From the NCBI RefSeq assembly GCF_026914265.1, contig NC_069135.1, positions 6,031,001-6,095,000 on the forward strand: a DNA stretch of 64,000 nucleotides, written 5' to 3'. Made by a program: the position numbers and the translations under genes. Under the pieces are notes generated by a model, which was not told where the DNA came from, did not search any database, and was given only the letters and a program-made list of their open reading frames with translations. This document shows, in pieces, positions 1 to 64,000 of this stretch; positions within the stretch are counted from its first letter, which is position 1, and every line of letters starts with the position of its first letter. The DNA comes from Mya arenaria. Lineage: Eukaryota > Mollusca > Bivalvia > Myida > Myidae.

Positions 1-129
1 ATACACGGCCTTCAGGGCCCTCTTGTTAAATGTAACTACCTGCCCCATTCTGTTAATAAGTTAAGGGGGCATGGTCTACTATGAGATGATTCTGTCCTGG
101 AAGGAGACGCTGCACTGCATATTTCTCTT

Positions 130-1365
130 TCTTAAGTGCCCATCCTTCCCCGCCAGAGAATTGCTCCTCAGGATCAGCTGTACGACTCGTCCATCCATGA
201 CATTAGCATTGTCAGCAACTCAAATTTCTCATCTGCAGTTTGAGAATTAGGATAACCGGCTAGGCTGAAAACATAAGGTCTCTGTAACTGAAAGGCAAAC
301 TGCCTTGAGAGTGTCCATGTAAACAATTTTCTCATCTTACCCTTAACAACCAATGAGTGGGTACCCGTGTGCATACATTTATTTTTTTGAGAAAAGGTAC
401 AAATCCAAACATTTGAAGCAGACTTGTCGTCATCAACAACAGTACTATCGGAGTTTTTCGACGATTTAACACGCGGGTTTGACCCCTGACTGGGTTTAAC
501 TGATGAGGGATAAGGCTTATTCAGAATGCAGGTCGCTAAATATTGAAAACATCCAAACTCAATTTCCCTAAGAACTGCCGCATAAAAGGCCTTCAAATTC
601 TGAAAGGTAAAATGTGCATTCAAATACATGATTCATTTGAGTAAAGACAGTCTGCCATTTTTTTCTCTAGCGCTTGTTGTTGGATTTGAAATCATCTCCA
701 GTTCTCCTGCCACAAACAAATTAAAAGTCAGATCTTCAAATCCAATGTTTTGAGTTACAAATTCATAATTCAACGTAATTGAGAATGTGGATAACTTTGT
801 GTATTTTCAACTCTGTCAGCTGCTTTAGCTTTAATACCAGACTTTTTAGCACGTTTTCCCTTTTTATAATGTAACTGTTTGATCTTTAAAGAATCATCCG
901 AAAAAGTGCTGGCCGAAATCACGTCACTACTTGTAATTGAACTAGAATCGGAAAGAGCTATGGTCTAGTCAAGTTTCTTTATCTGTTTGGAGATTGCACT
1001 CTTCAAATCTGGCAACTGCCTCAGTTGATCCATGTCAAAATCACTCTTCTCTTTTCTAAAAACAGAACAATGTTTATCCTTTTTCAGGTCCTTCACCTTA
1101 CGTTTTTTTCACTTCTAACTTCCTGCACAACGCCTCCTTCTCCTGCATTTTTTGCAGACGTCTCTCCTCGGTTTCAAACGATTGCATTTCTTCCAACATG
1201 GAGGTCATCTCAGCATCCGAGTCTCTTCGAAACGTTCGACCAACTCCCTGTCCTTGTCAACCACCTCTTTTTGGGATTCGCAGAATTTGCCCCCGGCAAG
1301 TAATAAAGGGGAGTAACCCTTTCTGCCTTCTCTGAAGTCCCAGAGGCCCGTCCTTCCATATTCTC
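130..1365 (-). pseudogene. Decayed retrotransposon gag-like ORF
   Basis: On the minus strand the longest open piece is 174-629 (151 codons). It contains a Cys/His cluster (WICTFSQKNKCMHTGTHS) resembling the zinc-binding block of gag-like first ORFs in molluscan retroelements. Upstream, 640-1365, are further fragments in matching style: a charged coiled-coil-like stretch rich in Glu/Lys/Gln, then a Ser-rich block, then a segment reading AGELEMISNP. In-frame stops and a frameshift separate them, for example a TAG at about 957-970, so no full protein is encoded. No reverse transcriptase or LTR is visible; the element probably continues beyond position 1. The gag-like assignment rests on remembered family resemblance and is an inference. 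Confidence 0.5.
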
Positions 1366-2409
1366 TGTGTCTAATTTTCACACAGAATTTAATTGGCGAT
1401 AATTAATTGCCGCCCTTTTCCTTGATGCCATCAGACTGTCTGTACCAGCTTATAATGTTACAGGAGCGTTATCGAGTTAACAGGAACAGAAATATTCATT
1501 ACACAATTGTCTAATACAGTTTATAAATACAGCGCCCAAACGAGCTTGCTGTCGGCGCTGTGCTGTTTCAACAACCTCCCTCCTATTCAGCTTCATCTAA
1601 CTTAATAAGTAGATGAAACTGAGTGAAACCCTCTCAAATATTCAATCCTTTCTTTTATAAAACTTATTTCAAGAAGACAACTGTGAGGCATGACAAAGAT
1701 CGAATGAATATTTTAGCGGGGAAATTTTTGCACCAAAACTATCGCAAAATAAAGGAACCAATCAGAATATATATAATATTAATTACTGCTGCTGTCTACC
1801 TACATGTAGGTTATGCTTGATAATGCCCTTACAATATTTTCAATTGACACTCAGTTATTACCAGTAATGCCATTGAACTTTACTCACCACATGATCCAGT
1901 GTTCAAGTGTTTGGTGACCTTTTTATTTCAATGTAGGAAAAGAAAAGTAATAACGTAAGCCCAAAGTGCACCAATTAGGACTAGAAATTGTTAACATTTT
2001 CTAACATCCAAACCCGGATCTGCCTATTATATGTTGGTTGTCATCTGTTGTGTGTCATGAACAAATGCTACATCAACTATTTACACTCTTGTAGCAACGT
2101 TTTTAACCCATTTCTTTAAAATTTGGTTAGAAAGTGTGCCTCTAGGAAATCTAGGTCAAGTTTTATATTAATGTAATGGGTTTAAAATGTTAGTCACACG
2201 GTCAAATATTAGAACCAGTTTTTATAAAAAGCAGAGTGGAGGCCACATTTTCTTCAAAATCGTCAAGTCCAGATTATGAACCTGAAAAATGGCACATCAA
2301 AAAGCCCAAAATTTAAATGTTTATATTTAATAATTATATTCAAGTTATACTCTCACATTTTAATGTATATGAATTATCAAAAAAATGAAAAAGTTATTCT
2401 ACCTGTAAC
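1366..2409. other. Intergenic, no feature recognised
   Basis: AT-rich sequence with short open frames only. I see no splice-bounded exon, RNA gene or terminal repeat here. Confidence 0.5.
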
Positions 2410-2910
2410 TTAAAGGGACTGTGTCACAGATTGGCACCAAAAAAAGTTTTTTTCTGTAACGAATCTCAGGACAATTATCTAATAGAATGTGTTACGCTTT
2501 TATATCATAATTGTAAAAAATAGTACCAAAATGTAAAAAAAAATTCTGTCGGTGACCGGGTTCGAACCCGCGTCGCCAAAATTGAAGTCCAATGTCTTAC
2601 TAACTGAGCTATTAAGACTTACTCTAATTGGGTGACATAATTAAGCTATACACCTACCTCGGTAATATCACGTGATAACACCAACTAGCCAATCACGCAT
2701 AAGGAATGAAATCTACCTGGTAGATATACCCAGTAATCTTTTTTAATGGAAAATACGAAATAACTGCTGAACTTAAATAAATTGTAAACTATGTGGTACT
2801 TCAGTTAGTAAGTTTCAATGCATTGTACACATCGTTGTCAAGTTTATGTCATTTTTCGACAATTTTCTTTTTTTTCCACTATTTTATCATCTGTGAGACA
2901 GCCCCTTTAA
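2410..2910 (-). mobile_element. TTAA-flanked MITE with internal tRNA-like promoter, copy 1
   Basis: The ends are inverted repeats: left TTAAAGGGACTGTGTCACAG and, read from the other strand, right TTAAAGGGGCTGTCTCACAG. TTAA at each end is the likely target duplication, as in piggyBac- and Kolobok-type elements. Internally, on the minus strand (about 2545-2625), lies a tRNA-like segment with an A-box-like TAGCTCAGTTAG and a perfect B-box core GGGTTCGAACCC. No transposase is encoded, so it is non-autonomous. Two further copies lie at 12694-13198 and 62725-63109. Confidence 0.75.
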
Positions 2911-3304
2911 GGTTGTAATGGAGAGGGTTTGATGCACTTTAAAGACCATGACTGATTTTAAATCTAAGATTCCTAATATATGGGATAGTCAATGGTAACC
3001 TCATGAAAAGGTTCATGGGTAATATAAAGCGAGTTTATAGACATGTCATACCCCTATATAATTTATCTGTTGAGTATCATTTAATTAATTGCATATTTCA
3101 TTTATGGTATAAAGGTTAAATACATGATATATATTCAGAAACAAGAATAAAATGAAAGATAGAAAACACAATTAAGTTCAGTCTTTTTTGTGCTTAACAT
3201 TTTTTTTTAACATAAAGCTAATAATAACAAAAAGAATATATCATGTTGTTAACATTTTTAAACCACATTCTGGCATTACTGAAGATTTTTGCTTTGTTGG
3301 TTGC
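2911..3304. other. Intergenic, no feature recognised
   Basis: AT-rich spacer. Nothing supported was found. Confidence 0.5.
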
Positions 3305-3840
3305 TATAGAAACTTTAAGGTTACCTGGAGCAGCCCCTGGGGCTGGGACTCAGGGGGGACGAGCAGTCAGGACCTTGCAAGACCTTTGAGCATGTGTCGC
3401 CCATTGGCTCTGTGTGGTTCCTGATGGGTTTTCAGAATTTATCACGAATTAGTGAACTGGAAATGGCCCTACCTGTCCCCCTGCCCCCTACTCCAGGGAA
3501 AGCGCCTGGACTTGGGAGTCACAGGTAAAAAAAAAATACAGCCAGAGACCCCTTCTTTACTTCTGTTTATGATATTAATACAACTGATTGAAAACACATA
3601 TATATTCCTTGATATAGTAACTTTAAGGTAACCTGGAGCAGCCCCTGGGTCTGGGTCTCATGGGGGACGAGCAGTCAGGACCTTCCGGAACCTTTGAGCA
3701 TGTAGCGCCAATTGGCTTTGTGTGGTGCCAAATTGGGTTTTCAGAATTTATTACTAATAATGACCTGGAAATGTCCTACCTGTCCCCCTGCCCCCCTACT
3801 CCAGGGAAAGCGCCTGGTCTTGGGAGTCACTGGTTATAAA
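3305..3840. repeat. Tandem duplication, two copies of about 230 bp, period about 307 bp
   Basis: The block beginning ACTTTAAGGTTACCTGGAGC at about 3312 recurs at about 3619 (with GGTA for GGTT). The downstream landmarks recur in the same order in both: GGGGGACGAGCAGTCAGGAC, then CTGTCCCCCTGCCCC, then CAGGGAAAGCGCCTGG, then GGGAGTCAC. Copies differ by scattered substitutions and indels, so the duplication is not recent. The intervening sequence is AT-rich. No coding potential is evident. Confidence 0.8.
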
Positions 3841-4708
3841 AGATAAAAAAAAAATACAACCTGAGACTCCATATTTACTTCTTCTATTTATGATATAAAT
3901 ATTTCAGTGTTTGTAAACATATACTTTTTTATTTCCTTGGGCTATGTTTTCTTGAATTATGTTATGTATATAAGGGCGGAGTCTCAAGCTGGAATTAAAG
4001 GTCATATTCTCCGCCTAAGTTTGCCTGGTCACTTTCTGACATGCCTTTTCTATGTTAATTTGTATTTGTTTTATTTTCATAATTGCATATCAAAATGTTT
4101 TAAAGGTGTGGAGACCCTGGGGAAATAAATGGGAAAAAAATGAAAAAAAATAATATGAAAAATAATAATAAAAAAATGAATGAAGAAAAAAAAAGTGAAA
4201 AATGAAAAAAAAAAAAAAATCAACCAGGGGCATCCATGTATATTTTGTTTTATTATACTGATACTTCGTGCATGTCACTTTAAAATTAATTAATTCAGAA
4301 ATAATGTATAATTGTGTTTTACTGGAAGTTTAATATATATCACCAAACCTATGTATAAATGAATTCATTTAACAACTAACTATTACAACACTTTAAATTA
4401 AGGTGTCCAGGCAAACACATGGGGCTGTGCTCTAACCCTTGGGGTATAATGATGATCTTTCACAGCACAAATTTCTTATAACTTACTTTCCAATAAAGGA
4501 GGGCATGAGCAATACAGTCCCATGGCACACTTCCAGCATTATAAAATCCACCCAACAATGGGAGGTTTAGGATGCAGGCTGATCGGCAATCCTTTTTAAT
4601 TGTCAGTTGGTCAGTATATAAAAAGGGCATATGAAATGTGTTTTTGTAAAAAATCAAACTGAACTTCAGTTTTAGTAACTTTTACTGCTAAATGGAGAAG
4701 AATGCATG
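3841..4708. other. Intergenic, AT-rich with A-rich tracts
   Basis: Contains a low-complexity A-rich tract at about 4128-4222. A 96-bp-class open frame exists, but nothing resembling a gene. Confidence 0.5.
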
Positions 4709-4710
4709 TA

Positions 4711-5950
4711 GATGAGCAAAAAGCATGTTTGGGAATATGGACCCTCTTTGGCTTATGATCAGAGAATGTCTGGAAATGTGGACCATGTTTGGCTAATGAT
4801 CAGAGAATGTTTGGAAATGTGGACCTTGTTTGGCTTATCATTAGAGCATGTTCGGAAATATGGACCCTGTTTGGCTAATGATCAGAGAATGTCTGGAAAT
4901 GTGGACCCTGATTGGCTAATGCGGTCAGAGAATGTTCGGAAATGTGGACCCTGTTTGGCTAATGATCAGAGAATGTTTGGAAATGTGGACCCTGTTGGCT
5001 GATGGAACAGAGCATGTTTGGAAAAGTTGACCCTGTTTGGCTGTCAGAGCATGTATGGAAATATTGACCCTGTTTGGCTAATGATCAGAGAATGTTTGAA
5101 AATGTGGACCCTGTTGGCTGATAGAACAGAGCATGTTTGGAAATGTGGACCCTGTTTGCTGTCAGAGCATGTATGGAAATATGGACCCTGTTTGTTTGGC
5201 TATAAAACCACGTGTGGAAATGCATACCCTGTTTGGCTATCAGAGCATATATGAAAATGTGGACCCAGTGTGGCTATCAGAGAATGTATGGAAATGCAGA
5301 CTCAGTGTGGCTATCAGAGAATGTATGGAAATGCGGACCCAGTTCGGCTATAAATGCATGTATGGAAAATGCGGACCCAGTGTGGCTATAAATGCATGTA
5401 TGGAAATGTGAACCCTGTTTGGCTATCAGAGCATGTATGGAAATGCAGACTCAGTGTGGCTATCAGAGAATGTATGGAAATGCAGACTCAGTGTGGCTAT
5501 CAGAGAATGTATGGAAATGCAGACCCAGTGTGGCTATCAGAGAATGTATGGAAATGCAGACTCAGTGTGGCTATCAGAGCTTTTATGGAAATGCGGACCC
5601 AGTGTGGCTATCAGAGAATATATGGAAATGCAGACCCAGTGTGGCTATCAGAGAATGTATGGAAATGCAGACCCAGTGTGGCTATCAGAGAATGTATGGA
5701 AATGCAGACTCAGTGTGGCTATCAGAGAATGTATGGAAATGTGGACCCTGTTTGGCTATAAGAGCATGTATTGGAATGCGAACCCTGTTTGGCTATCGGA
5801 GCATGTATGGAAATATGGACCCTGTTTTGCTTTAAGAGCATGTATCGAAATAAAGGCCCTATTTGGCTATTAGGGCGTGTGGCAAAGTGTACACTCTGGC
5901 TATAAAAGCATGTGTTTATGTGCAAACACTGTTTTGCTATAAGCAAACAC
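4711..5950. repeat. Minisatellite, unit 37-41 bp, about 30 copies
   Basis: Direct repeats around the core GTATGGAAATGCAGACTCAG plus TGTGGCTATCAGAGAAT. In the more homogeneous right half the period is 37 bp (for example TATCAGAGAATG at 5461 and 5498). In the left half the unit is about 41 bp with a variant GATCAGAGAATGTTTGGAAA. Because 37 is not a multiple of three, each frame cycles through the same peptide. This yields several overlapping open frames of up to 147 codons that are by-products of the repeat. Divergence rises toward both ends. Confidence 0.9.
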
Positions 5951-6480
5951 TATAAAATGTGACACAAGATAGTCTCAGCAAATGAAGAATGATAAATATT
6001 GAAACATGACTTGAAGATGACACTTGTCTGGGATGTTATCATCAAACTACAGTGTTTAGGCTGTGCAAAACATGTCAAGATGTTGGACACACAGGGATTG
6101 GTGGCCTAGATTTCAGTGCTAAAAGTGCAAACAGTTACTGGAGCTGACTATGCCATATGTGCAACCTTTCGTTGTTCATCACTACAAAGCAGCCCATCAA
6201 TGCACATAGTAAGTGAAGCCTGGCATGGAAATTACAGTGCCAACAAGTCAACCCTGCAAAAATAAAAAAAACCCAACAGACTTCATATTCTTTATAATGT
6301 AGACTGATATATAAGCACCATGTGAATCTTGGATGAGCAAAGTTTTGAGGAGCATCTCGGAGGTCACAATTTCAAAACATCGGATGCCCTGGAATTTTTC
6401 TATACCTAAGGATGACTTTAGAAGTGCCCTTCTTGGACTGTATTGAGCATCTGAAAAGTGTCTGGATGTGCATTGAAAAT
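5951..6480. other. Intergenic, no feature recognised
   Basis: Unique-looking AT-rich DNA with no supported gene. Confidence 0.4.
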
Positions 6481-6770
6481 ATTTCAAAGGACTCTGCTGA
6501 AAGGTATTGCCCCTGCTCATAAATCAGCCATGATAAAAAGGGTGTCTAGAGACAAGACGACCAGACTCTTACACATGCAGCCTGATCTAGCCTTTTCCTA
6601 ACATCTGTAAGAGTGCCAATTTGGACTGAGAAAGGCTGAATGACAGTGCCCCTTGCCCCGAGTCAGCCACAATAAAAATTGTGCATATTAGACCAAACAA
6701 CTTCAGACTTTTACACATGCAGCCTCATCTAGCCTGTATCTAAAGTGGACTTTCTAGACTGTTTCAAAAA
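6481..6770. repeat. Diverged tandem duplication, period about 140 bp
   Basis: TTACACATGCAGCCTGATCT at about 6569 recurs as TTACACATGCAGCCTCATCT at about 6710, and the preceding CAGCCATGATAAAAA recurs as CAGCCACAATAAAAA. The two copies are otherwise diverged. Confidence 0.6.
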
Positions 6771-8400
6771 TGAATGTATGCATAAGAAATATATTTTCAA
6801 ATTAAGTTGTTTTCATATCACTGTGTGTTAGGAGTGTTCATATGTCTCGAGTAGTTTGCCAAGGAAATATATATTATTGTAATAGTAGACTGTGCCTAGA
6901 ATGTGGTTTCTCTTTACACAGGTGTTCTTTTAGCTTTTTGTATTCAAGACTAATATAGATTTTAACCAGTTAATGAACTGTATACACTTCTTGGTAAGTT
7001 TGATGTAAGGAATATTTGATACAACTAAAGATGGTATGTCTAGTTCTATAAACTCAAACAACTCGCACGCCAAATGGGTCTTATCTGAAAACGTAAGAAA
7101 CCAAAAACTCAATGCTTTCCCTTCCTTATTGCAATCTTTTTGATTCTTGGTTAGAATGTTTGTCTTATATATATATTATGACATCATGGTCAAGTTCTTA
7201 TTTTTGTCATGTGTATTCATAATGAAGGTTACTTTTTTAAAATCTGTCTTATCGATAGAGGTCATACCTTCTACTCAATCTATATGAAACATGATCAGAA
7301 TGTGAGTCAGTATAATGTCAAGGAAATGACTGAAAATGGGTAAAAAAAACTAAAAAAAGTCATTATATTAAAATTTAAGTTCTGAAAACCTTATCTTTGA
7401 AGAGGCCACATTTTCTGCCAAATCTTCACTAAACTTTTATCAGAATGTTAATATAATAGGTTGATGTGGTTATGTCTCATGTGAAGGTCAATACATAGGA
7501 CCCTAGGTTGAATGGTTCAACAACCATAATAATCATCTCTATAAATTTTAGGGCAAGATCTATTATAGGCTTTGTTGATGTCTTAAAGTAGATTGCTACT
7601 AAGGTTAAATGTTTCACAAACCTTATTTTTAATACCAATTTTACGGCAACATTTTCCACTGAGATCACTAACACAAACACTTAATACAATTACAAAATAC
7701 AATTAAAGCTGTGATACTCAGGAGAGCAATAAGTTGTCTTCATGGACCTTTTGTGATTATCTCTGTCCTCTGAAAATCTTATAACTCTACTACATGACAA
7801 TTACTGCACCATTTCAATTTGAAAGCCTAACCGTTTGCCTGAGCTTCTTAATGGATCATCTGAACCAGGAGCAGATATTTTCAACTCCCAAGACTTTCCA
7901 ACCCCTTTTGTCATTTGGGAAATAAAAGAATTTTGAACCCCTTTGACTTAGACTTTTCAATCCCACCTTAATCAAAGACATTCAACTCTTAGTAAATGAA
8001 GACTTGCCAACCCCTTGATTTCGTTTTGGAAAGATTACAAATAAATAATAAACAATTTATATCTCAGTTTATTTTCAAGATGAAGAATTATGAAAATAAT
8101 GAGACAGTTCAATTAAAATGATAAATAAGGAAAACACGTAACAAATATACAATATATACACCAAATATACAATATATACACAGATGGGATTATATATGAA
8201 TAAGTAATAACCATTGCTATTTAATAAATAGATAAATGGACATTCTTGAAACTCATAACAGTTATTATATTCCAAAATACATGCAAAATGAAGTGTTGAT
8301 ATATATTATAGAGTACAAATACATAAACACAAAAGTCATGAGAAAAAAACATACACATGTAAAAATATACTACATGTACTGGTTTGACTATTGATAATGA
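6771..8400. other. Intergenic, no gene seen
   Basis: AT-rich. The only structure noted is a short direct repeat CAAATATACAATATATACAC near 8142 and 8162. Open frames up to 67 codons have no recognisable features. Confidence 0.5.
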
Positions 8401-8404
8401 CTCC

Positions 8405-10025
8405 GACTCAATGATAAATCTCCCCTATCTCCCTCAGAAAATCATGGGGATCATGCATGTCCCACAACTCCTGGATACAAGGTAGACACCCCGCCTGTTT
8501 ACCCCCCATCTGCTCTCCTACCAGCTGGGCCTGGAGCAGAACAAGATTTGCAAGGTTCCCTCTCCATCAGTCCAAGTAAAACATAAAGTGGAAGTTTTCT
8601 GCGCCTGGCCTTGGCATTCCTGCTCCCAGTATTGGCATTTCTGCACCCGAGCTTGGCATTCCTGTGGCCAGTATTGGCATTTCTGCACCCGAGCTTGGCA
8701 TTCCTGCGCCCAGTGTTGGCATTTCTGCTCCCAGTTCTGGCATTTCTGCACCCAAGCTTGGTATTCCTGCGCCCAGTATTGGTATTTCTGTGCCAAGCCT
8801 TGGCATTTCTGCGCCCAGTATTGGCTTTTCTGCTCCCAGCCTTGGCTTTCCTGCGCCCAGTATTGGCATTTCTGTGCCCGGCCTTGGCCTTCCTTCGCCT
8901 GGCCTTGGCATTCCTGCACCCAACCTTGGCTTTCCTGCGCCCAGTATTGGCATTTCTGCGCCCAGTATTGGCATTTCTGCGCCTGGAATTGGGGTACCTG
9001 CCACGATGCCCTCCTAGAAATAATGAAAATATGAATTCAGCATACTATGATAAGCATTGACTCAATGTACAAGTTAAGTTAGTACTTTGACAGGACATGT
9101 GTTTATGCATCAAATTAAACCTAGATTACAATTTATAAATGTATACAATCCTTTAGTCACTGCATAAGTAAACCATACCCCTTTTATGTTATATACTATT
9201 ATTTTGTCTATATTTTAATATACAAACTCATCTTCAGTTTCGTTTTTGATGAAGACGTTCTTTCTGTAGACTGACCTCACATCTGTTGGCCAACAATAAG
9301 TTCCCAAGCCACTGGTCACTAACCTTAACTCAAACAGTTCGGGCAGCATTTGAGATATGCCATCAGATGATCTTTCTGCTTTTGGAACGATCATGGAATA
9401 TCTTCTGGCGGTACGAAAGGAAGAGTCAGAAGCTTCTGCACGTGATGGTAGATGCTGTCATGTCTCTGGATAGCTACAGTACCTTCTTCCAAGTCTGTTA
9501 TGAAGGCATCTACCAGTTGTGCTTCCTCCAGTGTCAATGATCTTCCTCAACACCTGTCAAAATGAAGATGACATTTTAGATCTACCGGATAGTGTTGTTG
9601 TTTTTTTAAATGAGCATGGCAATTTAACCATGAGCCATATTCATTTAATGTTGCTGGCTTAAATGGTAATTACATGTACTTACCCTTTTACAGTCAAGTT
9701 ATTCATTGTTTTTCTCAGTGGTATTTATTAATCGGCAAAGCATTTTTCTATTTTATTTCAGTCACAAATTATGCTAACAAACTAAACCCTATGTACAGGT
9801 TATTTGTTACAGTTGAAAATCATTTTCAGGGACCTTTAGAAAATCTTTAACCTAATATTGTCAGGGGGGCCTTCCAGTTGCTGCTGTGGTTTCTGATGGC
9901 GTGATTGATGTGGCTTCTTGTTCTTCTTCCTTCTCATCTTCCTTCTCATCTCCCTTCTCATCTTCTTTACTGATGTATTCTAGCAGGTCTCTCAGGTTAT
10001 CCAAGATGTCCTACATTTCCATTGC
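8405..10025 (-). pseudogene. Candidate minus-strand coding locus, probably broken
   Basis: Three protein-like stretches occur in order on the minus strand. About 10005-9873 reads DILDNLRDLLEYIS followed by an acidic Lys/Glu/Asp run and a Ser/Thr-rich end. About 9535-9300 reads TLEEAQLVDAFITDLEEG, then a helical-looking stretch with one in-frame TGA after VPPEDIP. About 9005-8570 is the heptad repeat (GAEMPIL type), and about 8560-8405 reads LVLLQAQLVGEQMGG and ends ELWDMHDPHDFLREI before a stop. AG acceptors precede the first two blocks (TGTAG, TTGAG), but convincing donors are missing and stops interrupt the frame. I do not recognise the family. It may be a decaying gene, an incorrectly parsed gene, or a transposon-derived ORF. 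Confidence 0.3.
8600..9005. repeat. 21-bp minisatellite encoding heptads in open frames
   Basis: About 19 copies of a 21-bp unit of the form TTGGCATTTCTGCGCCCAGTA. Since 21 is divisible by three, frames stay open on both strands: plus frame ISAPSIG heptads, minus frame GAEMPIL heptads, 117-149 codons long. Variation among copies is largely at the same few positions. Coding is more plausible on the minus strand because protein-like stretches flank it there, but this is weak evidence. Confidence 0.85.
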
Positions 10026-10344
10026 TGGAACGTCAGTATAGAAAAACATCAGAACATATGTAATAACACAAACTAGCACATTCATGTTATGTTATCATGG
10101 TGAATTGAATAACAGATCAGAACAGAACAAAACAGAACAGAGTTTTTGTGTTAAATCCTCAAATGTAATCAAGAATCTCTTGACCACGGTCACTTACTTT
10201 CTTTTTAATGCACATAATTTTACTTTCAAATCAGTATGCCAATTATTTCAAATGAGAATATTTTTTACAAATGTATTAACACTGTCCTTGAGATCACAAC
10301 CAGTCTGGATGAAAAGGCTTTCACATTTCACTTTAGCCTGACTA
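10026..10344. other. Intergenic, no feature recognised
   Basis: Contains a short ACAGAACAGAAC-type simple repeat near 10117-10140. Nothing else is supported. Confidence 0.4.
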
Positions 10345-12596
10345 CAAACACATGACCCCAAAGTCCATGTGTTTGGTGACATGACCCCTAGATCCATATG
10401 TTGTTTGATGACATGACCCCTAAGTCCATAAATTATGTTGTTTGGTGACTTGACCCCTGAGTCCATGTGTTATTTGGTGCTGTTGCCCCTAAGTCCATGT
10501 GTTGATTGGTGACGTGACCCCTAAGTCCGTGTGTTGTTTGATGACAATGGCATGATCCCTTAGTCCATATGTTGTTTGATGACTTGACCCCTTAGTCCAT
10601 GTGTTGCTTGGTGACATTGCCCCTAAGTCCATGTGTTGATTGGTGACATGACCCCTAAGTCCCTGTGTTGTTTGATGACATGACCCCTAAGTCCATGTGT
10701 TGTTTGGTGACATGACCCCTAAGTCCATGTGTTGTTTTTTGGTGACATGACCCCTTAGTCCATGTGTTATTTGGTAACTAGACCCCTAAGTCCATGTGTT
10801 ATTTGGTAACTAGATCCCTAAGTCCATGTGTTATTTGGTAACTAGACCCCTAAGTCCATGTGTTGTTTGGTAACTAGACCCCTAAGTCCATGTGTTGTTT
10901 GGTGACATGACCCCTAAGTCCATGTGTTGTTTGGTGACATGACCCCTAAGTCCATGTGTTGTTTGGTGACATGACCCCTAAGTCCATGTGTTGTTTGGTG
11001 ACATGACCCCTAAGTTCATGTGTTGTTTGGTGACATGACCCCTAAGTCCATGTTTGTTTGGTAACTAGATCCCTAAGTCCATGTGTTGTTTGGTAACTAG
11101 ACCCCTAAGTCCATGTGTTGTTTGGTAACTAGACCCCTAAGTCCATGTGTTGTTTGGTGACCTGACCCCTAAGTCCATGTGTTGTATGATGACATGACCC
11201 CTAAGTCTGTGTTGTTTGGTGACATGACCCCTAAGTCCATGTGTTGTTTGGTGACCTGACCCCTAAGTCCATGTGTTGTTTGGTGACCTGACCCCTAAGT
11301 CTGTGTTGTTTGGTGACATGACCCCTAAGTCCATGTGTTGTTTGGTAACTAGACCCCTAAGTCCATGTGTTGTTTGGTAACTAGACCCCTAAGTCCATGT
11401 GTTGTTTGGTAACTAGACCCCTAAGTCCATGTGTTGTTTGGTAACTAGACCCCTATGTCCATGTGTTGTTTGGTGACCTGACCCCTAAGTCTATGTGTTG
11501 TATGGTAACTAGACCCCTATGTCCATGTGTTGTTTGGTGACCTGACCCCTAAGTCTATGTGTTGTTTGGTGACATGATCCCTAAGTCCATATGTTGTTTG
11601 GTGACATGACCCCTAAGTCCATGTGTTGTTTGGTGACATGACCCCTAAGTCCATGTGTTGTTTGGTGACATGACCCCTAAGTCCATGTGTTGTTTGGTGA
11701 CATGACCCCTAAGTTCATGTGTTGTTTGGTGACATGACCCCTAAGTCCATGTTTGTTTGGTAACTAGATCCCTAAGTCCATGTGTTGTTTGGTAACTAGA
11801 CCCCTAAGTCCATGTGTTGTTTGGTAACTAGACCCCTAAGTCCATGTGTTGTTTGGTGACCTGACCCCTAAGTCCATGTGTTGTATGATGACATGACCCC
11901 TAAGTCTGTGTTGTTTGGTGACATGACCCCTAAGTCCATGTGTTGTTTGGTGACCTGACCCCTAAGTCCATGTGTTGTTTGGTGACCTGACCCCTAAGTC
12001 TGTGTTGTTTGGTGACATGACCCCTAAGTCCATGTGTTGTTTGGTAACTAGACCCCTAAGTCCATGTGTTGTTTGGTAACTAGACCCCTAAGTCCATGTG
12101 TTGTTTGGTAACTAGACCCCTAAGTCCATGTGTTGTTTGGTAACTAGACCCCTATGTCCATGTGTTGTTTGGTGACCTGACCCCTATGTCCATGTGTTGT
12201 ATGATGACATGACCCCTAAGTCTGTGTTGTTTGGTGACATGACCCCTAAGTCCATGTGTTGTTTGGTGACCTGACCCCTAAGTCCATGTGTTGTTTGGTG
12301 ACCTGACCCCTAAGTCTGTGTTGTTTGGTGACATGACCCCTAAGTCCATGTGTTGTTTGGTAACTAGACCCCTAAGTCCATGTGTTGTTTGGTAACTAGA
12401 CCCCTAAGTCCATGTGTTGTTTGGTAACTAGACCCCTAAGTCCATGTGTTGTTTGGTAACTAGACCCCTAAGTCCATGTGTTGTTTGGTAACTAGACCCC
12501 TATGTCCATGTGTTGTTTGGTGACCTGACCCCTAAGTCTATGTGTTGTTTGGTGACATGATCCAAAAGTCCATGTGTTGATTGGTGACATTACCCT
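10345..12596. repeat. Large 32-bp minisatellite with higher-order organisation
   Basis: About 70 copies of a 32-bp unit built on CCCCTAAGTCCATGTGTTGT plus TTGGTGACATGA. Three variant endings alternate: TGACATGA, TAACTAGA and TGACCTGA. The variants are not random. A rare 'CATGTTTGTTTGGTAACTAG' variant occurs at about 11050 and again at about 11749, and a 'TGATGACATGACCCCTAAG' plus TCTGTG variant occurs at about 11188, 11886 and 12208. Blocks of about 699 bp and about 322 bp have therefore been duplicated as units. Period is constant with no unique spacers, so this is not a CRISPR array. Confidence 0.93.
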
Positions 12597-12693
12597 TAAG
12601 ACTGCGAATAGTTTTAAAAACTTTCGTACAATGTGGGCAAATATATAACCCCTCTGTTTTGGAACCATAATTATAATCACTATCATCAAAATT

Positions 12694-13198
12694 TACATCT
12701 GTGACTGTGCACCACATTTGCACCAAAAAAAGTTTTTTTCTGTAGGGAATCTTAGGATAATTAATTAATAAAATGTTTGTTTTACTCTTTGAAATCATAA
12801 TTGTAAAAAAAAAAAATGTAAAAAAAATCCAGTCAGAGACCGGGTTCGAACCGGTGTCGCCAAAATTGCAGTCTAGTGTCGTATCCATTGTGCTACGGGG
12901 CTTACCTTAAATGGTTGGAATATTTAAGCTATATACCTAACTTGGTAATATCATGTGATAACATCGACTAGCCAATCACACATAAGGAATGAATTTTTCT
13001 AGGAAGGCATACCTAGTTATCTTTTTTTTAATGGAAAAATATGCGAAAACTGCAAAAAATAAATCAATTATTAAATATGTGGTACTTCAGTTAGTAAGTT
13101 TCAATGCATTGTACACATCAATACCAAGTTTATGTCAGTTTTCGACAATTTTCTTCATTTTTTAGCTATTTCATCATACGGAGTACAGCCCCTTTAAT
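12694..13198 (-). mobile_element. TTAA MITE with tRNA-like promoter, copy 2
   Basis: Homologous to the element at 2410-2910 in the same orientation. It shares GCACCAAAAAAAGTTTTTTT, the minus-strand B-box block (here GGGTTCGAACCGG), ATCACACATAAGGAATGAA and the right end CAGCCCCTTTAATTAA. The left terminus is eroded (CTGTGACTGTGCACC). It directly abuts the 32-bp minisatellite. Confidence 0.7.
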
Positions 13199-14100
13199 TA
13201 ATTAATATTAATTTAAAGTCAAACATAATTGGCCCATGATAACATACAATAACTATGAACAGATCAGTTGCTGATTGAAATTAACACTTGCAACATTTCG
13301 GTGCTGGTTATCAGCAGTGCTGATTGAAATAATCTGATATCGGTGAATATCGCCATCAAAGAACTGGCGGAATTCCTGATACTTGCCGAGTTCGTGATAT
13401 TGTATCCCGAATATCCAATCCATGGCTTAAAGGTCTGTGCTATTGTAGAAAAAATAAAGTTGTCAAATTTTAACATGAACCACTGTAAAAAATCCTCAAT
13501 AAAAATTGTAGGGTCGGAAGGAAAAAATAGGGTCGGGGGGGATTGTGGATTTTCTTTATTTTTTCATTATTCTAATTAATGAAATCCCAATTGGTAACCA
13601 CATCCTGTCTTGCAAACAGGCTTTCTTCTCAAATAACATTATAGGGTTTATCCTCATGTGAACAAAATAAAGGATAACAGGGAAAAAAAATTAATTGGGG
13701 AACGTCTGTGGTGCATTCTAGAGCATATCTGGGGCTATTTTAGTCATTTATAACGTCAGGAAAATGTACCTATTTTGACTGCCAAGACGTATTCTTTACT
13801 TGTCTTGATTTGTTTTTTTCTGCATTTTCTTGAAAAAATAAAACCACCAGATATTTTCCCAGGCTTTAAATGAAGTGCTAACCAGAAGGATATACTTTCG
13901 GTTTCATCAAAACAGGAAATATTTATTTACCAGACGATCAAGAAGATTTTCCAGTCGATGAGCTTTTTTCCGTTTGGAGATGCATATAATTTTGATAGAG
14001 ACGTGTCTGTCACGTCAGGAGAAAGACCCGCAGTTTCTGCAGGGCGTGATATTTGTGGGTTTGAACAAGAACATCAAGTGAAGGATTTCAATTTTATTGC
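13199..14100. other. Intergenic, possible transposon-end relic
   Basis: No gene seen. At about 13509-13545 two copies of TAGGGTCGG separated by about 17 bp resemble the sub-terminal TAGGGTCGG motifs in the right end of the transposon ending at 20729, so a decayed relative may sit here. Confidence 0.3.
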
Positions 14101-14385
14101 ATTTTATAATCATACCAGCATGAATTAATAAAAATGAATAAATAATACAATAGATTTTCTATGTGTAAAATGTATTTCATTTGAAGAACATACACTAACA
14201 GGACCAACTACACACTTTACAAGCCTCCACACACATGTCTCAATTTTATTTCGTTTTATAATCATATCAACGTAAATGAATTCATGTGAATAAATAATAC
14301 AGTAATACAAAATCACGAACGTGTCTTATTTTATTACAAGAACATACACTAACAACACTAGTTACACACTTTACTGTCGTACATT
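14101..14385. repeat. Tandem duplication, period about 154 bp
   Basis: AAGAACATACACTAACA at 14184 recurs at 14338, each followed by TACACACTTTAC. TTTATAATCATA with a following AAATAATACA recurs upstream of both. Confidence 0.7.
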
Positions 14386-14387
14386 CT

Positions 14388-14936
14388 AACTAGTATGGCA
14401 ACACATTTACTATCACTCTGGTCGTTGCTCTCGTCCATCATGATACTAAATTTGTTGTCCGGCACAGGCGGGTGACTTTGTGTCGGCGATGGGAGCAAGC
14501 GCCTTTGTTACTATGTTTGTCGCTTTGGTCCATTGGCAGCGGAACTTCTTGGCGATTTCGCTGTCAGGGAACATGTCTTTCACCAAGTCTGTTAAGTGGC
14601 CTGCAATAAAGAACGACAGGTTGTGCTCGGCAATGAATGTCGCGAAGTAGACTTCGGCCCTGTCCACGGGATTGTGGGATGCCAGTTTGAAGAAAGCGTT
14701 CTGGATGCTTGGCGTCGATGACATTGCTTCGGCCTTCGCAAGGTGCATCTTGCTGGTGAGGTGGCGTGTCAGGTCTTTCCTAACACCGCTGCCGATGGAA
14801 ACATCTGTGTTACATGCTGTGCATCGGCCGTTGTCGGTTCCCTTTTTGCTGACGGTGACGCACTTGAACTTTGTCCACACTACACTAAACACCACTTTTG
14901 AATACACACACAAAGCCAATGATAATCCAAGATATG
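14388..14936 (-). pseudogene. hAT-like transposase N-terminal relic with BED-type zinc finger
   Basis: An open frame of 157 codons (14919-14446) contains a zinc-finger-like block CTAC...HLTSKMH, as in BED fingers, followed by AEHNLSFFIAGHLTDLVKDM and a Pro-Asp-Ser-Glu (PDSE) motif typical of hAT-related BED proteins. The frame stops at 14446, but the expected next block, SIMMDESNDQSDSKCVAILV, is present in the frame shifted by one base (about 14445-14390). This is therefore a frameshifted relic. The N-terminal side runs up to the AATA target site of the DNA transposon beginning at 14941. The family name is from remembered similarity. Confidence 0.65.
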
Positions 14937-15254
14937 AATAAGGCCAAAAAAAAAAAATTGTTTGGTTAGGGTTACATCCATTTTTTAGACAGGTAGGGTA
15001 GGTAGGGATTTTTTTTTTTTTTTATTTTTTTTTTTTATAGGCTTTATATATGAAAGTTATTGTTATCATTGGGGAACGATGTAAAAGGTAACCTTCACTA
15101 TAAACTACAATATACCTTTCAGTGATTAAAGGTGCCTTTTGGCTGACATGTGTTCTTATATTTATTTGCCTGTATTATGAAAAACAATAAAATCAGTAAC
15201 AGCATCAGTTTTCTTTAATGTTCTTTTTTCAAGAAACTTGCAATCAGTCTCAAT

Positions 15255-18200
15255 TTACTTCTTTTTACCAAAGGGTCTCATGCAAACAGTTTCAAAATTT
15301 TTGTTCTTGCATAGTACACAAATAGGATAGACAGTCTTAAATTGGAGCTTTAGTGTTTCATCAGTATCAGCACCGGTGACACCACAGTAATAACATCGAT
15401 CAGTTTGAGCTATATCAGAACTGTAATGAATACAGCTGAAGTATGATGTCTCCATGGGGCTGCTACAATCAATGTTCATTCTGACAAACATTTTTCCATG
15501 AAGAGGGTGTTCAGGTGTAGTCAGTGGAGAACCACATGTGTAGTCACCTTCTGACAGAGCTAAAGCCAGTTGAAGTTTTGTTCTTTCATTAAGTCTAGAT
15601 TTTGAGTAGACAAGTCTTGGCTTGTTGCATTCAACACATTCAATGCTGGTTCTTGCATTTTGTGCAGTGTAGACAGAAGCATCGCCTAACAAAGTTTCAT
15701 CTTCTTGGATAAGTTTTGTAAGTGGATTGATTGCAATACTGGATTTAACTTTTGTTGCTTTCTTTCTTTCTGTAGGTTTTTGGAATGTTGGGCGGTCACA
15801 CTCGCTTGTTTCACTACCATACAGTTCATCGAAAGGACGATAATGATTCTTGCTGTCATCAAGCATAGGATCTGGAATCCACTCAAGGTCTAGTGATGAT
15901 GGGCCGCAACACTCGGGATTGTCACACTTTCTAATTTGGAAGCAGTACTGACTCTGTTTGCAGTGCAGGTCCAGCCACTCAGCATATTTCTCAACCTTGT
16001 TTGTTTCAGCTTTTACCAGCCTGTCTGTGTTCATTTGTGGAAAGAGATAGTGAAGGTGTTGTTTCAGAATATCCATTTCTTCCTCACTTGTTGGATACAT
16101 TGCTTCAATGGGTTCATCTTTCAAGGAAAGCCGTTTGAATCTGTTCTCGATAACTTCCCTTAATGGTTCAATTGCTACTTCCCACTGCTCTTTGATCTCT
16201 GGTTTGTCAACGGCAACTTTGCGAATGCTATCCATCGAGTTGCATTTGCGTATGCAATTCTCAACTTCATCAGTCGATTTCTGACGGGAAAGGGCACAGT
16301 TCTGTAGACCAATATTCAAAATTGACATGATCCTCTCTGCAGGGTTTGTGTAGCTTTGACCGGGAGCACATCTGCATGCTACAAACATATCGAGATCAAG
16401 TTCCTTGAACATGCAGATAGATGCACATTTGACGTGCTCAAGTGTATTACGATGATCAGTTCCACCATCAGTAAATTTAAGCAGGACCTTTGGTTTGCTG
16501 TCTTCTTTCTTAACAAGTCTGACCAGGGTAGCCGCATGCCGCATGGGATTCGAAGACTGGAAGATGGAGTCGTTGATTACAGTTGTCACCTTCCCCCTGT
16601 AGAATGATTTCTCAACTGAATCCGGAACATCACATTTCATGTAGACCGAGGGAGTCAAGGAGCCTTTATGGTGCATATCATGATCAGCTGCTACAAGGGT
16701 ACTGGTTGAAGGCGTTAAAGTCTTCTTTCCCCGCACTCCAGTCGATAAAACCATATCTGGCTCTCCAAATGGTACCTTTGCTTTGTCATCACAAAAGAAC
16801 AATGCGCAGTCATTACCCAGTCTAACAGCAAAACTCCGAAGGTATTTGAACAAAGCAGATGTGTAATGGTCATCTGGATAAGAAACTCTCAACTGACGTC
16901 GCTGTATTTTGTATTGAATTGGCAATTTAGATGTGAAACTTAAAGCAGTCTTGGCATACGGGTTTCTAGGCATAAACTGCAGTCGAACAAGTGACGAAGA
17001 AGGAATATCTGTGCCTGCTGGACATCTCTCTTTGGCTTGTGATATAAGATCTTTCACTGACATGTATTGGGACATGTGAGCCTGGCTATGTCGTCTGTCA
17101 TCTGCTGCCGTGTTCTCATGTATGATTTCTCCAAGCTTGGAAAAAAACTCATCAAATGTACCAGTTGGGCGTCCTGGGTTTAATTTCCTGAGATCAGTGA
17201 GAAGTCCAGTTTCACCCATGACGATCATTTGTAACCTCAGTTGTGTGTCTGGATGTGAAGCTGCTGTTGCATCTAATGTTAGGTCTTTATAAATCATATC
17301 AAGAACAGATGGTTGAATATTTGCAATATTCTTGATTCCCCTTTTGAAGTTTTGTTTCATCATACGTGTATGATATTCAGGGAGTTTCGGTGTGATTTTT
17401 AGGATATTTGTAGCTGCATCTGTCTGTTTTTGAATGTCATTTCTATTTTCATGAGCTTTAAAAAAACACCAAGTTGTTAGTATAGCTCCTCCTGGACAAT
17501 ACTTGATAACATCAACATCAACTGACAATTGAAGCCCTTCAAAATATCGCAGCCTCTGAATATTTTCATCAAATGGGACATCAGTATGTAATGATTCATC
17601 AAAAAAGACTGGTTCATTGTAGTCTGCTAAGCTAACTGCTTTGTCAAGAGGCTTATATTTTGGCTTTACTTCTGATCCTGTCTTAAGAATTGTAAACACA
17701 CTACAGTTTTCTGCAAGGGGACGTGCGGGATGATCAAGGTTTCTGTTGTGTTCAGACTTTTCCAATTGCTTCAGCAAATATCTGTGGTATGACCATAAGC
17801 TGTCTGCAAGTCCTTTAACATCTGTGTACATTTTCTCCCAGGCAGCTGAAGTTCTCATTATTGGCTTTGTACATAAACTGTAAAGGACTTCAGCTTGGCT
17901 TTTAAGGCCCAAAGAATCAAGTGGTTGAGCCTTTAGTTTTTTACGCCTGTGATCATTAAAGCCCTGGAAGTCATCAAATGCTACTGGTATTGATGACACA
18001 GATGCCTCTCTCTTGCTTCTGTCATTAATCACACTGTGCTGATTGGTGATGTACCACAGCGCGTTGGATAGAACCTGAAAAAAGAGCAGATGATCCATTT
18101 GATTAGAAGCAGCTTTTGTCATACAAAATACATTATATTATATATAAAAACACACTTATTGTTAAATTTCAAACAGATATTTCTGATATCAAACAAATAG

Positions 18201-20420
18201 TTTAATAGTGTCACCTTCTGTCTTTATTTAATATAAAAAAATGTTTAAAGGTTTTAAGTAAAATCTTTCTCTTTATAAAGGTAAGTGAAATCTTTCTAAA
18301 TCAATTTAAATTTTATTAATACTATTTAAAGCTGGTGTATTGTAGAAACTGTCTTCTAAAGTTGTCATTCAAGGAAGCAGTTTATAGGACTCTAGAAGTG
18401 GTCTTTCAGTGGTATTTTATATACTATAAAGGTTCGACTACAGTATGTTGTTTACATACCTGTATAACAAACTTGCATGTTAAGATGTAATAAAAGTTAG
18501 GAATATATTTGTAAAACATGTTGAAGACTATCTTTGAGACAGACAAACTAGTATTACACTAAGCCCTTTCCCACAAAAAGCAAGACAATTTCATAACTCT
18601 ACAACTACAGGAGAATACCAAGCCAAGAGAAAGCATTACATAATGAGTGTTTGACAGTGTCGAAAGAGCTTGCAGCACCTTTGCTATTTAAAGATTGCAT
18701 GTAAAATTTTAAGTTATATTACAGTCCGGAAATTATGACTGTTGTTTGGTTATTTAATAATATGAATTTAATAACTAATATAATATACATATACTTCTTT
18801 TAGAAATACTTTCATTCTAAACAGAAAAAGTGAAACCTCACATTGAACATTTTAAAGTATCAGTAGTAATAGAAACAGTAAATAGCAGCAGCAGCAGCAG
18901 TAGAAGTGGTTGTGTTGGTAGTGTTAGTAGTGGAAGTAGCATACTACAATATATATAAATACGAGGAAATACATGTATACTGAACCTTGTGAATGCCTGT
19001 ACAAAACATTCAATTGATACTTTTACATGTAATATTAAACAAATAATAAAAAAGAATGTTTTATAAAAATACACTAAATTTAAGACCTCTTGACTTATTA
19101 AAGAAAGGGAGACAGTAAATGATATTAAAGCTTTTCTTCCAGTATTTTAAAATGTCCCGGAAAGTTTTGAGGGAATCAAGATACAGTTTCAAATTTAATG
19201 ACAAACTTTTTTGTCCTACAGACTGTAATAAATATTCAATTAAACAACTAAAATTTAACTTGAAAACCATAAAACATTACTACAACCTGAAGCATACCTG
19301 TGTGAAATAACTGCCTTCCTTATTCGCATCGTGAAACTTCAATGATCTCTCCGCCATCATATCTATGATTTTGTTATACATCTCATCTTTCCTCGAAAGC
19401 CCGATCTCGAAAGGTACACCACTACTGTAAATTATACAAAATTTGTGTTAAATGAGGAAAATATTTTTTTATCATAGCACTATACATCTTAGATTAAGAT
19501 TAAGTCTTAAAGAATATTTTTTAAGTCTTAAAGAATAATTTTTAATAATTGTCTCCACTGCAGATTGAAGACTGAAAATATTAAGAACATTTAAATGTTT
19601 TATTTGGCTTTTTGAGACGAAATTTAAACCAATCAATAAATACACCTTGATGTTTTTTTGTTTGGCAATGACAGCAACTGTGATCTGGCACTCATCATAA
19701 CCTGAAAGGCATTGCCTTGCGCTTTGCTGGGTGGATCTGAACACCCCGCCTCTTGTTCAGACCCTGCATCATCTGCTGGAAGACATCTGTAAAGATAGAT
19801 ACATAAAACATGACTGACTTTGTTATATTTGTTCAACTAAACAGATGAATTCAATAGTATAGACATCATGGCACACAGAAGATCAGAGGTTCGGGTCCTG
19901 ACTTCAGGGCTATATTGGTAGGGCAATGGCAAGTTACTATATAACAAGGACTGAGGTTTCAAATACTGGTTGAGCCTTCACATATTTACCAAAACTGCCA
20001 CACAGATATTAAGCTTTGGAATTTTTCAATGACAATGCTAGATTCTAAATAATATATATATATATACCTCAGATTTATTTCAATTTTTATATCGATTATT
20101 TGTTTGACTTTGAGGGACTTTAAACTCTTTAGAATTGTAAAAATATACTAGAAAAATTACTTCAATTGAATGAATTTGTTGTCTGGGAATTTCTCCAGGA
20201 GCAGTAGAATTGGTGCCTGATAAATCAGACTTTCATCAGAGTCATCAAGAGTTGTCCATGGCCCCTCTGGTTTAGCTGCCATAGAAATTTCCATCGCGAA
20301 ATCCATGCACCGAAACTCATTCTCGAGTTGAACAAATGTTATTTTGGATGAGATAACTTTGAAAACGCGCTCCACGGGCCCATGGTCGCATTTTGCTTTG
20401 ATTACTGTTACGATCGACAT
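15255..20420 (-). CDS. Four-exon DDE/RNase-H-fold transposase (1115 aa)
   Basis: Exons (minus): 20420-20161, 19786-19646, 19424-19298, 18074-15255. Every junction is GT/AG and phases match (2, 1, 0), giving 3348 bases including TAA. The ATG at 20420 is the first after an in-frame TAA about 40 bases upstream. A candidate catalytic triad is D605 or D606 (FFCDDKAKVPFG), D712 (KFTDGGTDHR) and E756 (NPAERIMS), with 43 residues between the last two as usual for DDE enzymes. Near the C terminus are CxxC pairs at about residues 987, 1069 and 1097 (CVEC, CYYC, CVLC), probably a zinc-binding domain for DNA or end recognition. A polyadenylation-like AATAAA (minus) lies near 15163, about 90 bases past the stop. 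No stop or frameshift was seen. It likely catalyses excision and integration of the surrounding element. Host domestication is possible, but intact TIRs argue against it. Confidence 0.85.
18884..18900. repeat. Short CAG/AGC trinucleotide run
   Basis: About six AGC units inside intron 3 of the transposase gene, followed by a diverged AGTAGTGGTAGT-like tract. Confidence 0.8.
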
Positions 20421-20733
20421 GCCTTTCTCTCTGTCCGAAACATGCTTGTTACATGGTTATCGAACGCTTATTAAATCAGAGTAAAAATCGTCATGTGAGT
20501 GATCATGGTGAACAAGCGCTTATTGATTCACTGACTAAAAAGCGTTCACAGTATCGGAGCGGGAACCTGCAGATGTTAAAGAACGAAAAGTAGCGCAAAG
20601 ATCGAAAAGTTGTGAAAAGCGCGAAAATATATTTATTTTTTTTACAGGGCAATAAAAACGGTAGGGTCGGCCCCTATTTCGTAGGTAGGGTCGGGTAACC
20701 CGAACCAAAAGTATTTTTTTTTTAGGCCTAATA

Positions 20734-21059
20734 TACACAACGATAGTTCGAAAAAAAGTTCAAAACACTAAAATTCCTTATGGACGCGTCAGTTGTTTAA
20801 AGTATAACAACATATCAACTTTGAAATTTGAATGGAATATGGGATGTTTTCCATGTTTTAATTTTTATTTTTTTTCCTCATTTTGTCACTTTCTTTGAAC
20901 TTACCTTCATGCTCGTTTGTCGGTAAAATGTGTGAAAAATATCAATTCATCAATTAAAAGCTATCATTCATAAGACCAAACAAATCCATATAAAAACAAT
21001 GAATTTGTATACAAGAACCCTCCCCGACTCGTTAAGCACAACAATTGGCCAATAGATCA
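20734..21059. other. Intergenic flank of the transposon
   Basis: AT-rich, with no gene or clear repeat. Confidence 0.4.
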
Positions 21060-21508
21060 ATTATCGGGTGATTGACGATGACCTCAACGACTCGTCTGTC
21101 GGTCAGTCTGTCTGTCGGTCGGTCTGTCGGTTTTCATGGTTTCCGGACGATAACTCATGAAAGGCTTGACAGATTTGAACAATTTTTGGTACACAGGTGT
21201 AACATCAGAAGATACAGGTCAAGTTCGATATTGGGGCTGGTGGGGCCAAGGTCAAGGTCACTGTTACTAAAAATAGAAAAACGGTTTCCGGACGATAACT
21301 CATGAAAGGCTAGTTTTTCTTGTCAGCAGTACGTGTAACTTCTAAATTACTCAACAGATTTAAATAAAACACTACATGCATGATAAAAGAAGATGCAGTG
21401 TGCAGTAACCTTGGAGTTATGGCCTCTTTTCAAACGAATGGTTTGCCATTCCTGTGTCCAGGCGGCATTTGGGGGTATTCATCACTCCTGTGACAGCTCT
21501 AGTTTGTT
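21060..21508. repeat. Dispersed repeat family D, copy 1
   Basis: Begins near a CGGTCGGTCTGTCGG simple repeat, carries GGTTTCCGGACGATAACTCA twice, and ends TATTCATCACTCCTGTGACA then GCTCTAGTTT. A second copy at about 25435-25592 shares TTTTCTTGTCAGCAGT, ATGGCCTCTTTTCAAA and the same GTGACAGCTCTAGT end; a decayed end lies near 33990-34022. The 3' end resembles the GACAGCTCTTGTTT ends of the Helentron-like elements in this window. Confidence 0.55.
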
Positions 21509-22515
21509 GAGGAATTGTCATGTTCTTGGAATTTTTGTTGTGCAAACTTTAACCCTGGCTATACTTAAAACAAATGTTCAAGACATTCAAATTTCAAATT
21601 CAAATTCAAAATTACAGTTAAGGTAAGTGCTAAACTGGGTGCTTTAAAATTGATATGACAATATCCTACACAGTGATCTCCCCTGATAAACTAAAAAGAA
21701 TGAATAACTGCAACTGCCCTGAATTGGCTACTTTCCACCCTTCATAACTTATGGCATACTGGCTGATAGGCAAGTTAATCAAGACTGAATCCAATGCATA
21801 TAAAACTTGGTGTCAATGTATTTTTGATCTGCAGATTTTCGCAGTAGAAAATTGGATCTTCAATCAGATTCTTTGTAAAGCTTAATCATTGGCTTGTCCA
21901 ATGTTGAATCTATCAGGCACAAGGTTGCACCAGTGTACACATGTTATAGGTTTTGATCAAGTCTAATCAAACATGGCAGCATGGTTGTGGATAGATTCGC
22001 TTAAAAAAATGTCATGAAACTAGTGAAACAACTAATGTCAGGCTTAATTAATATAAGAACCTGGCAATTGTCACCTTGGTGTAAAAAGTCATGAAACTTA
22101 CATTTATTTTTTAGCAAAAAAAACATCATATTATTTGAATCACTAATTTTAAAATCCTGCTAAATTTTAAAAGCTATCTTAGTATATTTTTTTCTCAAAA
22201 ATATTTTGTGCAAAAAATCCTGTTTCGGTTGATCAATTTATTAATTTTATATTTTATAACAAAATTAAACAAGCATAAAAATCATAGCATATTTTATCAT
22301 TGATATTGCAAATCTTCTGTTGAAAAGAAAAGTATATTAAGTGCACTTGCTTGAGTTTTTGTGCTAAGATTTTAAGTATTTTACTTAACTAGTGTAAGTT
22401 TTTGTAACCAAAAAAATAATTTTAAAGGATTAAATCAAGTGGAATTTTATGTATATCAAATTAAATACAGTTGTTAATACTAAATATTTTGACAAGAAAA
22501 TATGTAAATCATTTT
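21509..22515. other. Intergenic, no feature recognised
   Basis: AT-rich with no supported gene. Confidence 0.4.
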
Positions 22516-23793
22516 TAGCTCGACTATTCGAAGAATAGGTGGGCTATACTACTCGCCCCAGCGTCGGCGTCCGGTTAAAGTTTTAGGGCAAGTTGGGATT
22601 TTCACTTATAAGTCCAATACCCTACATTCAATTGACTAAATACTTCACACAGTTGTTCAGGGCCATCACATGATGAGGTTACATAACTCCATATTATCCT
22701 AAATACAAGTTATGACCCCTGATTGACTTAGGTTAAAGTCTTAGGGCAGGTTAAAGTTTTCGGGCAAGTTGGGATTTTCATTTAAAACTCCAATACCATT
22801 CATATAATTAACTAAATACGTCACACAGATGTTCAGAGCCATCACATAATGAGGTTAGATAACTCCATATTATTCTTTACACAGATTATGGCCCCTGATT
22901 GACTATGAAACTTAGTTAAAGTTTTAGGGCAAGTTGGAATATGTATTAATAACTTCTATATCCTTTGTTCAATTGACTTAATACTTCACGCAGTTGTTCA
23001 GGACCATCACACAATGAGGTTACATAACTCCATATTATCCTAAATACAAGTTATGACCCCTGATTGACTTAGGTTAAAGTCTTAGGGCAGGTTAAAGTTT
23101 TCGGGCAAGTTGGGATTTTCATTTAAAACTCCAATACCATTCATTCAATTGACTAAATACTTCACACAGATGTTCAGAGCCATCACATAATGAGGTTAGA
23201 TAACTCCATATTATATTTTATACAAATTATGGCCCCTGATTGACTATGGAACTTGTTTAATAACTTCTATACCCTTCATTCAATTGACTTAATACTTCAC
23301 ACAATTGTTCAGGACCATCACCCAATGAAGTTACATAACTCCATATCCTTAATACAAGTTATGGCCCCTGATTGACTTAGGTTAAAGTTTTAGGCAAGTA
23401 AAGTTAAGGGCAAGTTGGGATTTTAATAAAAAAAACTTCTATATCGTTCATTAAATGCACTTAATAAATTTCAAAATTATTTACGACCTTCTAAGGAGAA
23501 ACATAACTCCGTTTTAAGCCTAATACAAATTATGGCCCTTGAATTATTTTTTTTATTATTATTATTTTTTTTTAATTTCCTTTATTGAATTTTTTTTTTT
23601 ATTATTATTATTTTTTTTTAATTTCCTTTATTGTTTGGGCAGGCTGGTGGGAGGGCAGCATCAAAGTCACCTTATATATCGAATAATTTTAGTTAGGTTT
23701 GACATAAAGAGACCAAACTTGGTATTATTAAACCGTTATTGTATTCTAAGTCAAACAGCATAGTCGAGCGCGCTGTCTTACGACGGCTCTTGT
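22516..23793 (+). mobile_element. Helentron-like non-autonomous element, family A copy 1
   Basis: The 5' end is TTAGCTCGACTATTCGAAGA. Sub-terminal inverted repeats GCTCGACTAT (22518-22527) and ATAGTCGAGC (23760-23769) match exactly. The 3' end carries the hairpin GCTGTC-TTAC-GACGGC (23772-23787) followed by TCTTGTT. Internally there are three to four diverged tandem units containing GTTAAAGTTTTAGGGCAAGT, TTGTTCAGGACCATCAC and ATAACTCCATATTAT. No transposase ORF is present. This architecture (sub-terminal inverted repeats, internal tandem units, 3' hairpin, T-rich flank) is that of Helentron-associated elements (HINEs). Two TTATTATTATTTTTTTTTAA-type low-complexity tracts lie at 23545-23630. 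Confidence 0.7.
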
Positions 23794-24297
23794 TTTTTTT
23801 GCCATTTCCATTATACCGTTACAGTGAGTACTTCTTCATCCAAGGTGACACAATTTTCTTCCACCTCAGATAAGTAGATCCAATAATTTAACCATGCTAG
23901 AAATTCTTATCTTGCCCATGGGCGAAGATAAAATGCCTGTATGGAACTCCTTTTTAATGGTTGCCACATTGTAATTACCTCCCTTGTTGAAGATTGTCAT
24001 CTGTAGCATCATGGAAAACTTGTCTTGTGGCAATATTTAGAATGCTAATCAATTATTTCTCGCTTCAAATGTCACCATAAAACAGTTTTCACGCACCTTT
24101 CAAAAAATATTGCTTCACTCTCCTCAGAACTATTTAAAGACCGATTTGACTGTTAACATAACCCGAATCACTGCGCGCATATCCATGACAATAATGAAGT
24201 ATCACATATCCATACGCATTTATTTTCCCAAAGCACAAAAGAGTTCCAGCAAAAAAATACATGTTTACTTAATTTTGTTTAACTGAAATGGGAGAAA

Positions 24298-24430
24298 AAG
24301 TATCTTCCATAGCCGCTCATGAACGATAGGTTCATTCCCGATCCTCGGTAAACCTTGTTTCCACAAAACACCCTACGCTCGGGTAGGAATGAACCTATCA
24401 AACACTCTCGGTCATGGCAGATACTTATAA
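24298..24430. repeat. Foldback inverted repeat
   Basis: The left arm AAGTATCTTCCAT...GATAGGTTCATTCC is mirrored on the other strand by AAGTATCTGCCAT...GATAGGTTCATTCC. Together they form an imperfect stem of about 45 bp per arm around a loop of about 35 bp containing the CGG/CTCGGG motifs. It is probably a small foldback transposon or a palindromic MITE. Confidence 0.6.
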
Positions 24431-24963
24431 TCTCAGTTAAGGTGACACAATTATCTCAGTTAATGCCATTGTAGAAAATTGAGTGTTTAGTGCTGCTGGA
24501 CTAGGAGTTAAGGGCATGTTTGCAAAGGGGTTCTTATCTTCTATGTACGAGACCCTTTGGATGTGGGGCCACCACAGGGCAAGTGGGTGTCCACGCAGAA
24601 GTTGTTAAACAATCTGTTGAACAAATTGTTTTTGTCCGTCATATGGGTGTCCCAGAAAGTGAGTCACAAATACCTCTTGCGATGATGTCCATTTGGACGG
24701 GGATACCTCCTGGTCCTGCATTATGTATCCTGCAGAAGACCTGGTAGTACCCATTGTAATATGAAATATGTCTCAACTGTCCCCTGCATATTATTATCCC
24801 AGTCATTCATTAAGTTTATTGAACTGTTGTTGTATTATTTATGTAAATTTTCTCTGTTTGGATATTGATATAAGAGATTTAGATACATTGACCTTTAAGC
24901 TACTTTATTTCATTTCAGGTCTTCCTTCGGCAGTGCAGCACTTCTTTCGAATACTAGACTAAG

Positions 24964-25434
24964 GTAATGATTGATGTACATTTGAATTGCTGGATTTTTT
25001 TTGCGATTGTATCCCCATATAATAGTTTGTATCTAGGAGCTAACATTATGACACAATGTTTATAACCCTGACAAACAAAGTTTGAAGTGGATATATTGGA
25101 GTCACCCTGTGGTCAGATGGTCAATCTGTTGGTTGGTTGAAATTTTCCTTGTCTGGAGGAAAACTTGAAACTAATATATGGAATTTAATGAAACTTTAAT
25201 GAAACTGCATATGAGGATAAAAAAATAATGAGAGGAAGTTGAGTATAGAAGAACCATACATCTATTTCAGCTAGTTACAGAGTTATTACCCTTGGTTACT
25301 TTTTCTCGTCAGGAGCATAACTAAAACTACTGTGTGGGATGGAATTCAATAAAACTTCATACAATGATAGAATATAATGAGAGGAAGTGCTGTAAGTAAA
25401 AACCATAACTTTATTTCAGCTACATAAGAGTCAA
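24964..25434. other. Intergenic or intronic, dispersed repeat fragments
   Basis: Contains repeated phrases such as AATGAGAGGAAGT (25228, 25378) and AACCATAC...TTTATTTCAGCTA that mark a diverged tandem unit of about 150 bp. No gene. Confidence 0.4.
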
Positions 25435-25592
25435 TGCCCTATCTTACTTTTTCTTGTCAGCAGTGTAACTTCTTAATTACTCAATTAATTTCATTTAAAC
25501 AACACATGGCCTCTTTTCAAAGGAATAGTTTGTGATTCCTGTGTCTAGGCAGCACTCCATGGTATTCGTCGCTCATGTGACAGCTCTAGTCT
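25435..25592. repeat. Dispersed repeat family D, copy 2 (3' part)
   Basis: Shares CTTGTCAGCAGT, GGCCTCTTTTCAAA, GATTCCTGTGTC and the terminal GTGACAGCTCTAGT with the copy at 21060-21508. Confidence 0.55.
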
Positions 25593-25735
25593 AATTACCA
25601 TTCAGACCACAGTTATCTGCCCCCAGTTGACAGGATGTGAATACAGAAGAGTGCTTGTGTTCAAGGTCATGTAGTACTACTGAATTTTGTGAGACAACGC
25701 ATTGGTCAACCCTATGTTTTCTTGAGATTAAATTT

Positions 25736-25830
25736 TGTGTCTTGGACTGTTCTACAGCAGCCAGTTACTTGTTTTTCAATTGGGACTGTTTTAAAGTGAA
25801 AAGCCAGGTTAGTGTCTATATGAAACATAT
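25736..25830 (+). repeat. Paralogous empty site of the element at 27812
   Basis: GTGTCTTGGACTGTTCTACA...GTTACTTGTTTTTCAATTGG runs uninterrupted here. In the paralogue it is split between about 27780-27811 and 29619-29700 by a 1.8-kb Helentron-like element. Downstream, AGTGTCTATATGAAACATAT and GGTCTCAGGCC are shared. Confidence 0.85.
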
Positions 25831-27227
25831 AAAATACCTGTGGTCTCAGGCCTGATATAGAAGAAGCTTTTGGAGGGGTGGCCTATTTTAAATTGTTATG
25901 GATTCTTAATTTATACAGATATCTTGTTGAAATTAGGCCAGTTGGCAGTGCTTAACCATAGAATATTGGTGTTTGAGTTTGTTTCATTTTAAAAAAAAAC
26001 TACTTTCACTTTCAAATTAATGTTTGGAAATAGTTCCAAAGGCTGGTAACTAATGAAAGAAAGCCTCACTTTCAATTACAAAGTATAAATGGGTGGATTT
26101 TTAAAATGGCAGCAACATAAATTTGCTCAATGAAAAAGCACGGCCAAACGCCAACAGGCATTAATGGCTGCCGCATATGGTTAGGTTCTCTCATGCGCGG
26201 TCCAATAAGGTATGGGGTTGTAAATTTCGGGTTTCCTGAAAGCAAGTGACATAACTGACATGTTCACCGGTTGTGATACTGGGTTCATCTCCAAGTGTTG
26301 GCTTCATCGCACCTGTCGTGAGCCACTTTTGGTCGCAGTGATGTTGAACCCATCAATTGCCATGGTATGCCATGTGTTAATCGAGTCTTTTTTATAGGCT
26401 ATAAGGGCATCAATGATTGTATGTTTGGGTAGGTGTTAAGCATTTATTTATTTTCATTTCTTACTATTATTAACAGGTCTGGGAGGAAATGATGAAGAAC
26501 CAGCTGGCCAGCCCGCCCGCCAAGCTGCCCACCCAACCGAGCTGTACTTGGTGTATACCAACATGCCAACATGAGGTAATTTGTTAGTATTTCAAGATCA
26601 TATAATGGAAAATTGTATCCAAACTGAAGCATAATGTGAGTAAGTTTGGTCATATAAGCTCATTTATACTCTTTGTTTCATTCCTAAATGAATTTCTTTC
26701 ATGCTGTTTGTCAATCATTTCTGGTGCGGCTTTGAGATAATATCATTTTCTAACATTTAATGAAACTGCTGACTTGTATTGGTCTTTGGTCTGTATTGTG
26801 CATCTATTCACACATTTTGTTTGCTCTTTTAAGCAAACATTACATTGATTGCAAATTCTATAAGCAATAAAACAAAACATACTACACATATGATGCAGAA
26901 TGATGTTTTATTTAGTGTGCATATGATTTTCAGCTGATGGACAATAAAAAACATCTACTTCAACAATCACAGCAACACAATGAGATCCCTATTTTAAAGA
27001 AATATTGCTACCTTTCATTAATTCATTAATTCATACTATCAATCATTTATATATATTCATTTATTCATTCATTTATTCAGTTTATACATTGAAAAACTTG
27101 ACATTCCTCAAGGCAAGATTAAGAATTAAAAAATGGCTTCATTACCTTTTCCCTTCATGCATTAAAAAAACAACCTAAATACATTCAAACTGCCTTTAAA
27201 ACACGAATTTATTGTTTATTTCTATAG
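25831..27227. other. Intergenic or intronic, nothing firm
   Basis: Apart from the proposed exon at 26477-26575 I see no gene. A stretch at about 26100-26350 is richer in CpG than its surroundings, but I do not recognise it. Confidence 0.4.
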
Positions 27228-27811
27228 CCAGCCTGGTTGCTGAATGCACAGAGGTATTTTCAAGGACAAGAACCAGTGCTGGTCAAAATATGGTCTCGTG
27301 TGGAATTTCATACCGGCTGTCGGCAAGGATTTCCAAGGAATATCATCTCCAAGTAACAAGAAAATCTAAGCATGTTTGGTTTTAACGCTTTCAAAATGCA
27401 TCTGGGTACTCAATTAGTTGAGATTAATCTTTAAGTTGCTAAAAACTGATTGCAAAATGTCCAAATTTTATCAAATTTGTCCTGAAAATCTTTGAATTCA
27501 TGAACTTTTCTGCATATTTATCATGTTTATGACTACATGAAAGGTTGTGTATGCCTCAAATGAGTGTTTACAGGCCTTTCTCATACTTTAACAGTAGAAG
27601 CAGATAGTTTTATTCAGTGTAAAACTTTGCTTTTGTGTCTTGCTTGCAGATTATGATGTGCCAATAAGCTGCAGTTAGCTGGGACTTTTACCCCCGGGCA
27701 GAAGTCCTACAATCTGAATCCAGGAAATGCAGCTCTGAATCCAATATTTCAGAAGAATGAAGATGTAAGTCAACTCTGGTGTCTTGGATTGTTCTACAGC
27801 AGCTTGTTACT

Positions 27812-29618
27812 TCTTAGCTCACCAGAGCACGAAGTGCTGAAGGTGAGCTATTGTGATCGGTCTTAGTCCGTCGTCCATCCGTCTGTCCATCAACAATTGC
27901 TTAAAAAACATCTCCTCTGAAAATACCTGGCCAAATTCAATGAAACTTCACAGGAAGCTTCCTTGGTTGTCCCTCTACAAAAATGCAACAAGGGGTCATG
28001 ATTGATTAACAACAATAACAACAACAAAATGGCCGACTTCCTGTTTTGCTTTAAAAAACATCTCCTCTGAAACTATCTGTCCAAATTCTATGAAACTTAA
28101 CAGGAAGCTTCCTGGGGTGACCCTCTACAAAAATACAACAAGGGATCACGATTGATTAACAACAACAACAACCGCAACAACAACAAAATGGCTGACTTCT
28201 TGTTTTGCTTTAAAAAAACATCTCCTCTAAAACTACCACTCCAAATTCAATGATACTTTACAGAAAGCTTCCTTGGGTGACCCTCTACAAAAATACAACA
28301 TGGGGTCACGTGACGATTGATCAACAAAAACAACAACAAAATGGCCAACTTCCTGTTTTGCTTTAAATAAACATCTCCTCTAAAACAACCAGTCCAACTT
28401 CAATGAAACTTTACAGGAAGCTTCCTTTGGGTAACCTTCTACAAAAATTCAACAAGGGGTCGCGATTGATTAACAACAACTACAATCTGGCCAACTTCCT
28501 GTTTTGCGTTAATAAAACATCTGCTCTGATACTACCTGTCCAAATTCAATGAAACTTAACAGGAAGTTCCTGGGCTGACCCTCTACAAAAATACAACAAG
28601 GGGTCACGATTGATTAACAACAACAACAACAGCAACAACAACAAAATGGCTGACTTCCTGTTTTGCTTTTAAAAAAAAACATCTCCTCTAAAACTACCAC
28701 TCCAAATTCAATGAAACTTTACAGAAAGCTTCCTTGGGTGTCCCTCTACAAAAATGCAACAAGGGGTCATGATTGATTAACAACAACAACAACAAAATGG
28801 CAGACTTCCAGGTTTGCTTTAAAAAACATCTCCTCTGAAACTACCTGTCCAAATTGAATGAAACTTAACAGGAAGCTTCCTGGGGTGACCCTCTACAAAA
28901 ATACAACAAGGGATCAGGATTGATCAACAACAACAACAACAGCAACAACAACAAAATGGCTGACTTCCTGTTTTGCTTTTAAAAAACATCTCCTCTAAAA
29001 CTACCACTCCAAATTCAATGAAATTTTACAGAAAGCTTCCTTGGGTGACCCTCTACAAAAATACAACAAGGGGTCATGATTGATCAACAAAAACAACAAC
29101 AAAATGGCCAACTTCCTGTTTTGCTTTAAATAAACATCTCCTCTAAAACAACCAGTCCAACTTCAATGAAACTTTACAGGAAGCTTCCTTCGGTAACCTT
29201 CTACAAAAATTCAACAAGGGGTCGCGATTGATTAACAACAACAACAATCTGGCCAACTTCCTGCTTTGCGTTAAAAAAACATCTCCTCTGAAACTACCAG
29301 ACCAAATTCACTGAAACTTTACAGGAAGCTTCATTGCATGACCTTCTACAAAATTACAACAAGGCATTGAGGTTGATCAACAACAACAACAACAACAAAA
29401 TGGCCGACTTACTGTTTTGCTTTAAAAAAATCTCTGAAACTACCAGGCCAAATTCAATGAAACTTTACAGGTAGCTTTATTGCATGACCCTTTACAAATA
29501 TAAAACAAGGCATCGTCATCATTAAAGATATGTATAAATTGCAACATTTTATTAATGCTTTATCACAGAGTTTTGGCCCTTTGCTTAGGTGAGCGTTTAA
29601 GGGCCATCATGGCCCTCT
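27812..29618 (+). mobile_element. Helentron-like non-autonomous element, family B copy 1
   Basis: Starts TCTTAGCTCACCAGAGCAC and ends with the hairpin GGGCCATCATGGCCC then TCT. Sub-terminal inverted repeats are GCTCACC (5') and GGTGAGC (29588-29594). Internally there are about ten tandem units of about 165 bp, each with ACATCTCCTCTGAAACTACC, CAATGAAACTTTACAGGAAG, CCCTCTACAAAAATACAACA, an AACAAC run and AAAATGGCCGACTTCCTG. No ORF for a transposase. Boundaries are fixed to within one T by comparison with the empty site at 25736-25830, which also shows T|T insertion, typical of Helitron-class elements. Confidence 0.85.
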
Positions 29619-29734
29619 TGTTTTTCAATTGGGACTGTTTTAAAGTGAAAAGCCAAGTTAGTGTCTATATGAAACATATAGTAAAAATAACTGGTCTCAG
29701 GCCTTTTCTGTTACTGTTCCACTTATGTTCGTTT

Positions 29735-30560
29735 TTCGTTAGCTGACACATGCAAATCTACAAAGATGTGCTTGGCGACACTGGTTTCTCCGGAATTTAT
29801 CATGTTTTGACTAATATCTTTCCCTACTTAACAAATACTTGAGGTTCTTTGGTGTTGCTTTAAAGCTGAAAAATGGTTACTGCTCCATAACTAAAGAATG
29901 CTTGCACAAATGAACTTCATACTTAATATGCCAAATGGTCATGACTAGTAGATGACCCCTATTGGTTTAGGGATTAGTAGGTCAGAGGTAAAGGTCGCAG
30001 TGACCTTGAGGGTAAAAACAGTTTCCAATAATAACTAAAGAACACTTTCACCCTGGAACTTCATACTTGTTATGCCAGTTGGTCATGACTTGTTGATCAC
30101 CCCTATTGATTTTGGGATAAGTCAAAGGTCAAAGGAGTCGTATAGGTCACAGTGACTTTGAGCTAAAAAAATGGTTTCTGCTCAATAACTGAGGAACGCT
30201 TGCACCCAGGACCTTGTTAATTGGTATGCCAGTTGGTCATGACTAGTAGTTAACCTAGCTGTATTGATTTTCAAGCCAGTAGGTCAGGGAAACCTTAAGG
30301 TAAAATAACAGTTTCCACTGAATATCTAAAGAACCCTAAAAATCTACGGAATTTCATACTTGGTTTGCTTGTTGGACTTGATTAGTTGATGACCCCTATT
30401 GATTTTGAGGTCAGTAGGTCAAGGTCACAGTTACCTTCAGGTAAAAAAAAAATGTTGGTCACCAGTCCGTACTCGCACTTCTTTCTGCTCAATAACTAAA
30501 GAAAGCTTGGACCCGGGAACTTCATACTTGGACCCAGGAACTTCATACTTGGTATGCATG
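29735..30560. repeat. Dispersed 'GACCCCTATTGATTTT / GGTCAAGGTCACAG' repeat, tandemly arranged
   Basis: Five to six diverged units of about 130 bp, each with TGGTCATGACTAGTAGATGA, CCCCTATTGATTTT, AGGTCAAAGGTCA-like and GTCACAGTGACCTTGA-like blocks. The same family recurs at 34980-35540 and 36560-38110. The sequence carries nuclear-receptor-type half-sites (AGGTCA). Confidence 0.65.
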
Positions 30561-31534
30561 TTTGTCATGACCAGAAGGTGACCCCTTTGTTTGTTCGACT
30601 CCAGTTCATTGATAATTTCTCACCACACAATGGCCATTGGGAGACCAGTTCTTTTTCAAAAAAGCAATCTCTAGTTTAAAGCTGATCTCTCACAAATTGC
30701 CAGTTTTTATTTATTTATTTATTTTTGGTCTCAGAATCAGCTTGTTTTGGTATCAGTGCCTTCAATTCAGTCATATAAGATAATTCACAATAGAACAGAT
30801 CTCAATTGTTCTTAAAGCGTTAGTAACACTTTTAGCCACAAGACATCAATTTTCAAATGTAAATATTAAAACTGCAATGTGCTCTTTTGTCAACAGTCTA
30901 ACATCACTGGTTTCCAGATATTAACGCAAAAATAACGCAAATATTGGTTCATGCCAAGACAAAATAAATAAAATAAATACGATATGTCACATGCCTTACC
31001 TTACCAAAGGTCAAGGTCACACATACAGGTTTATCATTATTGAATGCTTCATATATGCATATAATACATATAGTTGGTCTTGTCTGGGCTGTGATTTTGT
31101 TATAAATTGGCACATGGCAATTATAAGGGTGATATTTTGCATTAAATACCCACAAGCCTTCTTCAAAGTTCAAGGTCAAACATAGAGTTTAATAATTATT
31201 GAATGCTGCATATATGCATATGAATAGATTATCTGTAAATGCGTGTAAATTTTTCATGCATTTTAGAATTATAATATTTATTGGCAAATATGTTTGGTAC
31301 ATAAAAGCCAAGTGTCATAAGAAAGACCAATGACATTACCTCAAAGTTTCAGGTTAATTACACTTATTATGGAATGATTATATAGGCACATAGAGTTTAG
31401 TTGATGTTATCTGGGCTGCTACTTTGATTTGCATGGAGACATTTTAATTCTACTTTATTCTGTACGTATGACACTGTCTTGTGCAAGACTCTTGTCCCTA
31501 ACCTCATGCATTATAATTTTCTTACCTTTTGCAG
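30561..31534. other. Intergenic or intronic, no gene
   Basis: AT-rich with a diverged repeat (CATATATGCATATRA phrases near 31050 and 31210, each near AAGGTCAAGGTCA-like motifs). Nothing else. Confidence 0.4.
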
Positions 31535-31618
31535 GCAAAAAACTACCACTGTACTGACTTTGATGTCATGGGGCCCAAGGTGTCATTAACAAATCTCTGG
31601 GAAGACTGTAGCATGCAG

Positions 31619-32468
31619 GTATGCACCCTGTTTTCTGTGAAGTATAACAGTAATAGACAGGAACATGATGGATCATATACGTGTAACAGGGGAGCTGTTG
31701 TGTTTGTTTGTACAGTCATGCCTTGTCAACATTTAGCTGATCCACATGCTTCTCAATCTTCTTAAAAATTGGTCAGAACTTGTCACTGTTGAAGCTAAGG
31801 TCAAATTTGATTGTGGGCTTTGTCTGGTAAAAAAGTAGGTAACTACATGTAGTTGAAATGTTTGAATCAGTTTGTTTAGACTGTAGTAGAGAGCAAGTAA
31901 ATATATACCAGTTGTGCAAGTCCTGTCCCTTCATGTCATATCACAAAATATTGTGATGCATGTAGCTCCAAAAGTATTGCATATACACAAATTGTGTAGC
32001 ATTTTACTGTGTTTAACAAGAGTTCAGGCCCTTCAATAAGTTATAAATTATCTGAAATTTATTGTGCTGCATGTTGCTTCTGAAGTATTGCACCATTCAA
32101 TTATGAAACTTCTTAGCAATGTTGGACATCATAGATAGTTGTGTATCTGCAATTTGTGTGACTTTAACATTGTCTTGAAAGAGTAATGGCCCTTCACTTA
32201 GTAAAAAATGGTCTGAAAAAGTATTGTGATTGATGTAGCTACAGAAGTATTGCACATACACTCATGAAACTTCATAGGAATGTTGTTCAGGATGGGAAAT
32301 TGTGCACCTGGGAATTGTTTGACTTAACTTTGTCTGACAAAAGTCTTGGGATGCTCATACATGTGTACATTGTAGCTCCTTAAGTATTATACATATATTA
32401 AACTGCATAGGAATTTTGATCAGCATGGCAAATTTTGCAACCACAATTTGCGTAAAATTTCACTTGTT
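31619..32468. other. Intergenic or intronic, diverged repeats
   Basis: Contains phrases such as GTAGCT(C/A)C(A/T)NAAGTATT(G/A)CA and GAAACTTCATAGGAATGTTG repeated three to four times over 31960-32410, a diverged dispersed repeat of about 130-bp unit. No gene. Confidence 0.4.
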
Positions 32469-33898
32469 AGCTCAACTATTCGAAGAATAAGGAGAGCTAT
32501 ACTACTAACCCTGGCGTCGGCATCACACCTTGGTTAAGGTTTTGCATGTAAGCTCCTTTAAGTCATTATCTCAGTAAATACATCAGTTATTGCATTGAAA
32601 CTTTGGATATGTATTCCCAACTATCTTACATACCGAATTAATGAAGTTAGATAACAATTATTTGAATATAATGCAAATAATAGGCCTTTATTATTCGACT
32701 TAAAAATTCTGTTAAGGTTTTGCATGTAAGCACACATACTTGAGGTATTACATTGATACTTGATACAATGGTACTCAACCATCAAACCTACTAAATTAAT
32801 CAAGTTAGACAACTCTAGTTTGCATTTAATGCAAATAATTGCCCTTTATTATTTGACTTAGAAATTCTGGTTAAGGTTTTGCGTGTAAGCACACATAGGT
32901 TAATATCTCAGCAACTACTTGAGGTATTGCATTGAGACTTTATACAATGGTAGTCAACTATCCAACCTACTTAATTAACCAAGTTAGATAACTCCAGTTT
33001 GTATTTAATGCAAAATAATTGCCCTCTATTATTCGACTTAGAAATTCTTGTTAAGGTTTTGCATGTAACCACAAGTCAATATCTCAGCAAATATATCATG
33101 TATTGCATTGAAACATTAGATATGTATTCCCAGATAACACTTTTTTGAATATACATTTGTAATGCAAATTATGGGCCTTTATTATTTGACTTAGACATTT
33201 TGGTTAAGGTTTTGCATGTAAGCACACATAGGTTAATATCTCAGCAATTACTTGATGGATTGCATTGAGACTTAATACAATGGTACTCAACCATCCAGTC
33301 TACTTAAATAACCAAGTAAGATAACTCCAGTTTGCATTAAATTAAAATAATGGCCCCTTTTTTATTCGACATAGAAATTCTGATTAAGGTTTTGCATGTA
33401 ACCACTTTTAAGTCAATACCTCTGCGAATACATCATGTATTGCATTGAAAGTTTACACACAGGCTCTCATCTATTTAACCTTCTTATTTAATCAAGTAAG
33501 ATAACTCTATCTTTTACAATATATAATCTTTGTCCCTTTATTATGCGACTTAGAAATTCTGGTTAAGGTCTTGCATGTTAGCACACATAGGATAATATCT
33601 CGGCAACTATTTGATGTATTGCATTGAGACGTTATACAATGGTATTCAACCACCCAACTTAATTGAATAACCAAGTTAGATAACTGTATTTTGCAAAAAA
33701 ATGGCCCCTTATTTTTAGACTTTAAATTCTGGTTAAAATTTTGCATGGAACCACATTTATGTTAATATCTCAGCACACCATGCATTGCATTGAAATCTAA
33801 TCTAACAGTGATCCATGCATGTTTCGCCAAAACGTTTCAATCCTTACATTGAAAAGCGGCGGAATAGTCGAGCGCGCTGTCTCTGTGACAGCTCTTGT
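32469..33898 (+). mobile_element. Helentron-like non-autonomous element, family A copy 2
   Basis: 5' end TTAGCTCAACTATTCGAAGA; 3' end ATAGTCGAGC then hairpin GCTGTC-TCTGT-GACAGC then TCTTGTTT. The termini match the element at 22516-23793, but the internal region differs: six or seven tandem units of about 170 bp with GGTTAAGGTTTTGCATGTAA, AATATCTCAGCAACTACTTG, TATTGCATTGAGACTT and AAGTTAGATAACTCCAGTTT. Conserved ends with a replaced interior are common in this element class. Confidence 0.7.
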
Positions 33899-34979
33899 TT
33901 TAAAATGATTATGGCCATTGACTTACCATTATAAATAATGGTTTAAAAATTCAAACTTGAACCATTCCTGTGACCATTTGGCTTTGGGAAGTATTCATCA
34001 CTTCTGTGATGGTGCTAGTGTTCTTCAAGAAACTAATATCGACATTTCATTTCCAATCTTCTTCAAACTTACTCAAGAATGTGTGTCATTGTTGAAGCTA
34101 GGTCAAGTCTGCTAACAGGTAATGTTTGGTCAATTAATATGATGTTGGTCACTTGTTGAAATGTTTAAAAAGCTTTTTTACACTCGAGTATAGGTTATAT
34201 TTTCTACTGTCTACCTCAGTCTTCATGAAATTTTTGTTTTATGAGTATAAGGTCAACTTCAAATATGGGTTATGTTGGGTGATAAAGTGGCTAGTTATCT
34301 AGGTCAATTGTTGCAGAAACCTTGTTACACCTTTGAAGGAAACAATTTTAACCTTTCTTCATGAAGTTTCTTAAACCTTTGTGTGCATCTCCATATAATC
34401 TAGGCCTAGGATAAATAATGGTCATGTCAAAGAAAAACATTTGAGTAACCTTCAAGTAGAAATCTATGAAATCTAGGTAAAGTTTGAGTATACATGTCAT
34501 CAGGTAAAACAGTAGATCACCAGGTTATGGCTTCTTTTGTTGTTTTTTCTAAATCTATATGGTATTTTTCTACTTTTTCCAGGCAACTAGGTAATGAAGT
34601 AGGCTGTACAAACATGAAATACAAGGGGCAAAAGGTGGCAGAAATTATTTAAAAGTGGACTAAAGCATCCAGTGAGGCACCTCGTTTGCTGTGAAACATT
34701 ACAGTAAAAGATAGCTACAAAATACATGTAAAGTGATGCATATGAAACATGGGAGCTATTGTAATGTGAAGTTATCAAATAGTACCTGCTCTGCATTAAC
34801 GTCAACTTTGTCGGGTTAGATTTTAAAGCATATAGGATCTAATGGTCCTCAATATTTGTTACACCTTTAAAAGAAACAATTTCAATCCTTTCTTTGTAAA
34901 CCTTTCTGTACATCTCAATGAAATCTAGGTCAAAGATAGTAATGGGTTATGTCCAATCAATAATTCATCTGGTAGTAGG
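33899..34979. other. Intergenic or intronic, no gene
   Basis: Diverged dispersed repeat fragments only, including a decayed family D end near 33990. Confidence 0.4.
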
Positions 34980-35540
34980 CCAAACAGTAGGTAATTAATT
35001 ATGGCCTGCTTGGAAGAAGTGGATATATTGCTTTGCACATGTCGGTCCGTCTGTCAGTAGACTAAAGCCTGTCCTTTGTATGGTCCTCAAACTAGACATG
35101 AAGGTTGGGCCTGACCAGAAGATGACCCCTATTGATTATAGGGTTGATTGGGTCAAAGGTCAAGGTCACAGTGACCTTGAATTGTGTTAGGATTTTAAAG
35201 CTTGTCTGAGTGTTAATCAACAATGCATAGACCTATGGTCATCAAACCAGTAGATGACCCCTATTGTTTTTAGGAGTAATGAGGTCAAAGGTCACAGTGA
35301 CCTTGAATGATAAAAGGTTGTCCTATTGATTTCAGGGGTCATTGGACAAAAGGTCAAGGTCACACTGACCTTGAATGATGAAAGGTTGTCCAAGTGATAA
35401 CTTGACAATGCCTGCACCCATGGCCCCAAAGGTCAAGTTTACTATGACCTTGAAGGCTAAACTCGCCAATTTCTGAGAAATAGGACTTGGTCAGGGATTT
35501 CAAATATGCCTTATTGCTAAATTACATATAATGGTGAACA
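34980..35540. repeat. Dispersed repeat with palindromic AGGTCA sites
   Basis: Contains AGGTCACAGTGACCT at 35163-35177 and 35289-35303 and AGGTCACACTGACCT at 35357-35371. Each is part of a unit with GATGACCCCTATTGATT and AAAGGTTGTCC. Upstream of several is GGTCAAAGGTCA. Same family as 29735-30560 and 36560-38110. Confidence 0.65.
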
Positions 35541-35795
35541 ATCGTAATCACCAGTCTTTTGCTTGTTAATATTTTGATAAACTCTAGTTGCCACACTGTG
35601 ATTTCTTCTCCAAATAAGAAAAGTAATAAAATGTTACAGTTAATAAAAAAATGTTATAATTTATGTTTTATTTTATTTGCAGAGTTGAAATGGTTCGTCT
35701 GCAAGCAGATTCAAGCATCAGCCACGAACAGTGTTATTTATATGTACAATGTATTTTGTATTGATTATTATGTTGAATAAAATGAAAGTATAATC

Positions 35796-36164
35796 TCCCA
35801 CCATAAAGGTAGGGAGATATCGGGATGGGTTGGCCATTCCATATGGTTGGCCATTGAGTCGTTACAAGTGTTAGTGCATCAGAGCACTACAAGCTCATGA
35901 TGAGCTATAAGAACCATTGGATCTCCATCTATCTGTCCACAATTTGCTGTGAACAGTCTAGCATTCACATTTCTAGAGCAATCCTATTCAAACTTAGATC
36001 TATAGCCATTAAAGATCTAGATCTAGTTTGATTATGGTAGAGGTCTTATTATCAAGAGTTTGTTCATTAATCTATCCTATATAAGCGTGTTTGTTCTTGA
36101 ACACAAGTAGCTACTGTTATCATATCATCTTCATGAATTTGGGTCCGAATGGTTTTTAACTTGA
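35796..36164. other. Intergenic, no feature recognised
   Basis: Nothing supported beyond short AT-rich phrases. Confidence 0.4.
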
Positions 36165-36559
36165 CTTTTTGAAAAAATTAACGAGGCTTTACTACTCGCC
36201 CTGCATTGGCGTCCAGTTCAAGTTTTAGGGCAAGTTGGCATATTCACTTGAAACTCCAATACTCCATTCCATTCACTTATTACTTCACTCAGTTGTTCAG
36301 GACCATCACCCTATGAGGTTACAATACTCCATATTATCTTAAGTACAAATTATGGCCCCTTGTTGACTTGGGTTAAAGTTTCAAGGCACTTTGTGTCTGA
36401 TTCAAGTTAAAGGGGCAAGTTGGGATTTCACAAATCACTTCTATACCATTCATTCACTTAAAACTTCACAAATTTTGTTATGGTTATTCTAAATACATGA
36501 CCTTTGATTGACCGGTTTCCACATAGTGAAACTCGTTTAATAGAATGACGTTCAAACTT

Positions 36560-38110
36560 ACCTATTAAATTGTATAAAAAGGGTCGACACATCTTGACAA
36601 ACTTTGCATATAGGAAGAGATTATGGAGACCTTTCATGTGTTTGCGTTTGGGGCCCCTAGGGTCAAGGTCTAAATTCCTTAGAATAGAAAGAAATGGTTG
36701 AAACTGAATAACTTGTCAGGGTTGACATATCTTGACTTAACTTGATATTTAGGGGTTGAAACTGAATAACTTGTCAGGGTTGACCTATCTTGACTAAACT
36801 TGATATTTAGGAAGATTTATTGGAGAAACCTTGAATGGGTTTGGGTTAGGGGTCCAAGTCACTGTAACTAAAACAAGGAAAACAGTTGAAATTAAATATT
36901 GTTGTAAAAATGGTTGAAACTGTATCTCGCAAAGAAAGCTTAAGTTCTTGAATCTTTTATTGAAAACCCCTTTGAAGAGAGGTTGTATGTTCCTTTGCAC
37001 ATGTCGGTCGATCTGGTGGTAAATCAAAGCTTATCAGAGTAATAACTTGACAAATCCTGGACCTATTGTCATCAAACTTGACATGAAGGTTGGGCCTGAC
37101 CGGTAGATGACCTTAAATGGGAAAAGATCAAAGCTTGTCCGAGTAATAACAATGCCTGGACCTATGATTATTAAAGTTGAGGTGTCAAAGGTCAAGGTCA
37201 CAGTGACCTTGAATGAAAAAAGGTTTTCCAAGTGATAAATTGACATAGCTGCACCCATATTCTACAAACTTGACTTGGAGGTTGGGCCTGACCAATAGAG
37301 GACCCCTTTTGATTTTAGAAGTCAAAGGTCAAGGTCACAGTGATATTGAACACAAACTCGACAATTCCTGGAACTACAAACTTGACTATAAGGTTCGGCC
37401 TGACCAGTAGATGACCCATATTAATTTTAGGGGTCAAGGTCAAAGTGACCTTTTACAACAAGGCCTGGACCTATGGTCATTAAGCATTACAAGGAGGCTG
37501 GGTCTGACCAAAAGATGACCCCTTTTGATTAAAGGGGTTCAAGGTCACAGTGACCTTTAAATAGGTTGTAACAGTGATAAAACAGCAATGCCCTAGACCT
37601 ATTGTCATCAAACATTACATGGGGACTAGCCATGAGTTGTAGATGAACATTATTGATTTAAGGGGTCATCAGGTCAAGCTCACCGTGACCTCATATGCAT
37701 AAAGGTTGTCGAAGTGATAACTCGATGATGCCTGGGCCTGGTCATCGAACATTACATGGAGGCTGGGCCTGACCAGTAGATGACCTCCAAAGATTGGAGG
37801 GGTCAAAGGTCAAGGTCAGTCACAGTGACCTTGAATGCGAAAAGGTTGTCTGAGTGATAATTCAATGATGCCCGGGCCTATGGTCATCGAACATAGCGTG
37901 GATGATGGGCCTGACTAGTAAATGACCCCTATTGATTTTATTTTTATTGTGACCTTGAATACATAAACTTGTCCGTGTGATAATGCCTACACCCATGGCC
38001 ATCAAACTCAAACTGGATTATTTAAGTTTGGGGTGGCCAGTAGATGACACTTAAGGAATTTGAGGTCAAAGTTCAAGGTCACAACTCATATTGGGCATCA
38101 TCTCCTGCGG
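36560..38110. repeat. Dispersed repeat array with AGGTCA direct and inverted sites
   Basis: About ten diverged units with TGGTCATCAAAC, GGGCCTGACCAGTAGATGAC, CCCTATTGATTTTAGGGGTC, AAAGGTCAAGGTCACAGTGA and CCTTGAATG. Perfect AGGTCACAGTGACCT palindromes are at 37195-37209 and 37542-37556. Confidence 0.65.
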
Positions 38111-38160
38111 GTAAGAGGATGCATGTTTATCTGCAAATATCGGTCATCATTTGAACAAGA

Positions 38161-39281
38161 TTAACCCTTTAGCGCATGTATACGAGATAGGCCGACATAG
38201 CTCATTACCAGATGTATACGCATTTGGCCGACCGTATCCATTACTGGATGTAAACGCATGGCCCGCATATTTCAAAAGGGTCATTTCATTATTTCAATTT
38301 TGCATCTTTCTTTTTGTAAACAATATCCCGGGTGTTTATAAAATTAAAGTTTAACCTTTTGTGTATTGATTTTCCCTTGAAAATATCGTCTGCTAAATTG
38401 AGAAGGTGTTTATACTCTCAATCGCAGGTGTGATATCCCATTGTGACGTAATAAGACCACGAGCTAAGTACTGTATGGAATTTCCCCCAAATTCACTGAT
38501 GCGTAAATCATTAAATATATTACGTCATTTCAGTTTACCATTAAAATCAATTGAGATTATATTTACTTAAAGGTAATATTTTGTTTACAAACAAAAGAAA
38601 CATTTAGTAAATGAGAAAATGATGGGTAAATTTTCTGTGAAGCTTATATAATGTCCATCATAGTTTTTGGCTGTAAAATAGGTCATGTGCAAGCGTTTTG
38701 TTTGATCTAGATCTTTTTATTCATACCGGAAAATCATTTATCGGCTTTCTTTTTTTGTAAACAATTTTATGAGGGGGTAATAAAGTTAAACAGACACCTT
38801 GGACTGGATCTCTCAGCTGGATGACACCGGATATTCCTGACATATTTCTATGTATTAATACACAAGAACATAAATTGTCGGCTTTTTAATCCAGATGGGT
38901 CTTTTTTATGATAGGGGTAATAAAAATTAGATCGATCCCAGCATTTTATTACCCTTTGATTTAATGCAATTATGACATTTCAAAGAAATGTTACAAATCC
39001 ATCTTGAAAATACATTCACAGCTGAAATAAAATAATTTAATATTTCATCATTGACACCATTTATTAGATAATTTAATTATCTATAAAAAATGAATTCACA
39101 TAAAAAAGATTTGGACACAATTATTTGGAGTAACATTGATTTTAAGGTCATGCTGCTGTATTCATTTTCTCATTTTCAAATATCCAGAAAAGTACCTATG
39201 CAGATAAGGACTGCTTATCAGTAAGATGGCTATTGACTGGGAGGTGTAATCTGGCCACTTGTCTATGTGCTAAAGGGTTAA
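38161..39281. mobile_element. Non-autonomous piggyBac-like element
   Basis: TTAA target duplications (38161-38164 and 39278-39281) flank inverted ends CCCTTTAGCGCAT (left) and CCCTTTAGCACAT (right, other strand). The TTAA target and CCC start are characteristic of piggyBac. The 1.1-kb interior has GCATGTATACGAG-like and GGATGTAAACGCAT repeats near the left end and no transposase frame. Confidence 0.7.
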
Positions 39282-39977
39282 TAACTGTATGGTAAGTTTG
39301 AATAGTCTTTATCTTAAATCTGCCTAAAGGGCATCCAAAGTCAATGACAAATCAGCTGTCATTTCGGTCCACGCATATTTCTTTCAATTGTCCAAATATT
39401 CTTCTTGATAAAATGGCGGTGGGGGAACATGATGTACGTCGTTGTTAGGTTTAACAAATGACAAAACTTGGTATATAGGAAGAGTTTATTGAGACCTTTC
39501 ATGGGAGTTCTTTTGAGGTCCCTATTTAAAATAGGTGGGGCCAAGGTTACTGTTAATTAAAATGGAAAACAAACCAGCCAAAACTGAACCTTACAACGGT
39601 GGCTGATTGAAAACCTGGTTTCGTCGTAATGTGGCTGGTTTCGTCGTAAAGAGCTGGCTTTTTCATTTGTCTTTTTTCATTATTGATTTTGACAGGCACA
39701 TATTACATATTTGTTGTATTAATTTCCAAGAAATAGTGTATAGTCGAGCGCGCTATCCTACGACAGCTTTTAATCCGTGATTTTGGTCATATCTGGTCAA
39801 GAACAAAGTCACTAGGTCAAATGAAAGAAAAAATCAACCCAGTAATAATGGTTTGCTATAACCAAACCACATGGAAGTGGGGTTATATAGTATTCGCCTT
39901 TCTCTGTCTGTCCGTCCTGGAACATATGGATAAGTCTTTCTTCCATATCTCCGTATGCATTTATGAGGTATTGACGT

Positions 39978-39979
<2 letters not shown>

Positions 39980-40048
<69 letters not shown>
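39980..40048. repeat. (TA)n microsatellite
   Basis: About 34 uninterrupted TA units followed by a short CACACATACA tail. The Ile-Tyr open frames here are artefacts. Confidence 0.95.
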
Positions 40049-40056
<8 letters not shown>

Positions 40057-40059
40057 TAC

Positions 40060-41009
40060 AAGGCTCCGTGTTAAAGGGCAACTGTGGTTATGGGAATTTC
40101 TGGATGGACACGGGGAATTTGTTAATTTTTAAATAATATCAAGGGACTGAAGGACCATATTTAACAAAAAAATGTTGTTGTTTTTTAAACAATATCAAAG
40201 GACTGGAGGGCCATTGTTACTTTCTTGATCAAGCTATGTGATGGACATTTGTGCCAATACCTATAAATCCTTTTTCCCCTCATCCTCCCCCCTCTTTCTC
40301 TCCTAAGCCCCCATCCCTCCTGATGTCTTTTACCGTCTTTTTCTCCCCTCACCCCCACTTTTCTTAATGTCTTTTCCTCGCCCCCTTGTTTTTTAACTTA
40401 CTAATTAATATCGATATAAATGAACTGTTTTTTTAATTAATATGTGTTAATGTGTTAATTAATATATTCAGTACGTAATTCAATTGAACCTTGCTTTTAT
40501 ATATTACGTACTCCTTTTATATAAAAATACCACCGCAATTTTTGTAAACAATAAATCTGTAAACAGCATTTAGACTAGAGGACAATGATTTCCCTAAATC
40601 ACCCACCTCTGTGAGTTTTATTTTTTTTATGAATATGAATGAGTGTTATTGGTTTATTGCAATGCAACTTAGTATCGAGCTATGAGTAATTCATTATGAT
40701 TGTCAAATGCTGTAGTGGTGACGATCATACGAGCACAACATTGATATTTGTTTGAAACTGTACACATATAGTCCAAATATAATTTCTGTAGCTTCAAAAT
40801 AAGAAAGTAGGTCAAAAGGTCACAGTATAGCTTATCCGAGGACAACATTGGTATTCTTTGCAAACTACATGGTCCAAATTTCATTGATGTAGCTTCAAAA
40901 ATCACAAAGTAGGTCAAAAGGACACAGTCAAGGTCATCCAAGCACAACATTGATATTTCAAAATGTCAAAATAATGGGCATCTGAGGACAGCGTTGTGGT
41001 TTCTGTCAT
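40060..41009. other. Intergenic, no gene
   Basis: Contains a C/T-rich tract (40260-40390) and two diverged copies of a unit with CAAAGTAGGTCAAAAGG (40800-40930). Nothing coding. Confidence 0.45.
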
Positions 41010-41011
41010 TT

Positions 41012-42212
41012 TTAGCTCACCAGAGCACAAAGTGCTCAATGTGAGCGATTCTGATCGGTCTTTGTCCGTCGTCAGTCAGTCCGTCAACCATTGCTTAAAA
41101 ACATCACCTCTGAAACTATCTGGCCAAATTCAATGAAAGTCAGAGGTAGCTTCCTTAGGTGACCCTCTACAAAAATACAAGGGGTCACGATTGATCAACA
41201 ACAACAGCAACAACAACAAAATGGCTGACTTATGGTTTTGCTTTTAAAAAACATCTCTAAAACTACCAGTCCAAATTCGATTAAACTTTACAGAAAGCTT
41301 CCTTGGGTGGCTTTCTACAAAAATACAACAAGGGGTCACGATTGATCAACAACAACAGCAAAGTACCTGTTTTGCTTTAAAAAAAACATCTCTGAAACTA
41401 CCACTCCCAATTCAATGAAACTTTACAGGAAGATTCCTGGGGTGACCCTCTACAAAAATACAACAAGGTGTCACAATTGATCCGCAACAACAGAAAACAG
41501 GTATCATAAAACACTTTCATATGTTGATTTTTTATCAAGTATCCCGATACCTGTAAATTTGGGACAAATCTGACAGGTTATGCACATGTATAAATTTATA
41601 AAAGGGTATTTGCGACCCAGAATATATTTATGTGAAAATAGTGACTATAATGACAAATTCAATTTAGTTTAGATCACTGTCAGGCATATATTGAACTATT
41701 TTGTCATTATTAGTCAACATCAATGCATAATAGTACTATATATTCTTTCGCCCAGTGTGAAATGGTAGAGAGTTGTAGCATTAACAGGGATACGTAAGAA
41801 ATGTCATAATAATAAAATAAACTATCCCTGATCCCTCATTATTGTAGCTATGAAGCTTCCTTGGGTAACCCTCTACAAAATACAACAAGGGGTCACGATT
41901 GATCAACAACAATAACAACAAAATGGCCAACTTCCTGTTTTGCTTTAAAAAACATCTCTAAAACTACCAGTCAAAATTCAATGAAACTTTACAGGAAGCT
42001 TCCTTAGGTAACTTTATACAAAAATATAACAAGCGGTCACGATTGATCAACACCAACAACCATATGGCTTTAAAAAAAAACATCTCTGAAACTACCAGCC
42101 CAAATTCACTGAAAATATACAGGAAATTGCCAATATTTAAGTAATGCTTTATCACAGAGCTGTGGCCCTTTGCTTAGGTGAGCGTTTTAGGGCCATCATA
42201 TATGGCCTTCTT
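41012..42212 (+). mobile_element. Helentron-like non-autonomous element, family B copy 2
   Basis: Starts TTTAGCTCACCAGAGCAC and ends TAGGTGAGCGTTTTAGGGCC, hairpin GGCCATCATATATGGCC, then TTCTTGTTTT. It has the internal ACATCTC...CTACAAAAATACAACA units of copy 1 (fewer, about six). A foreign segment of about 350 bp (41501-41852), also found at 43001-43354, interrupts it. Confidence 0.8.
41501..41852. repeat. 350-bp dispersed repeat, copy nested in a Helentron-like element
   Basis: About 90 percent identical by eye to 43001-43354. Shared landmarks are ATCATAAAACACTTTCATAT, TATCCCGATACCTGTAAAT, GACAGGTTATGCACAT and AACTATCCCTGATCCCTCAT. It lies between two internal units of the family B element. 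Confidence 0.8.
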
Positions 42213-43000
42213 GTTTTATTTTACCTCTACTGCTTATATCATCCCAGCTTCCACCACAGCAGCCGAACTGATTATCGTGAGGTGATGAGGCCAGATAACC
42301 CTAACAAATATTTGACCAAGATTATGATTATATTTTGTAATATCAATACATTAAAGTGGATACCATTTCACCGCCCAACTACCGGAAATTGCTGAGGACG
42401 TTTTTACTGAAATTATGTAATGTTAGGCCAGTTTTTAACCGATTAACATTTTCAACAATCAAGCGCACCGTATTTTTGACAGGTCTGGGTTGTACTAATT
42501 TCTTTATTTATTTTCTTGATTTTTATGCAAATTACATACTATTTCAAAGGAAAATTAATGGTAAATATTGAATGAAGAGGTCTAACGAATTGTTCCGTCG
42601 TTGTCACCTCACCGAACACGTTTTTTTTCATGAAATAAGTTGACAACAGGGACAACAACTAAATGCAATCTTCATCTGTTTATGAACAAAGCTACATTAT
42701 ATTCATTATTTGCTAATGAATTTTATTTTTAGACTAATGATGTATATATCAAATATGACAATTTAAATGCATGGACTAAAAAAGCATTGTCAAAAGGTAG
42801 TCCACCTACATTGGCCGTCAACGAGTCATTTGACAATTCTTTTTACTATGGCAGACTCATGACGTCCACCATCCCATCAAAAAGTAGCCGACGGTCCTTG
42901 CACAAAGAATCCTCGCGGCCACAGTTTTGGAATTGTCTTCGTTATAAATTCAAATTTCTACGAAAATATTATTGCCTACTATTAAACACATATTTGTTAG
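42213..43000. other. Upstream flank of BORCS6, no firm feature
   Basis: AT-rich. A more balanced-composition stretch at about 42780-42940 could hold a promoter or untranslated exon, but I see no decisive signal. Confidence 0.35.
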
Positions 43001-43354
43001 GTATCATTATATCATAAAACACTTTCATATGTTGATTGTTTATCTAGTATCCCGATACCTGTAAATCTGGGACAAATCTGACAGGTTATGCACATTTATA
43101 AATTTATAAAAGGGTATTCGCGACGCAAAATATAATTATGTGAAAATAGCGACTATAATGACAAATTCAATTTAGATCACTGTCAGGCATATATTAAACT
43201 ATTTTGACATTATTATTCAACATCAATGCATAATATTACTATACATTCTTTCGCCCAGTGTTAAATGGTAGAGAGTTGTAGCGTTACAGGGATACGTAAG
43301 AAATGTCAAAATAATAAAAAAAACTATCCCTGATCCCTCATTATTGTAGCTATG
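43001..43354. repeat. 350-bp dispersed repeat, second copy
   Basis: Direct-orientation partner of 41501-41852. It ends ATTGTAGCTATG in both copies. Confidence 0.8.
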
Positions 43355-43804
43355 TCAGAAGGTTGACTGGTCCTGGTATTTTTGAATGTCAAAGAATTCA
43401 TTTTACATGAAATATTGAATACACTTTATGAACACTGAATATTGAATAAACCAGAGACTTATTATCTTTTTATAGACACTTTAAACAAATACGAAGTTTT
43501 CCCAATAAGAATGCTCCAGAACGTAATGCAAACATCTTTCTCTCAAATCAAAAAAGAATCTTGTTCATTCTGCAATTTCTATACATGTGAATAAATAGAA
43601 AATTCTAAATATTCTTAACAATCTTGACAAATGAATAATATTTTATAAAGAATTTATATCTTATTTTTCAGGATTTAGTTTTTGGAGTTTTACTGATGAG
43701 CTTTGTTTCATCTTATCACAGAATGTGAACAGACAATAAACACTTATCTCCAGCACAAGACTTCAGCTGTCATACATAAATTCAGTAAAATTTGTTTGCA
43801 GACC

Positions 43805-46800
43805 ATGGCAAGTGAAACAGAAAACATGAATACCCCAAGCTGCAATAAAATGGAAGTCTCTGGAACTGAGAGTGGCTACCTCACAGACTCATTTATTATG
43901 GGGAAGGAAAAAAATGGCCTTCAAGATTCATCCGGAGAGCCAGCTAGTAATTCAGAAAATGATATAACTCCATGTGCTGAAAACCTAATGGCTTTTAGCG
44001 ATTCAAGTGGTACTGCAAGTCCTCAGAATTCCGAAACTGGAAACTTGTCTTGTAATGGGACAAGTCAGAATTATGAAGGTAGTGAAGAAAGTAACAGAAA
44101 TGGTGACCTACACAGTTTACCAAGTTTAGATATCAATGAATTGAAGACAATAGATGAAATCTTTACATCAAACTTTAGTCTAAACAGACCGGAATCTTTG
44201 CCAATTAAAGAAAAAGACAACAGTGCAAACAAATGTAGAAGCAAGAGTGATATTCACTCTGGAAGTGTAATGGACAGTGACCATGCTTCTGAAGGCAGGA
44301 AAAGGAGTAAAAGTTCGGGATTCCCAATTCCAAAACAGAAAGAAGGTGTGCTCATATCAGAAGAACTACTGTCCAAAAGTTTACCCCATGGCAAGGTTGT
44401 AAAGAGGGAAACGGGAATGATCGAGTTTATTGCAGATGACCTACAGGAGATGATACGTATGAGCAGTCCAATTTCCAAAACTGGTGAATGTTTATTCATA
44501 ACGATTTCCTTTTATGTTTTGATTTCTCTATTGTCAAGTTGATCGGAATTTCATTTGGTAATGCCTCATATATATTTCTTTACATGATCTAAATTTCATT
44601 TTAAACTTGATACATTGTACATGAGTAGTTCATCTTAGAAGTAGAGATTCATATTTTTATAAATACTTCACAAAATAGCTTATGTTTAATTATCCTCAGA
44701 AATCAGACAGAGCTACTAAGTAAAACATGTAAATTACTTCATTTATTTGACTAAAACAACATATTTACTACATACATTAACACAAATTGGAAAAAATCAA
44801 AAACATCTTAAAAAAAAAGATAGATACATATTGTGAGAAGTGTTTGGTTTTCTTGATTTCAATAATATAAATACAAGTTTAATCATACAATTTATCAATC
44901 ATACAATTTATCACTTATTATGCTAGAATTTTTAACTTCTTCCACAGCGAGTGAAGTGAGTAGTCGGCGTTCCAGTGACTACAGCATCACAAGCGTAGAG
45001 AGTATGGCATCAAGCTCCATGGCTACATCCATGACCTCTGGAATGTCAAGGTCATCCTTTCCGCAGAGCCCTGACTGCATCCCACCAATTGACCCCATTG
45101 CTGTGCATGAAATCGAGAACCAGGCCAGGCTTGTGGCAGAAAACCTCGACCAGATGATGAGCAATCTTCACAATAACCTACATAAGGTTCATATACTAGT
45201 ATACACTTTATAGCTATCATTATTCTATATATTTCCTCATAGTTTATCGTCATCTTAAAATCTTTGCACTTGTCATTTATTTTTACTTATTCTTTTTTAC
45301 TTATTCATCACAAAAATGTTCTTCCAACTTTTAAATACTTATTTTATTCTGAATTCTGTCAGAGATCATAACTTTTTTATTTTTATTAAACAGTCGTATT
45401 ATTACTAAGGATGCAAACGAATGGCAAAATTGATATTTGAATATTCGGTAATTCTTTCGATCGAATATTCGATTACCGAAATACATATTTTGGAAGATGT
45501 AGTAAACTTGTATTATTATTCGCTTAAGTTATAGCTGGCAATTCTACCCTACTTTGTTGTAATCAGTACGCGTGGCAGACCCTGATTTCCCCAAATAAGC
45601 CTTTGAATTTCGCAATTTTCAGGAAGAAAAAACAATACATTATCAATTGACAAACAACAATTCCATTTTGTTTAATAATAATATATTCTAACTCCAAACG
45701 TTTGATTGAATATTCGAATATTCATTTGCTTCCAGAACTTTTACACATTGCTTATAGACTTTAATGTTATTTTAAAATAAGACACATCTCAATTGGTGTC
45801 AATTTATGGTGACATTTAAATGTGGCACTAATACTATGGTACAACCCGTGTTTACTTTTGTTTAACTACTTCTTGTACATTACAGATGTCCGCCATCAGT
45901 GTGGGATGTGAGGAGGCATACAAGACTTCAGTGGACGTCACCTGTGACTCTGTGGATTCAAGCATAAAGGTTAGTACATCTGCACCAGGGTAAGATACTA
46001 CAGCCAAACCACTTGTCAGGGTTAAAGTATTGGTAGTCAGGGCCTGTGGATATATTAGTAGTCAGGGACTGTGGATATATTTGTAGTCAGGGACTGTGGA
46101 TATATTGGTAGTCAGGGACTGTGGATATATTGGTAGTCAGTGACTGTGGAAGTATTGGTAGACAGGGACTGTGGATACTGTTGGTAGTCAGGGACTGTGG
46201 ATATATTAGTACTCAGGGACTGTGGAAATATTGGTAGACAGGGACTGTGGATATATTAGTACTCAGGGACTGCGGAAATATTGGTAGACAGGGACTGTGG
46301 ATATATTAGTACTCAGGGACTGTGCATATATTGGTAGACAGGGACTGTGGAAATATTGGTAGACAGGGACTGTGGATATATTGGTAGTCAGGGACTGTGG
46401 AAATATTGGTAGACAGGGACTGTGGATATATTAGTAGTCAGGGACTGTTGATATATTGGTAGTCAGGGACTGTGGAAATATTGGTAGTCAGGGACTGTGG
46501 ATATATTGGTAGTCAGGGACTGTGGATATATTGTTAGTCAAAGACTGTGGATATATTAGTAGTCAGGGACTGTGGATATATTGGTAGTCAGGGACTGTGG
46601 AAATATTGGTAGTCAGGGACTGTGGATATATTTTAAGTCAAAGACTGTGGATATATTGGTAGTTGGTAGTCAGAGACTGTGAAAATATTGGTAGTCAGGG
46701 ACTTTGGAGACATTGGTAGTCAGAGACTGGAAACGTTGGTAGTCAGGGACTGCTGCGTAAGTTTTGGTAGCCAGAGACTGGGTAAATATTTGAAGCTAAA

Positions 46801-48405
46801 TACTGCGGTATTAAAGGTAGTCAGAGACTGCTGCTAATATTGGTAGTCAAAACATACATTTGTAATGGTAATAATAATTAGTTGATTGCCCATCGCTAGT
46901 AGCCAAAGTCTGAGTAAATGTAAGTAGTCAAAGACTGCTTTAACATTGAAATGTATACAGCCTAGCTAATTTTGCCTCTGATGCCTAGTTGTTTTGGGAA
47001 GGTTGTCAATCAGACACAAATTCAAATTGCAAAATAAAACCAAAATTTGACTAGTACTATTGAATTAGTCAAGCATTCTAAGATGTTAAGCAATTTTTCC
47101 GAGGAATGGTAGACTTGTCATCACAGGTATTTTCCAAAGAAGATAAAGCTTCTGTCAGCAAATATTTGATAAAGAAAATGTAGAGAGTTTCTTTTTGAAA
47201 TGCAATTATTAAACAAACTGTCTCGTTTTGATGAAATGACATTGAATAATTTTCTTTTATCAGATTCATTCTTTTTATGTTTATTTATCTTTAGGACTTT
47301 GACATCATTCGGCTCAACTTTTTACCAAAAGTCCCTATAACTCAAAGTTTGTGTATGTCTCCCAGGCTTGCATAAACAGGGTTTTACAGTGGTTTCCGAG
47401 GTGACAGTGTGGCTGATCAAGTGGTTGTTTCTCCTTGAAAGTGAAATGATTTGAATCACAAAATAATAAATTAATCTAACTTTCTTTATTATATATCTGT
47501 CTATTTTTCAGTCAATGTATGCCATGATGGCCAAGTGTGAGGAACTGTCCTCTGCCATGTTACCTGTCTACAAGCTCAATGACCAAATGTATGGTATACT
47601 CATTACAAAATTCAGTTGTGTTTTTTTAAGACAAATTAATGCCTTTCAAAATGCAAATAAGGTTCTAAGCCAGTAATTCATTTACATACATGCTCAATTA
47701 GCTATTTGTACTCAAGTTCATAGAACTGGACATATAGTTTCACCTCTGGCGTATGGGCATAGGGGGTCCAATATGTTGTTTGATCAATAACTTGCGAAGC
47801 CTTTGTCCAATCATCACCAAATTTAGTCAGAATGTGTATTGGCACAAAATCTCAAACGATTTCAATAACAAAGCGTTATTGGCCTTTAATTATAGAAATT
47901 ACCTAAAATTGATCTTTTCTTATCACTAACTTTAGAAGTCATTTGATCAGCATATGTATGATTTCTATAATAGGAACAATGTCATGGTTAGGTCTGGTAA
48001 CAAGCCAAGTTGCCACAGTCACTCCAGAGTAATACCCTTGAATTGGCAAAACAGTATTTACAGTGTCTTTTTCTACAAATTTTGGCTATTGTACTGTACA
48101 ACCAGTTATCAGCAAACTTGGTGTCCCTTTAGATTATGGTGGGCATATTTTGCCATAGTCTGCACCCTTGTTCCAAAATTTTTTATTTTTTTTTCAATTT
48201 TCAAAACCAAATACTTAATTTTAAAACTAGTAATCAAAATGTTGTCAAGGACGGATGTTCACTTTTACTAGTATAATATAACAAATTATTATATAACTAT
48301 TTTAATCTTAAACCTTGACATTTCCATTTTTGTTCTAGTAAAGACATCAAGAGACTTCTGGACAGATTTGAAGACAAGCTGCACGTAGCTGAAAAACCAT
48401 CATGA
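43805..48405 (+). CDS. BORCS6: BLOC-1-related complex subunit 6 (381 aa)
   Basis: Exons 43805-44483, 44948-45186, 45886-45969, 47512-47588 and 48339-48405, all GT/AG with matching phases (1, 0, 0, 2); 1146 bases including TGA. The ATG at 43805 has a strong ACCATGG context and lies 84 bases inside an exon whose acceptor (TATCACAG) ends at 43721, so an untranslated upstream exon is expected. Residues 1 to about 300 are Ser/Asn-rich and probably disordered. Residues about 275-378 are the conserved helical domain, with blocks NQARLVAENLDQMMSNLH, SVGCEEAYKTSVDV, SIKSMYAMMAKCEELS and DIKRLLDRFED, which match the family's C-terminal domain. BORC sits on the lysosomal membrane and recruits Arl8 to couple lysosomes to kinesins. 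Length is close to the human protein (about 357 aa). Confidence 0.92.
45407..45745. mobile_element. Possible hAT-type MITE in BORCS6 intron 2
   Basis: GGATGCAAACGAAT near 45409 and, on the other strand, GGAAGCAAATGAAT near 45738 form imperfect inverted ends; both continue into GAATATTCG-rich sequence. No clear 8-bp target duplication could be picked out. Confidence 0.35.
45998..46960. repeat. 25-bp minisatellite in BORCS6 intron 3
   Basis: About 35 copies of GGTAGTCAGGGACTGTGGAT plus ATATT. Two main variants (GATATATT and GAAATATT; GTAGTCAGG and GTAGACAGG) alternate in places, and copies decay toward 46700-46960. It begins about 30 bases after the exon 3 donor. Confidence 0.92.
46961..47511. 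other. Remainder of BORCS6 intron 3
   Basis: No element recognised; ends in a polypyrimidine tract (TCTATTTTTCAG). Confidence 0.5.
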
Positions 48406-48810
48406 GGATCCTAAAACCAGAACCAATATACCCACCTTCCTTGATAGACAATTATCACTGTGGACAAAGCCAAGACATTCCATACACATGTTAAACTTTG
48501 TCATTGAAGACACCCTAGATTTATTGTCTAATAGAGTAATTGAAAAATTAGCTTTTTATCACTAAACATAATTATAAGAATTGTTATGCTCCCCTATGGA
48601 TGAGCGCATGCTTTAGTTGCCACATTATCCATCCTCTCTTTCCGCCATTCATGTCAACTCCCACGTCTCTAATGGCTTTCAGCATTTTCATTACTCCTCT
48701 TGAATTTCATGTTGGTTCTATATGATCTTGCTGTAGAATTGCTTGAAAGATTTAGAAATAACATTGTGCAACAGTTCATAGTGCTGATGTGCCACATGTG
48801 TAGTTGATAT
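48406..48810 (+). other. Probable BORCS6 3' untranslated region (proximal part)
   Basis: Follows the TGA at 48405. No canonical AATAAA is seen in the first 400 bases; candidates occur further on (about 49831 and about 50880), so the end is unresolved. Confidence 0.4.
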
Positions 48811-48814
48811 AGCT

Positions 48815-49165
48815 TAGTTCTCGTTGAGTTCAAGGTTACATTTGTCTAGTCCAGATATCTAAAATCTTGTTGAATTCAAGGTTACATTTTTCGAGTCCAG
48901 ATATCAAAAGTTCTTGTTGCGGTCATGGTTACATTTTTCTAGTCCATATATCTAAGTTCTTTGTTGAGGTCAAAGTTACGTATGTATTGTCCAGATATCT
49001 AAGCTTTTGGTGAGGTCAAGGTTAATTATGTATAGTCCAGAATCCAGATATCTCAGTTGTTGTTGAGGTCAAGGCTACATATGTATAGTCCCTATATCTA
49101 AGGTCAAGGTTACAGTTATGTATTGTCCAGATATCTTAGGTCTTGTTGAGGTCAAGGTTACTTTC
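48815..49165. repeat. Diverged tandem repeat, unit about 46 bp
   Basis: About seven units of TTCTTGTTGAGGTCAAGGTT plus ACATATGTATAGTCCAGATA TCTAAG type. Divergence is moderate. It lies in the probable BORCS6 3' region. Confidence 0.8.
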
Positions 49166-51592
49166 TTGTTGAGTTCAATTTCACTGAAATGGCTCAAAAG
49201 TTGGAGAGTCATTTTCCATATATTATCATTTCATCGTTCTAATTTTTCATTGCTAGGCCACAAAAAAATAATGAATTTGTCTGGCATTAGCAGACTGATT
49301 TACAAGAATACCTTTGTCCCCCTAATACTTTTTCACCTTTTCGGTGGTCATAAACCAAAAATCCTTTTTTTGTCAGTGAAAGAAAGCGGAAAAGAAGGGA
49401 AAAAAGCAAAAAAACTACTAACCCAACTCTCAAAATGGGTCGGGAAGTGCCAATAGAACTGTTTTTTTTGTGGACTATATTGAACAAATTATTGATTCAA
49501 ATTAGTTTTTTTTGGTGTTGTTTATTTTGGGTTACAAATTGTGCTGATAATGTCTATTGCAAAACAAATATACATTGATTGTCAGATGACCTTTTTTATT
49601 TGCTCATTAAACACAAAATAGTCATGGTAAGCTATTGTGATAGGTCGCTGTTGATTGTCCACACAGTGTCATCTGCAGCCAATTCTTAATGAAACTAGTT
49701 TAACATGTTTGTTTTAGGTGTTCTTATTTCATCCTATTACATTTCATTCAATGTCATTGTCTCATAGACTGCTATCAATAGTCATCATGCACCTATAGAA
49801 ATTAGCTTTCACATTAATTTTCATTACTTTGTAATAAAAATACTCCGTTAAAATATATAATCTATCGCATTTTCATGCTCGTTATTTCACTGGGTAAGCT
49901 GTTCTTTTTATTTTGTCTAGAACAGATAGGCAGTGTGTTTATTCTGATGAGTATTTTCACAAATATAACCAGTGAATTAGATTTTGTGTCTGGTTTGTTT
50001 GTGGGTGTATGGTTTCATGTGGTACTCACGGGACATATGGCATACAACATGAACAATGCATTAAAAGCGCACAGTAAAGGTTGATGCAAAAAATCAATTA
50101 ACTTGAATACTAAAAACAAAAAAAAACGTATGATTTGAGTATAAATGAAAAAAATACTAGCCTTTATGAATGCTTTTTTTATATAATATATAGCTTAGTG
50201 GCCACAAATTCCTGTTAGAATAACACCAAAATATCACTAATATTTGTTTTGATTTTACACAAATCGTATGCTTTTTTTTAACATTAAGGTCAAATGAGTT
50301 AAACATGACTGCATTAAGACAAATGGCATTTTGCATCAACCATTAGTGTGCACCTTTAAGCATTTTCATATGAGCTGTACTCAAGAAAAAACAAAATGAT
50401 TTGTATATTGAAATTTATTGTGCAATATATTTTACAATGTGTTATATAATTGTCATGTGATCAGCTTGAAAAGAAATTTGTTTCATAAAACATTTTACTT
50501 TTTCTTTAAAAGGGACTCATCCACAGAATTTATGTCAGCAATGGGTTTTTGTTAAGCTTGGTTGATATTAAATTATTTAGCTTTTTATGAATATACACCA
50601 ATCAGCAACTGGCAGAAACTCATTAAAATAGAATTTGGTAAATTCAAGCCTAAAATTGTTTAATTTTCAATAGCGTGATGTTTTATTTATTATCAAACAG
50701 ATTTTTCAACATTGCATTACGATTAATGGAATGTCAGTTCAACTGTGTTTGCATTCGTGCATATACAGAAGACAGAAACATTTATTTGCATGCCATTTCA
50801 TTGCAATTATTATGAGACTATATCATAAATTTATGTTCACTATTTATCGTTACATTGTTATTTAATATATTTTTAATTGAAATAAAATATGAAAAATAAT
50901 ACTCATTAATGTTTTGCAATTTTTAAGCCATATGTTTTCTATCATGATACATTTATGGAAATAAGTACATTATGATATAATTGATATTGTAATAAAGTGA
51001 TAGGAGAAATTAATAATTAAACAAGATACATGAACATAAAAAGATTTGGGGAATTAAGCAAAAATACATTTTCTTTTGTATATCATAAGATAACATTTTA
51101 ACATAAAATGTGCGGTGGTTCTCCAGTTCAGGAGTACTCCTGAAATCCGGTCTGTGAGCATAAACCATCAGACTTTGGGCCTTGGAGGTTGTGAGGACTG
51201 ACATTTGGAAATGTTTAAGAAGTATTTATCACATATATAATTAACAAAATATACAAGAACATCTGTACATGTACATCCAGACACTCATCCCTTACCAAAA
51301 AAATAAGAAGAAAACCAACTATCGAAAATAATGGAACCCCTTCTGACTATAATATTCATAATTATCAACATAAATGGAAACTCATTAAGAGCCATGGTGT
51401 GCTTTCACCCTTTATGTCAAAAATGTATTCCATGCTAGGTCCAGCTAGGGCCAAAATTTACGGTAACTCGCTTAGACTTTTAAGTCCCGTCCCCCTAAAT
51501 CACATGCTATACAGAGACACACGTACACCATCCTGTTAGTATAAACACACGTATATACATTTCTGACGAGAGCTGCATTTGAAAAAAATCCA
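49166..51592. other. Interval between two convergent genes
   Basis: AT-rich sequence between the BORCS6 and cyclase stop codons, presumably holding both 3' untranslated regions. I see no additional gene or element. Confidence 0.45.
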
Positions 51593-54500
51593 TTAGTTGT
51601 CAACGGAGCTTCTACCGCTAGCTTCAAGGGAGCTGTTACGGCTATACCCTTCACTTTCCGTCTGTCGATCATAGGCGCGCTTATTCTTGATGTCGTCTGG
51701 ACGTTTGACGTCACCGTCGTCTGCCATTTTTGAGTCAGTTCCTGAAACTGAACGTCAAGTTCTTACAGTGGCAATTTTATAAATACATATTATTGTCAAT
51801 TTTTGCATGAGATATTTCCACAATGTGTTCTTTTTAGATGGCAATTTTATTAACAAACACGCAATGGCTACAGCTGTTAAATTGTTATAAGAACATGTAT
51901 GGGGAAGTATTTGAGGTGCCAAACTTCAATTGTCGTCCTTCTCCTTATAATTATTTTTAGGAGCGCAAAACAGTTGATGTGCGCGAAGATTGACACAACT
52001 GGTAGGTGTGCGCGGGGATTTATACAAAAGATTTGGGCGGAGAATGACAAAAAATAGTGCGCGGAAATTGACACAAAATCAGTGCGCGTAGATTGCTAGA
52101 ATAGGTTTGAGCGAAGGTTGACACAATAGATTTATCGGGGGGAGACACAATATGTGTAAGCGGCGTTTGACTCAAAATGAGGTGTGAGCGGAGGTTGATA
52201 CAATAGATATGTGCACGGAAATCGATACAATATACAATATATGAGCGCGAAGGTTGACAAATGTGTGGTGGGTACATAGGTGCGCGCGGATGTTATCTCA
52301 ACTTTTAGGGAAAAAATGGTCTTGCTCTATTGCTGTTTGTCTTTGAATATACACGAAAACGAACCCACTACCACTAAAACAGTACCAAATGACTACATTT
52401 CCGTTTGTAGCGGATTCTGGAAAGATTGGATAACTGCGTACCTTTGAACGCTGGCATTGGCCTTTCGTTTGGCTCTTCTTGTATGTACCGGTCCTCAGGG
52501 AAGCGGGAGTCCTTACTGTAGTCTTCTTGGTGGGGCCCGCCCGTCCCCCCGTACAGGCGGTCGATCAGCCAGTACGTGTCCATCCGACCCTTGCCCTGGG
52601 GGAGAGGAATAGCGAAACATGTTTATTAAAAAGGCATATACAAGTTCTTTGTCTTGGGGATCTAATCAACACGTTTCCGACTTGTTGCAGCTCCGTCGTG
52701 AAGTTTAGTTTAATAATATTTTTCTGATAGCTTTGATTGCTTGAAATGTTCTATTCGTTAGAAATGAACATTGCTGCGTTTACGGTTTCCCGAAAAATCA
52801 AAAACACATGGAAATACGCGTGTACACGAAAAACATCGATACCGACACTATATTATCACCTTTATGTCCATATTAGCGCGAAACTTCATCTTGAACTTGC
52901 CAGTCTTCAGCAGGCAAGCGTATGTGTTGTCGCTAATGTGGATGCGGTTAGCTAAATGAAAATCGATGTGTTATATTATGCACATATTTTATGTAAACTC
53001 ATACTTGTTTAATACCATTCACAAACATAATCATGCAAGAGCTTACTCGTTGATAATAAAAGATGAATCTATAATTTGTAGCCCAACCCATAAAATGTGT
53101 TTGCTCTTATAACGATTTTCGTTTCAACTCATCTTAGTTTAAAGGTTTAGAAATGAGGCCCAGAGAAACAGACTTACGTAGTCCATAGCTCTTCATCCTG
53201 GACGCAATGTTGACGGTGTCTCCGAACAAGCAGTATCGCAACATCACTGTCCCCACAATCCCCGCCGACACTGACCCTGGAAACAGTAAAACAAGAATTT
53301 AGAGGAAACCATAACCCCGCTCTTAGTGAGTGATGGACAATATTCCGGGTAACAATTCATAATACCATATTTTTTTTGGTTAAATGCAATATTATGTTCA
53401 ACTCATTTGACCTTCAATGACCTGATTTGTTCACAGATGAAAAAGATTATTAGCCTTCATAAAAAAATCATTTAATACTACGTTGGCACAAATCCCGCAA
53501 AATTCTTTTATTTTTAGCTGTTCACAGATGTTTTTTGTTTGGATTATTAAAGTGAAATGAATTTAACATCATGATGATTTAAAAACATAAACCTATTTTT
53601 GTGCCTCTTTAATAATCGGTGTTAAAAGAATTGGACAACAATTGCGTTATATGCACACATAAACATTGGCAGGCAACAGGAACAGTTTTAAGAAAGTAGT
53701 CACAGTAGCTAGTAGAGAAGACAGCTTAGCATGATTTATTGAAGAAGAATAGAAGAAAGGCAGCTGGTAATGAACCCCTTAGAGAAATATATTCATAAGC
53801 AAATACATATGACAGGGACATTATCATCCACTGCTAAGCGAACGCATATTGTAAGTACCGGTGTTTATGCCAATCTGAAGTTGTATGGGTGTGCTGTTGT
53901 CGGCGGTGAACTTTTTGGTCCGGGACATGTGCAGGGCGTCTATCGCCATTGATGCTATCTCCGCCACGTGCTTTTCACCGTTCCGGCTTGGCAGGCCTGA
54001 AAATGTACGGATGTGAGAGATGGGGGTCTTATCTCTCTGATACGATAGAGTGTGTACATTTTCGAATACTTAATAAATAGCAATTAATATAAGCAATAAT
54101 AATACAACATGTAAATAACGTTCGATGGGGATTTACCTGAGGCGACCATATAACAGTCGTTGATTGTTTCTACTTTGTAGACATCATAGTTTCCAATCTG
54201 TTCGTCCACTGATGTGTAGAAGCTGTTCAAAATCTTTACCAGTTCCATTGGAGGACACTCTGAACATACTTGATTAAATCCGGAAATTCCCGAGAAGAAC
54301 ACCGTGACAGAACGATAAAACTCCGACTCTACCGAAGAACAACACTTGAGACGCTCGGCAATACTCTTCGGTACCATCTGATAGAGTAGAGTGTCGGTTT
54401 TGTGTTTCTCGAGATTGAGTTCCTTAGTTTTCTCGACTAGAGTCTGTGTGTAGCGTTGGATGTCGCTGGCCAGTGCCTCGGAGGAGAACATGATCACGGG

Positions 54501-57500
54501 ACACATCGCTATGACAACCACTACCATTGACGCGTAGATGACCACTTTTGTTACAACCTAAAGCATTAAATTTAATGTCAACTTACACGAATATTTGATT
54601 CACATTTTTGAGGAAAAAATTGATCGTATGCATGTATACTACACGAGTAGTTCAACAATATGTGATCGCGCTTTGAATGTAATGCTTTCTTTTAAACTCC
54701 AAATGATTTCAGGCAAGTCTATATAAAACCACAATAACAATAAAAGTACTTATAATATATCTACGATACTTCACTTCGTAATACAAACCTGTTTAAGGAC
54801 TTCATCCACTTCCTCTGTGATTCTCTTGGCCACCTTCTCCTGGATGGTGAGTAAGGAGTCCAGATACTGGGTCATGTTGTCGAAGAACCACTTGGTTTTC
54901 TCCTCGCTCTTATAGGAGACGTTCAGGTCGTGATATTGAATCTCAGACCGGTATTCGTTAATCGTTACTGTAATATTGGCACCCGTCGACTGGTCGTTGC
55001 CCTGCACGTACGTACACACACGACAATGGTAATAGCAATGAGGCTTTGGGGCATAATGCTATTGTTCACGACTTTAGGGGACTGGTTGTTGCCCTGAACG
55101 TACGTACACATATGGCAATGGTAATAGCAATAAGGCTTTGGGAAATAGTGTCCGGGCATAATGGTATTGTTCACGACTTTAGGGGACTGGTCGTTACCCT
55201 GAACTCACGTTTACACTTGGAAATGGTAATAGCAATGTGGCTTTGGGAAGTAGTGTCCGGGCATAATGGTATTGTTCACGACTTTAGGGGTCTGATCGTT
55301 GCCCTGAACTCACGTTTACACTTGGAAATGGTAATAGCAATGTGGCTTTGGGGCATAGCGTCCTGGCATAAAGGTATTGTTCATGATTTTATGGGACTGG
55401 TCGTCGCCCTGGATTCAAGTTTACACATGGCAATGGTAATAACAATGTGGCTTTGGGGCATAGCATCCGGGCATAATGGTATTGTGCACGATTTTAGGGC
55501 ACTGGTCGTTGCCCTGAACTCACGTTTTCACATTACAATGGTAATAGTTATGTGGCTTTTGGACGTAGCGTCCGGGCATAATGGTATCGTGCACGATTTT
55601 AGGGGACAGGTCGTTGCCCTGAATGTACGTTCACACATGGCAAAGGTTATAGCAATGTGGCTTTTGGGCGTAGCGTCCGGGCATAATGGTATCGTGCACG
55701 ATTTTATTTGAGGTTTAAATAAGCTTTAAATAATGTTATGAATACGACACTGGCATTATAGTTATTGTGTAGTACTTCTTTCAGAACGTAATGAGTCGTA
55801 CATAATAATTATGTACAATCAATGCAACGTATTTGTTTAAGCATTCCATGCTGCATAATTCATTTGAAACGCCATAATTCCATGAAAGATAATATCCGTA
55901 CCGGGAAAAATCATCCCTAGTAACATTTTTAACCAGGTTTTCAACGAAAACCGGGTTATTAGAATGAGGTTGTCGTTGGGCGGGCGGGGCAAAAATGTTT
56001 CTAAAAATAGAAAAATGGTTTCTGCCCAATAACTTTAGTTAGCATTGACAGATATTGATGAAACTTGGTGTGTAGGTAGCTTATGTGAAGAGCTAGCTGA
56101 GGATTGCTTTTGAGGGGATTGGGGCTTAGGTCAAGGTCGCCTGTTACTAAAAATAGAAAAAATGGTTTCTGCCCAATAACTTTAGTTAGGATTGATAGAT
56201 ATTGACGAACGTTGGTGTGTAGGTAGCTTATGTGAAGAGCTAGCTTGGGATTGCTATTGAGGGGGGTGGGGCTAAGGTCAAGGTCACTGTTACTAAAAAT
56301 AGAAAAATGGTTTCTGCCCAATAACTTTAGTTAGCATTGACCGATATTGATGAAACTTGGTGTGTAGGTAGCTTATGTACAGAGCTAGCTTGGGATTGCT
56401 TTTGAGGGGGGTGGGGCTAAGGTCAAGGTCGCCTGATACTAAAAATAGAAAAATGGTTTCTGCCCAATAACATAAGTTAGGATTGATAGATATTGATAAA
56501 ACTTAGTTTGTAGGTAGCTTATGTGAAGAGCTAGTTTGGAATTGTTTTTGAGTGAGGAGGGGCTAAGGTCAAGGTCACTATTACTAAAAATAGAAAAAAA
56601 TGGTTTCTGCCCAATAACTTTAGTTAGGATTGACAGATATTGATGAAACTTGGTGTGTAGGTAGCATGTGAAGAGCTAGCTTGGGATTGCTTTTAATTGG
56701 GGAGGGGCTACGGTCAATGTCACTGTTACTTGAAATAGAAAAATGTGTTTTGCCGAATAACTTTTGATAGCATTGAAATATAGTGATTAAACTTGGTGTG
56801 TGGGCAGCTTATGTGAAGAGCTAGCTTGGGATTGCTTTTGAGGGGGGGGGGGGGGGCTAAGGTCAAGGTCACTGTTACTAAAAATTAAAAAAATGGTGTC
56901 CGCCCAATAACTTTAGTTAGCATTGATAGATATTGATAAAACTTGGTGTGTTGGTAGCTTATGTACAGAGCTAGCTTGGGATTGCTTTTGAGGGGGGTGG
57001 AGCTAAGGTCAAGGTCACTGTTACTAAAAATAGAAAAATGGTTTCTGCCCAATAACTTTAGTTAGGATTGATAGATATTGACGAAATTTTGTGTGTAGGT
57101 ACTAGAAGCTTATGTGAAGAGCAAGCTTGGAATTTCTTTTGAGGGGGGGGGGGGGTCAAGGTCACTGTTACTAAAAACAGAAAAAATGGTTTCTGCCCAA
57201 TAAGTTTAGTTAGCATTGATAGATATTGATGAAACTTAGAGCGAAGGTAGCTTATGTGAAGAGCTAGCTTGGTAGGTGGGGTCAAGGTCACTGTTCCTAT
57301 AAATAGAAACATGTTTTTCTGCCCAACAACTTAGTTAGAATTGATGGATAGTGATAAATCTTAGTGTGAAGATAGCTTATATGAAGCTGCAGATTAAACT
57401 TGCTCATACAACAAATTAATTGGCTATAATTTCTGATTGCCCATAACAAAAACCTGGTTTCGTCGCATTGCGGCGCTTCTAGTTTTGTATAATGTCACAT

Positions 57501-60500
57501 TATTCCACGTACACACGAGTACAACATATACATGTACCTTAACTTCCTCCATAAGTAGGGGCACCACGATGTCCGAGTAGAAGACAGCCGTCTTGTAGTT
57601 GTACTTGAAGTCATGCACCTGGTCGTTGTAGAACTCAAAGTCCACCCAGCGGGGAAACATGCCGATAGTGTAGAACATGGCACCATACGCCCGCTCCACC
57701 CCGATATCCTCCTTACACCGAGTGATCTTCTGGTAGGCAACCAGCGTCTTCCAGGTGGAGCCGAACCCCGTACCCTTGATATTCTCCACAAGCCACTCCA
57801 GAAACTCACGGGTGATATCGCTGTATTAATGAGGGAGGGGGAGGTGTGTGACATATGGATTTGTAGCATCATAAACGTATAAACTTTCATATAGGACATG
57901 CATGTAATATTAAGTATGTATGTAAACATGTATGTTATATGTTTATATGTTAAACACTTGAAAAAGATATTTGTAATTATGCGCATTATACTCTTCAACG
58001 CCCGCAGTGTGGGTCTGTGGGTTATTTTGACCTTGTCTTTCGCCTTACTAGTAGGGGTTTCAGCCATCGAAACGACAATCATTCATATAACAGAACAATG
58101 GTTTATATAGATAACCCTCTTTGCAAGCAAAACTAGTGTACATGTGGTCAGATTCAGAGGCGGGGACATGATTCGGTGTTAGAAAGGTGCCCAAGTTTAG
58201 GACGCCCCCTCCTCCAGAACCGAAAGATTTATGGTTTAAATGTTGATGGAAGGGTTAAGGTCTTCCACCCCAAGAACAATATTTGGTTGGGGGAGGGGTG
58301 GGGGTCCCAACCGCTAGTGAGTAATTACCTGTAGAAGTTAATTTCCTCGTAAAGGTTAACCTTCTTAGGGTTGAGAGAGGTACGGTGCTGGGCGATATAC
58401 GACATCAGGTTCACCTTCGACCGGAACTGCTCTCGGGGGTTTCTCTGGCGGAGAAGATAAATGCTTAATATATCTAACTCGCATGCGGGTGAGGAAGGTT
58501 ATTTTTTAATATGTAAACATGAATCTCTATAAGTGTAATATATGAATACATTTACTTAAAGATTTTATAATTCAAAATGGTTTTTTTTTTCAACTTATGT
58601 TTGATTAAGAGTAGTTTAAAACCTTTCAAAAGTATACTTAGTTCTATAAATACATAGAAAGGCTCTTAAAATATTCATTATTTCTATTAAGACGATGGAC
58701 TCCTACAAATCAACGCTATATACGCCACCTGCAGCGCCCCAGGCCAGATGGTGAGTTTCGCCAGTGCGTCGTCCGTGGCCATGTACTCCGCGAGAAGGAA
58801 TGTCTTGGTTCCCGGACCCAGGTCACTCAAGTAGAGGACGCTCATGTCACGCTCCATCTGCAGCCGGTGGATAAGCCGCCCCAGCACCACCACGATCGAC
58901 ATCGAGTTCTTAGCCTTGAATAGTTGATGAAAAGTCTTTCAAAACTTGCGGTGGGGAATAACGTGTTTGGTTGTTGTTTTCGACAACAGTGCGTTTTGGC
59001 TTAATGGTCAAAGCAAATTATAGTTTGTCATAAATAATGAGTGTCTATGTACGTGTAATACACCTTATTATTTTTTTTAGAAGTTTTTAACCGCCTTGAT
59101 CAAATTCCACCATGTGGTTTAGAAAGCCATGAAAAGGTGACCTCATGTGGGACAAACACACAGATATATGTAGGAGCATATATTTTATTTGAATAGTGTA
59201 ATGCCTTCCACCACTTACCACTTCAATGTCGGTCTTGCTCTCGACACTGTCGGACAGCGAGTACATAGTGAAACCCCACACCCCGAGGATCGGGATGACG
59301 GTGAGACAGAGGATCTTGAACAGTTGGAACCGCTTGCCCCGGTCTGTAAGTGGGTTCACGCGACACAGGGGCCCTGCAGAGATTGTGAGTAGGGAACGTT
59401 AGCTTAGGTTTACAAACTGGGCGTTTATATTTAACATTGTTATTATAGGCTTTCACAGATATAACTTGAACTTTAATTGCCGATTTTTCTTTTATTAAAA
59501 ATGGGAATTATTTTACACGGTATCTTATATAACATCGAATGATATATCTTTTTAAGTATTTAACATTGCGATATTTGTGAAATCCTGCATTGTTGAAAAT
59601 GATTATTAAATGTCCCTGATAAATAACTCATGGAGTATCATGGAATAAAAACCTCATGGAATGGCTAGTTGTATACATGCACAACGTATAGATAAATGTT
59701 TTATTTTAATTAGGAAATAAATCGTAGTTTACTTCCATTTAATTGTATTCATTAACTGTGGTACCACTCCCACCAAAACCACACTAAGGTCAAATAGTTA
59801 CTCACCACATCCTATCTCTGCGAACATGTTGGTCTGAATGAGATCAATGATGTCGTCATTGTTGACTGGAGCTGCCCCCTTCTTCAGGTTCTCCGTCCTA
59901 GAACACAATCATACGGCAGCTATTACCCTGGTCTCAGTCAGATAAAGCAATGGTTCCAGTCAGAGTGAGATACATGTATAACCCTGGTTTCAGCTAAACA
60001 TTGCAATGGTTCCAGTCAGATATAACCATGATCTCAATCTAGTATTGCCATGGTTTCAGCCAGGTATATCCTTTTTTCTGGGCCGGTATCATCCTGGTCT
60101 CAGTCACGCTCAGTCACGTATTACCATGCAATCAGTAATTACTTATTACCTTGATCTCAGTTACGTATTACTCTTAGCTCAGTCAAATATTATCTTGGTC
60201 TCAGTCAGGTATAACCATGTTCTAAGTCGGGTATGACCGTGGTCTCTGTCAGGTTTTACCATGGTCTCTGTCAGGTTTAACCGTGGTCTCAGTCAGGTTT
60301 TACCGTGGTCTCAGTCAGGTATAAGCGTGGTCCCAGTTTGGTTTAACCGTTGTCTCAGTCAGATATTACCTTGGTCTCCGTCAGGTTTTACCGTGGTCTC
60401 AGTCAGGCTTCACCATGGTCTCAGTTTGGTTTAACCGTGGTCTCAGTCAGATATTACCGTGGTCTCAGTCAGGAATAATAGTGGTCTCAGTCAGATATTA

Positions 60501-61394
60501 CTGTGGTCTCAGTCAGGTATAAGCGTGGTCTCAGTCGGGTAATACCGTGGTCTCACCCAGGTATAATCGTGGTCTCAGTCAGGTATAACCGTGACCTCAG
60601 TCAGGTATGGCCGTGTTCTCAGTCATGTAATACCGTGGTCTCAGTCAGGTATTACCGTGATCTCAGTCAGGTATAACCGTGATCTCAGCCATGTAATACC
60701 GTGATCTCAGGCAGGTATAAGCGTGGTCTCAGTCAGGTAATACCGTTGACTCAGGTAGTATAACCCGGGTCTCAGTCAGGTAATACCATTGTCTTAGGCA
60801 GTATAACCCGGGTCTCAGTCAGGTAATACCATTGTCTCAGGCAGTATAACCCGGGTCTCAGTCAGGCAATACCGTGGTCTCAGTCAGTTATACCGTGGCC
60901 TCAGGCAGGTATAACCGTGGTCGCAGGCAGGTATAAGCGTGGTCTCAGTCAGGTTATACCGTGGTATCAGGCAGGTATAACCGTGGTGTCAGTCGGGTAA
61001 TACCGTGGTCTCAGGCAGGTAATACCGCGTTCTCAGGCAGGTATAACCGTGGTCTCGGGTACAATAAACATTCTACTACGTCTAATCAAATGCAAACATA
61101 GTTCACATTGCGGTTTGTATAGCGTCAGAAAGTTTAGCAAACGTTGCCGTCGAGTCTTCTTTGACAGGAAAGTTTTATGTTGCTGTCAAAGAACATTTCT
61201 TTTTAAATTAATAGAATATGGGGAGGGGGACTAAACAAGCAAAATGTTCCCAAACATGTAATGCAGATTAATGAACAAGTTATGAAATCAGTTAATTTTC
61301 GGCACCAATTTTTTACCTATGCTTTGGTAAATAAGAACTTAACTCAATACAATTATAAATGCTAGACTTACTTCAAATCGGTCATTTGCTCCAT
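51593..61394 (-). CDS. NIT-domain receptor guanylate cyclase (704 aa)
   Basis: Thirteen coding exons (minus): 61394-61372, 59897-59806, 59373-59219, 58908-58729, 58444-58329, 57820-57538, 55001-54789, 54557-54137, 53996-53859, 53276-53178, 52951-52860, 52595-52442, 51741-51593. All junctions are GT/AG, all phases agree, 2115 bases with TAA. An in-frame TAA lies nine bases upstream of the ATG. Membrane helix 1 is about residues 57-78. An extracellular NIT (nitrate/nitrite-sensing-type) domain spans about 91-345, with [20 protein letters not shown] and [18 protein letters not shown]. Helix 2 is about 359-379, then a signalling helix (395-425) and cyclase domain (about 435-620). E484 and C556 (RYCLFGD) indicate GTP specificity; N563 and R567 are the transition-state pair; D488 is a metal ligand. 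The first metal ligand is replaced by G444 (FFSGISGFN). No kinase-homology domain. The hydrophilic tail (620-704) ends SSVDN. Confidence 0.93.
51955..52290. repeat. Diverged minisatellite, unit about 30 bp, in cyclase intron 12
   Basis: About ten imperfect units of GTGCGCGGAGATTGACACAA plus TAGATT type. Unusually CpG-rich (GCGCG) for this region. Confidence 0.75.
53277..53858. other. Cyclase intron 9
   Basis: AT-rich intron between exons 9 and 10; no repeat or element recognised. Confidence 0.6.
54989..55712. repeat. 105-bp tandem repeat that includes a copy of the exon 7 acceptor
   Basis: Seven units begin GACTGGTCGTTGCCCTG at about 54989, 55080, 55187, 55290, 55397, 55501 and 55606. Each continues with a CAATGGTAATAGCAATGTGG block, GGGCATAATGGTATTGTTCA and CGACTTTAGGGG. 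The first unit's start is the first 13 bases of cyclase exon 7 plus its splice acceptor (minus strand TGCAG|GGCAACGACCAGTC). The plus strand stays open for 221 codons across the array, a by-product of the repeat. Confidence 0.9.
55931..57485 (+). mobile_element. Helentron-like non-autonomous element, family C, in cyclase intron 6
   Basis: The 5' end AACCAGGTTTT and the 3' region AAAACCTGGTT (57449-57459) are exact sub-terminal inverted repeats, followed by CGTCGCATTGCGGCGCTTCT then AGTTTT. Between them lie about ten tandem units of about 147 bp with GGTTTCTGCCCAATAACTTT, GATAGATATTGATGAAACTT, GTGTGTAGGTAGCTTATGTG, AAGAGCTAGCTTGG, poly-G and AAGGTCAAGGTCACTGTTAC. There is no transposase. The layout matches the families A and B elements. 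Confidence 0.65.
59925..61060. repeat. 22-bp minisatellite in cyclase intron 1
   Basis: About 50 copies of GTGGTCTCAGTCAGGTATAA plus CC, with frequent variants (AATACC, GTTTTACC, TAAGC, CAGGCAGG). Near 60750-60860 three copies share a TATAACCCGGGTCTCAGTCA variant, indicating local duplication. The array lies between exon 2 and exon 1 of the cyclase. Confidence 0.92.
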
Positions 61395-62240
61395 GTCTGT
61401 GGCTTATCGTGTCCCAACAACTATATAACGTTTAATATACTTCACCGCGCATACTGTTCCTTTCAATTGTGTCGCAAAATCTACGAATTCACCAAAGATG
61501 CTGTTGGTGCTAATGTTTCCATGGAAACGAAGATCTACACAAGATCAATAATAGCGAAAAGCTGTACGCTCCTTCAAATAGCAATTATCGTTTCTTTATG
61601 GGTAGCCTTGGTTACGAAGAAACCATCGAGTTGTATCTTCACAGTTTCCTGTGGTTATATAACGGTATACGTGTATCTCTGTGAACATCCGAAATAATAT
61701 GACTAAAATATAAAACCAACACGAACAATGATTAATTATTATCCCTCAAAAATGAAGAGCTAAATTATGAAAAAAAATATATCAGAGTATTGCAATATAT
61801 CAGCATATCATATTCCTTAGGTCTATAAATGTCTTCAAACGATTTTTCATCGTTTTATGATTGTGCGATTGTGACCGCGTTCATGGTCAAACAAACATAA
61901 ACACATGTACATTATATGTAAAAAAAAATAATATGTGTACGAAAACTGAATGTCTGAAAATGTTATGTATATATTTGTCAGAAACTATAAAAAATATTTT
62001 AAATTTGAAGTTATATTTCATGAAATCATGCTTTATAAGGGAACATCCCTACTACTTTGACGGTTGTCTCGGAACAAGCATCACATATGTATATGAAAAA
62101 AATATGTCTTAGAACAATTTTGCTCAGACTTATATGATAACATAAAATCATTTTAATTGCTTTAATAACCATGCTAAAATTAGGTTTTTGTGTTATTTTA
62201 GATATGTAGACGTTTTATGTAATCATTATTACAGATGAAG
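61395..62240. other. Upstream of the cyclase start: probable 5' region
   Basis: Would contain the promoter and any untranslated leader of the minus-strand cyclase gene. No clear TATA or initiator can be assigned. No gene seen on the plus strand. Confidence 0.35.
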
Positions 62241-62460
62241 TTTTTTACAGATAAAGGTAGTTTTGTGAAGCTATGTTTGATTAGCCAAGTTAGCAAGTTC
62301 TCCACAACGATGAAGATTTCCTCGTCAAATCGGCACAACCAGAACAACAAGAACGTTATGTGGAGCTTGACGCCGTGTGTGAGTTCTCCTCTTCTGACCT
62401 GGACAAAGACTGACTGGATGTACAGCTGATTGTGCTAAGGAAACACAAACACCAGCAGGC

Positions 62461-62578
62461 ATACAACTGTGATTCTATATGATATTTCAGCTACCTCTGG
62501 CAGCTGGCAATTCCTGCTAGGGTACTTTTCTCTGAAGTGGTGACTAGCAGAATATGTCACATAGAATCACAATTGTAT
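62461..62578. repeat. Short inverted repeat
   Basis: ATACAACTGTGATTCTATAT at 62461 is mirrored by CATAGAATCACAATTGTAT at 62559-62578, with a loop of about 77 bp. It is immediately upstream of the hAT relic and may be part of a small foldback insertion. Confidence 0.6.
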
Positions 62579-62624
62579 AGCCGCACAACCACATACACTT
62601 TCAGTCGTCTTTGTTACAAGCCTG

Positions 62625-63230
62625 TCATTATTTCTTTCGTGACCAATGCCACAAGTGAAAGGTCTTTCTTCGTGGTGCAACGCATTCAAACGTACCTCTG
62701 GTAGCACCATGACACAGGAACGTCTTAAAGGGGCTGTTTTCCGTATGATGAAAAAGCTGGAAAAACGAAAATTTTCGAAAACTGACATAATCTTGGTACC
62801 GATGTGTACAATGCATTGAAACTTACTAACTGAAGTACCGCATAATTTACAATTAATTTTTTTCGCAGTTTTTTTTTCTTCATAAAAACAGATTACTAGG
62901 TAAGCCTTTGTTGCACAGTGGTTACGACACTGGATTGCAATTTTGGCGACACCGGTTCGAACCCGGTCTCCGACTAGATTTTTTTTACATTTTGGTAAAA
63001 AAAATACAATTATGATATCAAAGAGTAAAACATTTTATTAAATAATTGTCCTAAGATTCGTTACAGAAGAAAACTTTTTTGGTGTCAATCTGGTGTACAG
63101 TCCCTTTAAACACTTGATGGTGCTTCACATTCATAAGAACAGAACTGATGCACTTTACCACAAACAGTTGGATAATGAGTTTAGAGATGCTAGGAAACGT
63201 CGTCGTTGTGTGTTTGACTCGTTTGAATGA
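62625..63230 (+). pseudogene. hAT transposase C-terminal dimerisation-domain relic, split by a MITE
   Basis: The frame before the insertion reads VTNATSERSFFVVQRIQTYL (the hAT dimerisation signature ATSERSF), then a frameshift, then STMTQERLK. After the MITE at 62725-63109 the same frame resumes with HLMVLHIHKNRTDALYHKQL and continues to a basic DARKRRR and a TGA at about 63228-63230. The break and frameshift make it non-functional. It may be of the same broad class as the N-terminal relic at 14388-14936, but they are 48 kb apart. Confidence 0.75.
62725..63109 (+). mobile_element. TTAA MITE with tRNA-like promoter, copy 3
   Basis: Inverted orientation relative to copies 1 and 2. Left TTAAAGGGGCTGTTTTCCGT; right CAGTCCCTTTAA. 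The tRNA-like segment on the plus strand at about 62905-62975 has B-box GGTTCGAACCCGG. Removing the element plus one TTAA restores the hAT reading frame around it, which confirms TTAA as the target duplication. Confidence 0.8.
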
Positions 63231-64000
63231 ACTGTGAAACAAGCTTTTGCTCGTACATATATCTGTTAACAAAGTCGAGTTGAATTAACCGGAAGAAAAG
63301 TACATACATTGAGTGTTATTTGAAAATTCGAATTTGATTACATTTACAAATGCCTATATATGTATTCATGATAATCTTTTTTATGTGTGTCCATGATCAA
63401 TATTGTGTATTACCATTTATAAATGTAAAAAAAAAAACGAAAATAACCTACGTTCGTAAAACAAATGGCTTTTATATAAATATCCCATTAGGTAATGCAT
63501 GAACATACTGCTATAAAATGTAGCCACGCTAGTCTTAAATTGACCCGATACCATACACCGACCTTACGTGCATTCTCGAAAATTATTTTATAAATATCGT
63601 GGGAGCATACCCCCGACCCCCTAGGGCGTCACATCGTACATAAACTGACCACGACGCTTTATCAAATTATCAAAATGAATTTATTGTTTATGATGCCGAA
63701 AGATCATCGTGATTAGGCTGCTACTTGGACTAAACTAATACAGGCTTTAGAAAGACAGAATAATCTTCAATTATATATATCCCCATACAAAATCGTAATT
63801 ACAACGGGTGAGCGAGAACGAAAACCTTTTACACATAAACTTCGCTATCGAAAAAACGACTCATGCATGTGCGCACACAAACAATCATATTTGAAAGACT
63901 ATACCCCTTAATTAAACCACACAATTAAGACAGACCTTGGTGACTTTTTTGATTTTTTTTTAACTGACATAGAATTATAACTTAAGTAAATAACATATGA
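63231..64000. other. Terminal interval, no feature recognised
   Basis: AT-rich with no supported gene or repeat. Confidence 0.4.

Follow-up and report, generated by a model that had tools for sequence, protein, structure and literature searches.

A clam membrane NIT-domain guanylate cyclase with a half-altered active site as a candidate heterodimer subunit

A new branch of cGMP biology is nitric oxide signaling through NIT-domain guanylate cyclases (NIT-GCs), which plays a part in the behavior of an annelid (PMC10584369). The 64,000-nucleotide stretch of Mya arenaria DNA analyzed here (the window) contains a gene of this kind, and it raises the question of whether a class III cyclase with a glycine at its first metal-binding position can be active and, if so, with which partner. 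The gene lies on the minus strand and is composed of 13 exons encoding 706 amino acids, as follows.

Exon 1, 61372..61394, minus strand: start codon and N-terminal MEQMTDLK; located through the MEQMSDLK start of P0002, and joins in frame
Exon 2, 59806..59897, minus strand: cytoplasmic N-terminus, similar to P0002
Exon 3, 59219..59373, minus strand: first transmembrane segment, residues ~54–78 (hydropathy)
Exon 4, 58729..58914, minus strand: start of the NIT domain, with Arg112 (QMERDMS)
Exon 5, 58329..58444, minus strand: NIT domain
Exon 6, 57538..57820, minus strand: NIT domain, with Arg234 (GVERAYG)
Exon 7, 54789..55001, minus strand: end of the NIT domain; a 105-bp minisatellite has its edge at the 5′ end of the exon
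Exon 8, 54137..54557, minus strand: second transmembrane segment, signaling helix, and FSGISGFN with Gly446, E486 and D490; Pfam HNOBA and Guanylate_cyc
Codon GGA (Gly446), 54288..54290, minus strand: replaces the first metal-binding Asp, inside exon 8
Exon 9, 53859..53996, minus strand: Gln replaces the substrate Arg (LQIGINTG)
Exon 10, 53178..53276, minus strand: C558, N565 and R569 retained
Exon 11, 52860..52951, minus strand: cyclase domain; ends on the codon for the Lys that corresponds to sGC-beta K593
Exon 12, 52442..52595, minus strand: end of the cyclase domain
Exon 13, 51593..51741, minus strand: C-terminal tail with the stop codon; the prediction uses only splice signals and reading frame

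The product looks like an intact membrane receptor, ordered as transmembrane segment, NIT sensor, transmembrane segment, signaling helix and cyclase. The NIT domain (PF08376) is flanked by two transmembrane segments, seen as hydropathy peaks at residues 54–78 and 353–387, and the class III guanylate cyclase domain (PF00211, E 4.4e-59) has its guanine residues E486 and C558 in place. Three Pfam families only are found, NIT, a short HNOBA match and Guanylate_cyc, and the same search gave no HNOB heme domain of soluble guanylate cyclase (sGC). The NIT domain contains R112 and R234, which we take to be the conserved pair of NIT arginines believed to bind ligand. Two conserved arginines are named in the available part of PMC7400543.

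It is very improbable that the locus is a pseudogene or an assembly error. There is no protein identical to that of the window among the best 120 of 471 matches, and exon 7 takes its acceptor from the minisatellite edge; against this, the 706 codons are open across all 13 exons, all 12 introns are gt–ag, and there is strong conservation with two other clams. The exon 13 tail has no clear match to the tails of the proteins of those clams (P0001 and P0002). The interval 54137–54557 is exactly one exon, with an ag acceptor and a gt donor.

Within this exon the initial annotation had placed a glycine at the first metal Asp position, and we confirm it, as residue 446 of the 13-exon model rather than 444; the other catalytic residues that it listed are all present, each two higher in number (E486, D490, C558, N565 and R569) and in the same relative positions. 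Natriuretic peptide receptor 1 has the Asp of its FSDIVGF motif opposite Gly446 in a PDB alignment. The second metal Asp (D490) and the last Lys are retained, and there is a second loss in the metal half, as Gln takes the place of the substrate Arg (the counterpart of sGC-alpha R574) in the window protein and in its two orthologues, P0001 (Ruditapes) and P0002 (Mactra). A symmetric homodimeric class III cyclase has both metal Asp residues in each subunit, and Gly446 departs from this pattern; the window protein has the arrangement of a heterodimer-type subunit, with the metal half gone and the base/transition-state half kept.

Both of the orthologues found also carry Gly at the first metal site, and the three clam proteins (from Myida and Venerida) have retained the Asn, the Arg and the last Lys while losing the first metal Asp and the substrate Arg; the shared Gly makes a sequencing slip at residue 446 unlikely. 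The window protein is 87–88% identical to its orthologues in the cyclase and 93–94% in the NIT domain, and a metal-site Gly accompanied by such identity does not look like decay. The absence of both the metal Asp and the substrate Arg, together with changes on both the metal and the Asn/Arg halves in some degenerate relatives (5 of the 149 rows surveyed below), would suit a pseudo-cyclase, either a sensor or decoy damping active dimers or a protein signaling without catalysis. We consider this unlikely, since the guanine Glu and Cys, the Asn, the Arg and the last Lys are kept in all three well-conserved cyclases, and a pseudo-enzyme has no need to retain exactly one half. Activity as a homodimer, through an unusual or single-metal site, is more doubtful still; D490 is retained, and there are reports of active sGC beta homodimers (in extracts of PMC5225109 and, for Manduca MsGC-beta3, PMC1435932), but the human sGC alpha2 and beta2 catalytic homodimers have no activity (available part of PMC3591389), and the substrate Arg is gone too.

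Relatives were drawn from three lists (the best 120 of 471, best 120 of 289 and best 120 of 512 matches), giving 221 rows, which are 220 listed proteins and the window protein. The tree contains 149 of these; the 72 left out comprise 56 without one of seven sites, 5 shorter than 500 residues and 11 more than 95% identical to a kept row, and their first metal site is Asp in 54, Ser in 14, Glu in 3 and Gly in 1. A spiralian “alpha” clade of 33 rows includes molluscs, nemerteans, brachiopods and an annelid, and the window protein belongs to a “beta” clade of 54; unlike the window’s clade, the “canonical” class, which is a remainder of 43 rows and not one clade, has both metal Asp residues in all 43.

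In the alpha clade both metal Asp residues (D1 and D2) and the substrate Arg are intact in 33 of 33 rows, with the Asn altered in 21, the Arg in 28, and one or both in every row. The last Lys is missing in 31 of 31 scored alpha rows when scored anew by its spacing from the TYW motif, which was done after the first result had been seen and left 16 of the 149 rows unscorable; by plain alignment it is ambiguous in this clade, as 13 of 33 rows have a Lys in a gapped region. The substrate Arg and last Lys were scored only once the classes were already drawn, and thus provide a partly independent check. The beta clade has an altered metal Asp in 20 rows, 18 of which have intact Asn and Arg, and most of the metal-altered betas outside clams still retain the substrate Arg. 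Both metal Asp residues are present in 34 of the 54, and 26 of these also have the Asn and Arg, so that many of the betas may be functional homodimers. Measured against the canonical consensus, identity on the metal side and the other side, respectively, is 0.90 and 0.73 for spiralian alphas, 0.59 and 0.79 for spiralian betas, 0.88 and 0.95 for canonical rows, and 0.58 and 0.84 for deuterostome beta-like rows; deuterostome alpha-like rows have no motif asymmetry (0.85 and 0.84), and only 4 of 8 have an altered Asn/Arg.

By a fewest-change count, the tree of 149 rows requires nine changes of metal state and ten of Asn/Arg state; if some NIT-GCs pair, this would be a repeated natural experiment in the passage from homodimeric enzyme to obligate heterodimer. 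For 49 of these rows, AU tests reject a single bilaterian origin of the two classes (alpha p 0.023, beta p 0.004), with p-values that are optimistic because the clades were named after a tree had been seen, and the weaker echinoderm/hemichordate split appears independent of the spiralian one. Phylogenetically independent pairs do not support the idea that metal loss and Asn/Arg loss exclude each other at the level of rows (1.5 the same way and 1.4 opposite, of 8), so the clade-level pattern rests on few events; for metal loss and substrate-Arg loss, 2.1 pairs agree and none oppose, too few to test. Among the matches listed, alphas occur in 7 of 12 species with a metal-altered spiralian beta, the nemertean Tubulanus having at least three Gly betas and at least three alphas; no alpha is among the matches listed for Lineus, Dreissena, Babylonia, Littorina and Gigantopelta, which does not imply absence. 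The losses on opposite halves of the active site suggest a pairing of the two kinds.

A complementary subunit is encoded in the same genome. The window gene sits at 6.08 Mb on chromosome C14, and four alpha-type loci are on this chromosome, at 2.61–2.62, 2.645–2.650, 19.72 and 20.49 Mb. The Mya alpha genes keep the metal Asp and Asn and differ only at the Arg (now Lys or Met) and at the last Lys, and because of this their homodimers may be weakly active. The initial annotation had proposed that the receptor is not a symmetric active homodimer and may supply the guanine-binding/transition-state half of a heterodimer whose partner carries the Asp. In the paralogue alignment that it had suggested, orthologues share the Gly and relatives with Asp are present in the same genome, and its reading gains partial support from metal-complete alpha-type genes on the same chromosome with losses on the opposite half. 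The gene model, its residues, the trees, the presence of partner genes and the predicted fold of an orthologue are direct results of the analysis; the pairing, co-expression, homodimer inactivity and ligand we infer.

The partner could also be a close paralogue, which we regard as improbable. The P0003/P0006 group is sister to the window clade (98/96; Mya P0006 locus at C4:68.64–68.66 Mb) and has its losses on the other half, with D1, D2, the substrate Arg and the Arg kept, the Asn changed to Tyr or Phe and the last Lys to Ser; its NIT domains are 77–78% like those of the window clade, and NIT–NIT contacts may be shared. However, between Ruditapes and Mya its cyclase is only 62% alike as compared to 89% for NIT, a fast evolution that looks like relaxed constraint, both proteins keep the Arg, and there is no Mactra P0003 type among the matches listed even though Mactra has a Gly protein. 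An intact beta (P0007 type, at 8.51 Mb on C14) carries every scored residue and could likewise be the partner.

We favor, with modest confidence, an obligate membrane heterodimer of NIT-GCs in which the window protein is the beta-like half and the alpha clade (Mya P0180 and P0133 types) the likeliest source of its partner. The beta-like subunit would supply Glu486 and Cys558 for guanine, Asn565, Arg569 and the last Lys, and the alpha both metal Asp residues and the substrate Arg, giving one active site per dimer and a dead pseudo-symmetric site, as in sGC. Since both subunits keep the two NIT arginines, each could act as a sensor of nitrate, nitrite or an NO-derived signal, and two inputs could be combined in one dimer. 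More tentatively, and with somewhat less conviction, we propose from these sequence comparisons that an sGC-type split evolved anew in spiralian NIT-GCs, and again less completely in echinoderms and hemichordates, that betas then lost the metal half repeatedly, and that the products are two-input nitrate/NO receptors, as both halves carry a sensor. If some NIT-GCs do act as alpha/beta pairs, their activity would be missed by single-gene expression tests, and partner choice would be a way to tune the sensor.

As in the Placozoa NIT-GCs (available part of PMC7400543), the window protein has its NIT domain between two transmembrane segments, followed by a receptor-type cyclase; Platynereis NIT-GC1 and NIT-GC2 (PMC10584369) are other known metazoan members, and neither heterodimers nor half-site loss is described in the available parts of PMC7400543 or the eLife Insight PMC10584369. 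Human sGC divides its catalytic positions between alpha (D486, D530 and R574) and beta (R552 and K593; extract of PMC3591389), and the NIT-GC split falls at the same positions, which we count in favor of the heterodimer. The likeness extends to FSG..GFN in beta and to Asn-to-Thr and Arg-to-Lys in alpha: human sGC beta-1, to which the initial annotation had attributed the same FSG change, does read VTILFSGIVGFN; a 20-residue FSGIVGFN query (nemertean P0056) weakly matches (E-values 0.14–0.53) four distinct PDB sequences, each of them an sGC beta-1; and the alpha-type segment PRYCLFGESVTIASKMES (from P0078) has human sGC alpha as its top PDB match, where NNVTLANKFES has the same two substitutions. 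The window protein differs from sGC in being a receptor in the membrane, in the NIT sensors that both putative subunits carry, and in giving no HNOB match.

ODR-1 and DAF-11 of C. elegans belong to a different receptor family from the NIT-GCs and, to our knowledge, have no NIT domain. They form an obligate heterodimer of membrane cyclases in which each contributes residues to one site (extract of PMC5225109). The chytrid rhodopsin-cyclases RGC1/2 are active only as heterodimers with NeoR and, unlike the window protein, are fungal with a rhodopsin sensor; catalytic half-sites are not discussed in the available part of that source (PMC7655827). Both systems show that obligate heterodimeric membrane cyclases exist, and we count them in favor of the heterodimer reading.

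The feature belongs to a gene on the minus strand, with 13 exons running from 61394 to 51593, 706 encoded residues and gt-ag boundaries at all 12 introns of the model; exon 13 and the far C-terminus were placed from splice signals and frame alone.

54137-54557, minus strand, single exon of the window gene (gene model)

The predicted protein has Pfam matches to NIT, Guanylate_cyc and a short HNOBA, a content that rules it out as a soluble guanylate cyclase (sGC). The initial annotation read a glycine in this exon in place of the first metal-binding aspartate, and this is borne out, as Gly446 (codon GGA, 54290-54288); the remaining catalytic residues that it listed are all retained, as E486, D490, C558, N565 and R569. 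Intron 1 holds a 22-bp minisatellite (about 42 copies, 60144-61056) and intron 6 a 145-bp satellite (8.7 copies, 55996-57272), while a 105-bp minisatellite (6.3 copies, 55049-55706) adjoins exon 7; judged by eye, its last partial copy, at about 54985-55050, provides the exon 7 acceptor and first codons, which read GND here and EIK in the orthologue P0001. Another host gene, with long open frames on the plus strand at 43700-45200, encodes a Ser-rich protein with MASETENMNTPS.

Glycine at the first metal site is common to P0001 (Ruditapes) and P0002 (Mactra), both orthologues among the matches listed; these genera belong to Venerida, and Mya to Myida. Identity among the three proteins reaches 87-88% over the cyclase and 93-94% over the NIT domain, and with the same residue carried at such identity, Gly446 is unlikely to be chance or error. 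In all three, Gln replaces the substrate Arg, which alpha supplies in sGC. The sister paralogues P0006 (Mya) and P0003 (Ruditapes) have Phe or Tyr for the Asn and Ser for the last Lys, and are 89% conserved in the NIT domain but only 62% in the cyclase, as though the cyclase were being released.

Our survey of NIT-domain guanylate cyclases (NIT-GCs) drew on at least 220 different proteins, from the best 120 of 471, 289 and 512 matches in three protein searches (221 rows with the window); 149 rows passed the filters for a tree that excluded the seven first-scored columns, and its main clades recur in a careful 49-row tree. In the canonical remainder (43 rows) the metal pair is never changed and Asn/Arg once. 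The 33 spiralian alpha rows all keep the metal pair and substrate Arg, and all have lost the Asn (21), the Arg (28) or both; the last Lys is kept in none of 31 scored rows. In spiralian beta the metal pair is changed in 20 of the 54 rows, window included. Alignment at the glycine position, as the initial annotation proposed, shows Gly in seven of these (clams and nemerteans, one also with second-site Ser). The other changes are first-site Ser (seven rows, clams and Dreissena), first-site Glu (four gastropod rows, one also with second-site Glu), and second-site Glu (Lingula) or Asn (a scallop) alone. Asn/Arg is changed in 10 beta rows, two of them also metal-altered; substrate Arg is kept in 38/54 and the last Lys in 40 of 48 scored. 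Three scallop proteins (P0067, P0069, P0071) lack the guanine Glu and Cys, and two of them also Asn and Arg; from their residues they are probable pseudo-cyclases.

Among deuterostomes, 8 alpha-like rows have metal changed in one and Asn/Arg in four; in 11 beta-like rows (echinoderm/hemichordate: P0058, P0061, P0065, P0079, P0089, P0094, P0096, P0125, P0166, P0167, P0182) the second-site Asp is always Glu, and Asn/Arg is changed in two. The sister of this beta-like clade has the transition-state Arg as Lys or His in 4/8 rows. Since Asp to Glu is conservative and metal binding may persist, the deuterostome case is weaker.

Asn/Arg is associated with the last Lys at a Fisher p of about 3e-27 on row counts, the rows being related; on independent pairs they change together in 5.8 of 8, against 0.0 in opposition (median p 0.031, range 0.016-0.22). 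For metal and substrate Arg, 2.1 pairs agree and 0.0 oppose, too few to judge. Exclusivity of metal and Asn/Arg is absent on independent pairs (1.5 against 1.4), and for metal with the last Lys the counts of 0.5 against 2.4 are not significant. On these results the transition-state half decays as one unit, and complementarity of the two halves is a statement on a few clades.

Exon-by-exon searches of the Mya genome, which may be incomplete, gave these loci, all but the last on the window's chromosome.

2.61-2.62, 2.645-2.650, 19.72 and 20.49 Mb, alpha-type exons
6.08 Mb, window gene
8.51 Mb, intact beta, reading FSDIAGFH
C4 (another chromosome), 68.636-68.655 Mb (L032, L033), Asn-to-Phe sister paralogue P0006

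The alpha-type exons read FSDIVGFT, GDAYL and FGEAVNVASKME or FGEAVNVANMME; those at 19.72 and 20.49 Mb hardly differ and could stem either from one recent duplication or from a duplicate in the assembly. The first metal Asp is also absent at three more NIT loci on this chromosome (22.49, 23.30 and 23.32 Mb; FTSIVSF in two, FTGVVNF in one). The FTGVVNF locus, at 23.316 Mb (L006, L010, L036), is a second Mya NIT-GC with first-site Gly, closest to the Ser-type genes, and FTSIVSF is the reading of its two neighbours. Of 12 named species whose spiralian beta is metal-altered, 7 have an alpha among the matches listed, and for the other five none is listed.

The suggestion that the window protein would form half of a heterodimer gains support, at the level of sequence, from these comparisons, and alpha-type NIT-GCs are its likely partner class. 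Paired NIT-GCs were not found in the literature searched and may already have been published; the one paper there that combines NIT domain, guanylate cyclase and heterodimer (PMC7400543) mentions the last once, for a NOS PDZ domain. In human sGC, according to passages of PMC3591389, D486, D530 and R574 come from alpha and R552 with K593 from beta, and the catalytic homodimers of both were inactive; to the contrary, active beta homodimers appear in reports cited in passages of PMC5225109 and PMC1435932. The best PDB match of a segment of the alpha-type P0078 is human sGC alpha, with the same Asn-to-Thr and Arg-to-Lys changes, and Lys is also found at this place in the first cyclase domain of adenylate cyclase 8. 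For the FSGIVGFN segment of the nemertean P0056, the PDB chains matched are sGC beta-1 only, at weak E-values. The likeness between sGC and NIT-GCs is one of working parts.
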